IMG/VR virus record: IMGVR_UViG_3300031823_000010
Coordinates: 1 to 48,203 of that record
Source: a virus
Length of the DNA: 48,203 nucleotides
Reading direction: 5' to 3' (one strand)
The notes below the pieces were generated by a model that saw only the letters and a program-made list of their open reading frames with translations, made no database searches and was not told the DNA's origin. Positions 1 through 48,203 of this stretch are shown here, piece after piece; position 1 is the first letter of the stretch; each line of letters opens with the position of its first letter. A program made the translations under genes and the position numbers.

Positions 1-127
1 GCAACGACTCAATCCTCAAAACGATTTCCATATCTGTGTCGATCTGCATTTCCGTTTACCTCGCAATCACTTACTGTCACTATAGTACCAAAATGGTACT
101 ATAGTGTCAATGGGGGCCTTCCACTTT
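1..127. repeat. Terminal direct repeat, left copy (contig closure overlap)
   Basis: Bases 1-127 are identical to 48077-48203. A 127-base exact overlap is a common largest k-mer in short-read assemblers, so this is most simply a circular contig rather than a physical terminal repeat. The copy carries the palindromic promoter and, at 1-49 on the minus strand, a second copy of the first codons of the gene that starts at 48125. The unique genome length would be 48,076 bp. Confidence 0.93.
78..110 (-). promoter_or_regulatory. Left copy of palindrome-overlapped promoter
   Basis: This is the left-end copy of the early promoter. CACTATAGTACC (78-89) and GGTACTATAGTG (95-106) form a perfect 12-bp inverted repeat around AAAAT. 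On the minus strand TTGACA (105-110) is followed after exactly 17 bp by TACTAT (82-87), with a TG upstream that makes an extended -10. On the circular genome it is the same site as 48154-48186. Confidence 0.75.
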
Positions 128-149
128 CCGGTAGGGCTAGAAACAAGTT

Positions 150-1340
150 TTAGCTGGTGAGAATGCGGTCGCGAACCGTCTCGGCGACGGCTTTCATCAT
201 GAGTGGCGGCACGGAGTTTCCTAGCTGCGCCCACTGCTGCGTGTACTTGCCCGTAAGGATGAAGTCGTCGGGATACGCGCAGATGCGTTTGAGTTCCGCG
301 ATCGCGAATTTACGGCACTCATACGGATGAGTGATTGACGCGATGCCAGGCCGCCCACCCGTCGCCATCACCGGAGGACACGGTTCAGCGGGTTGAGGTC
401 GGATGAGATCGAAGTGTTTCTTCGACTGGCCGCCGAGTTTCAATCGCGGCCACTCATCCCATATCGGACCCTTCAACGGTACGGGTGGCGCGTCGTCGAT
501 CAGGTTCTCCAACGCCTCACTGAGTGAGTAGCGATACTTTAGCGGTAATGGATGAACGGGGTCCATGCCGAGATCTTCACGTACGCCCATGAAGATGATG
601 CGATGACGCCGCTGCGGTACGCCGAGCCATTGCGCGTCGAGCAGTCGCGCCACCACGCGATACCCGCACGCCTTCAATGCCGGGAGGATTTCAAGGAACC
701 ATCCCTTCGATACTCCGAGCACGAGGCCCCACACGTTCTCTGCGATGAAGGTTCGTGGCTGAAGCCCGCGCAGCAATCGGATGTACTCATCGAACAGCGT
801 CTCGTTGCATTGCCTCGCGCCATGATCGTAGACCTTCTCCTTGCCCCATCCCTTCTGTCGCGTACCGACCGTCGAGAATGCCTGGCACGGTGGCGAACCG
901 TCGAACAGGTCGAGCTCGCCGGGCTTGAGATGAATCGCCTCAAGAATTTCTTCGGGTCGCACCTGGCGAATGTCGCGATCGTCGAGGATAGTACCGGGGC
1001 TCATGTTGGCGCGATAGGAGTCCTGCGCGGCGGGAGAGAATTCATTCGCCCACAGTATGCGATATCCAGCCATGCGATAACCGAGACAGGAACCGCCGCA
1101 ACCTGAGAACGTAGACACGACGTTGAGACCGTTCCAGGGCAGCGCGGCGATCTCTGCCATCGAGGGCACATGGTAGGGCGGTTTGGATTCCCGCCGTCGT
1201 CGACGCGGAGGCTCAGGCCGGTCGTCGACCGAGACGCGATAGTGTGAGGTTGTCGTTGGTCCTAAGATCGGAGGACACGGCTTATTTTTGATCTCACCTT
1301 TGGAGTAAAGCCCCCCGGTATTATGAACGACTTTTAGCAT
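150..1340 (-). CDS. DNA cytosine-5 methyltransferase
   Basis: The 396-residue protein should transfer methyl groups from S-adenosylmethionine to C5 of cytosine in DNA. The ordered C5 motifs are visible: FSGCGG (about 78-83, SAM binding), SPPCQAFS (149-156, catalytic Cys152), ENV (201-203), QRRHRIIF (243-250) and GNSVPP (374-379). The start at 1340 is preferred over 1526 because GAGAGGATCAGGGCG lies just upstream and the longer form would overlap the ParB-like gene by 200 bp. The chosen start overlaps that gene by 20 bp. As the last gene of the late operon it probably modifies progeny DNA against host restriction; its target sequence cannot be read from here. Confidence 0.93.
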   Translation of the reverse strand: MLKVVHNTGGLYSKGEIKNKPCPPILGPTTTSHYRVSVDDRPEPPRRRRRESKPPYHVPSMAEIAALPWNGLNVVSTFSGCGGSCLGYRMAGYRILWANEFSPAAQDSYRANMSPGTILDDRDIRQVRPEEILEAIHLKPGELDLFDGSPPCQAFSTVGTRQKGWGKEKVYDHGARQCNETLFDEYIRLLRGLQPRTFIAENVWGLVLGVSKGWFLEILPALKACGYRVVARLLDAQWLGVPQRRHRIIFMGVREDLGMDPVHPLPLKYRYSLSEALENLIDDAPPVPLKGPIWDEWPRLKLGGQSKKHFDLIRPQPAEPCPPVMATGGRPGIASITHPYECRKFAIAELKRICAYPDDFILTGKYTQQWAQLGNSVPPLMMKAVAETVRDRILTS

Positions 1341-1893
1341 CGCCCTGATCCTCTCTGGGTGGCGTGTCATTTTCTGACGTACCCGCGGAACGGATAGCAA
1401 CCCCGCCGCTCCATTGAAAACCGCATCGCGGACACACATGCTCGATTTCAATGCTCTCATCGTATTCGGCGAACCCACTCGGCGGCGTCGGCCCCTCCAG
1501 GCGCAGCGATAATTCTTCGCTGTCAAACCCCGTCAGCGTCAGGTCGAAACCGAAGTCCTTGAGATCTTCGAGTTCAAGCGACAACAGCTCTTCATCCCAC
1601 TCTGCCCACGTCGCCGACCGATTCGCCAGGAGACGGAACGCCTTGACCTGGGCATCCGTCCATTCATCACAGAGGATGACCGGCACCGTCTTGAGCGGAA
1701 TCTGTTGCGCGGCCTTTAGCCGCAGATGGCCGTCGATCACAGCGCCGTCAGATCGGGCGAGGATAGGAATTTTGAAACCGAACTCCTTGATCGAAGACAT
1801 CATCTGATCGACGACGTGATCATTGCGGCGGGGGTTACGAGCGTAGGGAATCAGGCGCGAGATCGGCCACTGCTCTACGGTGCTCTTCGGCAT
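1321..1893 (-). CDS. ParB/Sulfiredoxin-fold protein with C-terminal zinc ribbon
   Basis: The 190-residue protein has a ParB N-terminal-like domain at about 5-75, with ARNPRRND and the box GAVIDGHLRLKAAQ that aligns to the family GxxRxxA motif. The middle is acidic, and CPRCGFQWS near residue 152 is half of a zinc-ribbon-like site. Phage ParB-like proteins are often encoded beside or fused to DNA methyltransferases; here it overlaps the C5 methyltransferase by 20 bp. It lacks the HTH and dimerisation regions of chromosomal ParB, so a partition role is unlikely. A modification-linked nucleotide-binding or nuclease role is inference. Confidence 0.75.
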   Translation of the reverse strand: MPKSTVEQWPISRLIPYARNPRRNDHVVDQMMSSIKEFGFKIPILARSDGAVIDGHLRLKAAQQIPLKTVPVILCDEWTDAQVKAFRLLANRSATWAEWDEELLSLELEDLKDFGFDLTLTGFDSEELSLRLEGPTPPSGFAEYDESIEIEHVCPRCGFQWSGGVAIRSAGTSENDTPPREDQGDAKSRS

Positions 1894-1902
1894 AATCGAA
1901 CC

Positions 1903-2055
1903 TCACTTGGTAGCAACGCTTTTTACTTCGGAGGTTTTGTTCTTGGTTACCTGGGCGTGCAGAAACGAGCCGAGTTTTATGATCAAAACCAGAAGGACGG
2001 TAGTCTCGATTCCAACAACTGAGACGAGCACATCGGTGAGGGTTTCATGTGTCAT
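1903..2055 (-). CDS. Holin-like single-TM protein
   Basis: A 50-residue protein starts at ATG 2055 with GGAGA five bases upstream. It has a short acidic N-terminus, one hydrophobic segment at about residues 9-31 (including TTVLLVLIIKLG) and a Lys-rich tail. It overlaps the end of the lysozyme gene by 11 bp, which fits a lysis cassette. Its size and topology suit a small holin or pinholin, but no family was recognised, so the call rests on position and the membrane segment. Confidence 0.6.
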   Translation of the reverse strand: MTHETLTDVLVSVVGIETTVLLVLIIKLGSFLHAQVTKNKTSEVKSVATK

Positions 2056-2497
2056 GTTGTTCTCCATTTCCGTGCCACAGATTGAATGCATCGCGGCGAC
2101 GCTTTACCAGGCCGGGGAGTTTGCGGCCACCCGCCAGCACCCAGCGATGTAGTTCGATGGCCGCGTTGTCGTAGTTGCCCGCGTTCAACAAGCGCAGCAA
2201 CGTCGAGTTGGCTAGGCGGCCCTGGCCGAGATTGAAGACGAAGTCGACGAGTGCATCAAACTGTCCCTGTGTCAGCGGCACGAGCACGAGCCGCGTGACC
2301 GACTTCTCCGCGATCGCGACGTCGGCATCAAAGAGTTCGGTCGCCTGTTCTCGCGTGATCGTCTTAGGGAACGACTCGCCGGGTTTGATGAGATGGCCCC
2401 ACCCGATGGTGGCGTGTCCGGCAGGGTCCAGGTAGACGTGGTCGACATAACCCTCATGCAGTTGAATCATCTTGCGTGCTTCATCACTTAGCTTCAT
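2045..2497 (-). CDS. GH24 (T4-type) lysozyme, endolysin
   Basis: This 150-residue muramidase cleaves the glycan chains of peptidoglycan for lysis. Glu15, Asp24 and Thr30 have the spacing of the T4 lysozyme catalytic triad, within HEGYVDHVYLDPAGHATIGW, followed by GH. LTQGQFDALVDFVFNLGQG is the conserved second half. ATG 2497 is chosen because GAGGATGAAT precedes it and longer starts overlap the upstream gene. There is no signal peptide, so release would depend on a holin. The next gene downstream is the holin-like protein. Confidence 0.93.
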   Translation of the reverse strand: MKLSDEARKMIQLHEGYVDHVYLDPAGHATIGWGHLIKPGESFPKTITREQATELFDADVAIAEKSVTRLVLVPLTQGQFDALVDFVFNLGQGRLANSTLLRLLNAGNYDNAAIELHRWVLAGGRKLPGLVKRRRDAFNLWHGNGEQHDT

Positions 2498-3083
2498 ATT
2501 CATCCTCATCATCGAGCAAGCTGGGTGGCCAGCCCGATCTGAAATCGTAATTTTCTGGATGGTCGCTAGCCTTGATATCGCGCTTGTGCTGCTCTGCCGC
2601 TCGCTGGATGCTTTCACGATATTCGATGAGCGCCTTCATCAGTTCGCGGAAACTATCACCATCGAACTCAGAGACTACGCCCTCGATACTGGAAAGAAAT
2701 ATCGGCGCATCCGGGTCGAAGAGCAATTGCGCTGCGGCGAAGTTGATATCGGACTGTCCGCGTAGATCGGTGGAATAGCGATTGCCGTTGAACTCAAAGC
2801 CAGCGTCAATGCGGCGTCGCCGCTCTACGCGAACTCCTTCGAGCAAGGCTTCACGGCGCTCATCGAGCGATGGCGGCGGTGGCGCGGCAAAGCTGCCATC
2901 TTCATTCACCACCCAACCCACAGCAACATCCGGCAGATCGGATACATCGACCCAGTGCATGTCGGGCGCGTTGTCAGGGAAGGGAACGTTTTTGATCTTG
3001 GGATAAATGCCGACGACGTGATCATCTTCGATCTTCGCCATCATCGCTATGATCTCGTCTTTGATCAGTGTGGGTATTTCCAT
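2484..3083 (-). CDS. DUF4376 tail-fibre-associated protein (possible assembly chaperone)
   Basis: In this 199-residue protein the segment RRRRIDAGFEFNGNRYSTD (about 88-106) and the following lines match the DUF4376 pattern, a domain found in phage proteins encoded next to tail fibres. The N-terminal half contains GWVVNEDGSFAAPPPP, a pattern seen in fibre assembly proteins. It lies directly behind the three fibre genes and before lysis genes. A fibre folding or attachment role is inferred from that order. The C-terminus is acidic (DDEDEYE). Confidence 0.65.
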   Translation of the reverse strand: MEIPTLIKDEIIAMMAKIEDDHVVGIYPKIKNVPFPDNAPDMHWVDVSDLPDVAVGWVVNEDGSFAAPPPPSLDERREALLEGVRVERRRRIDAGFEFNGNRYSTDLRGQSDINFAAAQLLFDPDAPIFLSSIEGVVSEFDGDSFRELMKALIEYRESIQRAAEQHKRDIKASDHPENYDFRSGWPPSLLDDEDEYEAK

Positions 3084-3092
3084 CTTGCCCTC

Positions 3093-4214
3093 CTAATAGC
3101 CAACAGCGAATACCTGCGGCGTAGTTCCGTTGACGCCATCGTCGCCACGCCGGGCGCGGCGAAGATTGACTAAACCATTGTTGAATCCGGTGGTCTGGTA
3201 GATCATGATTTGGTTGTCTGGCCCGCTCGTCCAGATGGTCGTCACCTGACAATTGAGGCAGGCGTGTGGGAACCACATCGGAAAATTGACGGCCTGATAT
3301 ACCGTCCCGCTCGCCGTCTGGTTGTAGCCCTGCGCCCATTGAAAGATCAGCCCGTTGGGTAGCCGCATCCACCCATTGAATGCACCCATATCGATAACAC
3401 CGGTGGGCATGAGGCCCGCAATCTGATTGCGCACATCATCGAACTGCGGCGTTGCCCAGTTCAGTAGGTATGCCTGCACATTGTTAGTGTGCGTAACCGA
3501 CTCATGCACTGCTGCGACTTGCGCGTTATTGGCCAGATTTTGTGCGTGCTCGTTGGTAGCGTAGTTGGCTAACCGCTCTTCGACGTAAGAGCGCAAAGCG
3601 AAATGCTCGTTCGTCCAGGCATGGGTAGCGTAGTTGCCTAGTATCTCATGGACCCAAGACTGCAAAGCGAAGTTGCCCAACGTCCATTGCTCAAGCTCAT
3701 GGCGCTGTCCGGCGACATACTGCGAAACGTAATCGCCGACCCAGTTCATCCTTGCGTAGTAAGCCTCCGCGTCGGTGATACGCAGATAAAGTAGATCGGC
3801 CATTCCTTCGGTGAGATAGCCATAGCCGCCGATCATATCCATAACGATGTAACGGATGAGGGCTTCAGCGTCATGGCGGCGGCACGGCATCAATTCCCAA
3901 TAGCCGGATGCATCGCCGACGGGGTCGACGCCTGTGCAGGGAACAAGGTTCCAATAGACCGAACCGTTTGAGCCGATGCACATGCCCAATCCCTGATAGC
4001 TTTCGTCGGGCGAATACTCGGCGACGCCGAGACGACAAATGTATTTGACCGCCGCCGACGTAATGAAGTCGCGAGCATTGAATTTGGCTGCTGGCGGTCG
4101 CGTCTGAGTTTCGGTAGACCAACCCGCACCGATCTCAACCGCTGACATATCTGCTCTGCCGCCATGCTCAGCGACAGCGGGGAACGTTGCATCGGGTCGT
4201 GTGTAGGTCGACAT
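3093..4214 (-). CDS. Tail fibre with gp53-like C-terminal domain
   Basis: The 373-residue third fibre starts at ATG 4214 behind GAGAGGCGAAA. Its N-terminal 120 residues are a diverged form of the attachment module of the two larger fibres, with the same ESYQGLGMCI...YWELMPCR arrangement. A shaft of imperfect Asn/Tyr/Ala repeats (LGNYATHAW, LANYATNEH) follows. The last 100 residues (WMRLPNGLIFQW, NFPMWFP, FAVGY at the end) fit the gp53-like C-terminal fold of phage fibres. It is likely a receptor-binding or side fibre on the baseplate. Confidence 0.8.
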   Translation of the reverse strand: MSTYTRPDATFPAVAEHGGRADMSAVEIGAGWSTETQTRPPAAKFNARDFITSAAVKYICRLGVAEYSPDESYQGLGMCIGSNGSVYWNLVPCTGVDPVGDASGYWELMPCRRHDAEALIRYIVMDMIGGYGYLTEGMADLLYLRITDAEAYYARMNWVGDYVSQYVAGQRHELEQWTLGNFALQSWVHEILGNYATHAWTNEHFALRSYVEERLANYATNEHAQNLANNAQVAAVHESVTHTNNVQAYLLNWATPQFDDVRNQIAGLMPTGVIDMGAFNGWMRLPNGLIFQWAQGYNQTASGTVYQAVNFPMWFPHACLNCQVTTIWTSGPDNQIMIYQTTGFNNGLVNLRRARRGDDGVNGTTPQVFAVGY

Positions 4215-4225
4215 TTTCGCCTCTC

Positions 4226-5746
4226 TTACCAATAGATTTGTACAAAGCCGGGGCCAGCGGGGCCTATAACCGTAGAACCTCCACCACCGCAACCGCGTGC
4301 GCCGCGAGACCAGTTCATTGCAGTTCCCGCATTCAGGCCAGAGGGAGTGCCGCTGCCGCCATGGACGCCACCGCCATCACCGCCGCGCAGCCCCGGAACA
4401 CCCCATCTTCCGTTGACGCCATTGGTTCGAGTCATGGAGATGACGTGATCGCCGCCATTGGTAATTCCGCCTGTGGTGCCGCCGCCGCCCGGTGCGGCGA
4501 AGCTCCCGTTAGCTCCCGGTGCAACGAACAGGTTCGGCGTCACTATTGGCGTGTGCGTAGAAAATTGCGCCTGCGTATTTCCGGCCTCGCGTATGTTGAT
4601 GGTCAAAGGAAACATGTTCGCAGTGATTCCCTGCAAGGTCGCTTCGAGCAGCCCGCCTTCGCCGCCGCCATGCCCGCCAGTCGGGGCTTCGCCACCGGAG
4701 CCGCCTGACCCTTTCAATACGAGCCGCAGGTGGATGCCCTCGGGATGAGTTGCGAGGGTGGGAATTTCAGAGGCGTTGACAAAGAAGGTTCCCAGCATCG
4801 CGAACTCGATGTAGTGCAGCATGATGTCAACTGCGATAGGCGTGAGCCATGGCCGCCAGAAGTTGGTATCGAATAGCGAGTTGCCAGTGTTCCCGTCAGT
4901 CATGCTTTGGTAGATGATGCTTGATGTTGTGTCCAGTACCATCGCGCCCGCGTTGTACATGTCGCCCGAACGAAAAACTCGCAGCCCTGCATTGTCGAGC
5001 GCGAGAAACGTATCTTGAGCATTTACTTGTGTCTCGAAGATTGCCGAAGCATCAGCCTCAGTCATAAACCGCGCATCGGCCTGTTCCGGGGTTATGAACG
5101 TAGCCGCAGCATCGGTCCTGGTTATGAAGTCGGCAAGCGTCTCATCCAGTTGTTCACGGCTTATGACGTCACCCTTGAGTACATAGCGTTCGTCGGCTTG
5201 CGCCTCAGTGAGAAAGAGTGCTTCGGCCTGTTCGGTAGTGAGATAGTGCTCTTCGAGTGCGGCCTTGGTCACGAACTCGATCGCGGCATTAGCTTGTGTC
5301 AGAAACAACGAGTACGCTGCTTCCCGCGTGTGGAAGTGCTCACTTGCCGATTCGGGAGTAAGAAAGATTTCTTCTGCCTGCGCCTGCGTCATGTACAGTG
5401 CATCGAGATCGCTCTTTCGCCAGGGCAGCTGCTCCCACCAGCCGGCGAGCGCGTCTGGCAGATGGCCAACGTTTGCGTCAACAGTCGAATAGTAGAAGCT
5501 GTCTTCAAAGATCACGATGCTTCCCACGCTGTACTCAGCGTCGAGCACCCACGCGGGCACGCCGGTCGTCAGGTAGTAGAGCACGCCGTTGATCGCGTAT
5601 TGCAGCGCGTTGTTGATCGACTGGCGTGTCGGCTTTTCGTTCGTACCCGATGGATATCCCGCCGCCATCTCTTCGTGAGTCAGCGGCAGCATCACTTCAT
5701 CTGCGGCCCACGGACGCGGGAAAAATCTCGGAATCGTAATTGCCAT
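4226..5746 (-). CDS. Tail fibre with decapeptide-repeat shaft and glycine-rich tip
   Basis: A 506-residue protein. Residues 1-115 form an attachment module shared with the next fibre (FPRPWA, KPTRQSINNALQYA, PWRKSDLDA). Residues about 117-188 and 207-255 are exact-period 10-residue repeats of the type FLT-xxxAxx. A globular module follows (260-305), and residues 345-506 form a glycine-rich tip with GGHGGGEGG, GGDGGGVHGGSG and GCGGGGS, ending in VQIYW. The tip resembles glycine-rich domains of phage adhesins and probably contacts the receptor. It is the insertion-free paralogue of the malectin-bearing fibre at 5756-9133. Confidence 0.82.
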   Translation of the reverse strand: MAITIPRFFPRPWAADEVMLPLTHEEMAAGYPSGTNEKPTRQSINNALQYAINGVLYYLTTGVPAWVLDAEYSVGSIVIFEDSFYYSTVDANVGHLPDALAGWWEQLPWRKSDLDALYMTQAQAEEIFLTPESASEHFHTREAAYSLFLTQANAAIEFVTKAALEEHYLTTEQAEALFLTEAQADERYVLKGDVISREQLDETLADFITRTDAAATFITPEQADARFMTEADASAIFETQVNAQDTFLALDNAGLRVFRSGDMYNAGAMVLDTTSSIIYQSMTDGNTGNSLFDTNFWRPWLTPIAVDIMLHYIEFAMLGTFFVNASEIPTLATHPEGIHLRLVLKGSGGSGGEAPTGGHGGGEGGLLEATLQGITANMFPLTINIREAGNTQAQFSTHTPIVTPNLFVAPGANGSFAAPGGGGTTGGITNGGDHVISMTRTNGVNGRWGVPGLRGGDGGGVHGGSGTPSGLNAGTAMNWSRGARGCGGGGSTVIGPAGPGFVQIYW

Positions 5747-5755
5747 GATGACCCC

Positions 5756-8700
5756 CTACCAATCCACAGTGATGAAACCTTCAGCCGCATTGCCAACAGG
5801 CTCGCCGCCGAACCAACTGCTGCCGCCACCACCATGAACTCCTGTCGCAAACGTAGTAAAGACTTCACAGCCCGAAAGCGTGGCATTGGCTGCGACAGTC
5901 TCAAAGAGAACCACGATGTTTCCGTTGCTATCACTGCGTGCGCGATAGTCCACGGCCAAGGCTGTGCGAAGTCCTGCTATACCTTCAGGGCTGAAATTGG
6001 TAGCTACTCGCACGCCATTGAAAGTGATGTTGATAATTCGCCGCTCCGTGCCGCCAGCACCATCATCGACAAAGTGCAAACGCACAACATATTCGGTGTT
6101 CGGTTCAAGTGGCAACGTGAGTGTCCAATTGATATCGAAGCGGATCGTGTCGTAAATGACCCGAGGCGCAACATTTGGGCGACTCATATTGAGTTCTTCG
6201 CCTGACATCCAATCAAACCCACTGCCCGCTGTAAAAATAGCACCCGCATCGCTCATCCAGTCGGCGAGTGCTGGCCCACCCGCGTTCCATCCATAAACGC
6301 GAGTCATCGCTGGCAATCCTAGAAACTCCATTTCGATGCCATTGAGAATTGGATCAACCCCAACATTAGGCGGTATCGCCTCAAACCAGATGTGTAGCCC
6401 CTCAGCGTTCGCCGTCACATCTGTCTCTAAGATGTACGCAATGAATTGACCTCCGGCCCGCTCAAAGACATTGAAGTTTCGCGCAATCCACCGGTTGTTT
6501 ACTGCTACATCAAAACTGCGACTGCCTGACTCATCCCAGCACTCACAGAAGTGCAAGCGCAGACGATAGACCCAGCCGGGAGTAACCGTCGGCGGGGAAA
6601 TCCTATAACTAAACGGAGTTGGCGTACCTCCACCCCCAAAGCGACAAGTTCGATAGACCATGTCCGGCGCGGGGCGAACGACTCGACTAATGTCAATCGT
6701 CGCCGCTGCATCAGTAGCAGTGACATTTCCGCCCGTATACCACCTGTCTTCCCAACCCGGTTCGCCAAGAAGCGCAGCACCGCAATTGATCGGAGCCATG
6801 CCGCTTGGCATCGGCAAGACTGGAAAGATTTCGATTCCGTTGATCTGCGGAGCGTCGGTGACACCCCAAAACCCGATATTGAATTGGCCGAACTGACTTG
6901 CCTGTACTACAAATGTTTGAACGTTGGCGATGCGTGCTCCACCCGCTGCTGCGAAAATATCAAAATTCTCCAGCACAAAGTCCAAGTTGACCCTGATATG
7001 GAATACACGTTGTCCAGCAACTTCAACGAAATGCTCGCAAAAGTGAAAACGAATAACGTGAAGAACGAAAGGTGCAGCAAAATTGAGAACGTTATAACTC
7101 AGGGTATTGGTTGGAGTTATATATCGCGCCGACTGGTAAATCTCCATCGGTGCGGGTCGCAGGACTTGACTCATATCAATAACGCTGTCGGGGATGTTGT
7201 ACGTTGAAGTTGGCAAGCCACCGCCGCCTTGATATCCAGTATCGACACCCCACGCGCCAACGACGTCGCCGCCACAGTTGATAGTTCGCAGCGGCATACC
7301 ACTGCCGCCGCCAGCTCCACCGCCATCACCACTGCGAAACCCCGGCCATGCGAACTTCCCATGAGCGCCGGGTATCTTCTCCACTGCCATGAGCCCACGG
7401 CCAAGCGCGACCGTGGCTTGATCGCCGCCTAGTCCGGGCTCTTCCTCCGTCGCGTCGCTGCCGGGCGATACGCTGAGTAATGTGACCAGCGGGAGGATTT
7501 CAATTCCGGCGATAATGGGCGGGTGTGCCTGCGGAGTAAATGTAATAACGATCTGCCCTTGAACGTTCGCCGTTGCGAGCGTCGTTTCTATATAGGCGAT
7601 GCGAACACCGCCTGTCGCCTCGATAATGTTGAACTGATCCAGAATCATGATGTTGTTGACGACTACCCTGAATCGACGATGGGGCCAACCGCCTTCTGTC
7701 CAGAGTTCGCAGAAATGTAAACGCACAATCTGATACGACCCCGGCGTATAGCCGCCGAAGGTATAGACCAATGGGGTGGGATCATCGAAACGCACCGACC
7801 GATAGACTTCTTCCGGCGCGGGCGACTCAACATGACTGAGATCAATCGGCCCACTACCGGGATCACCGTGCGCTACGCCCCCGCCGAAACCCTCGTCGGC
7901 TCGCCAAGTCTCAAGGGCACCACCCCCACAATTTACTTGTAGCGTCTGATTCCCAAACCTGTTGATAGATGACTGCTGCCCCGGACCGCCAACGATAAGC
8001 ATTAGAGGAAACATTGACTCTTCCACGACGGCAGTGGCAGTAATCTCTGCGCCCTCGCCGCCGCCGCCCACTCCATAACCCCTGCCGCCGCCAGCCTTGA
8101 GACGAAATCTTGCCAGAATTTCGCCGTGCGTTTCCACTTCCGGCAACAGTAGATCTTCCAGGGCGAGACTGTACGTTCCGCTCTCGGTATACGTCAGTCT
8201 GTGCGCCCACTCTCCCGCGCCCGATGGCACCACATAGGGCGGCGTCCACTCTGTCCAATACTCTTCATCATCTAGTGGGTGGCCTATGTTGTCGTCGGCC
8301 AGGCTACGATAGATCATCTTCGTTTCAGAGTCGAACGCGAGCACGCCGAAACTATAAGTCGCCTCGGGACGATAGCGGCTGATAGCTGCATTGATCTTGG
8401 CTTCGAAGCGTGCCTTCGCATCTTCCGACGTAAGGTAGATAGCTTCACCGCGATCGCGAGTGAGATGGGTTTCATCGTCAAGCGTGAGATAAAGTTCTTT
8501 ACCGTCGGCGAGGGTCAAATACTCTTGCAAGACTTCGGCCAGCACTTCAGCCGAGATCGTATCTTCGTAAATCGCATAACGTTCATCAGCGATAGCCACG
8601 GTAAGGAACAGGCTGATAGCCTCTTCGCGAGTGATGTACTCAGCCTCCAACGCAGCCTGAGTCACATAGAGCAACGCCATCTTTGACGGCGTGATAAACA

Positions 8701-9133
8701 ACGCTTCCATCTGCGCTTTGGGATAAAAACGTTCATCGGCATCAGTAAAGCTGACGAAGCGTGAATTGCCAAACTCCATCGTCAGGTAGATCGCGTCGAG
8801 CGCATCCTTGCGCCATGGCAGCGGTTCCCACATGATGGTGGCACCATCGGGTGCGCCATCACTGGGCGCTATTGCTAAGAGAAAAGTGTTCTGATTGCGG
8901 ACGATGCTACCTACCGCATACTGAACCTCGGCACTCCACTCCGGGACGCCATGCGTAAGGAAGTAGATGATGCCGCCAGTAGCGTACCGCAGGGCCTTGT
9001 TCAACGTCTGTCGCGTTGGGCGCTGCTCCGTGCCACCGGGAAAGGCTGCGACCATCTCTCCCTCAGTGAGTTCCGGCAGCTGCTCGTTAGCGGCCCACGG
9101 ACGCGGATAAAACTTCGGAACGGTTATGGCCAT
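5756..9133 (-). CDS. Giant tail fibre with four malectin-like domains in a glycine-rich tip
   Basis: A 1,125-residue protein starting at ATG 9133 behind GAGGGAGTTTCA. Residues 1-115 match the attachment module of the neighbouring fibre, and decapeptide repeats (YLT/FIT every 10 residues) run about 115-250. A glycine-rich tip then begins (GGGRGYGVGGGGEG). It is interrupted by a malectin-like domain at 401-549, resumes at 584-614 (GDGGGAGGGSG), is interrupted by three more at 618-772, 782-938 and 946-1092, and ends with GVHGGGGSS and FITVDW. Each malectin-like unit shows INCGG-type or related starts, the VYRSVRF type strand, RLHFCE and a closing GIEI/GCEV strand. Malectins bind glucose-type oligosaccharides, so glycan recognition is the likely job. 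Confidence 0.85.
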   Translation of the reverse strand: MAITVPKFYPRPWAANEQLPELTEGEMVAAFPGGTEQRPTRQTLNKALRYATGGIIYFLTHGVPEWSAEVQYAVGSIVRNQNTFLLAIAPSDGAPDGATIMWEPLPWRKDALDAIYLTMEFGNSRFVSFTDADERFYPKAQMEALFITPSKMALLYVTQAALEAEYITREEAISLFLTVAIADERYAIYEDTISAEVLAEVLQEYLTLADGKELYLTLDDETHLTRDRGEAIYLTSEDAKARFEAKINAAISRYRPEATYSFGVLAFDSETKMIYRSLADDNIGHPLDDEEYWTEWTPPYVVPSGAGEWAHRLTYTESGTYSLALEDLLLPEVETHGEILARFRLKAGGGRGYGVGGGGEGAEITATAVVEESMFPLMLIVGGPGQQSSINRFGNQTLQVNCGGGALETWRADEGFGGGVAHGDPGSGPIDLSHVESPAPEEVYRSVRFDDPTPLVYTFGGYTPGSYQIVRLHFCELWTEGGWPHRRFRVVVNNIMILDQFNIIEATGGVRIAYIETTLATANVQGQIVITFTPQAHPPIIAGIEILPLVTLLSVSPGSDATEEEPGLGGDQATVALGRGLMAVEKIPGAHGKFAWPGFRSGDGGGAGGGSGMPLRTINCGGDVVGAWGVDTGYQGGGGLPTSTYNIPDSVIDMSQVLRPAPMEIYQSARYITPTNTLSYNVLNFAAPFVLHVIRFHFCEHFVEVAGQRVFHIRVNLDFVLENFDIFAAAGGARIANVQTFVVQASQFGQFNIGFWGVTDAPQINGIEIFPVLPMPSGMAPINCGAALLGEPGWEDRWYTGGNVTATDAAATIDISRVVRPAPDMVYRTCRFGGGGTPTPFSYRISPPTVTPGWVYRLRLHFCECWDESGSRSFDVAVNNRWIARNFNVFERAGGQFIAYILETDVTANAEGLHIWFEAIPPNVGVDPILNGIEMEFLGLPAMTRVYGWNAGGPALADWMSDAGAIFTAGSGFDWMSGEELNMSRPNVAPRVIYDTIRFDINWTLTLPLEPNTEYVVRLHFVDDGAGGTERRIINITFNGVRVATNFSPEGIAGLRTALAVDYRARSDSNGNIVVLFETVAANATLSGCEVFTTFATGVHGGGGSSWFGGEPVGNAAEGFITVDW
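5858..6298 (-). other. Malectin-like domain 4 (coding segment)
   Basis: Residues about 946-1092 of the giant fibre. It starts YGWNAGGPALADW in place of the INCGG start and contains PRVIYDTIRF, EYVVRLHFVDDGAGG and the closing SGCEVF. It is the most diverged of the four copies and keeps the family order of strands. Confidence 0.7.
6320..6790 (-). other. Malectin-like domain 3 (coding segment)
   Basis: Residues about 782-938 of the giant fibre. Hallmarks are INCGAALL, APDMVYRTCRFGGGG, YRLRLHFCECWDESGSRSFD and ILNGIEMEF. The RLHFCE strand is shared with copies 1 and 2. Confidence 0.78.
6818..7282 (-). other. Malectin-like domain 2 (coding segment)
   Basis: Residues about 618-772 of the giant fibre. 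It begins INCGGDVVGAWG, followed by APMEIYQSARY, IRFHFCEHF, GQRVFHIRVN, ENFDIFAAAGG and NGIEIF. It sits in the second loop of the glycine-rich tip, directly after GGAGGGSGMP. Confidence 0.78.
7487..7933 (-). other. Malectin-like domain 1 (coding segment)
   Basis: Residues about 401-549 of the giant fibre. It contains NCGGGALETW, APEEVYRSVRF, IVRLHFCELW, RRFRVVVNN, DQFNIIEATGG and IAGIEI. It is inserted in the first loop of the glycine-rich tip, after the strand MFPLMLIVGGPG that aligns with MFPLTINI of the shorter fibre. Confidence 0.78.
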
Positions 9134-9842
9134 TGAAACTCCCTCTCTCATTCATGTCGACCATCAGTGCAAGGTAGCCTTCCCCAAAACCCTCAGTATT
9201 GGCTTGATGATCGAAGCCGAAGACTGGCAAGCCTCCATCCCAATAAACAAAGTCGCGCAAGTCCACGCCCGCCGGTCGCGGCAGAATATCGAAGTCGCGA
9301 ATCAGGTAGACCTCGACCGGAGTCAGGATATGGCCGACGTTTACATCAAACGTCATGTTTCTGTTGTTCTCGACGAATGCCAGGTCAGCGCCGAATAACA
9401 GGACGAGTGACTGCGCGATCTCGGGTGTATAGCCGTGAGAATGATTGCGCAAGATCTCGGCGTGGATAACCATGCGTTGCATCTCGTAAAGGTGTTCCAG
9501 GTCGATCTCGCTCTCACCTTCCTCGCGCCAGCGCCCGCCGATAACATCCGGCGCACTCTCGTCCCATAGGGGCAATGCATATTGCTGCCCTTCAAAGCCA
9601 ACGAAGATAAAAAGCGTTTGCTCACTGTAGACGATCGGCGCACCAACGATCTCGGCGATCTTGTACAACGCATCGCCTCGCGCAAACGCAATGTCGCGCC
9701 ACAACAACATGCGCTGACCCGCATCGAGGATGGGCTGTATCTGCCGCAGGACCGCCGTCAGAAAGGCGCGATAATTCTGCTGGTCGCGATGCCGCGATGT
9801 AATCCTGGCTAGTGACTCCGCGACGATATCATTCGGTTCCAT
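9087..9842 (-). CDS. Baseplate protein, DUF2612 family
   Basis: The 251-residue protein has the DUF2612 arrangement: an N-terminal helical part, GDALYKIAEIVGAP, and ILPRPAGVDLRDFVYWD near the C-terminus. Family members are Mu gp48-like baseplate or tail proteins encoded between the J-like protein and the fibres, exactly as here. Its 3' end overlaps the start of the giant fibre by 47 bp. It probably forms part of the wedge that anchors the fibres. Confidence 0.75.
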   Translation of the reverse strand: MEPNDIVAESLARITSRHRDQQNYRAFLTAVLRQIQPILDAGQRMLLWRDIAFARGDALYKIAEIVGAPIVYSEQTLFIFVGFEGQQYALPLWDESAPDVIGGRWREEGESEIDLEHLYEMQRMVIHAEILRNHSHGYTPEIAQSLVLLFGADLAFVENNRNMTFDVNVGHILTPVEVYLIRDFDILPRPAGVDLRDFVYWDGGLPVFGFDHQANTEGFGEGYLALMVDMNERGSFNGHNRSEVLSASVGR

Positions 9843-9847
9843 TCTTC

Positions 9848-11008
9848 CTACACTCCAACAACTTCGATTTGGCTGGCATCGGTCACAGCTATTCCGTTGA
9901 ACGGGACTTCGATGAAATCACGATGTTGAATATCTTCGGGACTAGTACCCATGAGCACACCGAATATAGCGAAAGTAGTGCCAGCTGCATTGATGGGGAT
10001 ATAGAGGCGTGAACGGACTACGGGCTCACCGATGCCGCTGTTTATCCGCATCCACTCGACGATGTTGTTCTGGATTACCGTGATGGTGTGATGCTCCCAT
10101 CCGTAAAGCACGCGCACTTCAACGCGAATCCAGATAGGTACGATCGGTGGACGCATGAAGGTGACGTAGTGCTGAAATCCGAACTCATCAAAGACCGGCA
10201 CGGTCACGTTGCCATATTGCCCGCTGCCGACTGGCTCACGCAGAAAGATTGCATCAGCGATCGCGTTATCCGCGCCACCCTGCACAATGACAGAGAAGCT
10301 ATGCGGCGGCAGACCAAAGGCATTGGTGACGTCGGTCTTGTTTTCGTAAGTCTGCACCTGTACCACATTCGGCAAGTTGGCGACCGCGCCTTTGATGCCT
10401 TCGAGAATCGATTGTGATGGCGTAGTTACAGAGAACGCTCGACGCAGGCGCAAAGCGTAGTCAGTTTCGCGATCGCGACCGATCAGGGCATCATGCGGGT
10501 TGGTCACGCTGCGCACGCTGAAGATCGGCATCATCATTCGCGTGATGGTATTAGCTGGTGCAGCAATCGCGCCTACGTCAGCAGCCAATACGCCTACCGA
10601 CCCTGTGCCGTTGGCCGCGATCGTGCAATCTTCGAGCGTGTAAAACAGCGTGTTATTTACGGTGCAACGCAGATTGCTGTTACGGGGAACGACCGCGCCC
10701 ACGTTGCCGGTAAAGACTACCGACGAAGCTGATTGCGTTCCATTGATGATGCGGATGCCGTTGTACTCCACGATACGGGCGAGCGTGACGCCTGAAGCGG
10801 TCGACGGAAAACCGGAATCATAGACCGCTTGCATCATTTGTCCTAACTGATCGATCGCATTCGAGAATGTACCGAGCAGTTGCCCGTCCTTGGTCGCGGG
10901 GTCGAGGTTGGCTTCAGGGTAGATTCTGAGAACATCCAGGCGCATCGTTTCAAGGATGGTGAAGAGATCGTCGCGTTCAAAGCCTCGGTCGATTAGCTGT
11001 GTGCTCAT
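9848..11008 (-). CDS. Baseplate J-like protein (wedge)
   Basis: The 386-residue protein follows the J/gp47 pattern: an N-terminal helix bundle, the central segment GAIAAPANTI near TNPHDALIGRDRETDYALRLR, then PNVVQVQTYENKTD and an alpha/beta C-terminal part. P2 J, Mu gp47 and T4 gp6 homologues form the wedge ring around the hub. Its start overlaps the gp46-like gene by four bases, which suggests translational coupling within the baseplate block. Confidence 0.88.
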   Translation of the reverse strand: MSTQLIDRGFERDDLFTILETMRLDVLRIYPEANLDPATKDGQLLGTFSNAIDQLGQMMQAVYDSGFPSTASGVTLARIVEYNGIRIINGTQSASSVVFTGNVGAVVPRNSNLRCTVNNTLFYTLEDCTIAANGTGSVGVLAADVGAIAAPANTITRMMMPIFSVRSVTNPHDALIGRDRETDYALRLRRAFSVTTPSQSILEGIKGAVANLPNVVQVQTYENKTDVTNAFGLPPHSFSVIVQGGADNAIADAIFLREPVGSGQYGNVTVPVFDEFGFQHYVTFMRPPIVPIWIRVEVRVLYGWEHHTITVIQNNIVEWMRINSGIGEPVVRSRLYIPINAAGTTFAIFGVLMGTSPEDIQHRDFIEVPFNGIAVTDASQIEVVGV

Positions 11009-11385
11009 GCTCGCCGTCCTGTGGGTAGTATCTGGATGAAATGGACGATGAAATCGTCACTGTATTCGGTCGTGACGTTGAGCGTCATATCCACGGTGAA
11101 CGTCCTATGGTCGAACGTCATTTGCAGATTGTTGATCGCTACGACGCCTTCGGTATCACGCACGCAGCGGCGCACTTCAGCTTCGAGCAGAGTAGTCGCT
11201 GGCGGCATCGAGCCCAGGATGGCTGGCCAGTTTACCCCTGCCGTGATATCCAAAAACCATTCACTCAGCCATAGCAACAGGCGGTTTTCCAGCAACAATG
11301 CGATGGCCGCATTCTCGGTCAGGTAGTCGGCCAGGCTGTGGCCGAATACGAAATCGCCGTTCTCGTCTTCACGCCGCATGATCAT
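11005..11385 (-). CDS. Baseplate protein, gp46/gp25-like
   Basis: The 126-residue protein resembles the small Mu gp46, T4 gp25 and P2 W wedge proteins. Visible features are GHSLADYLTENAAIALLLENRL, then EAEVRRCVRDTEGVVAINNL in the C-terminal half, where the gp25 fold carries its conserved strand-turn. It lies between spike and J genes, the standard position. ATG 11385 overlaps the spike stop (ATGA), and its own end overlaps the J start. Confidence 0.75.
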   Translation of the reverse strand: MIMRREDENGDFVFGHSLADYLTENAAIALLLENRLLLWLSEWFLDITAGVNWPAILGSMPPATTLLEAEVRRCVRDTEGVVAINNLQMTFDHRTFTVDMTLNVTTEYSDDFIVHFIQILPTGRRA

Positions 11386-12119
11386 AGTGGTGGTCCCGTA
11401 TTGCTTGGTCCCGACTCCACGCCGGGATGCGTGTGATGTTGCAAGCTAATCGCGCCCGCCGTCATATCGCCGTCACTGCGCACGCTTCCAGTTACGACCA
11501 GGCTGCCGTCGACTTTCACGGTCGACGCCTTAAGCGTGATCTGGCCTTGTTGCATTTCGATGTGGTCGTCGCCCTGGTCAAGATGAATTTGCCCGTTGTC
11601 GTGGATGCGGATGCGGGTCCGGCCGTCAGCGGTACGCAACTCGACTTCATTCACGTTGTAGTCCGTGAGATGATGTGGCCGCGATCGTACGCCGACCAGG
11701 GCAAATGCGTCGGAAAGCGAATGCTTGCGAAGGTCGGCCTGTTCACTGCTGTTGCCTTGTTCGTACCAGTTGTCGAAAGAGCGTTCGGAAAAAAACACTA
11801 AGCACTCATCACCGCTCACGATGGGAAACGTCAGCGCGAAGCCTTTGCCCGACAGAAAGATCACAGGCACATCCACCAGGGGCGCGACGTCGACCCACTC
11901 GGCGGCCTGATTGTCGGGGAAGACGATCTTCTTGATAGCGAGTTGCACCCTGACGGTCTGCTCATCGGGGTCGAAGCTATCGATGATGCCAGGGCAGCAT
12001 GTATGGATGTTGCTAAGCGCGGAATCGATCAAAGCCCGCTGCGCGACCAGCTGCTCGTCATCCTCGCCGCAGAGCTGCGCGTCGCGGTTCAACTGCCATT
12101 GTGTGTTCGCGTCGATCAT
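11382..12119 (-). CDS. Baseplate spike protein, gpV/Gp138-like
   Basis: The 245-residue protein begins at ATG 12119 in an ATGA overlap with the hub gene; the longer reading frame to 12197 lies inside that gene. An OB-type N-terminal domain (CPGIIDSFDPDEQTVRVQLA) is followed by a repeat-rich beta region (DNGQIHLDQGDDHIEMQQG) and the C-terminal HHTHPGV, a histidine motif that binds metal at the tip of P2 gpV-type spikes. As in P2 and Mu, the trimer should form the membrane-piercing needle under the tail tube. Confidence 0.85.
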   Translation of the reverse strand: MIDANTQWQLNRDAQLCGEDDEQLVAQRALIDSALSNIHTCCPGIIDSFDPDEQTVRVQLAIKKIVFPDNQAAEWVDVAPLVDVPVIFLSGKGFALTFPIVSGDECLVFFSERSFDNWYEQGNSSEQADLRKHSLSDAFALVGVRSRPHHLTDYNVNEVELRTADGRTRIRIHDNGQIHLDQGDDHIEMQQGQITLKASTVKVDGSLVVTGSVRSDGDMTAGAISLQHHTHPGVESGPSNTGPPL

Positions 12120-13078
12120 GCGCTTTGCCCGCCTATCGGTACTGCCGCAGTCGTATTGCTGGAAGTCGTTGGCAAGGGTTGCCCCAGGCCGACGCAAAGC
12201 ACTTCAGTAAACCAGTCGTTTCCGTGCGTATCTCCCATGTGGCGCACCTTGAAAACTTTGTAGATGCCGTCCTTGTTCAAATTGACAATCGGCGGTTGCG
12301 GCTGACCCTGAGCGGCACTCTGTCGTCGACCGCGATTGATACGCGCCCGTATTGCCGAGTTATCGAGCTTGACGGCGCTGTTGACCGAGATATCGGGATT
12401 GAGCAGACACTTAGCCGTGATGCCCTTGCTGGTGCGTTCAGCCGCTTCGAGCAAACCCGTCTCAGCCGTCAATACCGTGGCGCTGTTCGGATTCAGCATG
12501 CTATCGGCGCGAACCATCTGTAATGCCCCATTCTGAATCGACCAGTTACAACCGTTAGTGCGGGCGATCTCATCGAGGGTTTCGTGCGCCATCTTCGAAT
12601 AGGTACGCCCGCGCAGACTGCCGGACGGGTTCAGTTGCAGTGGTCCTTTTTTCACGTTCGGCAATTGCTCGCGGCAATAGTCGACGACCGCTTCATCCGT
12701 CGAGCCCGCCGCAAAGGTATGGTTGATGAAGGTGTTGCGAAACGCCTGGTCGCCATCACCGCAGACCAATTCAGTAATCCAGTCGGTCTTGTCGGCGTAG
12801 TTCGCGACGAACTGCGTATTGCCAGAGAACAACAGTCTGACTCCACCTTCATAGCCCGCGTTGAAGATCACGTCGGTATACTCGTCCTGAATCAGCGCGG
12901 CATGGTTCGGCGTCAGGTTGAAGATCTGAAACTTCGCCTGGTTCGGTTCTTTCTGTAGCGACTTGCTGATCTCGAACGCCACGCGCAATCCGGCCTTGGT
13001 CAAGTTGTCGACGGTAAGGCCGCGCCCGCGGGTGCCGGTGATCAGTTGATAGCGACGAAACCATTGCAGCTGTGTCAT
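12116..13078 (-). CDS. Baseplate hub protein (gp27/gpD-like)
   Basis: The 320-residue protein has strand-rich N-terminal text (GLRVAFEISKSLQKEPNQAK, FQIFNLTPNHAAL) and a C-terminal part IYKVFKVRHMGDTHGNDWFT typical of phage hub proteins in simple contractile tails. Its gene sits directly upstream of the spike and the two overlap by ATGA. The hub links the tail tube to the spike. The Pro/Gln linker SAAQGQPQPP lies before the last domain. The assignment is by gene order and pattern. Confidence 0.75.
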   Translation of the reverse strand: MTQLQWFRRYQLITGTRGRGLTVDNLTKAGLRVAFEISKSLQKEPNQAKFQIFNLTPNHAALIQDEYTDVIFNAGYEGGVRLLFSGNTQFVANYADKTDWITELVCGDGDQAFRNTFINHTFAAGSTDEAVVDYCREQLPNVKKGPLQLNPSGSLRGRTYSKMAHETLDEIARTNGCNWSIQNGALQMVRADSMLNPNSATVLTAETGLLEAAERTSKGITAKCLLNPDISVNSAVKLDNSAIRARINRGRRQSAAQGQPQPPIVNLNKDGIYKVFKVRHMGDTHGNDWFTEVLCVGLGQPLPTTSSNTTAAVPIGGQSA

Positions 13079-13083
13079 TGGCT

Positions 13084-14118
13084 CTATCCCATTCGTTCAG
13101 AGAGTGTGGCGATGGTGGCTTCGAGTGCAGCAACCCTCGCTTCCAGCGCATCGACATATTGCTTGGTGGCTGCGTGTAGCGGCAACGTTGGGTCGGCGGC
13201 CAAAAGCAATGTCGCACCGGGAGTGAAGCTGACCGTGCAGTTAGAAAAGATGAATCCAGTGTCATTGAAGCGAGAGCGAAGAACCGTGTTGAATCCATCA
13301 ACGATAAGCGTCTGTTCACGGAATCGCATCTCGTTCGTTGCCATGAAGCTGCCCGCCATGACTGCGGCGATGTTTATCACGCCAGTACCGGTTATTTGGC
13401 CGGGAGCCGTCACGCTCAGGTTGCCAGTTATATCCGGGCCGCCGCCCGCTCTCAGGACAGTATCGGGATCGAGCGACTCACCCCAGCCCTCGCCTGTCGA
13501 GACAGGTATGCCTGCCGGGGGCGCGGGAGGACTAGAGGGCAACGCGATCTCGGCCACCTCCGCTCCGCCGAGATTGTAAAAGCGTAGAGTGTGATCATCG
13601 ATATCAGTGGCGGTGAATGCTTTGGCTTGAAGTTTTCCGAGATAGTCGGTTGGTGGTGCCATGCGCGTAACCCCCCGTGTATTGATCTGAATGACTCCAA
13701 GCTCACCCTCTGCGGTTACCGATTCCCAGGTGCAGCCGATCGCGAGCACGCCGTCGCGGGCGGGCATCCCCGAATAGAGCGCGACATAGACGGGCTCTCC
13801 TGGCATCACGTCACACGGCGCGATAGCTTTCATGCGGTCGTAGCGTGAAACGCAGACCGCATCGTTCGGACAATAGAACGGTCCTTGTGGAACCCAGTTC
13901 GCCGTGTCCATGAGATTTTCTTCGGTGATCTGCAAAGCGAAACCGAAGATGCGATCTGTCTCTTTCATCGGTGGCGTACATCCGTTATTCGGCGCATCGG
14001 TTACGCCCGCACCGAAGCGCAGCCTGAGATTGCTGCGATTGATACGGGTGAGGCGCTGCGGTTTCTCATTCCCGAAGTCGACGACGCGACCTTGTTGCGA
14101 ACTGATGAACGCGATCAT
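13084..14118 (-). CDS. Tail/baseplate protein with capsid-cement-like N-terminus
   Basis: Residues 28-160 of this 344-residue protein align with the capsid cement protein at 23355-23948: RFGAGVTDAP against [17 protein letters not shown] against RVIGFAK, CPNDAVCVSRYDRM against [14 protein letters not shown], and GCTWESVTAEGELGVIQI against [18 protein letters not shown]. The C-terminal half is fibre-like, with PTLPLHAATKQYVDALEARV and a short coiled coil. It sits between the plug and hub genes, so it is a tail component. Which site it occupies is unknown; a tail decoration or short fibre is the best guess. Confidence 0.7.
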   Translation of the reverse strand: MIAFISSQQGRVVDFGNEKPQRLTRINRSNLRLRFGAGVTDAPNNGCTPPMKETDRIFGFALQITEENLMDTANWVPQGPFYCPNDAVCVSRYDRMKAIAPCDVMPGEPVYVALYSGMPARDGVLAIGCTWESVTAEGELGVIQINTRGVTRMAPPTDYLGKLQAKAFTATDIDDHTLRFYNLGGAEVAEIALPSSPPAPPAGIPVSTGEGWGESLDPDTVLRAGGGPDITGNLSVTAPGQITGTGVINIAAVMAGSFMATNEMRFREQTLIVDGFNTVLRSRFNDTGFIFSNCTVSFTPGATLLLAADPTLPLHAATKQYVDALEARVAALEATIATLSERMG

Positions 14119-14432
14119 GACCTAACCCATTCCTGCGGCGAGTAGTAAAACACGATAACTCGTGAGCCTAAGTCGTTCGGCCCTGCGTCGAGATCAGCAC
14201 CACTGGTATCGGCGGCGATTATTGTGCCGATGCCCATATTCATTGGTGCCAGTAAGTCCAGTCCAATCAGAATCGGGATTTGATAGCAGATAATTTCATC
14301 CGTCGTCGCGTCGGTGAGATCGAAGTGCCATACTCCGCTTGCATCATTGAACAGGCTGCGAAAGCGAAACAGGTAATCACCTAGCTGACAGGTGAAGATC
14401 TCTTTCTCGGACGTGAACGGAATGATCACCAT
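14115..14432 (-). CDS. Baseplate plug-like protein (Pam3 gp18 type)
   Basis: This 105-residue beta-rich protein reads FTCQLGDYLFRFRSLFND, GVWHFDLTDATTDEIICYQIP, then GIGTIIAADTSGADLDAG and VIVFYYSP. This matches the small baseplate plug family known from cyanophage Pam3 and relatives, which sits between the Dit-like and hub genes. It overlaps the following gene by four bases. It probably seals the tube end at the baseplate before contraction. Confidence 0.65.
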   Translation of the reverse strand: MVIIPFTSEKEIFTCQLGDYLFRFRSLFNDASGVWHFDLTDATTDEIICYQIPILIGLDLLAPMNMGIGTIIAADTSGADLDAGPNDLGSRVIVFYYSPQEWVRS

Positions 14433-14437
14433 AATTC

Positions 14438-15076
14438 TTATCTCCTGCGCATCCAGGCGGGTAACTTGCCCTCCAAAATCGATTCGAGGTCGCTCTTCGT
14501 TTTTTCCGAGTTAGCCTCTTGCTGGTCGGTCGGCTCAGCTGGTTGTTGCTGGCCGCTGTTCTTTGTCGGCGATGCGCTGCGGCGCGGCGGTCCCTCGATC
14601 GCGACATAGGTTGTCGTCTGCGTGCTGACAATCACGATCTGGCGAAAGCTCATATTGAAACGACCGAGCAATGGCGTTGTTTTGTCACGCATCACCGTGA
14701 TCTCGGTCATTACCATGTCCTCATAAGTTTTGACCGACGTGATGATCTCGAAGGGTTGCAGCTTATTTTCGGCGAGACGATTCTCCAGATCGGCGAGACG
14801 CTGATAGGCATAATTCGACCGACCTGACGGTGAATCGTAGCCACTAGCCGCGTTGGGCATTCTCACATCGGCAACGCTCGCCACCAGCGCCAGCGTCGCG
14901 CCCTCTACCCAACAGTGATCGGAGATGGTGACGCCCTTCTCGGTAGGGTTCTCTGTCACCTGAAGACGCTGTCCGTGCTGCTCTGAGATCACCGCATCGA
15001 ACTGCAACGCGAGGCCCTGCGCATCGAGCGTAGCTCGCGTGTTCTGGCGCATCGTTACGGTATCAGTCAACGCCAT
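14438..15076 (-). CDS. Dit-like distal tail protein
   Basis: The 212-residue protein directly follows the tape measure gene, the usual place of Dit-like N-terminal-domain proteins. It has a beta-rich core with SDHCWVEGATLALVASVADV and PFEIITSVKTYEDMVMTEIT, the latter typical of the family. A low-complexity Gln/Glu/Ser linker (about 165-195) precedes a basic end, AWMRRR. Its first ATG overlaps the tape measure stop by one base. It likely nucleates the baseplate ring around the tape measure tip. Confidence 0.68.
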   Translation of the reverse strand: MALTDTVTMRQNTRATLDAQGLALQFDAVISEQHGQRLQVTENPTEKGVTISDHCWVEGATLALVASVADVRMPNAASGYDSPSGRSNYAYQRLADLENRLAENKLQPFEIITSVKTYEDMVMTEITVMRDKTTPLLGRFNMSFRQIVIVSTQTTTYVAIEGPPRRSASPTKNSGQQQPAEPTDQQEANSEKTKSDLESILEGKLPAWMRRR

Positions 15077-17187
15077 TAGCCGTGACCTCCTTGGGCGTTG
15101 CGGGTCGCTACCTGGGCGAGCTTGTCGACGTGGGCGGCCACAGCTGCGCCGGTCACTTCAGGATTGGCCGCGCCCTGCACATTGATCGTGGCCTTGACTT
15201 CGGTCTGGTTGACGGTCGATGCATTCGCGTTGGAGATCGTATTTGTCGGCACGACCGGAGGAAAGACGCCGCCCAGCCCTGCTAGTTCCATGCGTGATGG
15301 CGCGGCGGCGGCGGGGCCTGGCATCAATCCCGCCACCTTGTTCGCGAGTCCACCAGCCTTATCAGAAACGAAGTTGAAGAAATTCTCGATGCGATCGAGC
15401 CAGGGCTTCAGCCATCCCATCAGCGCGTCCCATATCGAGCGGATGCTGTCGGCCATGTTCTGCCAGCCACTGACGAAGCCATCGAGCGCACCTTGCCACA
15501 ATTCCTTGAGCGCATCCCATATCGCGGTGACGCCGTCACTCAAGGTATTCCAGCCCGCAAGAAACCGTTCAAGCTCTGCGTTCCACTGCGCAACGAGCCA
15601 GTCCCACGCGGTTGAGATCGCGCCGGTGACGGTGTCCCAGATCGCCTTGATGCCGCCCGTTAGCCAGGTCCATATCTGTTTCACTGTCGTCGAGGTCGCT
15701 TGCCATATTTCCTTTAGCTGCGACGTCATCGATCGCCAGCCATCCCTGATCTCGTCGAAGGAACGCAACAGGCTTCTCACAAACTGGTCCCAATATCGTT
15801 GTAGCGTCTCTATCGGAATCATCTTGGCGAGCCACGTCGATAGCTTCGTTACCCAGGTGATGATCTTGGTCAGCGACAGCACCGCGATATAGACCAGCAG
15901 GAGAACCGCAGCGATGACGACGCCGGTTATCACAGCTGCGACGATCAGTAGCTTCTTTCCGAGGAACGCCAGGAGCGGACTGATCTGAACCCATAGTTCT
16001 TTGATCGATTCCCACATCTCCTTGAACGCATCACGCAGATAAGTAATGCCACTACGGATGGTGTTGAAAAGCTGTGGGAAGCGTTGCTCAAATCTGCCGA
16101 TGACAGATTCGCCGCCACGACGCCACACCTGGAAGTCGTCGATCAGCAGATAGATCGCAATGCCGATGGCCGCGACCGCAGCTACGATCAGAAGGAATTG
16201 TGCGATCGTCAGGCCGCTCGCGATCGCCAGCGCCTTGAAGCCAGTCACCAATCCCATGACTCCCTTTACGCCTTCGACCGCCCACGACGCGAGCTTCAGC
16301 GCGAGTAGTATTCCGAGGACTGCGGCGATGCCTTTGATGGCTCCGCTGAGAACATCCGCGCCGCCCGTCAGCTGCCGGAAGTTGGCCGTAATCCTGTTGA
16401 TCATCTCGCCCCAACCCGCGATCTTCTGGCGAAACTCGATCAGCATATTTCTGCCGCTGGTGTTCCACCACAACATGAAGCGGTCGACCATCTGCTGGAT
16501 TGCGGGCATCAACGCGAGGGCTACGGTCTGCCCGACTTCAGTGACCGCCGACTTGACGCGACGAAAACCCTTTTCGAGTTCAGCCGCCCGCTCATAGTCC
16601 GAAGCCCGGAAGGGAATACCCACTCGCGCCGTTTCGTACAGGCGCTCGAACTCTTCACGTCCGTTGCGTAGCATCCCGATCATGTTGGCATCGATACCGA
16701 GACGAGAGAGAATTTGCGCCTGAGCGCCACTGCTCATGCCCTGAATCCTTTGCGAGACGTCACCGAGAAACGTGACCACGTCTTTTTGTTGCCCCGCCGT
16801 ATCCTGCGCGGCCAGGCCGAGGCTAGTGAAGACTGCCTTCATACGGGGCGCGGTGCCGGTGATGATGCCGCCGAGGGTGCGGTTTACATTTTCGAGTGAG
16901 CCGCGCAGCGACTCCGCGGGAACGTCGAACGCCGCCGCCGCCTTAGTCATACCCGCGATAGATTCGGTGGCGATGCCCGTTCGATCGCTCATGCTCTGCA
17001 CGGTTGCCAGCGCGGTTGTCGTTGATTGCGTCAGCTTCCAGATGCCAGCAACCGAGAGGGTGCTGAAGATGCCTAAGCCAAGCAGAGATTTTCCCAAGCC
17101 GGCGATCTTTGTCTGTGCGCTTTGCAGGGCTGGTTCGTCTACCTCAAAGCCGAGTCGAGTGAAGAATGTGTCTAGCAGTGTTGCCAC
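15076..17187 (-). CDS. Tail tape measure protein
   Basis: At 703 residues it is the longest tail protein apart from the giant fibre. It starts at GTG 17187, with GAGGG seven bases upstream in the end of the frameshifted chaperone. It has an alpha-helical N-terminus with Gly/Ala-rich segments, membrane-like stretches near 275-300, 325-350 and 400-440 (AVITGVVIAAVLLLVYIAVL), and Trp-rich repeats such as IWDTVTGAISTAWDWL, IWDALKELWQ and IWDALMGWLK. Tape measures set tail length and may form the membrane channel. It follows the chaperone genes, as in most tailed phages. Confidence 0.92.
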   Translation of the reverse strand: MATLLDTFFTRLGFEVDEPALQSAQTKIAGLGKSLLGLGIFSTLSVAGIWKLTQSTTTALATVQSMSDRTGIATESIAGMTKAAAAFDVPAESLRGSLENVNRTLGGIITGTAPRMKAVFTSLGLAAQDTAGQQKDVVTFLGDVSQRIQGMSSGAQAQILSRLGIDANMIGMLRNGREEFERLYETARVGIPFRASDYERAAELEKGFRRVKSAVTEVGQTVALALMPAIQQMVDRFMLWWNTSGRNMLIEFRQKIAGWGEMINRITANFRQLTGGADVLSGAIKGIAAVLGILLALKLASWAVEGVKGVMGLVTGFKALAIASGLTIAQFLLIVAAVAAIGIAIYLLIDDFQVWRRGGESVIGRFEQRFPQLFNTIRSGITYLRDAFKEMWESIKELWVQISPLLAFLGKKLLIVAAVITGVVIAAVLLLVYIAVLSLTKIITWVTKLSTWLAKMIPIETLQRYWDQFVRSLLRSFDEIRDGWRSMTSQLKEIWQATSTTVKQIWTWLTGGIKAIWDTVTGAISTAWDWLVAQWNAELERFLAGWNTLSDGVTAIWDALKELWQGALDGFVSGWQNMADSIRSIWDALMGWLKPWLDRIENFFNFVSDKAGGLANKVAGLMPGPAAAAPSRMELAGLGGVFPPVVPTNTISNANASTVNQTEVKATINVQGAANPEVTGAAVAAHVDKLAQVATRNAQGGHG

Positions 17188-17191
17188 GTTT

Positions 17192-17907
17192 CTACCCTCG
17201 CTTGGCTCTCCGTTCGGCTTGTTCCGCTAGGCGTCGCTCGTACTCCGCTTTCTCCGCGATCATCTCGTTCATATCGAGCACATCGCGGATTGTGTACTTG
17301 CCGTTGGATAAGTCCGCCCACTCGCAATACCCTGCATCAACACACTGGAACAAAAACCAACTGATATTCGCACTCTCTATCAGGTCGATTCCGTCCGGCG
17401 CTTGAGGACTGAAGGCAAGCGGGCGCCTGAAAAAAAATCCGACATATTGAACGTGATGGCGCGACCGACGACCGGAAGAACGTCCGACGGGTTCTGCGCA
17501 AACATCATGTCGATGCCCGCGTCGACCAGCTGCACGTTCAACTCGTGCGGCAGGATCGGGGGCTTGCCCGCTACCGTGATGTAGGGCGCGAGCAGTCGAG
17601 CTAAATTCTGAAACGCATCCATCGGAATCGAGCGTAGCCCGCCGAAGTCTTCGAGCGCCGCGACGATATTGTCCATCAGCTCGGCGTCACTCTTTTTTTC
17701 GAGTTCACCGAAATCATGGGTCTTGGCATTTTTTACGAAGGTGATGATCGCCTTGATAGTGGCTTCACCGAAGTATGCGACCAGCGCATTGCCCAGGGAG
17801 AGATAGCGCATGGCTGGTAGTTTGTGCAGCGTGTAGGTGAAGCCAGCGGGTGTCTCGAAGCTGAATTGCTGACTCGCGGATTGAGAGGGAAAGGGCACGG
17901 TTGCCAT
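17192..17907 (-). CDS. Tail assembly chaperone GT-type -1 frameshift product
   Basis: The frame-0 gene (17380-17907) contains GA-TTTTTTTT-CA at 17430-17437, which gives an in-frame T TTT TTT slippery heptamer. A -1 slip after 159 codons opens a frame running to the TAG at 17192, for about 238 residues. The extension is clearly protein-like: it contains WFLFQCVDAGYCEWADLS, KYTIRDVLDMNEMIAEKAEY and a charged end, and has no start codon of its own. The product ends four bases before the tape measure start. This is the lambda G/GT arrangement; the frameshift itself is inferred, not observed. Confidence 0.85.
17380..17907 (-). CDS. Tail assembly chaperone G-like (frame-0 product)
   Basis: The 175-residue helical protein sits between the tube gene and the tape measure, the fixed position for tail chaperones. 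Features include FSFETPAGFTYTLHKLPAMR and ARLLAPYITVAGKP. Most ribosomes would terminate here, making the shorter chaperone in excess over the frameshift form, and the two forms coat the tape measure during tube polymerisation. The last 16 residues, after SDFF, are those lost in the frameshift product. Confidence 0.85.
   Translation of the reverse strand: MATVPFPSQSASQQFSFETPAGFTYTLHKLPAMRYLSLGNALVAYFGEATIKAIITFVKNAKTHDFGELEKKSDAELMDNIVAALEDFGGLRSIPMDAFQNLARLLAPYITVAGKPPILPHELNVQLVDAGIDMMFAQNPSDVLPVVGRAITFNMSDFFSGARLPSVLKRRTEST
17430..17437 (-). promoter_or_regulatory. Programmed -1 ribosomal frameshift slippery site
   Basis: Eight consecutive T on the coding strand place T TTT TTT in register with frame 0 (codons GAT TTT TTT TCA). 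The frame -1 is open for 79 codons beyond it and stops just before the tape measure. A homopolymer is also prone to sequencing error, but the conserved gene order for a GT chaperone favours a real shift site. Confidence 0.8.
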
Positions 17908-17912
17908 AAGGT

Positions 17913-18353
17913 TTAGGAGACTAACGCCTCGGTATTCTCCTCGTTGAAGATCATCGTCTCAAAGACGAACTGCCACTCCCGCGGGGTTGCGTGTTCGCCC
18001 AGGCCGATGTGCGCCTGTTGCGTCAGCACGCCGCCAGAGAGCGTGTAACTGGTGCCGTTCGTAAATCGATAGCTGCCATTGAGCGGGGCGAACGTGTCAC
18101 CGTTGACGCGCTGTTCATTGAATAGGTTCTGAAAGAACCGATTGATGTTGGAGGTATGCTGCGTGCGCACCGTCAGTCGACCGCCCTCACCAGACGCCAG
18201 CACGGAAACTTCGAGATGGCCATCCGCGCCGAACTCCGTTGAAGCCGCGTCAGAGTATGGCTCGAAGACGATCGCGTCGTCACCGTTAGCCAGGCCGCTA
18301 ATCATCGCGCCGTTGATCTGAAGAGTGCCACTCTTGATACTGAACGCTTTCAT
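17913..18353 (-). CDS. Tail tube protein, DUF3277 family
   Basis: The 146-residue protein has the DUF3277 pattern: MISGLANGDDAIVFEPYSDA, GADGHLEVSV, RLTVRTQHTSNINRFF and SGGVLTQQAHIGLGEHATPR. Family members polymerise into the inner tube of contractile tails. It lies directly behind the sheath gene and before the chaperones. It is probably one of the most highly made proteins of the late operon. Confidence 0.88.
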   Translation of the reverse strand: MKAFSIKSGTLQINGAMISGLANGDDAIVFEPYSDAASTEFGADGHLEVSVLASGEGGRLTVRTQHTSNINRFFQNLFNEQRVNGDTFAPLNGSYRFTNGTSYTLSGGVLTQQAHIGLGEHATPREWQFVFETMIFNEENTEALVS

Positions 18354-18371
18354 CGCTACTCCCCCCTTGGG

Positions 18372-19565
18372 CTATGGATTGAAAGGCATGAAGATATTCA
18401 AACTGTGAATCGCGCCGGACCCCTTGAGTGCGATAGCGATGTTGGAACCGAAACCAGCCGCACGCTGGTCGGGCGTAAGCGTGCTAATGGGTGAGGCGAT
18501 GATCTTGTAGCCCTTGGCCAACAATTCCCCGTTGTCAACCACGCCGCGAATCGTCGCCGCATCCCAATACCCCGGCGCAAGAAAACCGGAAGCCACAATT
18601 TGCACCAGCCCCGTATCGAGATAGCCAACGAGGTAGTTCATGCCTTGATCAGTCTGCGGCACACGCCGGGCGCGTTCGATGCCATTGATCGCCAGCATCG
18701 TAATGTACGACTGTAGGAAGTCCAGGCCAAACTGATCTTCGATGAACAGCCCGTTGGCCATGACGCCGGGGAAGACAACCGGGTTGGGACCGATCACCTG
18801 GTAGACGTTCGCGTTCTTCGACGTCGCCGCATTGAATTCATGCAGGGTAAAGCCCGACGGCTCGATAGTGGCCAACGGCTGCACGCCGATCGTAATAGCT
18901 GAGCTAGGCAAGCGCAGATCGACAGCGATGGTGCGTGAGATCGCCGCCAGTTCGGGATAGTCTTCCTTGTCCTCTTCGCGAGCGAAGCAGAAAGCGCGAT
19001 TAGTTTGCAGCTTGAGCTTCGAAGCGAAGTCATCGGTCGCCGATGCAGGATCGAGAATAAGCGGGTCGCTCGAAGCGCGGCCAGCCAACATGATTTGCGT
19101 TTCCACCCATAGCGCAGCCTTGAGCGCATCGGCATCAGAGAATTCATGCGATACGACTACGCCGTAGAACTGATACTTCGCCAGGCAAGCCGCGAGCGCA
19201 GTAACGATATCTTCACCGCCGCCCTCATCAGCCGTGGCTTCAGGAGTTGTCTCGCCCTCTGGCGGTGGCGTCCCTGCGCCTTCGGGTGGTGTGCTTTCAC
19301 TCTCGCTTCCACCGCGCACGCCGATGTAGAGAATGGGCGGGTTAGGGTTCTGGCCGAAGTAGCCTACCGCAGCGCGATACTCTTCCGACTCGGGTCCGCA
19401 ATCGACGCCGACGCTGTTCGCGTCGTAGAAAGCACGGACGCGCTCTTCAATCGGGATGTTGACATTGCTGCCCAGAAACAACGCTGTATTTTGGCCGGTC
19501 GACGTATCGATCACCGGAGGAATATCAGTACGAACATTGACGATGATGCTTGCTGGCAGGCTCAT
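18372..19565 (-). CDS. Contractile tail sheath protein, DUF3383 family
   Basis: The 397-residue protein matches DUF3383 sheath proteins: N-terminal ASIIVNVRTDIPPVIDTST, central KNANVYQVIGPNPVVFPGVM with DQFGLDFLQSYIT, and C-terminal GSGAIHSLNIFMPFNP. It establishes the contractile tail. A low-complexity Pro/Glu/Thr/Gly insert of about 40 residues (near 85-125, ESTPPEGAGTPPPEGETTP) interrupts the N-terminal half and probably forms an exposed surface loop. Confidence 0.92.
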   Translation of the reverse strand: MSLPASIIVNVRTDIPPVIDTSTGQNTALFLGSNVNIPIEERVRAFYDANSVGVDCGPESEEYRAAVGYFGQNPNPPILYIGVRGGSESESTPPEGAGTPPPEGETTPEATADEGGGEDIVTALAACLAKYQFYGVVVSHEFSDADALKAALWVETQIMLAGRASSDPLILDPASATDDFASKLKLQTNRAFCFAREEDKEDYPELAAISRTIAVDLRLPSSAITIGVQPLATIEPSGFTLHEFNAATSKNANVYQVIGPNPVVFPGVMANGLFIEDQFGLDFLQSYITMLAINGIERARRVPQTDQGMNYLVGYLDTGLVQIVASGFLAPGYWDAATIRGVVDNGELLAKGYKIIASPISTLTPDQRAAGFGSNIAIALKGSGAIHSLNIFMPFNP

Positions 19566-20095
19566 GCTGTTACCTCGCTATGTCGTTGTTGTCCGTCGTG
19601 CGTATAGATGGTCAGCGGCAGAGTTACGATCAGCGGCGTCCGCACTGTATCGTTCACTTCGACATAGAAGTCGAACCGCATCACTGCCCGCGATTGCCAG
19701 ATCTCGTCCGGCAGCAACCCCGTCAGGTCCTGCACGCTGGACACGGCGACGAAACCGAAGCCAGCATCGCTCATCATCTCCGAAGCGAAATATGATTGCA
19801 GTCGCGATGAAAGCACGCGCAGACGCTCGTAGGCATCGCCGTTGTAATACTGAATTGATGCGCTGGTCAGGCGAACGCCGGACAGGTGTTCGATAGCGAC
19901 CAGACGATCGTCGGTATCCTCCCAATACGTTTCATCGGTGCCTTCAGCGTGTTCGCTCACGATCTGCACCGTGATATATTCCTCGCCTTTGTAGATAGGC
20001 GCGTTCTGGTTGGCCGGGCGCACCGCGTTCTCTCCCATCTCCAGCATCAAGCGGATGATGGTGCGCAGCTTCGCGTTAGTGGGCTCAGCGTTCAA
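19562..20095 (-). CDS. Neck/tail terminator protein, gp12-like
   Basis: The 177-residue protein begins at TTG 20095, supported by AGGTG seven bases upstream. It resembles the phage neck terminator family: TNAKLRTIIRLMLEMG, YITVQIVSE near 43-51, YNGDAYERLRVLSSRLQSYF and DEIWQSRAVMRFDFYVEVND. It overlaps both the preceding head-closure gene and the sheath gene. It should cap the tube and sheath and dock the tail to the neck. Confidence 0.72.
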   Translation of the reverse strand: MNAEPTNAKLRTIIRLMLEMGENAVRPANQNAPIYKGEEYITVQIVSEHAEGTDETYWEDTDDRLVAIEHLSGVRLTSASIQYYNGDAYERLRVLSSRLQSYFASEMMSDAGFGFVAVSSVQDLTGLLPDEIWQSRAVMRFDFYVEVNDTVRTPLIVTLPLTIYTHDGQQRHSEVTA

Positions 20096-20447
20096 TTTGG
20101 TTCACCTGTGCGATGGCGCGGTTATAAGCAAACTTCTGCCAGGGGTCGACATGAATCACGCGGTACTCTTCGCCTTCGTACTCGACGCGGTCGTTGAGAT
20201 GAAACGTTTGTGACCAGAACAGCGTGATGGCTTTGGTGATGCGCTCGCCCTCGGGTAAAGCGTTGAGTTCATCGGGCGTCGTGGGATAAATAATGCCGCG
20301 CCCCTCGATCTTGTCCGGTTCGCCGTCATCCATCTTCCAGATGCCGTTGCCCATCCACACGCCGCGAGTACGCAGAATAGTAATCGGCAGGGACACAAGC
20401 GGGTTAGCCAGCTCTCCCGGAATCGGATTGGCGATCGGCAAATTCAT
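20085..20447 (-). CDS. Head-closure/neck protein
   Basis: This 120-residue beta-rich protein has TRGVWMGNGIWKMDDGEP, ERITKAITLFWSQTFHLND and VEYEGEEYRVIHVDPW. Small OB-like or SH3-like neck proteins of this length that end in a strand like EYRVIHVD are typical head-completion proteins. The gene overlaps the gp10-like gene by four bases and the terminator gene by eleven. The assignment is by size, position and fold hints rather than a firm family match. Confidence 0.55.
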   Translation of the reverse strand: MNLPIANPIPGELANPLVSLPITILRTRGVWMGNGIWKMDDGEPDKIEGRGIIYPTTPDELNALPEGERITKAITLFWSQTFHLNDRVEYEGEEYRVIHVDPWQKFAYNRAIAQVNQIER

Positions 20448-20779
20448 TCTTCATACTCCCAAGCGACGTTCTGCATCATCGAGCCGGTATCGATCAGCGG
20501 ATGGCTGCTGCCCTTGCGCTTGATCGTCTCTTCGGTGTTGGGTGGAACATAGGTCTCGCGAATCTGCTGTTGCACTAAACGCTGTCCGTGTCCACCGAGC
20601 CGACCGAGGGCTTCGCGGCTGGTCATGTCGCCGTGCAGCATCTTCAGCAAAAGCTCACCGCTCAGCTTCGAGATCGAGGCGCGGTTGTTCTCGATCGCTG
20701 GCGCGAGAAACGGGCGCGGTGGAATATGCTCCGTGCCGAATTCATGAATCAATCCGAGTTGGCCCAGGGTCAGACTCAT
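20444..20779 (-). CDS. HK97 gp10-like neck protein, C-terminal part
   Basis: The 111-residue protein carries the core of the gp10 family: LIHEFGTEHIPPRPFLAPAI and, at the C-terminus, PLIDTGSMMQNVAW. Family members normally have an N-terminal strand-helix portion of 40-60 residues before the EFGT motif. That portion appears in the separate ORF at 20776-20922, which ends in an ATGA overlap with this start. The gene is therefore a split gp10, translated as two coupled polypeptides unless a frameshift joins them. Confidence 0.75.
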   Translation of the reverse strand: MSLTLGQLGLIHEFGTEHIPPRPFLAPAIENNRASISKLSGELLLKMLHGDMTSREALGRLGGHGQRLVQQQIRETYVPPNTEETIKRKGSSHPLIDTGSMMQNVAWEYEE

Positions 20780-20922
20780 TCTGGTTTCTCCGCTGCGGGA
20801 GTATCCGGCAGACCGACGCGAACATACTTCGGTCCCGCGCCGATGCGCTTCGCCAGGTCTTCGAGCGAAACGCCCTTGATCTGTTGCGTGACTACGGTCG
20901 GCATGAGGAAAGGTCGCGCCAT
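20776..20922 (-). CDS. HK97 gp10-like protein, N-terminal part (split)
   Basis: The 48-residue ORF reads VTQQIKGVSLEDLAKRIGAG then YVRVGLPDTPAAEKPE, which resembles the first strand and helix of gp10-like proteins. It starts at ATG 20922, overlapping the preceding TGA (TGATG). It stops in an ATGA overlap with the C-terminal half, one base back in frame. There is no canonical slippery heptamer at the junction, so coupled reinitiation is the simpler reading. Confidence 0.6.
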   Translation of the reverse strand: MARPFLMPTVVTQQIKGVSLEDLAKRIGAGPKYVRVGLPDTPAAEKPE

Positions 20923-21086
20923 CAGCTTTGTGTCCGTCGTGTGGCTCGTGCTCTTTGACCCGATGTAGGATAGGTGCGCCCTGTCGCTTGCGCTTTACCG
21001 ATAGCCCGCGCAGCTGCGGTGGGTTCCATTCGTGCCAGTGCTTGCTTCGCCGCTGCTACTCGATCACCCCGTAGTCTCTGTCCCAT
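20922..21086 (-). CDS. Small basic protein of unknown function
   Basis: This 54-residue, Arg- and Ala-rich protein contains LARMEPTAAARAIGKAQAT and ends RATRRTQS. AAGGAGG lies nine bases before ATG 21086, one of the best ribosome binding sites in the late operon, and its TGA overlaps the next ATG. Family unknown. The position between the adaptor and the gp10-like protein suggests a neck-related or regulatory role at most. Confidence 0.55.
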   Translation of the reverse strand: MGQRLRGDRVAAAKQALARMEPTAAARAIGKAQATGRTYPTSGQRARATRRTQS

Positions 21087-21101
21087 GATGCGTACCCTCC
21101 T

Positions 21102-21581
21102 TTACGTCACCGATACCAGCCCAACTGCAATACGCTTTCTCAAATACAAAAACAACTGGCCCCAGGTTGTTCCCGAAAATGGCGACGCCATCAACGCCTC
21201 ATCGATCGCGCCGTTGCGCGTCCAGCTGACCGCGCCCGCGCTGAAGCTGGTAATGCCGGACACGGTCGACCCCAGGACCATGCCGGTTTCTTCACCGTCT
21301 GCGCCAGCTTTGATCGCGTCCTCCCGCAGCGTGAGAAAGTGCGCGACAAACGCCAACTCACCCCACTTGAGAAAGCCGCCCCACACGAAGCGATTGAATT
21401 GCACCTGGCACAGATCGAGAAGATCGTCGATCACATCATCGGGAACATTGTTGAATTGCGGCAATCGTCGACGGAACTCTTCACGAGTCAAACGGACGGC
21501 ACGCCCACAACGCAGAGTCGCGAGATCGCCCATCGGAATGAGGCCATTGAAATAGGCCCAGGTGTTGAGTTCGCTCTGCAT
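21102..21581 (-). CDS. Head-tail adaptor, DUF4054 family
   Basis: The 159-residue protein begins at ATG 21581, behind AAGGGACA and a further AAGGAG. The longer frame to 21692 overlaps the upstream gene and is Arg-rich noise. It shows the DUF4054 pattern: RREFRRRLPQFNNVPDDVID-like text, LCQVQFNRFVWGGFLKWGEL and FSGTTWGQLFLYLRKR. Such proteins connect the portal to neck proteins. It is preceded by a Lys/Pro-rich protein and followed by the neck block. Confidence 0.75.
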   Translation of the reverse strand: MQSELNTWAYFNGLIPMGDLATLRCGRAVRLTREEFRRRLPQFNNVPDDVIDDLLDLCQVQFNRFVWGGFLKWGELAFVAHFLTLREDAIKAGADGEETGMVLGSTVSGITSFSAGAVSWTRNGAIDEALMASPFSGTTWGQLFLYLRKRIAVGLVSVT

Positions 21582-21588
21582 TGTCCCT

Positions 21589-21960
21589 TCACTCCTTACG
21601 CTTGCCGCTCTTGCCGAAGAACGATGAAACGACAGACTTCCCCTGCGTGGCTGGTTTCGGTGGCGGCGGCGGCGCTGGTTTGCGCCGACCACCTAGCGAG
21701 ACGTTGACGTTGGTATCCACCTTCGGCCTGACTGCGCCAGGGGGCGTGCCTGCGGTGCTGAGCTTGCCTTTGCTTGCAGCTTCCTTGGTTTCGGCGGTAT
21801 CGCCAAGCGCGAGCTTCTCCGATGCAAACCACGAAGCCACGACCTTGTTCTTTTTCGCTGTTGCAAGCTCGTCATCCGGCACCTCAGCGGTGGAGTGAGG
21901 CTTGATCTCTACTTTGCCGATGTAGAGAGACAGGTTGGTGGTGTTTGTTACTTTCGCCAT
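21589..21960 (-). CDS. Unknown head-region protein with Pro/Lys-rich tail
   Basis: This 123-residue protein has a compact N-terminal part (VTNTTNLSLYIGKVEIKP through about residue 45) and a low-complexity tail rich in Pro, Lys and Gly (KPAPPPPPKPATQGK). Similar small beta-strand proteins with disordered tails occur beside DUF4054 and capsid genes in related phages, but no function is known to me. A minor capsid or head-fibre role is possible. Confidence 0.6.
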   Translation of the reverse strand: MAKVTNTTNLSLYIGKVEIKPHSTAEVPDDELATAKKNKVVASWFASEKLALGDTAETKEAASKGKLSTAGTPPGAVRPKVDTNVNVSLGGRRKPAPPPPPKPATQGKSVVSSFFGKSGKRKE

Positions 21961-21972
21961 GACCGTACCCCC

Positions 21973-23082
21973 TTACTTGCGAGCAGCCGCCCTCTCGTTG
22001 TGGTGCTGGTCGTGATGTGACGTCGACTCGGGCTTGCCTTCACCCAACTCTTTATTGCGGCGGGCTTCCAACGCCTGCTGTGCGCTGGTGAGCGGAGGGA
22101 AGTCCATGTAGACGGCCGATTTCGGATAGCGAACGTGGACTGGTCCGTACTTGTACTCGCCGGGAACAACGAAGGTGAGGTTGCGAATCTGCGGTGGCAG
22201 AAAGCGGAACGGCATAGGCAACGGCAGGACCAGATTCTCCTGTGTCATCTCGTAGGCCATCAAACGCGGTACGCCATTCTCGCCCGCGACTTCCAGCCCG
22301 CGCACACCAACGATGTTTAGCTGACGTCCGGTTTCCATCGTGGTCTTGTTGGTGCGTCGGATGAAGCCGAGCACCGTGTCAGCCGCAAACTCGTTCAACG
22401 GCATCTGCTCAGCTTGGGCAATCAACCCGCTAGGCGCGGCGATGGTGTCGGCATAGCTGGTGTTGTTGCTCTGGTCGTAGACGGCATTGATCGCTTCGTT
22501 GAAGATCGCGATCAGCTGATCGCCGGTCGCATTCTCGTAAGCGTAGGGCGCGGGAATAATCCCGACGCGGCTGTTGGTGAACAACGACTCCTTGAAACCG
22601 AGCTTGCCCCAACGCTTGACGCCAAAGAGCGCGTGTTCATTGATCGCACGCTCGTAGACGTTGAACGCAGCTTGCGGCATGAGAGCGATACGGTTGAAGT
22701 TGAGGTTCGCAGCCTGGCGCAAGTCTTCAGTGTCGTAGCTGTAACCGGCACCGCCGATCTTGAACGGGATATATACGTCGCTGCCAGCTACATCGACCAG
22801 CGGCATATCATCCGACCCGCGAGCGATCTCTTTCGTCTCGCCGCGAATGTCCATGATGGTATAGGCGCGACCAATCGAGCCCTCGCCATCGCTGGTATCA
22901 ATCGGAACAAGCCGCTGATAGAGCAATGGTGTGCGTCGCGGCTCATACACCCTCGTCTCGTAGGAGTACAGCTGCGACGTGACGAGTGCGAGCGCAGGAG
23001 CATTGATAGCTACGTCGCCGAGCAATGTCTCTAGCATCCCCGGCACTACACTGTCGAACATCTCTTTCCGTGCGATGCGCAT
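21973..23082 (-). CDS. Major capsid protein, DUF2184 family
   Basis: The 369-residue protein starts at ATG 23082, with GGGAGGGA eight bases upstream. It matches DUF2184 capsid proteins: EMFDSVVPGMLETLLGDV, TYEPRR-like and YQRLVPIDTSDGEGSIGRAY, GGAGYSYDTEDLRQAANLNF, NEHALFGVKRWGKLG and a beta-rich C-terminal half. It should adopt the HK97 fold. The extreme C-terminus is a His/Arg/Glu-rich tail (HHDQHHNERAAARK) that may be exposed or bind DNA. Cement and protease genes lie upstream, as expected. Confidence 0.9.
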   Translation of the reverse strand: MRIARKEMFDSVVPGMLETLLGDVAINAPALALVTSQLYSYETRVYEPRRTPLLYQRLVPIDTSDGEGSIGRAYTIMDIRGETKEIARGSDDMPLVDVAGSDVYIPFKIGGAGYSYDTEDLRQAANLNFNRIALMPQAAFNVYERAINEHALFGVKRWGKLGFKESLFTNSRVGIIPAPYAYENATGDQLIAIFNEAINAVYDQSNNTSYADTIAAPSGLIAQAEQMPLNEFAADTVLGFIRRTNKTTMETGRQLNIVGVRGLEVAGENGVPRLMAYEMTQENLVLPLPMPFRFLPPQIRNLTFVVPGEYKYGPVHVRYPKSAVYMDFPPLTSAQQALEARRNKELGEGKPESTSHHDQHHNERAAARK

Positions 23083-23142
23083 GGAAGTGTCCCTCCCTCG
23101 ATTGATTTGCGCGACTCCTTCCAAGCTCACGCTGCGGTGCCG

Positions 23143-23298
23143 TTAGCGATCTTTCTTGCCGGGCTTCTCTTCGGTTTCTTCTTCGTCATCATCGGGCTGC
23201 AAAGGCTTCTCAGCCGGTATCGGCTTGGGTGGCTGCTGTTCATGTCCCGGATGCGGCTGAGTTGGTGTGGGCTGTTCCGTAAGAACTTCGCTGGTCAT
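23143..23298 (-). CDS. Small Pro/Glu-rich protein
   Basis: This 51-residue ORF sits between cement and capsid genes with GAGGATAAATCG before ATG 23298. It is Pro/Gln-rich in the first half (PTPTQPHPGHEQQPPKP) and acidic then basic at the end (DDDEEETEEKPGKKD). It is probably disordered. Family unknown; the coding evidence is its ribosome binding site and the way it fills an otherwise empty 200-bp slot. Confidence 0.6.
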   Translation of the reverse strand: MTSEVLTEQPTPTQPHPGHEQQPPKPIPAEKPLQPDDDEEETEEKPGKKDR

Positions 23299-23354
23299 CG
23301 ATTTATCCTCTGTTCTGCCAAAACGGGTTAAAAACTGCGGTTGAGGTCGACGGC

Positions 23355-23948
23355 TTACGCCGATTCGCCCGGAGGTCCTTGCGGTCCGGCTGGTCCCGGA
23401 GGTCCTTGCGGTCCGGCTGGTCCTTGCGGCCCTGGTGTACCCGCGCCAGAGACGCCAGCGCCGACGATAAGGATCTGAATGATGCCGAGCTCACCTTCGA
23501 GCGTGTCGGACTCCCACGAGCAGCCAGGGACGGCGGTGCCGCCGCTGCCGGTGACCATGCCTTCGTCGTCGACGTTGACCGCATCACCGCGATGCACAGC
23601 TTCGACCGCGACCTGGCGCATACGCGCATCGCGAACGATGTGAACCGTGTCGCCGGGGCAGTAAGCCAGCGTCGAGTCATTGTCGTTGGGATTGCACCAG
23701 TTGCCGCCAATCGGACGAATCGCGAAATCAGCTTTGGCGAAGCCGATCACACGCCCGCCGTCAAACGCCTGGCAGCCAGGAGTCGTGGTCCCGCTCATGG
23801 GGCCATCCTGTACGGCGGCCCCAAACTTGATGGGAGTTTCGCCCGTATTCTGGCGCGAGATCGAGTCCTTCAACCCGATATCGGCAAGGTCACCGACGAA
23901 CCCCGGCGTGTACTGATCGACATTGGGGTTGGTGATATCGATAGGCAT
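23355..23948 (-). CDS. Capsid cement/decoration protein with collagen-like tail
   Basis: Residues 1-155 of this 197-residue protein match structural cement-type proteins encoded beside major capsid genes: [38 protein letters not shown] and [17 protein letters not shown]. The last 30 residues are Gly-Pro-Gln/Ala collagen triplets ([19 protein letters not shown]) ending GESA, which likely trimerise and project from the capsid. GGAGGAAAACGAAA precedes the ATG. The same N-terminal fold recurs in the tail protein at 13084-14118. Confidence 0.8.
23371..23424 (-). repeat. Tandem 27-bp collagen-triplet repeat
   Basis: The unit beginning GGAGGTCCTTGCGGTCCGGC (plus strand) occurs at 23371-23397 and 23398-23424 with one difference in the last base. 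It encodes nine residues of Gly-x-y triplets, so the tail could expand or contract by recombination or slippage. Confidence 0.85.
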
Positions 23949-23994
23949 TTTCGTTTTCCTCCGTGTCTGAGTTGCTTGCCGTGGTGCGCCCGCC

Positions 23995-24636
23995 TTAGTT
24001 CACTTCGCTTTTCTGCGGCCCCTTCCACGCATTGCTCTGCGCGTCAATCCACTTCTGGCGCGGGTCCTTCTCATCGCCAGTACCGCTCGCCGTAGCCAGC
24101 GCACCGATCTGTTTGCGCGAGTCCGTGACTTTGCGCGATTCGCGGGCTTTCTTCAGTCCCGCCGAGATGGTATGGAACGCCGTCTCGACGACTTCGGGTT
24201 TGGCATCCTTGAGCGCGGTCGTGCCGAGTGCGGCTTCGAGCATCGACTTCGCCATATCGTCTTTCACGATCACCGCATCGAGCGCAGTCACGCGAATGGT
24301 ATGAGCTGTGTCCGCATCGCCGATCTTGAGATCGGGTACGAGCTCGTGCGCACGAGAGATAGCGTTCGAACGCGCCACCACCAGGGCGTGAACCTGTTCC
24401 GGCGTCTGTGCCGCATCCTTGAGCGTCTTGATCTCGGCGTCTTTGCCCTCGATCAGCACGCGCACCGCGTCACCGTCCAGGTCTTTGTCACCGAGCTTGA
24501 TCTTCGGTACCGCAGCCTTTAGCGTGGCGAGTTCTTTCTTCGATTCGTCGAGAGCGTGCGCCATGCGATCAACGATCTGACCGGACTGCTCGTTCTCCAG
24601 GGTTACTGTCAAGCCGTCATAGCTTCGCGTGACCAT
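23995..24636 (-). CDS. Internal in-frame scaffolding protein
   Basis: ATG 24636 inside the DUF2213 gene is preceded by AAGGAG with a six-base spacer (AAGGAGACGCCAATG). It would yield a 213-residue product made only of the helical scaffold half (from MVTRSYDGLTVTLEN). The lambda C/Nu3 pair uses the same arrangement to make scaffold in excess over protease. This is inference from the start signal and domain boundary. Confidence 0.6.
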   Translation of the reverse strand: MVTRSYDGLTVTLENEQSGQIVDRMAHALDESKKELATLKAAVPKIKLGDKDLDGDAVRVLIEGKDAEIKTLKDAAQTPEQVHALVVARSNAISRAHELVPDLKIGDADTAHTIRVTALDAVIVKDDMAKSMLEAALGTTALKDAKPEVVETAFHTISAGLKKARESRKVTDSRKQIGALATASGTGDEKDPRQKWIDAQSNAWKGPQKSEVN

Positions 24637-25206
24637 TGGCGTCTCCTTTGCTGTTGCGCTGTCTCCGATACGGCACTCTGAACCGCACCGTGCCATGCCG
24701 ACAACCGCCGTATGGTTGCCGTGAAAGTCGATTTGCTCAAACTCGTAATCCATACCCTGATGCTTGCCCGCTTTACGCACCAGCTTGGCGGCGTAGCCGT
24801 TCGATAGCTGCGTCATCTTGTTCGCGTCGATGGCTTTGATCGCTTCGGCGTCACGAATGATTAGCGTGCCGTTCATCTCATCGCCGCGCATCTCGACGTC
24901 GCGCACATCGCCGATCGCGTTGTCGCGCCAGTTGCTTGCGTTGGTCCACTTGTGATCGAGCGTGATGGTCTGTGACTCGAAGCTGTCGACCGCTTTCTCC
25001 AAGGCTTCCGCGGAGCGATAGACGTTGACGACGTCGGTCGGCTTGCGATCGCTCAGGCCAAGTTCAGCCGCCATGTACTTGAACACCCCGGCGCGAGCGA
25101 GCACCGCGGGCGCGGTGAGATACCCGTCGATAGTGATGGTGCGGGTCGACGCATCCGGCAGCGTGATCACATCGGCGAAGTTATGGACGGCGGCTGGCTT
25201 GCTCAT
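23995..25206 (-). CDS. DUF2213 prohead protease-scaffold fusion
   Basis: A 403-residue protein. Residues 1-185 are the DUF2213 domain, with TITLDHKWTNASNWRDNAIG, QLSNGYAAKLV and FEQIDFHGNHTAVVGMARCG. The Ser of LSNGY and the His of HTAVV are the likely catalytic residues of the herpesvirus-type protease fold. Residues 191-403 are charged, helical and scaffold-like. An in-frame ATG at codon 191 has its own strong ribosome binding site. It probably guides procapsid assembly and then cleaves the scaffold. Confidence 0.8.
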   Translation of the reverse strand: MSKPAAVHNFADVITLPDASTRTITIDGYLTAPAVLARAGVFKYMAAELGLSDRKPTDVVNVYRSAEALEKAVDSFESQTITLDHKWTNASNWRDNAIGDVRDVEMRGDEMNGTLIIRDAEAIKAIDANKMTQLSNGYAAKLVRKAGKHQGMDYEFEQIDFHGNHTAVVGMARCGSECRIGDSATAKETPMVTRSYDGLTVTLENEQSGQIVDRMAHALDESKKELATLKAAVPKIKLGDKDLDGDAVRVLIEGKDAEIKTLKDAAQTPEQVHALVVARSNAISRAHELVPDLKIGDADTAHTIRVTALDAVIVKDDMAKSMLEAALGTTALKDAKPEVVETAFHTISAGLKKARESRKVTDSRKQIGALATASGTGDEKDPRQKWIDAQSNAWKGPQKSEVN

Positions 25207-25379
25207 TGCGCCCTCTTCTCTGCGGTCGGCGGGAGATCGCGGCCAGTCACACCGGCGTAAAGCGTTTTGGTGTATTGCGCCAGGCGAGCGCGATCGCCAA
25301 ATTTTGGCCCACGCTTGAGTGCGCGATTGATTCGCGCTCTTTCTTCAGGCGTAAGCAACTTGTAGGGATTCAGGCTCAT
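25203..25379 (-). CDS. Small unknown protein between minor head and protease genes
   Basis: This 58-residue basic protein contains YKLLTPEERARINRALKRG then FGDRARLAQYTKTLYAG. Its ATG overlaps the stop of the minor head gene (ATGA) and its TGA overlaps the start of the protease gene (ATGA), so three genes are coupled. Family unknown. The conserved-looking helix and perfect packing argue that it is real. Confidence 0.65.
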   Translation of the reverse strand: MSLNPYKLLTPEERARINRALKRGPKFGDRARLAQYTKTLYAGVTGRDLPPTAEKRAQ

Positions 25380-26377
25380 GCTGCTTCCTCTTCCTCAGCC
25401 TCTTCGACCAGCGGCAGGGCAGCGCAGCGGCAGTTGATATCGTCGCCGGGGTTGCCGAGTGAACCGTCATCGAGTGGTGCGCCCTGGTCGAAGCTGAAAA
25501 CCTGACCATCGTTTTCGGCGTGGCTTTCACGCACGCGCTCATCCCCGGCAGTTTGCCAGGTGTACTGCGAGATGCCGACCGACGCGCTGCGGGCTTCGTT
25601 CATCGCCGCCGCGATCTTGCTCGACTGGTCGCGAGCGATCAGGTCAACGCGATAGTCGGCCAGGTCATTCACCTGACTAACGCCCTCGCGCAGCTTGTCA
25701 CTCAATGACTCCCACCGTTCGGCAGTGGCGACGTGGTCGAACAGGACCTCTTGCACGCGATCGAAATACTGTTCTGGAATCGAAGTGATCAGGCCGATGT
25801 TGGTGTCGACCGCATCGTCGAACGCTTGTTGAATCGCGCTCTGGCCGCGAATGATGGCGAGCGTCGCCAACGGCTGCACCGTACCCGCGCTGATGCCTAG
25901 TTGTACCTGACGGCGTTGACGCTCGATCGCAAGACGCTGGGCTCGCGTTAGTCTGCGAGCCGTCGCGTCACTCGTTGCCATCGTTGTAGGCAATGAATTC
26001 TGAATCTTCGGCTGCGGCAATAAGCCGACCTGAAGCGGAATCCCGTAGCGTTGCATGTAGCGCGTGAACCAGTCATCGGTCGACTTCAGACCAAGCGTGA
26101 CTACTTGCTGCGCAGTACGTTTCACGTCAATCGGCATAGTGAAACCCTTGCGGGCTTTGTCGACGATGTCGGCGACGGAACGATGCACGGAGACGCGCTC
26201 TCCGAGATCTAGTTCGCCCTCTGATTTCGACAACTTTGTCGCGAGGTTTCTGATCTCGGCGGTGATCTCCTGCTTGACGTCTTCGGCAACGATGCGCAGT
26301 CGGCGCGTATACCAGGTCTGGTTTTTCCGTTTCACCAGATCAGCCTGGCCGCTCCGCAGATACTTGCGCAGTGTCAT
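25376..26377 (-). CDS. Mu gpF-like minor head protein (SPP1 gp7 family)
   Basis: The 333-residue protein starts at ATG 26377, an ATGA overlap with the portal gene; the frame upstream to 26545 is Arg-rich noise. The C-terminal third has the Phage Mu F signature: QYTWQTAGDERVRESHAEND, then NPGDDINCRCAALPL, whose Cys/His residues may bind metal. The N-terminal two thirds are helical. Family members enter the procapsid and assist packaging or DNA delivery. Confidence 0.87.
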   Translation of the reverse strand: MTLRKYLRSGQADLVKRKNQTWYTRRLRIVAEDVKQEITAEIRNLATKLSKSEGELDLGERVSVHRSVADIVDKARKGFTMPIDVKRTAQQVVTLGLKSTDDWFTRYMQRYGIPLQVGLLPQPKIQNSLPTTMATSDATARRLTRAQRLAIERQRRQVQLGISAGTVQPLATLAIIRGQSAIQQAFDDAVDTNIGLITSIPEQYFDRVQEVLFDHVATAERWESLSDKLREGVSQVNDLADYRVDLIARDQSSKIAAAMNEARSASVGISQYTWQTAGDERVRESHAENDGQVFSFDQGAPLDDGSLGNPGDDINCRCAALPLVEEAEEEEAA

Positions 26378-27789
26378 GGCGTGGTCACTCCACTCATCGA
26401 TCGCAGCATCGCGGCGGGGTCGACGGGCAAACCGTTGCTGTTGGTTGGCGGGGGTGGCGCGGGTGCGCCGGTTTCTTCGATGAGGTCGACGTCTTCCTGC
26501 GTCATCGAAACCGAGAAGCCCTCGGCGAGCAGATCGGCAGCGCACGTCTCGGGCAGATACGCGCCATCGGTCATGTAAACGTGTCGCGCCTGCGCCTTCT
26601 GCAAATTGATCGCGGCCTGTTCGCTATTGCTGACCTGCCATAGCGCATTGAAGTCGAACCAGAGATTTTCGGGGAAGTAGCCGAGAGCAGAGCGAATGAG
26701 GACCTGATCAAACTGGTTCAGGAGCGGGCGCATCTTGAATTCCTGTTTGATCGAAAGGGTGTCGTACCAGTTACGAAAATCACTTTCACCGGTTGCGTTC
26801 AAGCCTTGCGGGGAGCGTCCGAAGAGCAGCGTCGCGGGCATCTCGGTTGCGCCGCAGACTATGTCCTGATGTTTCTGCAATAGCGTGTCGTAGCCGCGCA
26901 CGTCGATAGGCTGACGGCGTAGCTCATCGGTTTTGTCGATGATGACGGCGCGATAGACGCTCTTGAGATCGGCGGCCATCTTGACCCGCCCACGCACAAC
27001 GCGCTCACCTTCGGCGTCGGAATAACGCTCGTACAAATGCTCGATGGCGTAGACGTCGATAGAGCCTTCCTGCATTGCCTTGGACGATGCTTTGACCGAG
27101 GCTTCGAAGCCCTTGATGGAATCGAGCACTCGCTGAACCGTCGACCCATGCCAGCGTGAGTTACGCAGCCAGGCCAGGCGCGGCAGCCGGCAGCCATCGA
27201 AGCGTAGACAGCGCGACGCATGAATCGTGGTCGCCCCGGCCTGACTAAGAATTTCGTAGGTTTCGGGATAGCGGAAGTTGGGCGAAAGGGGATCGAGAAT
27301 GAAGTTTTGCGACGCCGTCACTTGCCAGCGGTCGATCACCGTAAGCGACGTCAACTGGCCTTGCTGAATGCTCTCGACTTCGAGCGGAGATGAGAGATCA
27401 TCCCCGTCGAGCCCCATCACCACCAACGCGCCCCCGTAGAGATCGCCCCACATCATGGCTTCGGTGAAGACGGTCTTGACCGCGAGCATGGCTTCGAGCT
27501 CTTCGATCACTTCGACGTCAACGTTCTCGTCGCCCTCGATTTGGATGGTGCGCCACTCTCGCGTCATGTGCTGCGCGGGCAGTTCGATGAAGCGCCCGAT
27601 GATGAACGAGTTGAGGAAAGCGTTCTCGGCTTCATTCTGCGTGAGGAAGTGAGTCGGGGTGTACTGCAACTGAACGGTGGGGTCATAGCCGATGACGCCC
27701 ATGCCGGTTTGGTCATTGCGCAGACCGTCGGTGAACGGAATCACCGTGGCTCGGAGTGGCTGACCGAATTGGTCGACGAGTGCGCCCAT
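26374..27789 (-). CDS. Portal protein, DUF1073 (anti-CBASS-named) family
   Basis: The 471-residue protein matches DUF1073 portals: GYDPTVQLQYTPTHFLTQNE, MTREWRTIQIEGDENVDVE, LYGGALVVMGLDGDD, EMPATLLFGRSPQGLNATGE and FRNWYDTLSIKQEFKMRPLL. It forms the ring at the capsid vertex through which DNA passes. ATG 27789 is the best start although no Shine-Dalgarno is visible; a hairpin lies 18 bases upstream. The next in-frame start, 27891, would run into the divergent control region. C-terminal Pro-rich linker: APAPPPPTNSNG. Confidence 0.88.
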   Translation of the reverse strand: MGALVDQFGQPLRATVIPFTDGLRNDQTGMGVIGYDPTVQLQYTPTHFLTQNEAENAFLNSFIIGRFIELPAQHMTREWRTIQIEGDENVDVEVIEELEAMLAVKTVFTEAMMWGDLYGGALVVMGLDGDDLSSPLEVESIQQGQLTSLTVIDRWQVTASQNFILDPLSPNFRYPETYEILSQAGATTIHASRCLRFDGCRLPRLAWLRNSRWHGSTVQRVLDSIKGFEASVKASSKAMQEGSIDVYAIEHLYERYSDAEGERVVRGRVKMAADLKSVYRAVIIDKTDELRRQPIDVRGYDTLLQKHQDIVCGATEMPATLLFGRSPQGLNATGESDFRNWYDTLSIKQEFKMRPLLNQFDQVLIRSALGYFPENLWFDFNALWQVSNSEQAAINLQKAQARHVYMTDGAYLPETCAADLLAEGFSVSMTQEDVDLIEETGAPAPPPPTNSNGLPVDPAAMLRSMSGVTTP

Positions 27790-28034
27790 AGTCGTGTGGA
27801 AAGGAAGCCAGCACGCATGACCATGCTGGCCTAAACGAAAATGTAAAAACTCCGAAGAAGCAGCTTGGCAAAAGACTGCGTCTGTGCGCACTCTAAGGCG
27901 TCGACTTACTCTGCGTCAATGAGTTGGGAGTAAGTTAGTCGTAAGTGGTGCGGAAATTCGAACTACTCAATTTGCCGCAATTGACGCACCCTTCCGCAAT
28001 AGGTTGCAAAGTCGGACAGGAATTTGTAACTCCT
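27790..28034. promoter_or_regulatory. Divergent control region between late operon and terminase
   Basis: This 245-bp stretch holds no clear gene. It contains a hairpin (GCCAGCA 27807-27813, TGCTGGC 27824-27830) and a perfect 8-bp inverted repeat (ACTTACTC 27904-27911, GAGTAAGT 27928-27935). It also has two outward TTGACG boxes: minus strand 27914-27919, with TTAGAG 17 bp on, and plus strand 27981-27986. The boxes could be -35 elements for late transcription in both directions. The -10 matches are weak, so an activator would be expected. Confidence 0.45.
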
Positions 28035-29597
28035 ATGGCAACAACGTCACCTAGTCTTGATCGAGCGATCGTCGAGCTTCGCATTCGTGAGGCGATTTCA
28101 CAGAAACGTGCGGCTCGCCACTTTTCGACTTTCGTTCGCTACATGCAGCCCGCTTACTACATGGGCTGGTTTCATCAACGCCTGGCGAACGCGCTCAACC
28201 AGTTTGCCGAGGACGTGATCGCGGAGAAGTCGCCGCGCCTGATCATCGAAGCCCCGCCGCGCCACGGCAAGAGCACCCAGGCGTCACGCCTGTTGCCACC
28301 CTTTCTCCTGGGCAAGTGCGCCGACCTCGAAATTCTTTCGACCAGCTACGGTGACGCGATCGCCCTGGAATTTTGCGCTGACGTTCAACGCATCATGGAC
28401 TCGACGCATTACCACGGCGTTTTCCCTGAGACGATGATTCCCGGCATCTACGGCAAGCGGGGCATGGTCAAACGGTCTGCCGACCACTTCGGCATCATCG
28501 GCCGTCTCGGTGCCTATCGAGCCGCGGGTCTGAGTTCGGCGCTTACCGGGCGCGGTGCCGATGCGCTGATCATCGACGACCCATTCAAAGGGCGTGAGGA
28601 TTCGCAGTCACCCGCGCAGCGTTCGAAGATCTACAACAATTTCGTCTCGGCGGCCATGACTCGCGTGCACAAGGGCGGCGGCATCATCATCATCGCCACC
28701 CGCTGGCACGAGGACGATATCGTCGGGCGCATCCTGGCTGATACCGAATGGGCGGCGCAATGGACGGTGGTCAGCTTTCCCGCCATCGCCACCGACGATG
28801 AGTTCGACGAGCAAGGCGATCTCATGCGCAGCCAGGGTGAGGCGCTGTGTCCGCAGTTAAAGTCGCTTGCCGAGTTGAATGAACTGCGCCGGTCCATGTC
28901 GATCTCGATGTGGTCGGCGATCTATCAGCAAGCACCATCCCCGGAGTCGGGCGGCTTGCTCAAGCGGTATCACTGGCGTTACTGGCAACCCATCGGCGCG
29001 GGTTTGCCCCCGGTTGTGGTCGAAGACGAAGAGGGGCGCAAGGTCGAGATCGTCGCCGAAGAGTTGCCGCGCCTATACGACCGCAATCTGCAATCGTGGG
29101 ACCTGAACTTCGGCAACGCCAAGCAAGATGGTGACTACGTCGTCGGGCTGGTGATCAAGACTCGCGGCGCGAAGCGTTTCATCATCGATCGCTACAAGGA
29201 GAAAGCCGACTTCACCGAAACCATTCGGGCGATGCGCGAGATGATCGACCGCTATCCCGAATGCTCAGCGAAGTACGTTGAGAAAGCCGCGAACGGCGTG
29301 GCCTCCATGAGTCTGCTCGAAAACAACTACGGCATCACCGGCCTGATTCCAATTCCGAAAGACAAAAACAAATTTCTCTATGCCGATACTGCGAATGATC
29401 AACTCCGTGCGGGTAACTGGTATCTCCCGCATCCTGCACTGGCTCGCTGGGTGGATGATTTTCTTTACACGCTGACCATGTTCCCCAACGCGAAGCATGA
29501 TGACGACGTCGATGCATGGTCGCAAGCCGCAATCAAATTGCAGACCAGTGCTAGGCTCGATGTGTTCCTGAGAGATGTTGAAGGTGAAATAACGTGA
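28035..29597 (+). CDS. Terminase large subunit (ATPase/nuclease)
   Basis: This 520-residue packaging motor has Walker A PPRHGKST at about 74-81, Walker B ALIIDDPF near 176-184, and RNase H-like nuclease acidic residues in SWDLNFG (about 354-360) and HDDDVDAWSQ (about 489-498). A frame extends up to GTG 27945, but ATG 28035 is preferred by homologue length. It stands alone on the plus strand, divergent from the portal it must dock to, with the small-subunit candidate 4 kb away on the other strand. Confidence 0.92.
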   Translation: MATTSPSLDRAIVELRIREAISQKRAARHFSTFVRYMQPAYYMGWFHQRLANALNQFAEDVIAEKSPRLIIEAPPRHGKSTQASRLLPPFLLGKCADLEILSTSYGDAIALEFCADVQRIMDSTHYHGVFPETMIPGIYGKRGMVKRSADHFGIIGRLGAYRAAGLSSALTGRGADALIIDDPFKGREDSQSPAQRSKIYNNFVSAAMTRVHKGGGIIIIATRWHEDDIVGRILADTEWAAQWTVVSFPAIATDDEFDEQGDLMRSQGEALCPQLKSLAELNELRRSMSISMWSAIYQQAPSPESGGLLKRYHWRYWQPIGAGLPPVVVEDEEGRKVEIVAEELPRLYDRNLQSWDLNFGNAKQDGDYVVGLVIKTRGAKRFIIDRYKEKADFTETIRAMREMIDRYPECSAKYVEKAANGVASMSLLENNYGITGLIPIPKDKNKFLYADTANDQLRAGNWYLPHPALARWVDDFLYTLTMFPNAKHDDDVDAWSQAAIKLQTSARLDVFLRDVEGEIT

Positions 29598-29944
29598 CAG
29601 ACATTTTCGTTTTCGGTTCTAACAAGCTCGGCATCCACGGCGCAGGCGCGGCCAAAGAAGCGCATCGCTACTACGGCGCAGTGTACGGCTGCGGCGAAGG
29701 TCTGCGCGGTCAGTGCTACGCCATCCCTACTAAGAAAACCCCGTATGTATCACTCACGCTCATCGAGGTCAAACCCGCGGTCGACCGATTCAAACTCTTC
29801 GCCCTGGAGCATCCGCAATATGAGTTCCACCTGACTCGCGTCGGGTGCGGCCTGGCCGGGTTCACCGATGAAGAGATCGCGCCGTTGTTCCACGGCTGCC
29901 CGAAAAACGTCCACTTGCCCGATCGCTGGCTTGGCCTGATTTGA
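29594..29944 (+). CDS. A1S_2505-type macro-like phage protein
   Basis: The 116-residue protein starts at GTG 29594, overlapping the terminase stop (GTGA). IFVFGSNKLGIHGAGAAKEA, GLRGQCYAIPTK and TRVGCGLAGFTDEEIAPLF match the A1S_2505 family of phage non-structural proteins, which has a macro-domain-like fold. The first box (GSNxxGxHGxGAA) is a typical ADP-ribose-type phosphate loop. Binding or removal of ADP-ribose, perhaps against an NAD-based host defence, is inference. Confidence 0.78.
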   Translation: MTDIFVFGSNKLGIHGAGAAKEAHRYYGAVYGCGEGLRGQCYAIPTKKTPYVSLTLIEVKPAVDRFKLFALEHPQYEFHLTRVGCGLAGFTDEEIAPLFHGCPKNVHLPDRWLGLI

Positions 29945-29957
29945 AAAAACCCCGAAT

Positions 29958-30000
29958 TTGACGTCATCCCTTTCGTATAAGTTTGTTATACAATGACGCA
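29958..30000 (+). promoter_or_regulatory. Candidate promoter with GTATAA palindrome
   Basis: Upstream of the zinc-finger gene lie TTGACG (29958-29963) and TATACAAT (from 29987), with a perfect palindrome GTATAA-N5-TTATAC (29975-29991) across the AT-rich part. The spacing of the two boxes (23 bp) is poor for sigma70. The palindrome could be an operator; related halves occur at 40088-40104 near the repressor. Confidence 0.4.
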
Positions 30001-30037
30001 ACGCTGCGCCTGACGGTGCAAGCCGACCGGAGTTTGA

Positions 30038-30718
30038 ATGACGAAGCCGAAGCCGAGATGCCCCGAATGCAACAAGATTTTCGCTACCGTGCAGCTGCTC
30101 GCAATGCATCGCAAGAAAGCACACAACGTCGAGGGCACCTCGAAATCACACCTCGCCACGAAAGCACTCAAGGCAAAGATAGAAGCGGCTGCACCGATAG
30201 CCGCTCCGATCGTCGAAGTAAAACCTGAACCTCTCCCGCTCAAGTGCGCTGATTGCGATTTCACATGCGACAAGCCACAGTTGCTTGGACGTCACCGGCG
30301 ATTCACTCATGGGGTCGTCGGTGAGGTCACCCGTATCAATCGAGAGAAGATGGAAAAACGGCTTCTCCAGGGTACGGGGTTTCCCTGCCCGCACTGTAGC
30401 TTCAACGCCGCGTCGCGCAATGGTCTCGGCGTCCATCTCGTTACCACGCATAAAGACCTAGCCACCACTATCGAAGGAGAGACAGACCTTGATCGCCCTA
30501 AAGAAAAACGACTTGCACGAATCAACAACAACGGGAGCAACGGGAACCACAGCGAAGAAAGCCACTTTGCTGCAAATGGTATCCCCGAAGGCACCCTCGC
30601 CCTTGCCCTTGGCCGATTCCAAGGACTTTGCCAAAGCATGGCGACTGAGTTCGACCTTCCTCCGCGGCTGTTTGCCTCCCGGCTCGCAGAGCTTATATAC
30701 CGCTCGCAAATACGGTAA
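30038..30718 (+). CDS. Triple C2H2 zinc-finger protein
   Basis: The 226-residue protein starts at ATG 30038 behind GGAGTTTGA. Three fingers of the form C-x2-C-x12-H-x4-H are seen: CPECNKIFATVQLLAMHRKK (about 8-27), then at about 70 CADCDFTCDKPQLLGRHRRF, and near 115 CPHCSFNAASRNGLGVHLVT. Fingers 1 and 2 are separated by an Ala/Lys/Pro linker. An Asn-rich linker leads to a C-terminal helical part (LALALGRFQGLCQSMATEFD, LPPRLFASRLAELI). Multi-finger C2H2 proteins are rare in bacteria and their phages. DNA or RNA binding is likely; a target is unknown. Confidence 0.8.
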   Translation: MTKPKPRCPECNKIFATVQLLAMHRKKAHNVEGTSKSHLATKALKAKIEAAAPIAAPIVEVKPEPLPLKCADCDFTCDKPQLLGRHRRFTHGVVGEVTRINREKMEKRLLQGTGFPCPHCSFNAASRNGLGVHLVTTHKDLATTIEGETDLDRPKEKRLARINNNGSNGNHSEESHFAANGIPEGTLALALGRFQGLCQSMATEFDLPPRLFASRLAELIYRSQIR

Positions 30719-30836
30719 CCATATCGGCATTCCAATCCGATGCCCACACTGCGACGATCGCCCGCCGAAGCATATCGCGCCGTACTCACGCTGGCGCTGG
30801 CTTACGTTCCACATCGCAACGCGACACACTCACTGA
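30489..30836 (+). CDS. Overlapping ORF ending in a CxxC...HxxxxH finger
   Basis: This 115-residue ORF reads in another frame over the last 230 bp of the zinc-finger gene. It then fills the following 118 bp, which would otherwise be empty. It could start at TTG 30489, which has AAGGAG nine to ten bases upstream. Its unique C-terminus contains IPIRCPHCDDRPPKHIAP and WLTFHIATRHTH, a zinc-finger-like set. It may be a separate overlapping gene, or the tail of the zinc-finger protein reached by a +1 shift, or decayed sequence. Confidence 0.4.
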   Translation: MIALKKNDLHESTTTGATGTTAKKATLLQMVSPKAPSPLPLADSKDFAKAWRLSSTFLRGCLPPGSQSLYTARKYGNHIGIPIRCPHCDDRPPKHIAPYSRWRWLTFHIATRHTH

Positions 30837-30854
30837 ACGATTCAAGGTCGGGCA

Positions 30855-31052
30855 ATGAAAATTCAAATGGAATCGACCGAGCATGTTATCACCGTCGATG
30901 GCGTAGAGTGCCGCGTCTGGAATGCCGTGACCGAAAACAATACGCAATGCTTTGTCTTCGTTCATCGCATCGCGGTGCGCCGTGCTGATGACCAGCAGGA
31001 GTTCAGTGTCCTGTTTGAATATCCTGCAATCGAAGTGAAGATCTTGGAATAG
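30855..31052 (+). CDS. Unknown small protein
   Basis: The 65-residue protein is preceded by AAGGTCGGGCA before ATG 30855. It contains VITVDGVECRVWNAVTENNT and SVLFEYPAIEVKILE, alternating strands that suggest a small beta fold. Family unknown. It lies in a run of small plus-strand genes between terminase and the replication block. Confidence 0.6.
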   Translation: MKIQMESTEHVITVDGVECRVWNAVTENNTQCFVFVHRIAVRRADDQQEFSVLFEYPAIEVKILE

Positions 31053-31072
31053 GAGTGTCCGGGGTAGACGCG

Positions 31073-31447
31073 ATGAAACTCTCAGACGAACGACTCGAAG
31101 AGCTAACGCGCCGGGCGGTCTTTGAGGACGACGGACGTGTGTTCTATAAAGCCGCCATTCATGGTGTATCGGTCGCAGAAGAACACTGGCTGGCTGCGGA
31201 GTTGCTGTCACTGCGGAAGCGACTCCCGCCAGAGCGAAAGCGCAAAGAAAATCCCTGCTCCGATTGCTTCGACGGATACTGCACGATGAACTGCGGCCCC
31301 GCTGTAATACCGAAGGAGGATACCAATGCCGAAGTCAATCGACGTTCTGCCAGAGACGTTTCAACTCGACATGCGCCTCACCGTGCGCGAGTCCGCACTC
31401 CTGCTAAAGATGTGCAGCTACGCCGCGATCGTAGCGATGAAAAGTAA
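31073..31447 (+). CDS. Unknown protein with Cys-rich middle
   Basis: This 124-residue ORF starts at ATG 31073. The first 60 residues are helical (LSDERLEELTRRAVFEDDG, WLAAELLSLRKRLP), followed by CSDCFDGYCTMNC, a likely metal site. The last 40 residues are Arg-rich and overlap the next gene out of frame by 122 bp. That tail is probably unconstrained or the gene ends early by mutation, since the overlapping gene has the better ribosome binding site. Confidence 0.55.
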   Translation: MKLSDERLEELTRRAVFEDDGRVFYKAAIHGVSVAEEHWLAAELLSLRKRLPPERKRKENPCSDCFDGYCTMNCGPAVIPKEDTNAEVNRRSARDVSTRHAPHRARVRTPAKDVQLRRDRSDEK

Positions 31448-31535
31448 GGAGTCCTTCGCGGTCGAATTCGTTCGGCTGACTAACAAGATCAACTTACAAA
31501 ATCCCAACTACACGCCTATCGAGATTCCGAACTAA
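31326..31535 (+). CDS. Unknown small protein, paralogue A
   Basis: The 69-residue protein has AAGGAGG before ATG 31326. LTVRESALLLKMCSYAAIVA through NPNYTP aligns with the protein at 31779-32060 (LNDNEYNAMTLMCAMATAAA through NPNFTP), so the two arose by duplication. It is predicted helical. Function unknown. Confidence 0.65.
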   Translation: MPKSIDVLPETFQLDMRLTVRESALLLKMCSYAAIVAMKSKESFAVEFVRLTNKINLQNPNYTPIEIPN

Positions 31536-31546
31536 GGAGGTCGATG

Positions 31547-31786
31547 ATGGATACCAATGACTACCCGCGAGAGTGGCGTGCAGCCGCAGCGATTCTCGGT
31601 GGTGACGATTTCACAAAGCTACTTCCGAAAGTCCGTCACAAATCTGTTTTACATCTTCATGGCGATTACTTCATCGAGCCACCGCCACCACCACCGCCGC
31701 CGTCGCTACCGATGTGGTTTCAGATGCGCGTCTGCGCGATGGCCTGGAATGACGAGCTAGGAATGTTGGAGGATATCGATGACTAA
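31547..31786 (+). CDS. Unknown protein with octaproline stretch
   Basis: The 79-residue protein is started at the second of two ATGs, with AAGGAGG six bases upstream. The N-terminal part (PREWRAAAAILGGDD) is followed by eight consecutive prolines and a short helical end that overlaps the next gene by eight bases. The proline run may act as a spacer or stall ribosomes without EF-P. It lies between two paralogous genes. Confidence 0.6.
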   Translation: MDTNDYPREWRAAAAILGGDDFTKLLPKVRHKSVLHLHGDYFIEPPPPPPPPSLPMWFQMRVCAMAWNDELGMLEDIDD

Positions 31787-32060
31787 TTTCAAGGACTTCA
31801 TTCGCCGCGCACAACTGACGCAGAAAACTGTCGACGCTATGACACACATGCATCGTATCGAAGTACAACTCAACGACAACGAGTACAACGCTATGACGCT
31901 GATGTGCGCGATGGCCACCGCCGCCGCATTCCAACAGGGTGACCGCGGACTCGTTAAGATGCTTATCACAGTCACCAATCGGCTGCATGAGAACGACCCC
32001 AACTTCACGCCTTACGATGAGAAGTCGATCGCCAATATCAACGTACAGAGAAATAAATGA
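31779..32060 (+). CDS. Unknown small protein, paralogue B
   Basis: The 93-residue protein starts at ATG 31779, behind GGAGGATATCG, overlapping the previous stop. The segment from about residue 28 to 77 aligns with the product of 31326-31535 (LMCAMATAAAF, MLITVTNRLHENDPNFTPYD). It carries an extra N-terminal helix (FKDFIRRAQLTQKTVDAMTH). Function unknown. Confidence 0.65.
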   Translation: MTNFKDFIRRAQLTQKTVDAMTHMHRIEVQLNDNEYNAMTLMCAMATAAAFQQGDRGLVKMLITVTNRLHENDPNFTPYDEKSIANINVQRNK

Positions 32061-32311
32061 CTACGACGACAAACGAGATCGGACGCGAGCTTCAGATCGA
32101 CGAACTTCACCGCGCCAGCATTATCGTGCTGCGGAAAGATCATCAGCCGTTCGGCGTAACCATGTGGGTCGCGATCGTCGGCCAGGACTTCGTCGCGTTC
32201 TATTCCGGCTCACTCAACGTCACCTTCATCGGCTATATCCGTGAGGACGGCACGCTTGGCGATGAAAAGGGCGAGCGTATCCGCGTGTATGAATATCTAG
32301 GTGAGCCATGA
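32057..32311 (+). CDS. Unknown small protein
   Basis: This 84-residue beta-rich protein (ASIIVLRKDHQPFGVTMWVA, DFVAFYSGSLNVTFIGYI) overlaps the neighbouring genes by four bases on both sides (ATGA). Family unknown; its packing shows it belongs to the same transcript as its neighbours. Confidence 0.6.
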   Translation: MTTTTNEIGRELQIDELHRASIIVLRKDHQPFGVTMWVAIVGQDFVAFYSGSLNVTFIGYIREDGTLGDEKGERIRVYEYLGEP

Positions 32312-32526
32312 GAGACGACAAATATCGTTGGGCCTTCTGGTACAAAGCCGGCGGCGACCACGTTCACATGCGTATCTTTAGTGGGCCTATTGAAGATGCC
32401 TCGCGCGCCAAGTGCGGCGATCTCGTGATGCGTGCTGAAGAGTTCCGACGTTTCAGGGCGGCGCTAAGCCAGGCGTCGACCGACCTCGACAACTTCGAGT
32501 TCATTGATGAAGCCACACCGTTTTAG
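32308..32526 (+). CDS. Unknown small protein
   Basis: The 72-residue protein contains YRWAFWYKAGGDHVHMRIFS and CGDLVMRAEEFRRFRAALSQ. The gene is coupled by an ATGA overlap to the previous one. Similar short proteins occur in phage early regions, but I know no function for them. Confidence 0.6.
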   Translation: MRDDKYRWAFWYKAGGDHVHMRIFSGPIEDASRAKCGDLVMRAEEFRRFRAALSQASTDLDNFEFIDEATPF

Positions 32527-32538
32527 AGTGGAGGTTAT

Positions 32539-32829
32539 ATGCGAGTGAACATCTACGCCGAAGAGTTGACTGATCGCGTCGAGATCGTCAGCAAAATGAT
32601 TGACGGCAACACCTATACCGGTGTGCGCTTCTATCTGGAACTGCCCGCCACCGTGAACAATATCCAATATCAAGGCCCATTCATTCACATGCCCGGCGAC
32701 GATGACTCCAGCGCCGTCACCTTTTGGGGTAAGACACAACTGCGCAAACTTTTAGTCAATGCAATCGATGCACTCGACGCACACGAGACGGCAGAACTTT
32801 GGCCGCAAGTCCTCACCCAAAAGCCATGA
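32539..32829 (+). CDS. Conserved phage protein of unknown function
   Basis: The 96-residue protein has GGAGGTTAT before its ATG. MRVNIYAEELTDRVEIVSKM, GVRFYLELPA and DDSSAVTFWGKTQLRKLL form a pattern I recognise from short phage proteins of unknown role. It is followed by an ATGA overlap with a zinc-binding protein. Confidence 0.65.
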   Translation: MRVNIYAEELTDRVEIVSKMIDGNTYTGVRFYLELPATVNNIQYQGPFIHMPGDDDSSAVTFWGKTQLRKLLVNAIDALDAHETAELWPQVLTQKP

Positions 32830-33131
32830 ACGCTATCACTCAACAGCTACTCAGTGTTGCATGTCCGCATTGCGGTGCGGGAGTCGGTAAAGTATGCTCG
32901 CAGACTGGCACGTTCGGTTCAGCTAATCTCTATTTTCATCCCGCACGTTGGCGAGCTCGCCCACCGAGCAAGGTCATCCATCTCGGCTATTCCAAACAGC
33001 ACAACTACGATCTCGGTGTGACGCCGTCGACGAAATGCGCTCACGGCACTCATGCGCCACGGTGCAGCGGCAAGCTCGCGCCAGCGCATGGCATAACGCC
33101 GAAGTGCAGTTGTCAATGTCATCATCACTGA
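32826..33131 (+). CDS. Phage-type zinc-binding protein
   Basis: The 101-residue protein starts at ATG 32826 inside the previous stop. Its N-terminal CPHCGAGVGKVC plus FHPARW is the short phage zinc-finger type C-x2-C-x(n)-C-x(n)-H-x2-R. The C-terminus is a second Cys/His cluster (CAHGTHAPRC and KCSCQCHHH). It ends seven bases inside the convergent small-terminase candidate. Nucleic acid binding is likely. Confidence 0.65.
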   Translation: MNAITQQLLSVACPHCGAGVGKVCSQTGTFGSANLYFHPARWRARPPSKVIHLGYSKQHNYDLGVTPSTKCAHGTHAPRCSGKLAPAHGITPKCSCQCHHH

Positions 33132-33643
33132 ATCATGGGCTCATCGCGCACGCGATCAAGCTCGGCGAATAACTCAGCCTCGCTCATCTCAGCGAAGCGA
33201 TCGCGTTGCGGTGCGGGTTGGATGTTCTCGGTCGACGCGCCGAGTGCCAGGCGGTCGCAGCGATACAACTCGATGAACGCCGAGACTGCCTTCACCGCGT
33301 CGCTAGTCGTGAGGTTGGGCCGGATAGTGATGACGCCTTTTGCGTCACGAATCTTGAGCGTCGAGTCGACGATATAGCGCATCTCTTCGTTTCGCTTTAG
33401 CTGCTTCTCATCGATCTCGCGTATCCGCGCCACCGCGTCTTTGCCCACAGCCATCGCGGTTATTTCCTGTGCGTAACGCTGTGCGGAGGCGACTCGCGCC
33501 GTGTTCCAATGCCCCTTCATCGCTTGCGCCCGCACGGTGTCGTAGCGGATGTTGTATTTCTCGGCAAGCTGCTTTTGCGTCATGCGTGGGTGCTGAATGT
33601 ACTCGATCTTCAGCTTCTCCCAATCTGCAAGGGGCGGCGGCAT
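33125..33643 (-). CDS. HTH protein, candidate terminase small subunit
   Basis: The N-terminus of this 172-residue protein is a helix-turn-helix (MTQKQLAEKYNIRYDTVRAQ, then AMKGHWNTARV), common in small terminase subunits, followed by long helices (about 50-125) and a Pro/Gln/Asp linker. Small terminases bind the packaging site and regulate the large subunit. The opposite strand and the distance from the large subunit make the call tentative; a general DNA-binding regulator is the alternative. It ends convergent with, and seven bases into, the plus-strand operon. Confidence 0.5.
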   Translation of the reverse strand: MPPPLADWEKLKIEYIQHPRMTQKQLAEKYNIRYDTVRAQAMKGHWNTARVASAQRYAQEITAMAVGKDAVARIREIDEKQLKRNEEMRYIVDSTLKIRDAKGVITIRPNLTTSDAVKAVSAFIELYRCDRLALGASTENIQPAPQRDRFAEMSEAELFAELDRVRDEPMIQ

Positions 33644-33652
33644 ATACGCGAA

Positions 33653-33985
33653 CTATACCCCCGCTCGACTTTTGAGCGCAAACATCTCGTCATCACCGGG
33701 GACCTGGTGAAGATGGAAACAATAGTCGTGAAGGTTGACGTATTCCTCTCGCGGCGGGAGAAACATCGCGACCGTGACGTCGTTGGGGATGAAGCGATAG
33801 CGTGCTTCTCTGATCTCGTCCCACGTCGGATAGCGGTGCGGCGTCGAGATCGAGAGATGCCATCCGATGGTGGGTTCCTGGCCGACAAACACGGTGACGA
33901 TACCCCATCGCCAGGCACGGCAGAAGCGCATAGGCGAATGAACCTCTTTCCAGTTGGGCTTGGGGCGAATCAGGGCGACCGTCAT
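33653..33985 (-). CDS. DUF7694-type phage protein
   Basis: The 110-residue protein starts at ATG 33985, overlapping the upstream zinc-ribbon gene. GWHLSISTPHRYPTWDEIRE, RYRFIPNDVTVAMFLPPREE and YVNLHDYCFHLHQV fit the DUF7694 pattern found in many phages. Function is unknown. The many His, Tyr and Trp residues might form a binding pocket. Confidence 0.7.
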   Translation of the reverse strand: MTVALIRPKPNWKEVHSPMRFCRAWRWGIVTVFVGQEPTIGWHLSISTPHRYPTWDEIREARYRFIPNDVTVAMFLPPREEYVNLHDYCFHLHQVPGDDEMFALKSRAGV

Positions 33986-34161
33986 TTCGTTCTCTCCGGG
34001 GTAATGAGTTTGTTGCAGTGTGGACAGATGAGATTGCGCTTGATGCTGTGCCGACGAAGGACGGGCTCGTTGACGCGACACTGCGGGCAGCGCAGTTTAT
34101 GATCGGCGATGATCAGCTCGATGATGCGTTCCAATTCGGTTTTGTCATGGCACTCGATCAT
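33982..34161 (-). CDS. Small zinc-ribbon protein
   Basis: The 59-residue protein starts at ATG 34161 in an ATGA overlap. After a short acidic helix (TELERIIELIIADHKL), two CxxC knuckles, CPQC and CPHC, are spaced about 21 residues apart, as in a zinc ribbon. It probably binds nucleic acid or a protein partner. Function unknown. Confidence 0.65.
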   Translation of the reverse strand: MIECHDKTELERIIELIIADHKLRCPQCRVNEPVLRRHSIKRNLICPHCNKLITPERTK

Positions 34162-34472
34162 GTAGGTTCTCTCATAGCGTTCTTTAGGCGTCGCCAGAAG
34201 TCGTCGGGGTTTTTGGGATAAAGCACCTGGCCATTTTTGGAGCGTAGTAACGGCACGTCGCAGAAGTCGGTAATTTCCAGCGGCCACTTCTGCTCGATCT
34301 GGTCATTGATGCTGTCGACCGACTCCCTCATACTCATCTCTTCATCAGGATAAGTGGCGACGCTGAAGTTGAGCCAGATGATGCGCATGTATAACACACT
34401 GTCGCCATCGAAGAAATATCCTTTCATCGATTCCATATCGTGCGCGAGAACGTAGCGATGCTCGATAATCAT
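34158..34472 (-). CDS. Unknown protein
   Basis: The 104-residue protein has the coupled arrangement of its neighbours (ATGA overlaps at both ends). IEHRYVLAHDMESMKGYFFD and FCDVPLLRSKNGQVLYPKNP are its clearest blocks. It is mixed alpha/beta. Family unknown. Confidence 0.55.
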   Translation of the reverse strand: MIIEHRYVLAHDMESMKGYFFDGDSVLYMRIIWLNFSVATYPDEEMSMRESVDSINDQIEQKWPLEITDFCDVPLLRSKNGQVLYPKNPDDFWRRLKNAMREPT

Positions 34473-34786
34473 GCGCTTTTCAATTCACGAAGCTCAAAGA
34501 AGTCTGCGAGGTCAGGCTCACGCTCCATGATGAGACGGGCGTAGCGGGAACGGAAATTGTTGTTGAGTTTGAATTCCGTGTCGGTGGTTTCGATAGTGGT
34601 GTGCCAACGAAGAATCTCAAACAGGGTGTCAATGCCGTAGTGGGAGAAGCCGCGTGACTTGGCGCGGCGGGCATACGCTACCAATGAGACGTAGACCGTG
34701 GGGTTGTCTCGGTGGAACCGTTCGAAGCGTTGCTGAATCGTACCGTTCATTGGCTCGAAATCGAAGGAACCTTGGTCGTCGGTCAT
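34469..34786 (-). CDS. Conserved phage early protein of unknown function
   Basis: RFERFHRDNPTVYVSLVAYA, GIDTLFEILRWHTTI and KLNNNFRSRYARLIMEREPD in this 105-residue protein form a widely seen phage pattern without an assigned role. It sits downstream of replication genes and is coupled to the next gene. Confidence 0.68.
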   Translation of the reverse strand: MTDDQGSFDFEPMNGTIQQRFERFHRDNPTVYVSLVAYARRAKSRGFSHYGIDTLFEILRWHTTIETTDTEFKLNNNFRSRYARLIMEREPDLADFFELRELKSA

Positions 34787-34816
34787 AACGCCGGCCTCCT
34801 TTGTTTTGGAAAGTAG

Positions 34817-35290
34817 TTAGCTCCGACAATGCGGACAACGCCGCGCCCAGCGTTCGCCGTCGATGATGGTGACGAGGTAGCGTCGGCCTTCGCAAGCCTC
34901 ACACCATTGCGGACAGATCAGCGTGCCCGCGGCCTTCTGGTTTTTCCAGGCTGTCCACGCGATCGCCATTGCCGGGTAAGCTTCACAGATTTGCTGGCTG
35001 GTGCGGTTGTAGTACTTGACCTGATCGGCGAGATAGTCGTCGAACATTTTGCATTCTTTGTAACGAGTCAGCGACCAGGTATGAGACTCATCGCGAATGG
35101 TCTGAGCGGCGGCGCGGCATTCATCGAGCAATCGACCGAGATTTGGGAAGTCACGCTCGCGGCCTTGCGGTTCGGTGATCTCGATATTGTGGCAAGCGCG
35201 TTCGATGATGGGTTCGGAGAAGCCACCGATCGCGGAAGCGAACGCCTCAAGATCTTCGGGTATCTGGCTCCGTCTCAGGTTCGCCATCAT
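34817..35290 (-). CDS. Putative helicase-loader-like replication protein with zinc end
   Basis: The 157-residue protein starts at one of two adjacent ATGs (35290 or 35287), overlapping the initiator gene by 44 bp. The N-terminal half is helical (IPEDLEAFASAIGGFSEPII); the C-terminus has CPQWCEAC and CPHC, a zinc-binding set. Its place directly behind an initiator recalls the lambda O-P order, so a loader role is inferred; no P or DnaC motif is visible. It could also be an unrelated zinc protein. Confidence 0.4.
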   Translation of the reverse strand: MMANLRRSQIPEDLEAFASAIGGFSEPIIERACHNIEITEPQGRERDFPNLGRLLDECRAAAQTIRDESHTWSLTRYKECKMFDDYLADQVKYYNRTSQQICEAYPAMAIAWTAWKNQKAAGTLICPQWCEACEGRRYLVTIIDGERWARRCPHCRS

Positions 35291-36425
35291 CTTCAGGCGA
35301 GTCAATATCCATGCGTTTGAGCGCCGCTTGGAAGAGTCGTTCGTTGCGTTGGTCGAGCGTTTCGTAGCCACTGGCATGAGACTTACCTCCGTTGGGTTTT
35401 ACCCAGGTCAGGCGTTTCTCAAATTCCTCTGCAGAACGGAAGATCTGGTCGTTCCAATCGACATGGCCGTTGGTGATGTGCCACTCGCTGGCGGCCAGGT
35501 TTTTTATGGCGGTGTTGATATCGTCGACCGCGAGCGCCAGCGAGCCCCGGATTTTGGTGCGCTCGTGGAGGCGTAGCAGCGCCTTGGCTTTGCGGATGGG
35601 GGTCAGGGTGTACTTCGTACGATCGCGGTGCAGCTCATCGCAGTAGAAGTTGAACAGGGCCTCGATGATCTGGCCGTCGCGAATCTTCGGGTCCTCGGGT
35701 TGGCGCTCTTCCGGTTTTTCGACCTCGTCGGAGACAACCTCGTTTTCACTCACGCCCGGCGAAGTCGCAGACTGAGCCTGAGTCGACCGTGGTCGACGAG
35801 AGTTTTTAAAAAGCTTTTGTTCTTGTACTGAAGAAGAAGTACTTGAAGTACTAGAAGAAGAAGGGGGGGTGTACAAAAGCGTTACATCATCAACCTCGGT
35901 GCGCGTTACATCAGCGTTACAAGCAGTGTCGGCGGGCGTTACATTTGCGTTACGGGGCTGCGTTACATTTGCGTTACTTTTAAAGCTCGCGTCTGGGTCG
36001 GTTTCAGTCTTATGTCTTTCCCTGAATTCATTTACCCGATTTCGGACGCCGGTGCGAATGGCTTCATCGCGCACCATTCGGCGCGAGTAAATGACGCCGG
36101 ATGACGTCTTCGAGTACACGCCAGCCCGTTCCAACTCGCGCAATAATTCCTCGATTTGCGCCGGTTGATGGGGGCATTTATGGCCGTTTCCTCGCGGTCT
36201 ACTACCACATCTCCTGCACTCCTCCTCGCCTCCTACTAGGCTGCTTACTTCGGCCCTACTATGGGGTGAACCGTCAGGATGTTCGAGAAATCCGCGCCGC
36301 GGTGACTCCCACATCAGGCAGATCATGTCCATCCAGAGTCCGCGTGCTGCACGAGTGACAGAGCGCAGCGCGGGGTCCTTCATCCAGTCGCCGATGTAAA
36401 ACGGAAACGATGGAATCTTACTCAT
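35247..36425 (-). CDS. Replication initiator with DUF1376-like N-terminus
   Basis: The 392-residue protein starts at ATG 36425 with AAGGTG about nine bases upstream. FPFYIGDWMKDPALRSVTRA then ARGLWMDMICLMWES is the DUF1376/YdaU winged-helix start typical of phage replication proteins. A cluster CRRCGSRPRGNGHKC follows. The middle (about 150-260) is low complexity, rich in Asn, Thr and Ser, and is encoded by the iterons. The C-terminus is helical (ALLRLHERTKIRGSLALAVD). As with lambda O, it probably binds the repeats inside its own gene. Confidence 0.75.
   Translation of the reverse strand: MSKIPSFPFYIGDWMKDPALRSVTRAARGLWMDMICLMWESPRRGFLEHPDGSPHSRAEVSSLVGGEEECRRCGSRPRGNGHKCPHQPAQIEELLRELERAGVYSKTSSGVIYSRRMVRDEAIRTGVRNRVNEFRERHKTETDPDASFKSNANVTQPRNANVTPADTACNADVTRTEVDDVTLLYTPPSSSSTSSTSSSVQEQKLFKNSRRPRSTQAQSATSPGVSENEVVSDEVEKPEERQPEDPKIRDGQIIEALFNFYCDELHRDRTKYTLTPIRKAKALLRLHERTKIRGSLALAVDDINTAIKNLAASEWHITNGHVDWNDQIFRSAEEFEKRLTWVKPNGGKSHASGYETLDQRNERLFQAALKRMDIDSPEDDGEPETEPDTRRS
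35801..35878. other. AT- and purine-rich stretch beside iterons (candidate unwinding region)
   Basis: Next to the iterons the plus strand changes to AGTTTTTAAAAAGCTTTTGT followed by GAAGAAGAAG-type purine runs. It also includes the 15-bp palindrome AGTACTTGAAGTACT (35838-35852). In lambda, an AT-rich asymmetric tract lies beside the O-binding iterons and unwinds first. The analogy is positional only. Confidence 0.5.
35879..35977. repeat. Seven GCGTTAC iterons (probable origin of replication)
   Basis: GCGTTAC occurs at 35879, 35903, 35914, 35936, 35947, 35960 and 35971, always in the same direction. Most copies continue as GCGTTACAT or GCGTTACATTT. Start-to-start distances are 24, 11, 22, 11, 13 and 11 bp, close to whole helical turns. 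They lie in the centre of the initiator gene, where they encode Asn-Ala-Asn-Val-Thr-like text. The density and phasing are strong signs of an initiator-binding array. Confidence 0.8.
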
Positions 36426-36510
36426 AGCTAAATCACCTTCTTTCACCAGTTGCCGAAGAGCCGAGAATGTCCGCACACGCATCGCAACAGCATCAGGCCC
36501 TTGCCCACGT

Positions 36511-36969
36511 CTAGGGCGTCATTGTGGCTGTCGAAGACGTGCCGGTGTGGTCGATGAAGTAGCCGCAGGATGGGCAGCGCCAGCCTAAGTCTGCCAGCTG
36601 CAAGAGTTCCGAGTAGGGTCGCCATTGTGTTGCTACCTCGATTTCTGTGCGGGGGTTGTGCGCATCGCGATCGAGGTCGACCAGCAGCCGCTTCACTGCG
36701 GCGTCAGAACCGATGACGTAGTCCTTCAGACCGTCGAGCACGCACTTGAGAAAGTTGTCGATATCGCCGCGCTGACCCCGGCCCAGGTAGATCGCCAGGT
36801 TGACGGCGTAGCGGCGGGCGACCAGGGACTGGCCGCCAGAAAGTAAAGCGACCGCATCCTGGAACGCGGTCGCCTCGGGGGTAAGATAATAGCCGCCGCC
36901 GACGCGGGGCATCTTGTAGTGATTGACCGATGGCGGAACTAAGGGAACGGTGAACCTGACACTCGCCAT
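36511..36969 (-). CDS. rusA: RusA-type Holliday junction resolvase with zinc-ribbon tail
   Basis: The 152-residue protein starts at ATG 36969, behind GAGGCAAACGCAC. RFTVPLVPPSVNHYK is the RusA start, and GDIDNFLKCVLDGLKDYV with nearby LLVDLDRDAHNP holds the catalytic aspartates. CPSCGYFIDH near the C-terminus adds a zinc-ribbon half not usual in RusA. It resolves four-way junctions from replication and recombination before packaging. It lies between the KTSC genes and the initiator. Confidence 0.88.
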   Translation of the reverse strand: MASVRFTVPLVPPSVNHYKMPRVGGGYYLTPEATAFQDAVALLSGGQSLVARRYAVNLAIYLGRGQRGDIDNFLKCVLDGLKDYVIGSDAAVKRLLVDLDRDAHNPRTEIEVATQWRPYSELLQLADLGWRCPSCGYFIDHTGTSSTATMTP

Positions 36970-36997
36970 GTGCGTTTGCCTCGGAACGGACGTAGGG

Positions 36998-37291
36998 TTA
37001 TATCGTTTTTCGGCGCCGACGTCGTGTGGACGCCTCCAGAGCGTGCCAGGGGCCGATTCTGGGGCGCAGTTCGGCGATCCTGGCCGAAAAAACCGCATCG
37101 ATCTTCTCGGCGTTGACTAATCGGTCGTATTCTGCTCTGGTCGCCGCCGCCGACCATAGGCCGGGGAAGCGATGGAATTGCACCAGCAGACGACCGCCGT
37201 CGAAGCCGATCGCGGCGATCTCGTCGGACTGGCCGGGCAGAATTTCGTTCAACTCTGCCTCGACCACTTCGAAGTAGGGCTTCAGGGTCAT
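36998..37291 (-). CDS. KTSC-domain protein (short)
   Basis: The 97-residue protein aligns with the KTSC fold: DEIAAIGFDGGRLLVQFHRF, EYDRLVNAEKIDAVFSARI, and a basic tail STRRRRRKT. The fold is found in phage and bacterial proteins and has been linked to lysyl-tRNA synthetase, where it is named. The adjacent upstream gene carries a second KTSC domain, and their genes overlap by four bases. Role unknown; the basic tail suggests nucleic-acid contact. Confidence 0.65.
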   Translation of the reverse strand: MTLKPYFEVVEAELNEILPGQSDEIAAIGFDGGRLLVQFHRFPGLWSAAATRAEYDRLVNAEKIDAVFSARIAELRPRIGPWHALEASTRRRRRKTI

Positions 37292-38337
37292 CGACGCCCC
37301 CCAACTCTCCTTGCAGCGAAGGTCTCGCGAATCGACGTACCCGGAATCTGTAGCCGACCGCCCGCCTGTTTCACCCGGCGCTGAATCTCGGTCACGGTCT
37401 TGGCCACATCGACGACCAGATACTCACGCGGCACGCTGGCGAGATCGGTGATGGTGACCTCGTAGGTGATACCGCCGCCGACGCCATTCACGGTGGCTAC
37501 GGCCGGTCGGACCGGCATCGGCATGTCGTAGCGAATCGCCGCGGGCATGGGCGCGTCCAGCACCGCGTTCGCGCCTTCCTCATCCCCCATCGCCAGGAGT
37601 TCTTCAGCCGCCGCCAAAGCGTTGTTCTCGGTTTCGGCGATGGCACGCTGCCGCGCTTCCTCTTCGGCGACGCGCCGGTTACGATCGTCCTCTTCCTGAG
37701 CCGCCTTCAGCTGCTCATAGGTGTAGTCGCCGATTTGTTGGCGCAGCTGCTTGTCGGCTTCGATCAGCGGTTTGAGTAGTTCACTTTCCTTGTCGCATAC
37801 GGCGCGATGCGCGGCGAACGCCGCCGCCTTCATCGGCTTCCAGGTCTCGACGATGCGTTTCTTCACCGTGTCCAGGTCGACCAAGATCTTCATCGCGGCT
37901 TCGTGGGTGGCGACGTCGGTGATTTTGATGGCCGTCGCCTTCATCGCCCACTCCTGCGCGGCGGTGGCAAGGTCGCCGGCTTCTTTGGGCATCATCGCGG
38001 CAACCCGCTTGCCGTTATCAAACTGCACGAGGTTGGTCGTCTTCGCGGGTTCGCTCGCAACAGGCGCGGTCGGTTCCAGTTCGGCCTTGGCGGGCACAAC
38101 CTTGGTGGCGACGCGCTTATAAGGCTTGTGGCCTTTGATGGTCTTGGCGAACAGGGTGCCAACGCTATCGGAGTTGAGCAAAGCGTCGTACTCGGCGGGC
38201 GTCACTTGATCATAGGTATAAAGACCGCCCCGGCGAAACGAGACGAACAATATCTCGGAGTCATAACCGATGGCGGCGATCTGCGAAGAACGCTCGATCG
38301 TTAGTTCAGTGAGGTTGGGGATGATGGCGTTTGTCAT
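37288..38337 (-). CDS. KTSC-domain protein with long coiled coil
   Basis: The 349-residue protein starts at ATG 38337 behind AAGGAAACAAATCGC and in an ATGA overlap with the exonuclease gene. SSQIAAIGYDSEILFVSF, RRGGLYTYDQVTPAEYDALL and the following GTLFAKTIKGHKPYKRV form a full KTSC domain (about 15-75). A Glu/Ala-rich coiled coil (AAQEEDDRNRRVAEEEARQR) and a C-terminal alpha/beta part follow. It lies between recombination genes and RusA, which suggests a recombination or replication accessory role. Confidence 0.68.
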   Translation of the reverse strand: MTNAIIPNLTELTIERSSQIAAIGYDSEILFVSFRRGGLYTYDQVTPAEYDALLNSDSVGTLFAKTIKGHKPYKRVATKVVPAKAELEPTAPVASEPAKTTNLVQFDNGKRVAAMMPKEAGDLATAAQEWAMKATAIKITDVATHEAAMKILVDLDTVKKRIVETWKPMKAAAFAAHRAVCDKESELLKPLIEADKQLRQQIGDYTYEQLKAAQEEDDRNRRVAEEEARQRAIAETENNALAAAEELLAMGDEEGANAVLDAPMPAAIRYDMPMPVRPAVATVNGVGGGITYEVTITDLASVPREYLVVDVAKTVTEIQRRVKQAGGRLQIPGTSIRETFAARRVGGRR

Positions 38338-39038
38338 GCGATTTGTTTCCTTATCCGGTGGGATTTCCATGTCTGGAGGTATCGACCGCCACCATTGATG
38401 GCGTCGAGAAATGCGTAGTAGTCCTGCTGTTGAGAGAACCAGTTGAGGCGGTAGGTGTTCTCTTCGAGATAGAGCGCGATGCGTTCCTGCTGAAGTGCCA
38501 GCTGCATCACGCGCTCGATACCCATTGAGTAACCCGCGAGTTGAAGGGGATGTGCCAGCTGATAGCTGCCGGTCTTGATATCGAGAATGATCTTCTGACG
38601 CGAGGGCGGAAAAGAGCCGACGCGGTCGGGCGTCATGCCGACGATGGTGTTGTGAATCTCCACCAGACGAGGGCGCTCCGTCTCGTCATGGATAGCGATG
38701 AAACCCGTTTCCTGCAAAAAACGTTCGTATTGCCGAACGTATCCGCGATCGTCGGGGTGGACGCGCTCAGACTCGAAAAACTCTTCGAGCGTCAGCGGCG
38801 TGCGTGGTTTATCCCACTTCAGGATGCCCCGTATCTTGTCCCACTTTGCGGTATAGGCATGGACGCGGGTGCCTCGCTCAGCCGCCCGCGCCAGCACGAA
38901 CGGGTCGACCATAGAGAAGTCGACACAGTCGCAGTCAGCGAGTATCTGCGTCACACTGCGATAACGCCGCCCCCGCGAATCGTGGTAGGCGTGCTCTATC
39001 GGGTCGAAGATGCAAGGCAGTTCGAATGGGCGCGGCAT
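38334..39038 (-). CDS. PD-(D/E)XK exonuclease (RecB/Cas4-like)
   Basis: The 234-residue nuclease starts at ATG 39038. GMTPDRVGSF supplies the first acidic metal ligand, and IILDIKTGSYQ is the D-x-K core. HPLQLAGYSMGIERV carries the Q motif of RecB-type nucleases, and HDETERPRLVEIHN precedes them. Phage exonucleases of this type resect double-strand ends for single-strand annealing. The gene sits directly behind the putative annealing protein, the normal pairing. Confidence 0.83.
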   Translation of the reverse strand: MPRPFELPCIFDPIEHAYHDSRGRRYRSVTQILADCDCVDFSMVDPFVLARAAERGTRVHAYTAKWDKIRGILKWDKPRTPLTLEEFFESERVHPDDRGYVRQYERFLQETGFIAIHDETERPRLVEIHNTIVGMTPDRVGSFPPSRQKIILDIKTGSYQLAHPLQLAGYSMGIERVMQLALQQERIALYLEENTYRLNWFSQQQDYYAFLDAINGGGRYLQTWKSHRIRKQIA

Positions 39039-39042
39039 GGGT

Positions 39043-40008
39043 TTAGAACCGTTCCTGATTGAAGTCGGTCGGATCTTCCGCATCCGGGTTCAACGACTCA
39101 CGTTGCGGGTTGCGGTCGGCTGCCCACCTGCACGCTTCCTCATAAATGTCCTTGGTGAGATCGTTCGACGATTCCAGGCCGAAGCGTTCATAGAGATAGA
39201 GCTTCACTTCATCGGCGGTCTTGCCCGCGTTATTAGCGATCGCGTGAAAGCGATTGAGCTGCGGCGGCGTGATGCCATTGCCGTTAGTTGCGGCTGCGCG
39301 GGTCGGCTGCGCGGGTTTGCGCGGTGGCTGGCCTTGCGTCGGCGGCTTGGGTTTAGGTTGGGTCTGCGGTCCAGGTCGACCGGTGCCAGCGTCGCCCGTC
39401 GTGTCGCCGTTCTCGTCTGCCGCGTTGGGGTCGTCCTCGACGTCCTGGGTGAAGATATCGCTGGCGGCGGTGACGGTCAGAACAGCGTCGATCATGGCGC
39501 GTTTCTTCGCCATCTTGAGCACCGTGTTGTCGGTGTCTTCCGGCTCTGTCCTGACCTGCATGACAGTGTAGTAGCTGTTCTCGCGCCCACGCTTGTAAGC
39601 GAGACGGCGACGATCTTCCGGCGTCTTCTCAAACTCTTCCTTGCAGACTGAGGCTCGCCACTGATACTTGGTTTCCGCGCTCGACGCCGAGCCGATGCCT
39701 TCACCGCAGAAGATGCCGCTGACGGTATAGAGTTCGACGCGCACCTGATAACGTACTGAATCAGGCGTGCTCATATCGGTGATGTGAACGCGAGGGGCAA
39801 GCTGGAACATGGAGCAGATCTTCTCCGCTCCGGGTTTATAGAGGGTGGGCTTCGGCGTGCCGGGGATGGTGCCGTAGTCCACCTCTTCTCGCATGGTGCC
39901 GCGCATGAGTGCCTGAATCGCCGAACGGCGAGCCATGATCTGCGCAACGCTAAGACGCTGGTCAAGCGTCTCGATAGTTTGCGGGGTGATGATTGCTGGT
40001 GCTGCCAT
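39043..40008 (-). CDS. Putative single-strand annealing protein
   Basis: The 321-residue protein shows REEVDYGTIPGTPKPTLYKP, GAEKICSMFQLAPRV and NTVLKMAKKRAMIDAVLTVT followed by AASDIFTQD, a pattern common in phage recombination regions. A Pro/Gln/Lys linker (about 210-250, QTQPKPKPPTQGQPPRKPAQ) leads to a small C-terminal helical domain. Genes with this core next to a RecB-like exonuclease are usually annealing proteins; this is inference from context. AAGGAG precedes the ATG. Confidence 0.55.
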   Translation of the reverse strand: MAAPAIITPQTIETLDQRLSVAQIMARRSAIQALMRGTMREEVDYGTIPGTPKPTLYKPGAEKICSMFQLAPRVHITDMSTPDSVRYQVRVELYTVSGIFCGEGIGSASSAETKYQWRASVCKEEFEKTPEDRRRLAYKRGRENSYYTVMQVRTEPEDTDNTVLKMAKKRAMIDAVLTVTAASDIFTQDVEDDPNAADENGDTTGDAGTGRPGPQTQPKPKPPTQGQPPRKPAQPTRAAATNGNGITPPQLNRFHAIANNAGKTADEVKLYLYERFGLESSNDLTKDIYEEACRWAADRNPQRESLNPDAEDPTDFNQERF

Positions 40009-40087
40009 GATGGTTCTCCTTTACTACGTCTGCGGTGATACCTCGGTTATGTCTATAATGCGCAACTCCGAGAGACATATAACTATC

Positions 40088-40104
40088 TTATACGTTTTGT
40101 ATAC
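40088..40104. promoter_or_regulatory. Candidate operator TTATAC-N5-GTATAC
   Basis: An imperfect palindrome of 6-bp halves with a 5-bp centre lies in the presumed leftward early promoter. It shares the TTATAC half with the palindrome at 29975-29991. It may be bound by the CI-like or Cro-like protein. Confidence 0.4.
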
Positions 40105-40116
40105 GCTTCAAGTGCC

Positions 40117-40140
40117 AAAAATAACCCCTTTTCGGGGTTA
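40117..40140 (-). terminator. Intrinsic terminator after the repressor gene
   Basis: On the minus strand TAACCCC and GGGGTTA pair around GAAAA, followed by TTTTT. It lies about 45 bp beyond the stop of the CI-like gene and would end its transcript before the replication promoter. Confidence 0.8.
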
Positions 40141-40186
40141 CTTCGGTGATCTTAGCTCTTTCAAGGCCCCTTGGTGGATTATGGGG

Positions 40187-40837
40187 CTAGATCATGCGTT
40201 CCCAACGCGCCACGACCGTACCGAGAATTGAGATCGCTTGGTCGGTCGAACGGATGACGGGGAAATAGTTATTCAAGGTGATCAATTCGAAGGGTCGCTT
40301 GCCCTGACCATTTTCAAGAGCGCGATAGATTCGCACGATCGCGTCCTCTGTATTCTTGACTCGCGCAGCGACGAATTGACCGGGCTGCGGAATAACCCCG
40401 GCGTCGACGACGACAATATCGTGCTGGTTGAGTTTAGGTTCCATCGCTTTGTCGTAGACATTCATCGCGAAGGCTTTTTTGGAAACCTCAAAATATACAG
40501 TGATCGAGTCCGGCCACTGCTCTGTAATTGTTTGCAGACCTGCCACTTTAGAGTTGACCATGGGAATTCTGTAGCCTCGCAAGTTCTGTGGCAAAGCAGA
40601 CTGGTCGGAGAGGTCCTTATAACGAAGAGCTTCAACAGTAACGCCAAAGTGTTTTGCCAGCAGATGAAGTGTTGCATCTCGGGGGGTGATATTTTTTCCG
40701 GTCAGGATTCGGTGGATAGTCGGCTGTTTTACGCCAGCAGCTTTCGCTAATGCGTTCTGACTGATGCGTGCCTGACGCAGCAGCCAACGTAAGTTTGCCG
40801 CTACCGTGATCACACTAAAATCGTTCTTATCGCCCAT
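40187..40837 (-). CDS. CI-like repressor, XRE HTH plus S24 fold lacking the catalytic dyad
   Basis: The 216-residue protein has an N-terminal HTH (ISQNALAKAAGVKQPTIHRI, about 25-44) and a C-terminal LexA/CI-type domain. The place of the catalytic serine (usual SMxP) reads KAMEP, so Ala131 replaces Ser. The place of the catalytic lysine reads IVRIY, so Arg169 replaces Lys. An Ala-Gly pair (99-100, KVAGLQ) stands where cleavage normally occurs. It is transcribed divergently from the Cro-like gene and should maintain lysogeny, probably without RecA-driven self-cleavage. Confidence 0.85.
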   Translation of the reverse strand: MGDKNDFSVITVAANLRWLLRQARISQNALAKAAGVKQPTIHRILTGKNITPRDATLHLLAKHFGVTVEALRYKDLSDQSALPQNLRGYRIPMVNSKVAGLQTITEQWPDSITVYFEVSKKAFAMNVYDKAMEPKLNQHDIVVVDAGVIPQPGQFVAARVKNTEDAIVRIYRALENGQGKRPFELITLNNYFPVIRSTDQAISILGTVVARWERMI

Positions 40838-40891
40838 AGGTCTATATAGTTTATTTATATAATGCTTTGGCCATCGATAGCCCTTTACCTC

Positions 40892-40920
40892 CTAATACCA
40901 TCGTGATTCGTTTGCCGCAA
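40892..40920 (-). promoter_or_regulatory. Candidate promoter for the CI-like gene
   Basis: On the minus strand TTGCGG (40915-40920) and TATTAG (40892-40897) are separated by exactly 17 bp, with TGG before the -10 giving an extended form. The start site would fall about 45 bp before ATG 40837, leaving a leader with AGGAGG and an AT-rich tail. Confidence 0.5.
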
Positions 40921-41016
40921 TAACAAACAGTACACCCGTTTTGAAGTCTTGGAAACAACCGGGGTGTGGATAAGAAAGCATAAGCCGGGTATTAGATCGT
41001 GATAATATACCGAGGC
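40921..41016 (+). promoter_or_regulatory. Divergent control region, right half
   Basis: Between the CI-like promoter and the Cro-like gene the sequence contains TTGAAG (40941-40946) and GATAATATA (41001-41009), a good -10. No -35 stands at the proper distance. Transcription from that -10 would begin near 41015, which favours the start at 41044 for the Cro-like gene. Confidence 0.35.
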
Positions 41017-41043
41017 ATGGAACCACGAACGACGGGACAGCGA

Positions 41044-41316
41044 ATGATTCGAACCTTGATGAAGTCCGGCGTCACCAAGCGCGACGTGCGCACCAAGCAG
41101 CGAAAAAAGGCGGCGAGCAAGATTCTCAGCGCCTTGATCGCAGACGGGATGCGGCAGATCGACATTGCCGAATATCTCGGCGTCAGCCAGGCGGCCGTCA
41201 GCAACAACCTCAACGGCATCACGACAGCGTCGGTGGCTACGCTGACCTGCCTGATCTCGCTCGCCAGAAACCGCAACGTAAACCTACCGGAGATGCTGAC
41301 ATGGCGGGAACTGTGA
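41044..41316 (+). CDS. Cro-like HTH regulator
   Basis: The 90-residue protein has an HTH at about 40-62 (MRQIDIAEYLGVSQAAVSNN, followed by LNGI) after a basic region KRDVRTKQRKKAASK. It faces away from the CI-like gene, as cro does. ATG 41044 is chosen because a promoter -10 lies at 41001-41009; ATG 41017 would give 99 residues. It overlaps the next HTH gene by 16 bp. Confidence 0.6.
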   Translation: MIRTLMKSGVTKRDVRTKQRKKAASKILSALIADGMRQIDIAEYLGVSQAAVSNNLNGITTASVATLTCLISLARNRNVNLPEMLTWREL

Positions 41317-41531
41317 GCGCCGTCGCTTCTGTACCTTTCATCATTGAGCAGCTGGAAAAACGCAAAGGTCTGATCAGCGTCGCGACCGTGGCTGAACTCC
41401 TGGGTGAGTCGACCGATACCATCTATCGTCGCGCTAAGCGAGGCAAGATACCGCATCTCAAATTCGGCATCACCACCAAGTTCGACCCCCGCGAACTGGC
41501 CGCATGGATACGCGAGCACCACTTCGGATGA
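41301..41531 (+). CDS. Excisionase-family HTH protein, copy 1
   Basis: The 76-residue protein shows LISVATVAELLGESTDTIYR, the MerR/excisionase type winged HTH, then KIPHLKFGITTKFDPRELAA and WIREH. It is a paralogue of the protein at 43121-43339. Small proteins of this family act as excisionases or transcription regulators. Being first behind the Cro-like gene, it could do either. Confidence 0.72.
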   Translation: MAGTVSAVASVPFIIEQLEKRKGLISVATVAELLGESTDTIYRRAKRGKIPHLKFGITTKFDPRELAAWIREHHFG

Positions 41532-41540
41532 GGTAAGAGC

Positions 41541-41747
41541 ATGAGCGATCAAGGCTGTCAGTGGGTCGTAGGCAAGATAAAACGCTGGAATCGAGAGCGC
41601 AAGACTAACGACACGATTCACATTCATTGCCTGAAGGTGGTCGACGACGGTTCTGTCTTCTGCCCCCGCCACCGCCTCATCGCCCAGGAGTTGAATCAGG
41701 AACAGCATCCCACCGGGGTCTACGTCTACGAGCCGAAAGGAAAGTGA
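41541..41747 (+). CDS. Unknown small protein
   Basis: The 68-residue protein reads CQWVVGKIKRWNRERKTNDT, then HIHCLKVVDDGSVFCPRHRL. Three cysteines and several histidines could bind a metal. GAGGTAAGAGC precedes the ATG. Family unknown. Confidence 0.55.
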   Translation: MSDQGCQWVVGKIKRWNRERKTNDTIHIHCLKVVDDGSVFCPRHRLIAQELNQEQHPTGVYVYEPKGK

Positions 41748-41751
41748 GCCT

Positions 41752-42339
41752 ATGCAAACTGAGCAGATCGTTTTAGAGCGCGACAAGGCGCGGGAATTGT
41801 GGCGCGACTACCGCAAGCATCAGCACTGGTCGGAACCGATTGATCGTGAGGTCATGCGCTCTTATCAGGCGCTCGCCCAGGGCAAGGTCGTCATTCAGGC
41901 ACTGGAAAGCATCGTCAAGGCTGGCGTCGGACCGGACGGCTTGCCTCGCCTGGCGATCGTGCGAGCGGACGCCAAGCACTGCTGGCTCGACTCTCGGAAT
42001 TGGGCGAACATTTTGATTTTCGCGTCGACCGTAAGTGCGATCTCCCAATCGAACCTGACGCGCCAGCGCATCGAACTTCCGCTCGATCGCTTCCCCGGCA
42101 TCAATAAGCTAGATCGGCGGCGACGCGCCGTGGTGCCGCAGATTCCGTTGCCCCTGCGACCGAAGCGCGGCCTGGCAAACTACCATATCCTGTTTGAAGC
42201 GGAATGGAGTTTCATCGCGCCGAAGGATCCACTCTTGCTGCGGCGTGCGGGCAAGGGCGATCTCTGGATTGTCTGCGCTGCGTGGGAATTGACCGAGATC
42301 GAGCGTGCCGCTCTGACTGCACGGATTCAGATCAACTGA
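41752..42339 (+). CDS. Unknown protein
   Basis: The 195-residue protein has a helical N-terminus (ARELWRDYRKHQHWSEPIDR), then VKAGVGPDGLPRLAIVRADA, and a C-terminal part FEAEWSFIAPKDPLLLRRAG that ends in KGDLWIVCAAWELTEIERA. The pattern recurs in phage lysogeny regions without a known role. It overlaps no neighbour and is followed directly by the next gene. Confidence 0.6.
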   Translation: MQTEQIVLERDKARELWRDYRKHQHWSEPIDREVMRSYQALAQGKVVIQALESIVKAGVGPDGLPRLAIVRADAKHCWLDSRNWANILIFASTVSAISQSNLTRQRIELPLDRFPGINKLDRRRRAVVPQIPLPLRPKRGLANYHILFEAEWSFIAPKDPLLLRRAGKGDLWIVCAAWELTEIERAALTARIQIN

Positions 42340-42340
42340 G

Positions 42341-42619
42341 ATGCCCGTCCTCACCAAAAAGAAACGCCGCCGCAGTGAACGCGGCAACTGGCTGGTGGTG
42401 ACCTATATCGACGGCGCGATTTACTGGTGTACCTGGATTGGAACATGGGCCGGGGTGCAAATGTCGAAGCGTAACGCGCAGCATTTAGTCGACGCATTCA
42501 AACTGCACGGACGCAAGGGGCGCGTGATCGTAATGGATATCGAACGCATGGCCGACTTCGCAGTGACCGAAGCAGCGAATGAGATTCACGACCTCTATCG
42601 GCTCTTCGAGAAAGAGTGA
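42341..42619 (+). CDS. Unknown basic protein
   Basis: The 92-residue protein starts with a very basic stretch (LTKKKRRRSERGNW), followed by WLVVTYIDGAIYWCTWIGTW and a helical acidic end (VTEAANEIHDLYRLFEKE). Trp- and Tyr-rich strands suggest a small folded domain. Family unknown. Confidence 0.55.
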   Translation: MPVLTKKKRRRSERGNWLVVTYIDGAIYWCTWIGTWAGVQMSKRNAQHLVDAFKLHGRKGRVIVMDIERMADFAVTEAANEIHDLYRLFEKE

Positions 42620-42624
42620 ACCGC

Positions 42625-42909
42625 ATGACAAAACCCACAGATGAAGAGCGGAGAAAAGCTCACATGGTAGTTGGCGCATTAGCCGTCCAGATTGATGGTG
42701 ATCTTCTGAATAAACTGGGCGACGTAGCTGGGCAGATTTCTGATGAAGAGGTCAAAGAGAGGTTGGCCGCCTACGTCGTCATCACTGCGCTAGCGAGCGA
42801 CAAGGCTGAACGCACAGTCGAAGTTTCCGCCACCGTGATGATCTCTCTGCTAGCAGAGATACGTCGCTGGCGTGCGCGTTATCGCGTACCTGAGCAGCCA
42901 GTCCAATGA
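42625..42909 (+). CDS. Unknown helical protein
   Basis: The 94-residue protein uses ATG 42625 (a GTG at 42616 overlaps the previous stop). It is almost entirely helical: KAHMVVGALAVQIDGDLLNK, ERLAAYVVITALASDKAERT, VMISLLAEIRRWRARYRV. Its stop overlaps the next ATG. Function unknown. Confidence 0.55.
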   Translation: MTKPTDEERRKAHMVVGALAVQIDGDLLNKLGDVAGQISDEEVKERLAAYVVITALASDKAERTVEVSATVMISLLAEIRRWRARYRVPEQPVQ

Positions 42910-43121
42910 GTTTCCCCAAGACACGCGAAGAGATGGAAGCGGCGAACTACATGCGCAACGGAACCGAGATGTGCAAAGGTTGCGGCGCGGCGATGGAGTT
43001 CTGGATTACCCCGGAGAAGAAAGCTCTTCCTATGAACCCCATGCCGCAGCCGACTTCAAGTGCGATAAGCCACTTCGCGACGTGCCCTTACGCCGCGAGG
43101 TTTCGAAAGGTGAAGACATAA
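42906..43121 (+). CDS. Conserved phage zinc-binding protein
   Basis: CKGCGAAMEFWITPEKKALP, with MNPMP following, and HFATCPYAARFRK at the end make a four-ligand Cys/His zinc site in this 71-residue protein. The pattern is common in short phage proteins. It ends exactly where the excisionase-like gene starts. Nucleic-acid binding is likely. Confidence 0.7.
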   Translation: MSFPKTREEMEAANYMRNGTEMCKGCGAAMEFWITPEKKALPMNPMPQPTSSAISHFATCPYAARFRKVKT

Positions 43122-43339
43122 TGGCAACTATCATTGACGATTCGCCCATCATCGAAGTGCTGGAACAACGGAAGTCACTGATGAACGTGAAAGAGGTTGC
43201 CAAGGTTACTGGTCTCAGTATTCCGACAGTCTATCGCCGCGTTCATGCAAAGACATTACCTGCGGTAAAGTTCGGCTATGTGATCAAGTTTGACCCGCAC
43301 CAAATCGCACAGTGGATACGCGAACACTACGCTAGCTGA
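43121..43339 (+). CDS. Excisionase-family HTH protein, copy 2
   Basis: The 72-residue protein starts at ATG 43121 behind AAGGTGAAGACATA. SLMNVKEVAKVTGLSIPTVY then VKFGYVIKFDPHQIAQWIRE align with copy 1 along the full length. Its 3' end overlaps the convergent integrase gene by 13 bp, the typical place of a recombination directionality factor, so it is the better excisionase candidate of the two. Confidence 0.72.
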   Translation: MATIIDDSPIIEVLEQRKSLMNVKEVAKVTGLSIPTVYRRVHAKTLPAVKFGYVIKFDPHQIAQWIREHYAS

Positions 43340-44607
43340 GCTTTACGCTTCGGCATTTCGATGACGTCAGCGGTAGCCGGTCGCGGCCTATCGAAGATCC
43401 GAGTCAGAGCGATTTGATTGGCATCCATGCCCGCTGGCTTCAGGTAACGCATCGTCGTTCTAATGTCGCTGTGGCCCATCAGATGCATCAGTGAACGCAG
43501 ATCAAGTCCGTCCCGCAAGCAGTTAGTAGCAAACGTATGACGGAACTTATGCAGCTTCCACTTCTCACATTCGCGAGACTTCAGACACCCCTCGCATTTC
43601 TTACATGCAATGCCGAGTCGCCACACGTCGCGCTTGAGATATCGCAGTGAGTTTTTTCGCGGTCGTGAGTCTTTTCCAGTGCCAAAGACGAAACGAAAAT
43701 CAGGATGTTTGGCGTAGTAGTCTTTCAAGCTCTCTACTAAAACATCTGTCAGAGGGATGGTTCGTGGCTTATCATTCTTGATTCTGAATCCGAATTCAGG
43801 TTTGCTGTAGAACCGAACTTTTTTCCCGATGAAGTCGATATCCTTCCACTGCACATGCGTAGCTTCACGCTCACGCGCCCCAGTCTTCAGTAGAAACTCG
43901 TAGAACAAAGAATTACGCAGAGTCTTCGCGCCCGCGATCAGCTTCGTAACTTCATTAGGGTCGTCATAAATTTCGATCTCAGGTGGCTTCTCATCAGGCA
44001 TGTCATCTTTCATTGGCAGCTGCTCTTTGGGTACTTCAGCAAATTTCAGAAACCGCCGTAGACGATACGAGTAGGAAAAAATCGTGTTGTCACTCATGCA
44101 CTGTTTTTTCATTTCTTTGATACAGCGAGCGAAGTCGTCAGCAACGACTTCAGCTGGCATCGTCTTGCGCACTGTCTCAAAGAAGAGATCGAGGATGCGT
44201 TCATAACTGAAAAGCGATCGCTCTTCGATGCGCAGACCGATGTGCTCGATGAATAGCGGGCGAAGTTCGAGCAAGCTCTTTTCCCCGGCATCACGCTGGG
44301 GTACTCGCGTGCCGGTGGCTGCGAGATAGTGCTTGTCTGCGATCAACTTGTTTTTAGTTGTCTTGCGGGTCGAGAGTGCAGCTGCGGCGTCATCAGTCAA
44401 TACTTCGAAGACCGTTTTGCCGTCTTTGTATGTGCGCAAGTGATACACGCCTTCGGGATAGTTCGCGTCCACGCCATTGTCTTTGACCCAACCTTTTCGC
44501 AGTCGGCCGTTCGTCGACGGTTCGACGCGGAAGCGACGCCACCCCTTGGGTGTCTTGCAATGCCAGTAAAGCAACGCCGTGAGGCTTTCTCTTTTTCTCG
44601 TTCCCAT
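43327..44607 (-). CDS. int: Tyrosine integrase
   Basis: The 426-residue protein starts at ATG 44607, with AAGGAG five bases upstream. Catalytic residues are Arg245 (TGAREREATHVQW), His353 and Arg356 (KLHKFRHTFATN), His379 (LMGHSDIRTT) and Tyr388 (MRYLKP). A core-binding domain lies at about 110-205, and the N-terminal 90 residues may bind arm sites. A four-cysteine cluster (CKKCEGC...C, residues 335-347) sits just before the HxxR motif and is not usual. It should recombine the adjacent attP with a host attB. Confidence 0.93.
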   Translation of the reverse strand: MGTRKRESLTALLYWHCKTPKGWRRFRVEPSTNGRLRKGWVKDNGVDANYPEGVYHLRTYKDGKTVFEVLTDDAAAALSTRKTTKNKLIADKHYLAATGTRVPQRDAGEKSLLELRPLFIEHIGLRIEERSLFSYERILDLFFETVRKTMPAEVVADDFARCIKEMKKQCMSDNTIFSYSYRLRRFLKFAEVPKEQLPMKDDMPDEKPPEIEIYDDPNEVTKLIAGAKTLRNSLFYEFLLKTGAREREATHVQWKDIDFIGKKVRFYSKPEFGFRIKNDKPRTIPLTDVLVESLKDYYAKHPDFRFVFGTGKDSRPRKNSLRYLKRDVWRLGIACKKCEGCLKSRECEKWKLHKFRHTFATNCLRDGLDLRSLMHLMGHSDIRTTMRYLKPAGMDANQIALTRIFDRPRPATADVIEMPKRKAQLA

Positions 44608-44913
44608 ATTTCTCCTTCGGTGGCGGGCTGCCAACTTCATCGATTATATGGTACAAAACCGTACAAAGCTAAGGTAAAGCTATGAAAATAAACACGCGGA
44701 ATTGTTCAGCCTATGGACCTCCCATACGTTTCCTATGTGTTTGATATACAAAGATAAACGCAACAACTGCAAAGACTTGCGCTTTATCATGCTTCTCAGA
44801 TTTAGTCAGGATTATCACTAGGCATCACGTTTCACGCGCTAAATGGTACAAAGCCCGTAAAGTGGTACAAAGCGAAATCATCAATAAAGACGCGCCTTTT
44901 ATCGATTTACCCC
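44608..44913. other. Integrase upstream region, no gene
   Basis: This 306-bp AT-rich intergenic stretch has no convincing ORF. It contains four direct arm-like repeats and the candidate attP. A weak -10-like TATATG lies near 44645, and the region ends at the tandem terminators of the neighbouring operon. Confidence 0.6.
44649..44873. other. attP: Candidate attP with four direct arm-type sites
   Basis: TGGTACAAA(A/G)C-like sites occur at 44649, 44659 (CCGTACAAAGC), 44844 and 44863, all in the same direction. They stand in two pairs that flank about 175 bp, including CATACGTTTCCTATG near 44726, a possible core. Paired direct arm sites either side of a core, next to the integrase gene, are the lambda-type attP layout. 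The exact crossover core cannot be set without a host sequence. Confidence 0.55.
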
Positions 44914-44937
44914 AAAAAAGCCCGATCGCCGCCGGGC
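44914..44937 (-). terminator. Intrinsic terminator 2 of the early operon
   Basis: On the minus strand GCCCG and CGGGC form a GC-rich stem around GCGGCGAT, followed by TTTTTT. It backs up the terminator just upstream and insulates the integrase region from early transcription. Confidence 0.72.
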
Positions 44938-44955
44938 GCGACCAGGGCGACGCCC

Positions 44956-44988
44956 AAATAAAAAGGCCCCACGTTGACCTGTGGGGCC
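44956..44988 (-). terminator. Intrinsic terminator 1 of the early operon
   Basis: On the minus strand GGCCCCAC pairs perfectly with GTGGGGCC around an 8-base loop and is followed by TTTTTATTT. It lies about 20 bp beyond the last early gene (45011-45220). Confidence 0.88.
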
Positions 44989-45010
44989 GTTCCTGGGCTG
45001 CGGGCGAGGC

Positions 45011-45220
45011 TCAGCGTCGCTGAAACCCCGTCGTCGCCGTGTGCGTCGTCTGTGCGCGATGCGGGGGCGCCAGACCGACCTGTTGCAGGCTGCCCCCACG
45101 GTTCCAGCGCCGTCGCTTGCACTTGGCGCAGCGGTCGGGAATCTCTCGCGAGATCCACTCGTGCCGGCAGTCGGCGTAGTCGCAGGTATTGAGGTGGGCC
45201 GTAATCGTTCTGGACGCCAT
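45011..45220 (-). CDS. Small zinc-binding protein
   Basis: The 69-residue protein has AAAGGAGTTCTC before its ATG. CDYADCRHEWISREIPDRCA followed by KC gives four cysteines, a zinc ribbon, and a basic stretch KCKRRRWNRGG follows. The C-terminal 30 residues are low complexity. It is the last gene before the terminators. Confidence 0.65.
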   Translation of the reverse strand: MASRTITAHLNTCDYADCRHEWISREIPDRCAKCKRRRWNRGGSLQQVGLAPPHRAQTTHTATTGFQRR

Positions 45221-45249
45221 GAGAACTCCTTTTTCCAGCGTAGCAGGGG

Positions 45250-45603
45250 TTAGGCTTCGATGCGACCAGCGAGACGCGCTTTGGCGGCGTATTCGCTGAT
45301 GGTCATCTTGGCGGTGAAGTGTTCGTCGCGCTCGATATACAAGCCGAGCGGAAGTTTGATCGACTGAATCTCCGCGAGTGAAACGTAGCCGAGCTCAGGA
45401 AAGCCCATGCCGAGATCGCATAGACCGAACGCGCTGTCGCCATCCTCGGGGTCGAGTTCGGTCAGTAACCAGGTGGCCGCGCCCATCGGGTTGAAGAATT
45501 TGACGACGGGCTGATGGTCCTCCTTGCCCGTCTTCATGCGGTTGTTCCAGTTCGCGATCAACTGCTCGCGCTGCGTGTCGAGCATGAATTTCTGCCGCGC
45601 CAT
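45250..45603 (-). CDS. DUF2958 protein
   Basis: The 117-residue protein matches DUF2958: PVVKFFNPMGAATWLLTELD, PEDGDSAFGLCDLGMGFPEL then GYVSLAEI, and GLYIERDEHFTAKMTISEYA. The family is common on plasmids and phages; its function is not known to me. It abuts the next upstream gene with no gap. Confidence 0.88.
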   Translation of the reverse strand: MARQKFMLDTQREQLIANWNNRMKTGKEDHQPVVKFFNPMGAATWLLTELDPEDGDSAFGLCDLGMGFPELGYVSLAEIQSIKLPLGLYIERDEHFTAKMTISEYAAKARLAGRIEA

Positions 45604-45828
45604 TTACTCGTCCTCCTGCGCGGCTTCGCCGAGATCGTCCTTCGCCGATTCCAGGTTATCCAGCGCCGAGCTAAGGGAGTTGATGCGCTCTTGCAGTTTC
45701 TCGCCCTTGTCCGACTCCTGCCACTTCTCTGACTTCGCATCATAGGCGTCCTGCCATCCGTCACGGACGGGGGTTAGGGTGTCGATCATCTGCTCGACGT
45801 CGCCGAGGAATTTCTTGAGTAACTTCAT
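45604..45828 (-). CDS. Short coiled-coil protein
   Basis: The 74-residue protein is almost all helix with heptad-like spacing (LLKKFLGDVEQMIDTLTPVR, LQERINSLSSALDNLESAKD) and an acidic end. ATG 45828 has AGGAG very close (two bases); ATG 45843 gives five more residues but no such site, so the start is uncertain. Function unknown. Confidence 0.55.
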   Translation of the reverse strand: MKLLKKFLGDVEQMIDTLTPVRDGWQDAYDAKSEKWQESDKGEKLQERINSLSSALDNLESAKDDLGEAAQEDE

Positions 45829-45890
45829 GTCTCCTGCTTTCATTTTCGTTGTGTGCTTTCTGCGCGAGGTAACGCCCCCGGCGCGAGCGG

Positions 45891-46040
45891 TTAGGTGATG
45901 ATCTTGATAACGATCTTGAGCGTGCCGTTGCCGTTGTCTTTCCACTCATAAGTGCATCGCTCGTTCGGCTGAAGTGTCTTGTCGACCGCGTCGATTAGAA
46001 CGCGCACGCGGCTCTCAGGTTTGCGGGTTGCTTGTGTCAT
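45891..46040 (-). CDS. Small unknown protein
   Basis: The 49-residue ORF starts at ATG 46040 behind AAGGAGAGGA, in an ATGA overlap with the preceding gene. ESRVRVLIDAVDKTLQPNER and GNGTLKIVIKIIT suggest a small beta-hairpin domain. Family unknown. Confidence 0.6.
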   Translation of the reverse strand: MTQATRKPESRVRVLIDAVDKTLQPNERCTYEWKDNGNGTLKIVIKIIT

Positions 46041-46261
46041 TCCTCTCCTTCTTCTTCATGTTCGGGATCGGGCTCAAAACTCCCGTCCGGCAATTGTTTG
46101 GTGAAGTCGTAGTTGGCCCCTACTTTCAGGTACGCCTCATAAACGCCACGGATAAAGCCGTCATGCGCTTCCTTGGTCGCGAACGCATACGTCTCGACGT
46201 CGCGGGGTCCGTCATCACATTCGCCCCATCGAACGTGCAGATATTTCCAGTCGTCATCCAT
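46037..46261 (-). CDS. Unknown acidic protein
   Basis: The 74-residue protein reads YLHVRWGECDDGPRDVETYA, FATKEAHDGFIRGVYEAYLK, then an acidic tail DPEHEEEGEE. The N-terminal part suggests a compact alpha/beta unit. It overlaps neighbours on both sides. Family unknown. Confidence 0.58.
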   Translation of the reverse strand: MDDDWKYLHVRWGECDDGPRDVETYAFATKEAHDGFIRGVYEAYLKVGANYDFTKQLPDGSFEPDPEHEEEGEE

Positions 46262-46703
46262 GCGCGGTCTCCTTCAATTCATCGAGGAAGAAGCCATGAT
46301 CGCGGGCGTAGTCCCATGCCGCGTTCCACAGGTCGGTCGCTTCGATCTCTTCGACCGACTGACTGCCGTCGTCGGCGTGCTCATAGTCGGTGAACGTCTT
46401 TAGGCCGAACCTCTCGAACGCCACCGCCATCGCCATGTTTGCGTCGCAGAAGTCGTGGGTATGGCAGACTCCGGTCGACGTCTCAATGCGGTTACGCATC
46501 CGAGCGAGCCGCACATGCACGACGCCGATCTCGACGACCAGCGCCCGCGAGAACTCCAGGGCGAGTCGCGGGACGATCTGCGCCCGTAACTCTTCGACCG
46601 TCTCAGTCCACGGCAATTCGGGACTGAACTCATGGTCGGTCGCGTGGTAGAGCGACCGAACGCATTGCCCCTTTTCCGGGGATACCAAAGCGCATCGATA
46701 CAT
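46254..46703 (-). CDS. Unknown protein with Cys/His N-terminus
   Basis: The 149-residue protein starts CALVSPEKGQCVRSLYHATD then HEF, a Cys/His set that may bind zinc. FCDANMAMAVAFERFGLKTF and ATDLWNAAWDYARDHGFFLD form the helical C-terminal part. It lies directly behind the Asp/Glu-tailed gene with no spacing. Family unknown. Confidence 0.58.
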   Translation of the reverse strand: MYRCALVSPEKGQCVRSLYHATDHEFSPELPWTETVEELRAQIVPRLALEFSRALVVEIGVVHVRLARMRNRIETSTGVCHTHDFCDANMAMAVAFERFGLKTFTDYEHADDGSQSVEEIEATDLWNAAWDYARDHGFFLDELKETAHG

Positions 46704-47030
46704 TTATTCGTCCTCGCTTTCGTCTTCGTCTTCGTCTTCGTCTTCGGCGGCGCGTAACGCCGCGACCTCTGCGGGCGTCAGCTTGATCGAGGGCCAATAG
46801 ACGATCATGCCGCGCCCCATGCTGTCGGTCGTCATGCGTTCGCCGAGTTCGATTATTTCGTCGATCTCAACGCCACTCTCGGTTAGCATCGCGGCGATCT
46901 TCATGACGTCTCCGGTTGTGTCGACGTCGATACCGACGCAGTGCGCTCCGTACATGCCGCGACCGCTATAGTCGCGAACGGTGAAATCGCTGCCCTCTAA
47001 AGCTTGGATGAGATGTTCTGCGGTGATCAT
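46704..47030 (-). CDS. Unknown protein with Asp/Glu repeat tail
   Basis: The 108-residue protein reads EHLIQALEGSDFTVRDYSGR, GMYGAHCVGIDVDTTGDVMK and GRGMIVYWPSIKLTP, then a tail of alternating Glu-Asp (EDEDEDEDESEDE). It is a compact alpha/beta domain with a DNA-mimic-like acidic end. AAGGGAAATAACTA precedes the ATG. Family unknown. Confidence 0.6.
   Translation of the reverse strand: MITAEHLIQALEGSDFTVRDYSGRGMYGAHCVGIDVDTTGDVMKIAAMLTESGVEIDEIIELGERMTTDSMGRGMIVYWPSIKLTPAEVAALRAAEDEDEDEDESEDE
46720..46746. repeat. Hexanucleotide repeat TCTTCG
   Basis: About four and a half tandem copies of TCTTCG encode the Glu-Asp tail of the 46704-47030 gene on the minus strand. The tract could vary in length by slippage in steps of two residues. 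Confidence 0.85.
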
Positions 47031-47033
47031 TAG

Positions 47034-47267
47034 TTATTTCCCTTTCTGTTGGTTGAGTTGAATGAAGACGTACTCGACGGCGTAAGCGAGATAACGCGGG
47101 TCGTTCTCTTGACCGAGCGCCTTATTGATGCGCTCGATGTTGGGCGTGATGATCTCGGCGTCGACCGTTGAAGCGAACGTGCCGGTCGCGGCAAGTTTTT
47201 TGTAGAGCGCGACGGCGCGATCGATCTCGGCGCGAGTGAGGAATTGATCGATAGAGAAAGTTTTCAT
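47034..47267 (-). CDS. Unknown small helical protein
   Basis: The 77-residue protein (FSIDQFLTRAEIDRAVALYK, LGQENDPRYLAYAVEYVFIQ) is mostly helical. Its leader CAACGGAAAAGGAAAT matches leaders of neighbouring early genes. Family unknown. Confidence 0.6.
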   Translation of the reverse strand: MKTFSIDQFLTRAEIDRAVALYKKLAATGTFASTVDAEIITPNIERINKALGQENDPRYLAYAVEYVFIQLNQQKGK

Positions 47268-47315
47268 ATTTCCTTTTCCGTTGTTGGGGGGTTTCAGGCT
47301 TTGGGTTGGGGATTT

Positions 47316-47642
47316 TTAGCGAGGACGATTTGCGTTCTCGGCTTCGCGGACGAACTTCACGACGTAGGCGAGATCATCGCCCTCATAAAGCGGCAGATGA
47401 TTTTCGTCCTGCACGATGACGATGCCGAAACGTTTCGAACCTTCAAACTCGCGTTGCTTAGGGTCGACGTGGTTGACGTGAATTTCGATCTCGACGTCAC
47501 TATTCCGAGGGCACGCGACAATGAAGCGGGGCAGAACGTCGTTATGCCATGAGGCATCTTCGAGCGCGCCCTCTTCGACGAACGCATTGAACTCCGCGGG
47601 TACGTCCCAATCCTTACCGAATTCGATTTCCCATCCACTCAT
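47316..47642 (-). CDS. Unknown early protein
   Basis: The 108-residue protein contains WEIEFGKDWDVPAEFNAFVE, VLPRFIVACPRNSDVEIEIH and FGIVIVQDENHLPLYEGDDL. It is a mixed alpha/beta acidic protein. The leader CAACGAAAAGGAGAAATTT precedes its ATG, the same box as upstream genes. Family unknown. Confidence 0.6.
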   Translation of the reverse strand: MSGWEIEFGKDWDVPAEFNAFVEEGALEDASWHNDVLPRFIVACPRNSDVEIEIHVNHVDPKQREFEGSKRFGIVIVQDENHLPLYEGDDLAYVVKFVREAENANRPR

Positions 47643-47671
47643 AAATTTCTCCTTTTCGTTGTTTGCTAGCG

Positions 47672-47890
47672 TTATTTAGAAAATTCGAGCGAGTCGCGCC
47701 ACACGGCGATGTTCGCTACGACTTCATCGAATGATTCTTTGAACGGATAGTCGACGACGGGCGTCTCGTGATCTTCGCGGGCAAGCATCTCCCAAGCGTG
47801 TTGCAGCCGAATCGCCGCAAGCTGAAACTGCTCTATCTTGTTGGCGAAGTGCTCGCGGGCGTCGATACGTTCCTGTTCGGTGTATTCCAT
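47672..47890 (-). CDS. Unknown small helical protein
   Basis: The 72-residue protein starts at ATG 47890 with AAGGGAGTTTT upstream; the longer frame to 47974 overlaps the previous gene. It is helical (RIDAREHFANKIEQFQLAAI, RLQHAWEMLAREDHETP). The leader contains the CAACGAAAAGGGAG box. Family unknown. Confidence 0.6.
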   Translation of the reverse strand: MEYTEQERIDAREHFANKIEQFQLAAIRLQHAWEMLAREDHETPVVDYPFKESFDEVVANIAVWRDSLEFSK

Positions 47891-47927
47891 AAAACTCCCT
47901 TTTCGTTGTGTTCGTTTTTTTGCTAAC

Positions 47928-48125
47928 TTAGAACCGCTCGCATACGGCGCGAACGTCTGCGGGAAGCGGCGCACTATTCGGATAACGCGATGCCATCTCC
48001 GCGTACAAAGGTTTGAGCTGTTCGCTTGCGTCGATCCACAACGGACTATCCGGTCGATTGGTTTTCTGAACGTTCAGCAACGACTCAATCCTCAAAACGA
48101 TTTCCATATCTGTGTCGATCTGCAT
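47928..48125 (-). CDS. First early gene, unknown small protein
   Basis: The 65-residue protein starts at ATG 48125 behind GAGGTAAACGGAA. It reads MEIVLRIESLLNVQKTNRPD and LKPLYAEMASRYPNSAPLPA. It is the first gene behind the palindromic early promoter. Its 5' end lies inside the terminal repeat, so its first codons appear twice in the contig. Family unknown. Confidence 0.65.
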   Translation of the reverse strand: MQIDTDMEIVLRIESLLNVQKTNRPDSPLWIDASEQLKPLYAEMASRYPNSAPLPADVRAVCERF

Positions 48126-48203
48126 TTCCGTTTACCTCGCAATCACTTACTGTCACTATAGTACCAAAATGGTACTATAGTGTCAATGGGGGCCTTCCAC
48201 TTT
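48077..48203. repeat. Terminal direct repeat, right copy
   Basis: Identical to bases 1-127. In this copy the promoter is in its natural context, about 25-35 bp upstream of the first early gene. Confidence 0.93.
48154..48186 (-). promoter_or_regulatory. Early leftward promoter overlapped by a 29-bp palindrome
   Basis: On the minus strand TTGACA (48181-48186), a 17-bp spacer and TACTAT (48158-48163) with an upstream TG make a near-consensus sigma70 promoter. The 12-bp perfect inverted repeat (48154-48165 and 48171-48182) around a 5-bp centre covers the spacer, the -10 and part of the -35, so a bound dimer would block it. It should drive the genes from 48125 down to 45011. Confidence 0.78.

Follow-up and report, generated by a model that had tools for sequence, protein, structure and literature searches.

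Glycine-rich tips of phage fibers are known from Pam3 gp24 (PMC9608196) and from gp38 of T2, S16, and PP01 (PMC12892980), where variable segments recognize receptors. Adhesion proteins of phages can also carry additional modules: carbohydrate-binding modules inserted in Dit promote adsorption to exopolysaccharide hosts (PMC10688798), and related modules in streptococcal phages have been described as a LEGO-like assembly (PMC9437275). For the malectin family, the sugar contacts of the animal protein, as quoted in PMC7783096, are Y67, Y89, Y116, F117, and D186. Here, we describe a giant phage tail fiber whose glycine-rich tip is interrupted at two points by malectin units.

The window, a 48.2-kb (48,203 nt) virus record designated IMGVR_UViG_3300031823_000010, encodes a contractile tail sheath, tape measure, baseplate hub, baseplate J protein, portal, head protease, major head protein, large terminase, and integrase, as identified by Pfam and PHROG searches. 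Its source is a contractile-tailed, probably temperate phage. The portal (minus strand) and large terminase (plus strand) genes at 26374–29597 are divergent, with starts approximately 50 bases apart. Near the large terminase, a 226-aa frame (30038–30718, plus strand) contains three Cys2His2 zinc-finger-like motifs, which match PF00096 above its cut-off (E = 8e-7) and are unusual in a phage. The baseplate J gene is followed by a DUF2612 baseplate protein and then by three fiber genes, of which the giant fiber is the first (Table 1). These three consecutive genes (3093–9133) have related N-termini and three types of C-terminus: a malectin-loaded tip, a plain glycine-rich tip, and a Gp53-like domain. 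The N-terminus of the third fiber is 24% identical to that of the giant fiber (E = 1e-6), and the arrangement suggests a baseplate carrying a mixed fiber set. A good ribosome-binding site, GAGAGGGAG, lies upstream of the giant fiber gene, and the small fiber gene begins a few bases past the stop of the giant fiber gene with a start of its own.

Table 1. Features of the giant fiber gene and of the two fiber genes that follow it, in window coordinates.
Feature	Position	Strand	Basis or remark
Giant tail fiber with malectin units, 1125 aa from MAITVPK	5756..9133	-	Genuine open frame, between baseplate genes and second fiber
N-terminal baseplate anchor and stem, residues 1-310, common to small fiber	8204..9133	-	40% identity to P0002, 60% to L005 fiber
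Tip block 1, residues 337-392, GGGG motif and MFPL strand	7958..8125	-	Alignment to small fiber
Malectin unit D1, residues 397-549, slot 1	7487..7945	-	PF11721, 43.6 bits
Tip block 2, residues 551-614, PGLGG ... GDGGGAGGGSG	7292..7483	-	Match to small fiber (P0002), E 8e-11, no composition correction
Malectin unit D2, residues 614-771, first in slot 2	6821..7294	-	PF11721, 59.4 bits; 53% identical to L005 E2
Malectin unit D3, residues 777-938, second in slot 2	6320..6805	-	PF11721, 46 bits; 50% identical to L005 E1
Malectin unit D4, residues 943-1094, third in slot 2	5852..6307	-	PF11721, 27.5 bits
Tip block 3, residues 1097-1125, GVHGGGGSS ... GFITVDW	5759..5845	-	Weakest-matched of the three blocks
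Small paralogous fiber, 506 aa, uninterrupted glycine-rich tip	4226..5746	-	Paralogy to giant fiber
Third fiber, related N-terminus and Gp53-like C-terminal domain	3093..4211	-	PF21882, E 8e-13

The malectin assignment itself is secure. Across the whole record, PF11721 (Malectin) has exactly four matches, all of them within the giant fiber frame, at residues of about 398–529, 617–767, 821–932, and 980–1058; with 27.5–59.4 bits, all four exceed the curated cut-off of 23 bits, which bears out the four malectin-like domains of the original prediction. The limits given there to the units (401–549, 618–772, 782–938, and 946–1092) proved right to within a few residues. The whole protein matches PF11721 with an E value of 4e-47, PF12819 agrees, and both families still match when each of the units D1–D4 is cut out and searched alone. 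Among Pfam and PHROG entries, the giant fiber matches malectin and tail fiber families only, the latter through a weak PHROG match of the anchor and stem, and neither a Dit belt nor a galectin domain was found in it. The four units share 27–42% identity with one another. Third-position GC is 0.51–0.57 in D1–D4 versus 0.63 in the stem, a difference suggestive of foreign origin but too small to build on.

The small fiber next door provides a natural control for the tip. The two paralogues are 40% identical over residues 1–302, and an alignment starting at residue 1 continues past the MFPL block as far as about residue 420 with 37% identity. When the three tip blocks of the giant fiber are joined without their inserts and aligned to the small fiber tip, the score is 196.5, a value reached by none of 2000 shuffled tips (27 ± 13) and by none of 2000 shuffles in which the glycines were fixed in place (60 ± 15); the remaining five block orders score no higher than 122. 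Blocks 1 and 2 are strongly matched, while the short block 3 is weaker (4 of 2000 shuffles). The alignment thus upholds the view that the neighboring fiber carries the uninterrupted tip with its blocks in the same order. Since the blocks match in that order, one malectin unit lies between blocks 1 and 2 (slot 1) and three lie between blocks 2 and 3 (slot 2), just as had been proposed.

Further evidence comes from the sole relative that we found in the virus collection, an 8035-base contig (L005). Searches with the malectin alignments and with a J-protein alignment each returned this contig only. Its gene order is that of the window—baseplate J (68% identical), a DUF2612-type protein, and a giant fiber—with the fiber truncated by the end of the contig. 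Over the stem, the two giant fibers share 60% identity, and the relative retains tip blocks 1 and 2. A single malectin unit (E1) occupies its slot 1, and at least three (E2, E3, and a cut E4) lie in its slot 2; three of the contig's units match PF11721 over the curated cut-off. A further domain of approximately 190 aa lies inside the stem of this fiber (L005:5176–5778); it is absent from both window fibers and matched neither Pfam nor solved structures. While E2 corresponds to D2 (53% identity), E1 in slot 1 is 50% identical to D3 of slot 2 versus 35% to D1 of slot 1. In the tree, D3, E1, and the partial E4 form one clade (support 99/99), and a tree uniting the slot-1 units D1 and E1 is rejected (AU p 0.0002). 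Consequently, units have changed slots or been copied between them while the frame stayed constant: in these alignments, units are exchanged between two slots of a conserved frame. Because the relative shows such exchange in conserved slots, the observation is stronger than the original prediction could know.

How far does this family extend among phages? A tblastn search with the whole fiber and the malectin units gave no credible match among 50,697 phage records, and none of 38,880 PHROG families matched the units better than E = 0.03. No relative emerged from viral contigs scanned with P0001, P0002, baseplate J alone, and A2, or from a genome scan with the two fibers. The virus collection was searched by short peptide patterns, and because it is searchable only in this way, more relatives may exist. 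One weak match, in Microcystis phage MaAM05, was rejected as not a malectin gene, the record carrying bacterial housekeeping genes at that place. That 274-kb record (MW495066.1) carries rplK, rplA, and ilvD, and may not be a phage. The same kind of tblastn search, run with the E2 unit, detected malectin in 12 plasmid records. Among cellular proteins, the nearest units found belong to the bacterial relatives L009 and L010. They sit C-terminally on glycoside-hydrolase-like proteins from an Opitutaceae genome, whose module is 37% identical to D2, and from a rumen bacterium, with the enzyme types read from sequence. In the literature searched, malectin, phage, and tail fiber were not found together, and papers combining malectin with bacteriophage were unrelated by title and abstract.

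The spatial arrangement of the tip can be described with less assurance. AlphaFold models of the tips reached pLDDT values of only 47 and 44.7 because they drew on only three to six sequences. In a Foldseek search, the low-confidence model of the giant tip ranked FERONIA and ANXUR first, with CBM35 and CBM51 entries lower, but this ranking carries no information on the packing of blocks 1–3; the low-confidence model of the small fiber tip returned noise and no match. A profile of the tip blocks had no match among solved structures, including the solved glycine-rich tips, and the Gly_rich_2 (PF21722) profile gave no match at E ≤ 1. Both fibers carry several glycine-rich motifs at their distal ends, with variable segments between them, and both lie beside baseplate genes. 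By analogy with the arrangement of the Pam3 fiber (PMC9608196), slot 2 would correspond to a loop at the distal end, flanked by glycine-rich motifs. Slot 1 follows a strand of the sequence pattern FPLTLTVG and, judged by the Pam3 strand order (PMC9608196), may be a β-sandwich turn nearer the base rather than a tip loop. Accordingly, of the original prediction that units are inserted into the tip loops, the two insertion points are certain in sequence, while a tip folded as one body, with the units on its loops in space, is putative.

Whether the units bind sugar depends on more than their fold. A profile of the four units matches plant malectin-like ectodomains best among solved structures (E = 3e-22), followed by animal malectin (E = 4e-7). 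The closest solved relatives, FERONIA and ANXUR, are ectodomains of plant receptors whose known role is in peptide-hormone signaling, so that fold alone is no proof of sugar binding. We compared the sugar-contact positions in seven units, placing them by motif alignment to what we take to be the animal malectin sequence, with the placement of Y67 being uncertain. By this presumed placement, F or Y occupies the Y89 position in six of the seven, and every unit except D4 has W, F, or Y at the Y116 position; an Asp near D186 is found in D2, D3, E1, E2, and E3 and is missing from D1 and D4. The aromatic residue is not kept at the F117 position. D4 retains the Y89 aromatic alone of the three positions compared. 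Overall, and subject to the same assumed placement, D2 and D3 retain most of the contacts and D1 some of them, and D4 has lost most. We infer that D2, D3, and perhaps D1 would bind glycans, with D4 a candidate spacer or binder of some other ligand. Malectins vary, and the sugar bound could be a glucose oligosaccharide or another glycan.

On balance, we judge it probable that CBM57/malectin modules of the bacterial type supply a glycine-rich receptor-binding tip with glycan binding. The giant fiber would be one of three tail fibers on the baseplate of a contractile-tailed phage, its C-terminal tip presumably of the receptor-recognizing, glycine-rich kind exemplified by Pam3 gp24 and T2-type gp38. 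Malectin-family (CBM57-type) modules, such as those on bacterial glycosidases, could have been acquired at two points of this tip and later duplicated, lost, and moved between both. The tip of each fiber would then be flanked or surrounded by as many as four glycan-binding units, or twelve if the fiber is a trimer, and these may bind host surface polysaccharide weakly and with high avidity, final contact perhaps falling to the tip core or to the small fiber. Weighing against this reading are the two contact positions that D4 has lost, the low confidence of the tip model, and the single relative, incomplete at its contig end. The further proposal that a family of phage fibers uses its glycine-rich tip as a socket with two exchangeable slots, which take up malectin-type glycan-binding modules derived from bacteria and in which these are copied and relocated to give a combinatorial receptor-binding repertoire from a lectin family not previously known in phages, is a possibility that we regard as falling somewhat short of probable.

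Other readings deserve consideration. The units may be structural decoration or spacers that lengthen and stabilize the tip, or may, like their plant relatives, attach to protein receptors, with no sugar binding in either case. The FERONIA and ANXUR ectodomains as best PDB matches and the eroded contact positions of D4 are in keeping with this, as is the domain without a Pfam match in the L005 stem, by which β-rich insertion may be general. Yet five units (D2, D3, E1, E2, and E3) retain most of the aromatic and Asp contact positions, and the units differ and move between slots as specificity modules would, so that we consider this explanation unlikely. Less likely again, the glycan bound could be environmental rather than on the host surface—mucus, or a plant or algal polysaccharide—and so hold the phage where its host feeds. 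Phage particles with Ig-like mucus-binding domains are known, and bacterial malectin modules sit on enzymes that act on environmental glycans; the units described here, however, are placed in a fiber tip, where blocks of a receptor-binding domain flank them, rather than on the capsid or tail tube.

The least plausible account, to which we give very little credence, would dissolve the tip altogether: the glycine-rich blocks would not form one domain but would be linkers joining malectin units as beads on a string. Low confidence in both structure predictions and the weak match of block 3 leave some room for it, but the blocks are contiguous in the small fiber, where they are matched in order and beyond their glycine pattern, and L005 keeps blocks 1 and 2.

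If the glycan-binding reading is correct, it would offer a modular route for changing glycan specificity, and the malectin family—otherwise of animals, plants, and bacterial enzymes—would gain a place in phage host recognition. The known variation of receptor-binding tips lies in short loops, but in this fiber entire lectin domains are exchanged at set positions of a conserved tip, the neighboring paralogue being uninterrupted and a relative having other units in the matching slots.

Set beside the described systems, the locus is closest in scaffold to the Pam3 gp24 tip, a TNF-like plus glycine-rich domain, and to the gp38 tips, with which it shares distal glycine-rich motifs parted by variable segments and an N-terminal part for docking to the tail. 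In addition, the window weakly matches the Pam3-type cement protein. Where those tips carry short variable loops, however, the giant fiber has whole 150-residue domains inserted. As for the modules, PF11721 membership and partly kept contact positions are shared with bacterial glycosidase malectin/CBM57 and animal malectin, but those reside at enzyme ends or in the endoplasmic reticulum, whereas the giant fiber has four units in two slots of a virus fiber. Plant CrRLK1L ectodomains (FERONIA and ANXUR) also have tandem malectin-like domains and are the best solved-structure matches, although theirs are two fused domains in a receptor kinase with no common context. The parallel in principle is the evolved Dit/Tal of phages of Gram-positive hosts (PMC10688798, PMC9437275), in which carbohydrate-binding modules, variable in number, likewise occupy a conserved adhesion domain, and for which a role in adsorption is proven. 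There, BppA-like and other modules are set in the Dit ring or Tal extension of siphophages, in contrast to malectin modules in the fiber tip of a contractile-tailed phage. Because evolved Dit already embodies this principle, calling the fiber a new receptor-binding architecture, as the original prediction did, is too strong; what does appear new is a glycine-rich tip that bears malectin-family domains. In essence, lectin modules in phage adhesion proteins were already known, and what appears to be new is the malectin family, the scaffold that bears it, and the exchange of units between two slots.

Follow-up and report, generated by a model that had tools for sequence, protein, structure and literature searches.

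Overlapping genes for a C2H2 zinc finger protein and a predicted second zinc protein in a temperate phage and its relatives

Classical C2H2 zinc fingers are described as practically absent from bacteria (PMC3541406). The bacterial Ros/MucR proteins have a single finger with a 9-residue spacer between Cys and His, and an N-terminal oligomerisation region (PMC9779718). AFV1p06, a protein of an archaeal virus, binds zinc and DNA and also has a single finger, in which Glu is the fourth ligand (PMC3541406). Plant EPF/ZPT proteins display 1–4 fingers with a QALGGH helix, the linkers are 19–65 aa long and single fingers are able to recognise separate core sites (PMC3268024). Overprinted viral genes are cases where two proteins are encoded by one stretch in different frames (PMC8227390). 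No description of a multi-finger C2H2 phage protein, or of an overlapping zinc finger pair, was found in the open-access literature.

The window, i.e. the whole stretch of DNA that was analysed, corresponds to a single virus record in IMG/VR, 48,203 bp in length. It represents a tailed phage with genes for terminase, portal, protease and major head protein, and also for a CI-like repressor with an S24 peptidase, RusA and a tyrosine integrase. The phage is considered temperate because of the CI-like repressor and the integrase (positions 43327–44640). Its central 24 kb has no close relative among GenBank phages at the DNA level. The ZF1 open reading frame (positions 30038–30718, plus strand) begins with ATG, has an SD-like GGAG at its 5′ side and encodes 226 aa with three C2H2 fingers and a C-terminal helical hairpin. 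ZF2 (positions 30489–30836, plus strand) is in the +1 frame, begins with TTG and encodes 115 aa. It overlaps the last 230 nt of ZF1 and continues for 118 nt beyond the ZF1 stop codon. The best explanation, to which we give a probability of about 0.6, is that the two form an overlapping out-of-frame pair in which ZF1 would bind DNA through fingers on long linkers, much as EPF proteins do, and together with ZF2 would serve as a regulator early in the lytic phase. That the gene pair is real and has been overlooked appears well supported by the sequence comparisons; its function we infer.

The fingers of ZF1 are located at aa positions 8–29 (finger 1, CPECNKIFATVQLLAMHRKKAH, nt 30059–30124), 70–91 (finger 2, CADCDFTCDKPQLLGRHRRFTH, nt 30245–30310) and 117–138 (finger 3, CPHCSFNAASRNGLGVHLVTTH, nt 30386–30451), all on the plus strand and all of the form C-x2-C-x12-H-x4-H. 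By sequence the three exact motifs fit the classical C2H2 pattern C-x2-4-C-x12-H-x3-5-H with an F/L core. In 200,000 residue shuffles of ZF1 the motif occurred once in 69 and twice in none. Pfam zf-C2H2 (PF00096) matches ZF1 with 29.6 bits, the cut-off being 25.2. An AlphaFold2 model with an input alignment of 12 relatives shows three beta-beta-alpha fingers (pLDDT about 87–96) with a further helix behind each, a disordered stretch at 145–182 and a C-terminal two-helix hairpin at 184–205 and 209–224. The fold of the fingers is thus predicted to be the classical one. The first-pass annotation had described three C-x2-C-x12-H-x4-H units within 226 residues, classical in type, unusual for a phage and of other spacing than in Ros/MucR. 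The open reading frame, the exact motifs, the Pfam match and the model, where all three units fold as beta-beta-alpha, bear this out. It can hardly be doubted that the zinc fingers of ZF1, and the phage family to which it belongs, are real.

ZF1 resembles Ros/MucR in being a prokaryotic C2H2 protein with a helix behind the finger helix. Unlike Ros/MucR, the ZF1 family has 12-residue spacers and 1–4 fingers, and finger 1 of ZF1 begins at residue 8, such that any oligomerisation region would have to be C-terminal. Assignment to Ros/MucR is ruled out by finger count and spacer. Like AFV1p06 and other archaeal-virus C2H2 proteins, ZF1 carries a eukaryote-type finger and comes from a virus that infects a prokaryote; AFV1p06 however has one finger and a Glu ligand, which rules out this assignment as well, and no overlapping partner of it has been described. 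In TFIIIA/Kruppel arrays the linkers are of the TGEKP type and about 5 aa long, whereas in ZF1 they are 40 aa ahead of finger 2 and 25 aa ahead of finger 3, and thus ZF1 is not a Kruppel array. There is likeness to the EPF/ZPT proteins, with which the family has in common the 1–4 C2H2 fingers and long variable linkers (7–45 aa in the 13 proteins measured). Helix motifs that partly resemble QALGGH, namely QLLGRH, QALGLH and QVLGRH, are seen in some fingers of the family and are absent from the GGL-type fingers. PQxLGxH helices are found in several first fingers, the finger 2 helix of ZF1 (KPQLLGRH) is of this type, and one finger in the family has QALGLH. Many fingers are followed by HG[VI]xG, and others are of the GGLxxH type. 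Unlike ZF1, the EPF/ZPT proteins have plant hosts, no such C-terminal hairpin and no overlapping ZF2, and DNA binding by ZF1 is putative. The likeness comes without a sign of common descent. Gp23 of Microbacterium phage Burro, annotated as a DNA binding protein, has two adjacent C2H2-like fingers, but it lacks the C-terminal domain of the family and its similarity is weak and at the finger level only.

The C-terminal helical domain of ZF1, IPEGTLALALGRFQ..EFDLPPR.FASRLAELIY, encompasses aa positions 181–226 (nt 30578–30715, plus strand) and is wholly dual-coding. It has 72–87% identity in the seven closest relatives, and the hairpin consensus of the family is IPEATLALALGRFQELC.SMA.EFDLPPR.FAARLA.LIY. 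Searches of Pfam, PHROGs and PDB sequences with the hairpin gave zero matches. The conserved-looking C-terminal helical part pointed out in the first-pass annotation is real and is a better hallmark of the family than the fingers are, although its conservation is partly owed to the gene in the +1 frame. Searches with one or two full-length sequences recovered no relative from IMG/VR or from 84,980 genomes. A search with the C-terminal 46 residues, and not the fingers, found 11 relatives in IMG/VR. The scans of bacterial genomes relied mostly on patterns from the finger ends, and from them absence from bacterial chromosomes does not follow; the plasmids searched gave no match. Among GenBank phages the Tunturiibacter jumbo phage Tunturi_5, from Arctic soil (PMC11924767), is the sole one with a ZF1 homologue (36% identity over 97%) and it is the only isolate in the family. 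The search for phage homologues proposed at first pass has thus yielded the IMG/VR relatives and Tunturi_5. Gp156 of Tunturi_5 (PP885688, “zinc-finger domain protein”) is a true homologue, where fingers, C-terminal domain and ZF2 overlap are common to both, but it has two fingers in comparison with three in ZF1.

ZF1 quite probably binds nucleic acid. Foldseek and VIA searches with ZF1 give eukaryotic DNA-binding fingers, with matches to single fingers only. At positions 3 and 6 of their helices, however, the fingers mostly have Gly or a hydrophobic residue, unlike the strong base reading of the zif268 type, and RNA or protein targets are therefore possible. A KRAB-like hypervariability of base contacts was also considered and dropped, because the residues at positions −1, 2 and 6 vary to no greater extent than those on the adjacent surface, and at position 3 Gly predominates. 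A different function would be that the fingers bind RNA or proteins, with ZF1 for example as an anti-host factor that holds the host polymerase, a nuclease or a ribosome component and ZF2 as its partner. The mostly non-polar helix positions, the separated fingers with long linkers and the general observation that host takeover is a frequent role of small early phage proteins are in agreement with such a function; the best sequence and structure matches, CTCF and ZFAT among them, are nevertheless DNA-binding fingers, at the single-finger level only. We regard binding of RNA or proteins as unlikely, but as an alternative to be taken seriously.

The first-pass annotation had also suggested a packaging accessory behind the terminase. 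In the window the terminase large subunit gene TerL (positions 27945–29597, plus strand) is followed by the gene for a 116-aa phrog_2072 protein and then by ZF1, which is the second gene after TerL. However, TerL is near the cassette only in the window and in L004. Of the 30 loci compared, 16 have a RecF/SbcC-like ATPase gene ahead of the cassette, in Tunturi_5 the cassette is beside a replication helicase gene, and in L006 and L012 it is beside a serine recombinase gene. A role in packaging or recombination, e.g. in aiding the terminase or in association with the ATPase, could be read from the terminase, ATPase and recombinase neighbours, but proximity to the terminase is not conserved and there are zero matches to known packaging proteins. 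Such a role is improbable, and the suggestion of a packaging accessory is not supported. The DNA-metabolism neighbours in most relatives would fit an early gene better.

Several other features of the neighbourhood are also seen. The RecF/SbcC-like AAA ATPase is phrog_1499 (L003, positions 4759–6123, and 15 other loci) and behind it come two small proteins that are also conserved, one of them Cys-rich (phrog_5984-like). Downstream of ZF2 in the window, the small proteins encoded at 31326–31535 and 31779–32060 share one similarity cluster with a protein from L005, and these two are possibly tandem paralogues. A protein of the early region, with an N-terminal KTSC domain, is encoded at 37288–38370 on the minus strand.

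A perfect inverted repeat, GTATAA-N5-TTATAC, which is operator-like, is at positions 29975–29991, i.e. 47–63 nt upstream of the ZF1 start. The CI-like repressor gene, which encodes an HTH and an S24 peptidase, is at positions 40187–40837 on the minus strand. An exact copy of TATAA-N5-TTATA is found between this gene and the next minus-strand gene (positions 40078–40092), and a copy with one mismatch is located just upstream of the repressor gene (positions 40845–40859). Three sites with this core compare with 0.16 expected, and three were reached in 0 of 100 shuffles. In L004, TTATAA-N5-TTATAA is present at the matching place upstream of ZF1. The palindrome is missing upstream of the other 11 ZF1 genes examined; in many relatives the cassette gene is packed tightly behind another gene. 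As the palindromes are shared by ZF1 and the CI-like gene, they are likely to be operators of the CI-like repressor, and we infer that the ZF1-ZF2 unit belongs to the lytic phase in the window phage and in L004.

ZF2 escaped the first-pass annotation. Its conserved +1-frame sequence has the form LPPGSQSLYTARRYGNHLGVPCVCPHCEERPPKHI.PWNRWRWM.FHIATRH and was found in all 13 of the genomes whose frames were read past the ZF1 stop codon. A putative zinc site, predicted from the motif, is C85-x2-C88-x19-H108-x4-H113 with an invariant WRW (positions 30741–30827, plus strand). Across 28 sequences the invariant residues are LP, two Gly, C85, C88, P92, WRW and H108, and the last ligand is H, or apparently C in L045, L049 and L061. 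Such a residue pattern would be expected of a C2H2/C2HC zinc site. The AlphaFold2 model has a beta-hairpin, a CxxC knuckle and a helix with the first histidine, with a pLDDT of about 80–89 in the folded part. Comparison with Pfam, PHROGs, NCBIfam and PDB folds gave no significant match, where a fold may have been missed, and structure searches with Foldseek and VIA gave nothing meaningful. Both kinds of element, C2H2 proteins and overlapping genes, are known; ZF2 appears to represent a new zinc-protein family without a detected relative. As in overprinted viral genes, two proteins share one stretch in different frames. What sets this pair apart is that a zinc-binding motif is present in each of the two products, and that the overlap persists despite variation in the finger part. 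The ZF2 of Tunturi_5, found by tblastn, has 63% identity, in comparison with the 36% for ZF1. It is unannotated in the published genome (L002, PP885688.1), where it is at about 112,002–112,385 on the minus strand. ZF2 has probably been overlooked because gene callers reject long overlaps.

Within the ZF1 codons, at positions 30474–30480 on the plus strand, there is a Shine-Dalgarno sequence, AAGGAGA, for ZF2. A KYTRREI motif shared by several ZF1 proteins is how ACAAGGAGAGAGATTG, i.e. the Shine-Dalgarno sequence plus TTG, reads when translated in the ZF1 frame. An SD match of at least 5 nt together with a start codon, located 195–275 nt ahead of the ZF1 stop codon, is found in 19 of 24 genomes, and only 0.14 are expected from synonymous shuffles. 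A clear SD is absent from the tested zone in three of the 24, among them Tunturi_5. By these comparisons ZF2 appears to have its own translation start. A programmed +1 ribosomal frameshift, by which ribosomes would produce both ZF1 and an extended ZF1-ZF2 fusion protein, is suggested by +1 always being the continuation frame and by its extension beyond the ZF1 stop codon in nearly all genomes; moreover, frameshifting is common in phages. The independent SD and start codon are however kept beyond the demands of ZF1 coding, and in L043 and L050 ZF2 is nested wholly inside the frame-0 open reading frame. The frameshift was set aside because the internal start is conserved, and we consider it quite improbable.

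The reading of ZF2 as an independently translated gene in an overlapping pair is also consistent with the pattern of substitutions. In each of the first 13 genomes the +1 frame is open over the final 70 codons of ZF1. Under synonymous shuffling the product of the per-genome probabilities is about 10^-12, a figure that treats the genomes as independent and is only indicative because they are related. Codon positions were compared by the mean pairwise identity at positions 1/2/3. Finger 1 of ZF1 has.57/.61/.355 and the 5′ part of the gene.48/.51/.33. For the overlap, when it is read in frame 0, the values are.73/.80/.69, and across 24 genomes they are.62/.75/.67. Third-position identity is thus 67–69% in the overlap as opposed to 33–36% elsewhere in ZF1. 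The neighbouring ATPase gene in 16 of the same genomes served as the control; its third positions do not exceed.53 in any 44-codon window, even where the protein identity (.74) is higher than that of the overlap (.66). Between close pairs, substitutions that affect the two proteins at once reach only 0.52–0.70 of what neutrality predicts, and those that are silent in just one frame exceed it, whichever frame that is (1.1–1.4), therefore neither frame is a mere passenger. That the +1 frame is conserved merely through strong selection on the ZF1 C-terminal domain, whose hairpin is indeed strongly conserved, is hardly credible, since third-position conservation in the overlap is far above the control and ZF2 is still conserved 3′ of the ZF1 stop codon, out of reach of any constraint from ZF1, with codon-like third-position variation in the +1 frame (.64/.72/.41). 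The dual-coding stretch (positions 30489–30718, plus strand) thus appears to be under protein-coding constraint in both frames, and ZF2 is very probably a real gene.

A ZF2 profile search found 28 loci in IMG/VR, 17 of them new, and a divergent profile added four. The overlap arrangement is present in 34 phage records, the window and Tunturi_5 included, and the frame-0 partner is in the same phase in all of these except L047. In L047, at about positions 4983–5056, an indel in the overlap shifts the ZF1 and ZF2 frames; this may be an assembly error or a true mutant. The number of fingers changes between genomes: one in L012 and L013, two in L002, L005 and L009, three in the window, L003, L004, L006, L007 and L011, and four in L008 and L010. 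Eleven newly found partners have 1–3 fingers, L060 has four and L061 two, and L059 displays a finger-like unit behind the hairpin. Six frame-0 partners (L043, L048, L050, L051, L052 and L057) have no finger, and four of them (L048, L051, L052 and L057) have instead a basic KHW[ST]Q-type (KHWTQTPEGRKRM-type) motif, which is possibly another nucleic-acid-binding module. The fingers do not appear essential to the cassette because these six relatives lack them in the frame-0 partner. The 28 records searched whole contain one copy of the cassette each. Together with the finger counts, the finger-less partners and the nesting of ZF2, this suggests that the constant part is the dual-coded cassette and that the variable part is the nucleic-acid-binding module.

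The ZF2 sequences of L005 and L006 are 93% identical, but their finger parts are only 37% identical and finger counts differ; the finger part of L005 is nearest to that of L003 (55%). L005 is thus mosaic-looking, like L006 in ZF2 and like L003 in its finger part. The pattern suggests that finger arrays are swapped by recombination, although for some pairs rapid divergence is possible. A more far-reaching proposal, which we put forward only tentatively, is that of a modular regulator in phages, mainly of soil. Its DNA-reading part (1–4 eukaryote-style fingers or another basic module) would be exchanged between phages, and its obligate co-factor would be dual-coded through the effector domain, such that the two are locked as an inseparable unit.

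As to the mode of action, ZF1 would bind duplex DNA (RNA being less likely) with its fingers as separate modules, each with its own short core site. The flexible long linkers may let the fingers act separately, as in the plant EPF/ZPT proteins. The hairpin would dimerise ZF1 or hold a partner. ZF2 would start at the internal ribosome site, be read in the +1 frame through the hairpin codons and end in a domain of the zinc-binding type CxxC...WRW..H..H. Being made from the same mRNA, it is a natural candidate for the hairpin partner or a co-acting factor, and a single mRNA for both may keep the two together. A partnership of ZF1 and ZF2 is a suggestion with slightly less than even odds, and a physical interaction is a guess. 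In a lysogen of the window phage the unit is probably held off by the CI-like repressor via GTATAA-N5-TTATAC, and early expression would follow on induction. The ZF1-ZF2 unit most likely would regulate phage or host transcription or replication. That the unit is an early regulator has, in our estimate, an even chance. The “specific regulator” of the first-pass annotation, unlike its packaging alternative, is retained here, as a DNA-binding regulator is still the best guess.

A phage family with 1–4 fingers, in which number and sequence change among relatives, is a prokaryotic system for the evolution of finger arrays and of target reading. The overlap adds a predicted zinc-protein family that was unannotated, and it is a clear phase-conserved case where two proteins share about 75 codons. 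Since an isolate and its host exist (Tunturi_5 on Tunturiibacter), the gene pair is testable. Should the lytic switch be under the control of this pair, there would also be a bearing on how acidobacterial phages, a group that has hardly been studied, take over their hosts.

Follow-up and report, generated by a model that had tools for sequence, protein, structure and literature searches.

Phased direct repeats within a viral replication initiator gene: a candidate intragenic iteron origin with possible counterparts in other phages

The window analyzed here is the whole 48,203-bp stretch of the virus record IMGVR_UViG_3300031823_000010. It carries an exact 127-bp direct terminal repeat (1-127 and 48077-48203), so that the genome is probably complete, and the record probably represents a complete circular or circularly permuted genome. 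A putative replication initiator gene is preceded by genes coding for a RusA resolvase and exonuclease-like proteins, by a gene of an unknown PHROG family and by the gene of a CI-type repressor, a neighbourhood that looks like the early region of a temperate phage. The features of the locus are the following:

35247..36482, − strand: putative replication initiator ORF of 411 codons (PHROG 13246; annotated relatives)
36003..36395, − strand: predicted winged-helix DNA-binding domain, residues 11-141 of the shorter form (AlphaFold2)
35971..35977, − strand: iteron 1, GTAACGC, frame x-N-A, doublet 1
35960..35966, − strand: iteron 2, GTAACGC, frame V-T, doublet 1
35947..35953, − strand: iteron 3, GTAACGC, frame x-N-A, doublet 2
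35936..35942, − strand: iteron 4, GTAACGC, frame V-T, doublet 2
35914..35920, − strand: iteron 5, GTAACGC, frame x-N-A, doublet 3
35903..35909, − strand: iteron 6, GTAACGC, frame V-T, doublet 3
35879..35885, − strand: iteron 7, GTAACGC, frame V-T, single
35682..35966, − strand: predicted disordered linker, residues 154-248 (pLDDT <50), whose coding sequence holds most of the iterons and the melting tract
35863..35869, no strand assigned: C7/G7 run between iterons and melting tract (in relatives, CCCC at the same place, before a Ser tract)
35829..35862, no strand assigned: triplet tract, mostly purine on the + strand (GAAGAAGAAG...), encoding Ser/Thr
35803..35852, no strand assigned: candidate DNA unwinding element, 72% A+T
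34817..35377, − strand: next gene, possible start at 35287, in the position of a helicase loader in relatives

The initiator likely starts at the ATG at 36425 (MSKIPSFPFYIGDW..., with AGAAGG upstream), which gives a protein of about 391 amino acids. PHROG 13246, named "replisome organizer," matches it weakly (E = 2e-4), its C-terminal part has a weak match to a PHROG named "replication initiation O-like" (E = 0.033), and relatives of its domain are annotated as replication proteins. No Pfam family matched the whole protein at E = 0.001, and none matched either of its two halves at E = 5, DUF1376 (PF07120) and Phage_rep_org_N (PF09681) included; the label DUF1376-like given to this protein in a preliminary description of the locus is therefore withdrawn. 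Among named phages, a protein search returned no close relative, the best reaching 35% identity. In an AlphaFold2 model built with 50 relatives, the pLDDT of the winged-helix domain exceeds 90 over most of its length and is lower around residues 66-90, and the C-terminal helices are of low confidence. The domain and the linker, as modelled, are counted among the features that can be read from the sequence. The best structural matches are the N-terminal domains of plasmid RepA proteins (4pql, 5kbj, 4pt7, and 4pta, of which 5kbj is a Rep-DNA complex), with modest Z scores of 7.3-7.9, and the best Foldseek E-value is 0.14. The likeness to the RepA_N plasmid initiators (pTZ2162, pSK41), whose winged-helix N-terminal domain binds iterons, is one of fold only and modest; unlike the repeats of the window, their iterons are partly palindromic (PMC7145576), and membership of RepA_N is not claimed on Z scores of this size. 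The winged-helix domain also contains a zinc-knuckle-like Cys/His insertion, CRRCGSRPRGNGHKCPHQ, at 36165-36218 (residues 89-106 of 411), which is missing from seven aligned relatives. The product of the next gene matched no Pfam or PHROG family, nor any recognizable loader family, and its counterpart is annotated as DnaC-like or P in several named relatives.

Seven exact copies of GCGTTAC lie on the + strand at 35879, 35903, 35914, 35936, 35947, 35960, and 35971, within 99 bp (35879-35977), as the preliminary description had stated; they occupy codons 169-202 of the 411 in the ORF at 35247-36482 (− strand), in keeping with the mid-gene position that it gave them. Read on the coding (−) strand, GTAACGC has its 5′ ends at 35977, 35966, 35953, 35942, 35920, 35909, and 35885, with spacings of 11, 13, 11, 22, 11, and 24 bp, a layout of three GTAACGC-N4-GTAACGC doublets and one single copy. 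A spacing near multiples of 11 bp had also been proposed; this holds for the distances of 11, 11, 11, and 22 bp and fails for those of 13 and 24 bp, which depart from the 11-bp grid. The other seven copies of GTAACGC or GCGTTAC in the 48 kb are isolated, scattered singles. The total of 14 compares with a chance mean of 5.6 and was reached in 0 of 100 shuffles, and, barring words that overlap the GTAACGC array, no other 7-mer of the window occurs more than four times within 110 bp.

The initiator gene reads the repeated letters in two frames: four copies give V-T and three give x-N-A, and TAA would occur in the third frame. Synonymous recoding of the same protein with the codon usage of the phage yielded 0-6 copies in 100,000 trials and never reached seven, and the joint probability of the repeat letters given the amino acids corresponds to a log10 P of about −8.2. 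The protein does not explain seven copies in two frames. The repeats, their phasing, their two-frame coding and their improbability given the protein are all read directly from the letters.

Beyond the array, the coding strand runs through C7, then TTC triplets, then AGCTTTTTAAAAACT. The preliminary description had noted an AT- and purine-rich tract adjoining the iterons, and this was upheld: the 50 bp from 35803, which include TTTTTAAAAAG at 35803-35813, have the second lowest duplex stability of all 50-bp sites in the 48 kb, and purine triplets occupy the + strand at 35829-35862. The lowest stability in the window is found near 40813, where the CI-like repressor gene has its 5′ end. The weak duplex, too, is a direct property of the sequence. 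The purine triplets resemble, in shape only, the DnaA-trio element of bacterial origins. Cumulative GC-skew, which had been suggested as a check, has its circular minimum at 33,697, 2.2 kb away, with a small amplitude that is too weak to place an origin.

Recurrence of the array was sought in two ways. On the one hand, viral contigs were scanned for three phased copies of GTAACGC, which gave at least 120 stretches, the raw counts for GTAACGC being lower bounds. Among the 120 stretches listed, 57 fall in replication-initiator-like ORFs (a few of these being self-matches to reference members), and 93 are mixed-frame. With the control words CAGCGTA and AGCATCG, which are scrambles of GTAACGC of the same composition, 0 of 31 and 1 of 54 stretches lay in initiator-like ORFs, and most CAGCGTA stretches were in-frame protein repeats. 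Part of the GTAACGC matches are likewise in-frame 12-bp protein repeats, so that frame mixing and initiator relatedness, not raw counts, were used. Among the host genomes that bear arrays in initiator-like ORFs are Desulfosarcina, Pantoea, Rhodopila, a Verrucomicrobia bin, an Oscillospiraceae bin, Pelotomaculum, and Psychrobacter. Comparison of ten array-bearing representatives with Pfam and PHROGs gave matches that include Phage_rep_org_N, DUF1376 and several PHROG families, named replication initiation protein, replisome organizer, primosomal protein, and DnaD-like loader; the array-bearing relative L272 matches DUF1376, and the match of relative L030 to Phage_rep_org_N (E = 9e-4) falls under the curated cut-off. 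A search with PHROG 2509 across 185 genomes gave one match. The reversed iteron CGCAATG was rejected as a neutral control, since it too falls in initiator genes, which by eye look DUF1376-like and DUF4373-like. Phased at 10-12 bp, CGCAATG lies in phage initiator genes in 35 of the 120 stretches listed (L324-L443). Both GTAACG and GCAATG fit GYAAYG and could represent two classes of iteron within a single scheme.

On the other hand, relatives were reached through the protein, by a profile scan with the motif ARGLWIDILC that returned 80 loci. In the subfamily marked by SRRMVKDE..GRKSNRDRV, array positions are fixed, at 22 and 11 bp apart after a more variable first copy; of its 15 genes, 13 were reached through the protein alone, and L030 and L039 through the repeat scan. 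The core is GTAACG, GTAATG, GTAACC, or GTCACG depending on the gene (GAAACG in one further relative), and the amino acids shift to suit the core type (V-T, V-M, E-T). In 14 of the 15 subfamily genes, all three cores of the gene have the same letters, against a mean of 2.2 and a maximum of 10 after shuffling, and L030 and L533 each contain one extra repeat unit inserted at exactly 12 bp. Since the repeat letters change together in all copies, with the amino acids following, selection acts on the repeats as DNA. Synonymous loss of the repeats under a constant protein had been named as evidence that would speak against an origin, and the opposite was seen, the repeats being fixed in place while the amino acids vary. 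Recurrence and concerted change in relatives are again plain in the sequences themselves. Several others of the 80 loci carry different phased repeats at the same place, e.g., AAGGTTAACC or TAAGCAAA every 11-12 bp, and many relatives have other repeats, or none detectable by exact-word search. A TCT/TCA serine tract, typically after CCCC, is found at the place of the opening tract in about half of the distinct genes among the 80 loci. Its Ser codons are TCT or TCA in 98% of cases vs. 55% elsewhere in the same genes (L504-L583), which suggests that the opening tract is also selected as DNA, although many of these genes are close kin. Covariation between domain residues and iteron type was sought in few sequences, and its strongest column lies inside the array itself.

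The simplest account of these observations, and a very probable one, is that 35801-35977 is an iteron origin inside the gene of the initiator that acts on it; we infer from the sequence that the initiator binds there, that the strands open, that a helicase is loaded and that the phage has no other origin. The winged-helix domain of the initiator would bind the seven direct GTAACGC iterons, which, with roughly one or two helical turns between most of them, would present largely one face of the DNA. The assembled array would strain the DNA, such that the weak A+T and purine-triplet tract at 35803-35862 melts, and a DnaB-type helicase would then be brought to the opened strand, either by the initiator through its C-terminal part or by the product of the next gene. 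The preliminary description had offered the same reading of the locus as an intragenic iteron origin, and frame alternation, improbability given the protein, the weak duplex, and recurrence in initiator genes all speak for it.

Comparable arrangements have been described in several phages. In lambda, the iterons lie in the middle of the initiator gene, and after them comes a 40-bp A+T tract that has nearly all purines on a single strand (PMC5043065, PMC7466680). The order of initiator domain, iterons and strand-asymmetric A+T tract is the same here as in the O/ori region of lambda and the Stx phages, and the earlier proposal of a lambda-like design, with iterons in the initiator gene and then such a tract, agrees with the published layout (PMC5043065). 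However, the lambda iterons are inverted repeats of about 19 bp bound by O dimers, whereas those of the window are non-palindromic direct repeats of 7 bp, and the window protein has no match to the lambda O family. In SPP1, the direct repeats of oriL that gp38 binds lie inside gene 38 and adjoin an A+T-rich unwinding element (PMC6316719); the likeness concerns direct repeats in the gene of the initiator, or replisome organizer, and the A+T-rich element, and SPP1 differs in having an additional, distant oriR. Similarly, the organizers of TP901-1 (ORF13, Rep) and Tuc2009 (Rep2009) bind repeats within their own genes that were demonstrated to be the origin (PMC8965321), an arrangement that the window shares, and the TP901-1 rep gene contains no short exact repeats of the GTAACGC type. 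In-gene direct repeats, an adjacent A+T-rich element, and an initiator gene with a modelled DNA-binding domain are the features shared with intragenic origins of the SPP1 and TP901-1 type. The intragenic iteron origin is an established kind. The window would hold a new case of it, one that falls outside lambda O and Pfam DUF1376 and has a short direct iteron of its own.

The repeats could instead be an operator through which the initiator or another regulator only represses or times its own gene, with replication starting elsewhere. Phased direct repeats within a gene could serve autoregulation, and sequence alone cannot separate binding from origin function; yet the array sits deep within the coding sequence, next to the site that ranks second lowest in duplex stability in the genome, many phages have it at the same place in their initiator genes, and the intragenic arrays of this kind that were studied experimentally are origins (PMC6316719, PMC8965321, PMC5043065), all of which makes an operator improbable. 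A site for packaging start, partition, or recombination that merely happens to lie within the initiator gene is a still more improbable explanation: a terminase-small-like gene (33125-33643) and recombination genes are found nearby, and phased repeats can serve such sites, but across families the arrays track replication initiator genes, not terminase or recombinase genes. Least probable of all, and already contradicted, is the view that the repeats simply reflect a repetitive protein linker (N-A-x-V-T motifs) and play no part as DNA, since, although the array encodes a low-complexity disordered linker (pLDDT <50) and a peptide that appears repetitive, the gene reads these seven bases in two frames, recoding with synonymous codons fails to yield seven copies, and relatives alter the amino acids (V-T to V-M) while keeping one word in all copies, in contrast with the scrambled word CAGCGTA, which mostly matches in-frame protein repeats.

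Beyond the reading of the locus as an intragenic origin, a wider proposal, which we advance tentatively and hold to be somewhat doubtful, is that a single origin code, GTAACGC and its close variants (GTAATG, GTAACC, GTCACG, perhaps GCAATG), may be common to many phage winged-helix initiator families in several bacterial phyla. Such a code would be written in, or just after, the coding sequence of the DNA-binding domain and be followed, in the subfamily, by a C-run and a pyrimidine-triplet opening tract, the initiator and its iterons co-evolving by concerted change. The open-access literature searched, whose coverage is incomplete, yielded no description of a GTAACGC array, no iterons linked with DUF1376 or Phage_rep_org_N, and no account of one iteron word across many initiator families with letters changing in concert. 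To our knowledge, most temperate phages have no mapped origin. Should the pattern hold, the origin, the repeat word and the opening tract could be located from the initiator gene alone, uncultured viruses included, and, if the code reading is true, origins and binding code could be read directly from the initiator genes of uncultured phages. The interest lies in how widely the iteron is shared, and the parallel change of all repeats in a gene amounts to a natural experiment on the co-evolution of an initiator and its binding site within the same DNA.

Named phages chosen by protein extend these observations. All seven members of the WLKFE family that were chosen (Xanthomonas phages CP2 and Olaya, E. 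coli phage TL-2011b, the Rac prophage of strain 442/2, a Klebsiella phage, and Pseudomonas phages VW-6S and PAN70) have GTAACG at gene nucleotide 148 and one or more further copies at 343-367, and inverted CGTTAC copies are also present in the seven initiators. In the WLKFE-type genes L585, L587, L589, L593, and L595, two GTAACG clusters lie about 200 bp apart, each with an inverted CGTTAC, and one of the clusters is inside the winged-helix coding region. GTCACG is repeated at 10, 11, or 21 bp in Aeromonas pAEv1818, Pseudomonas phita81A, and E. coli Tritos; in one Vibrio and one Microcystis phage record, also chosen by protein, neither a GTAACG nor a GTCACG array was found. In E. coli K-12, the linker of Rac ydaU (L475:4472-4570) contains repeats of the TGTTCA/TGTTCAA type with spacings of 33, 33, and 12 bp. 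The three TGTTCA copies in YdaU that lie 33 bp apart are all in one frame, and the TGTTCAA-type repeats are possible iterons of oriJ.
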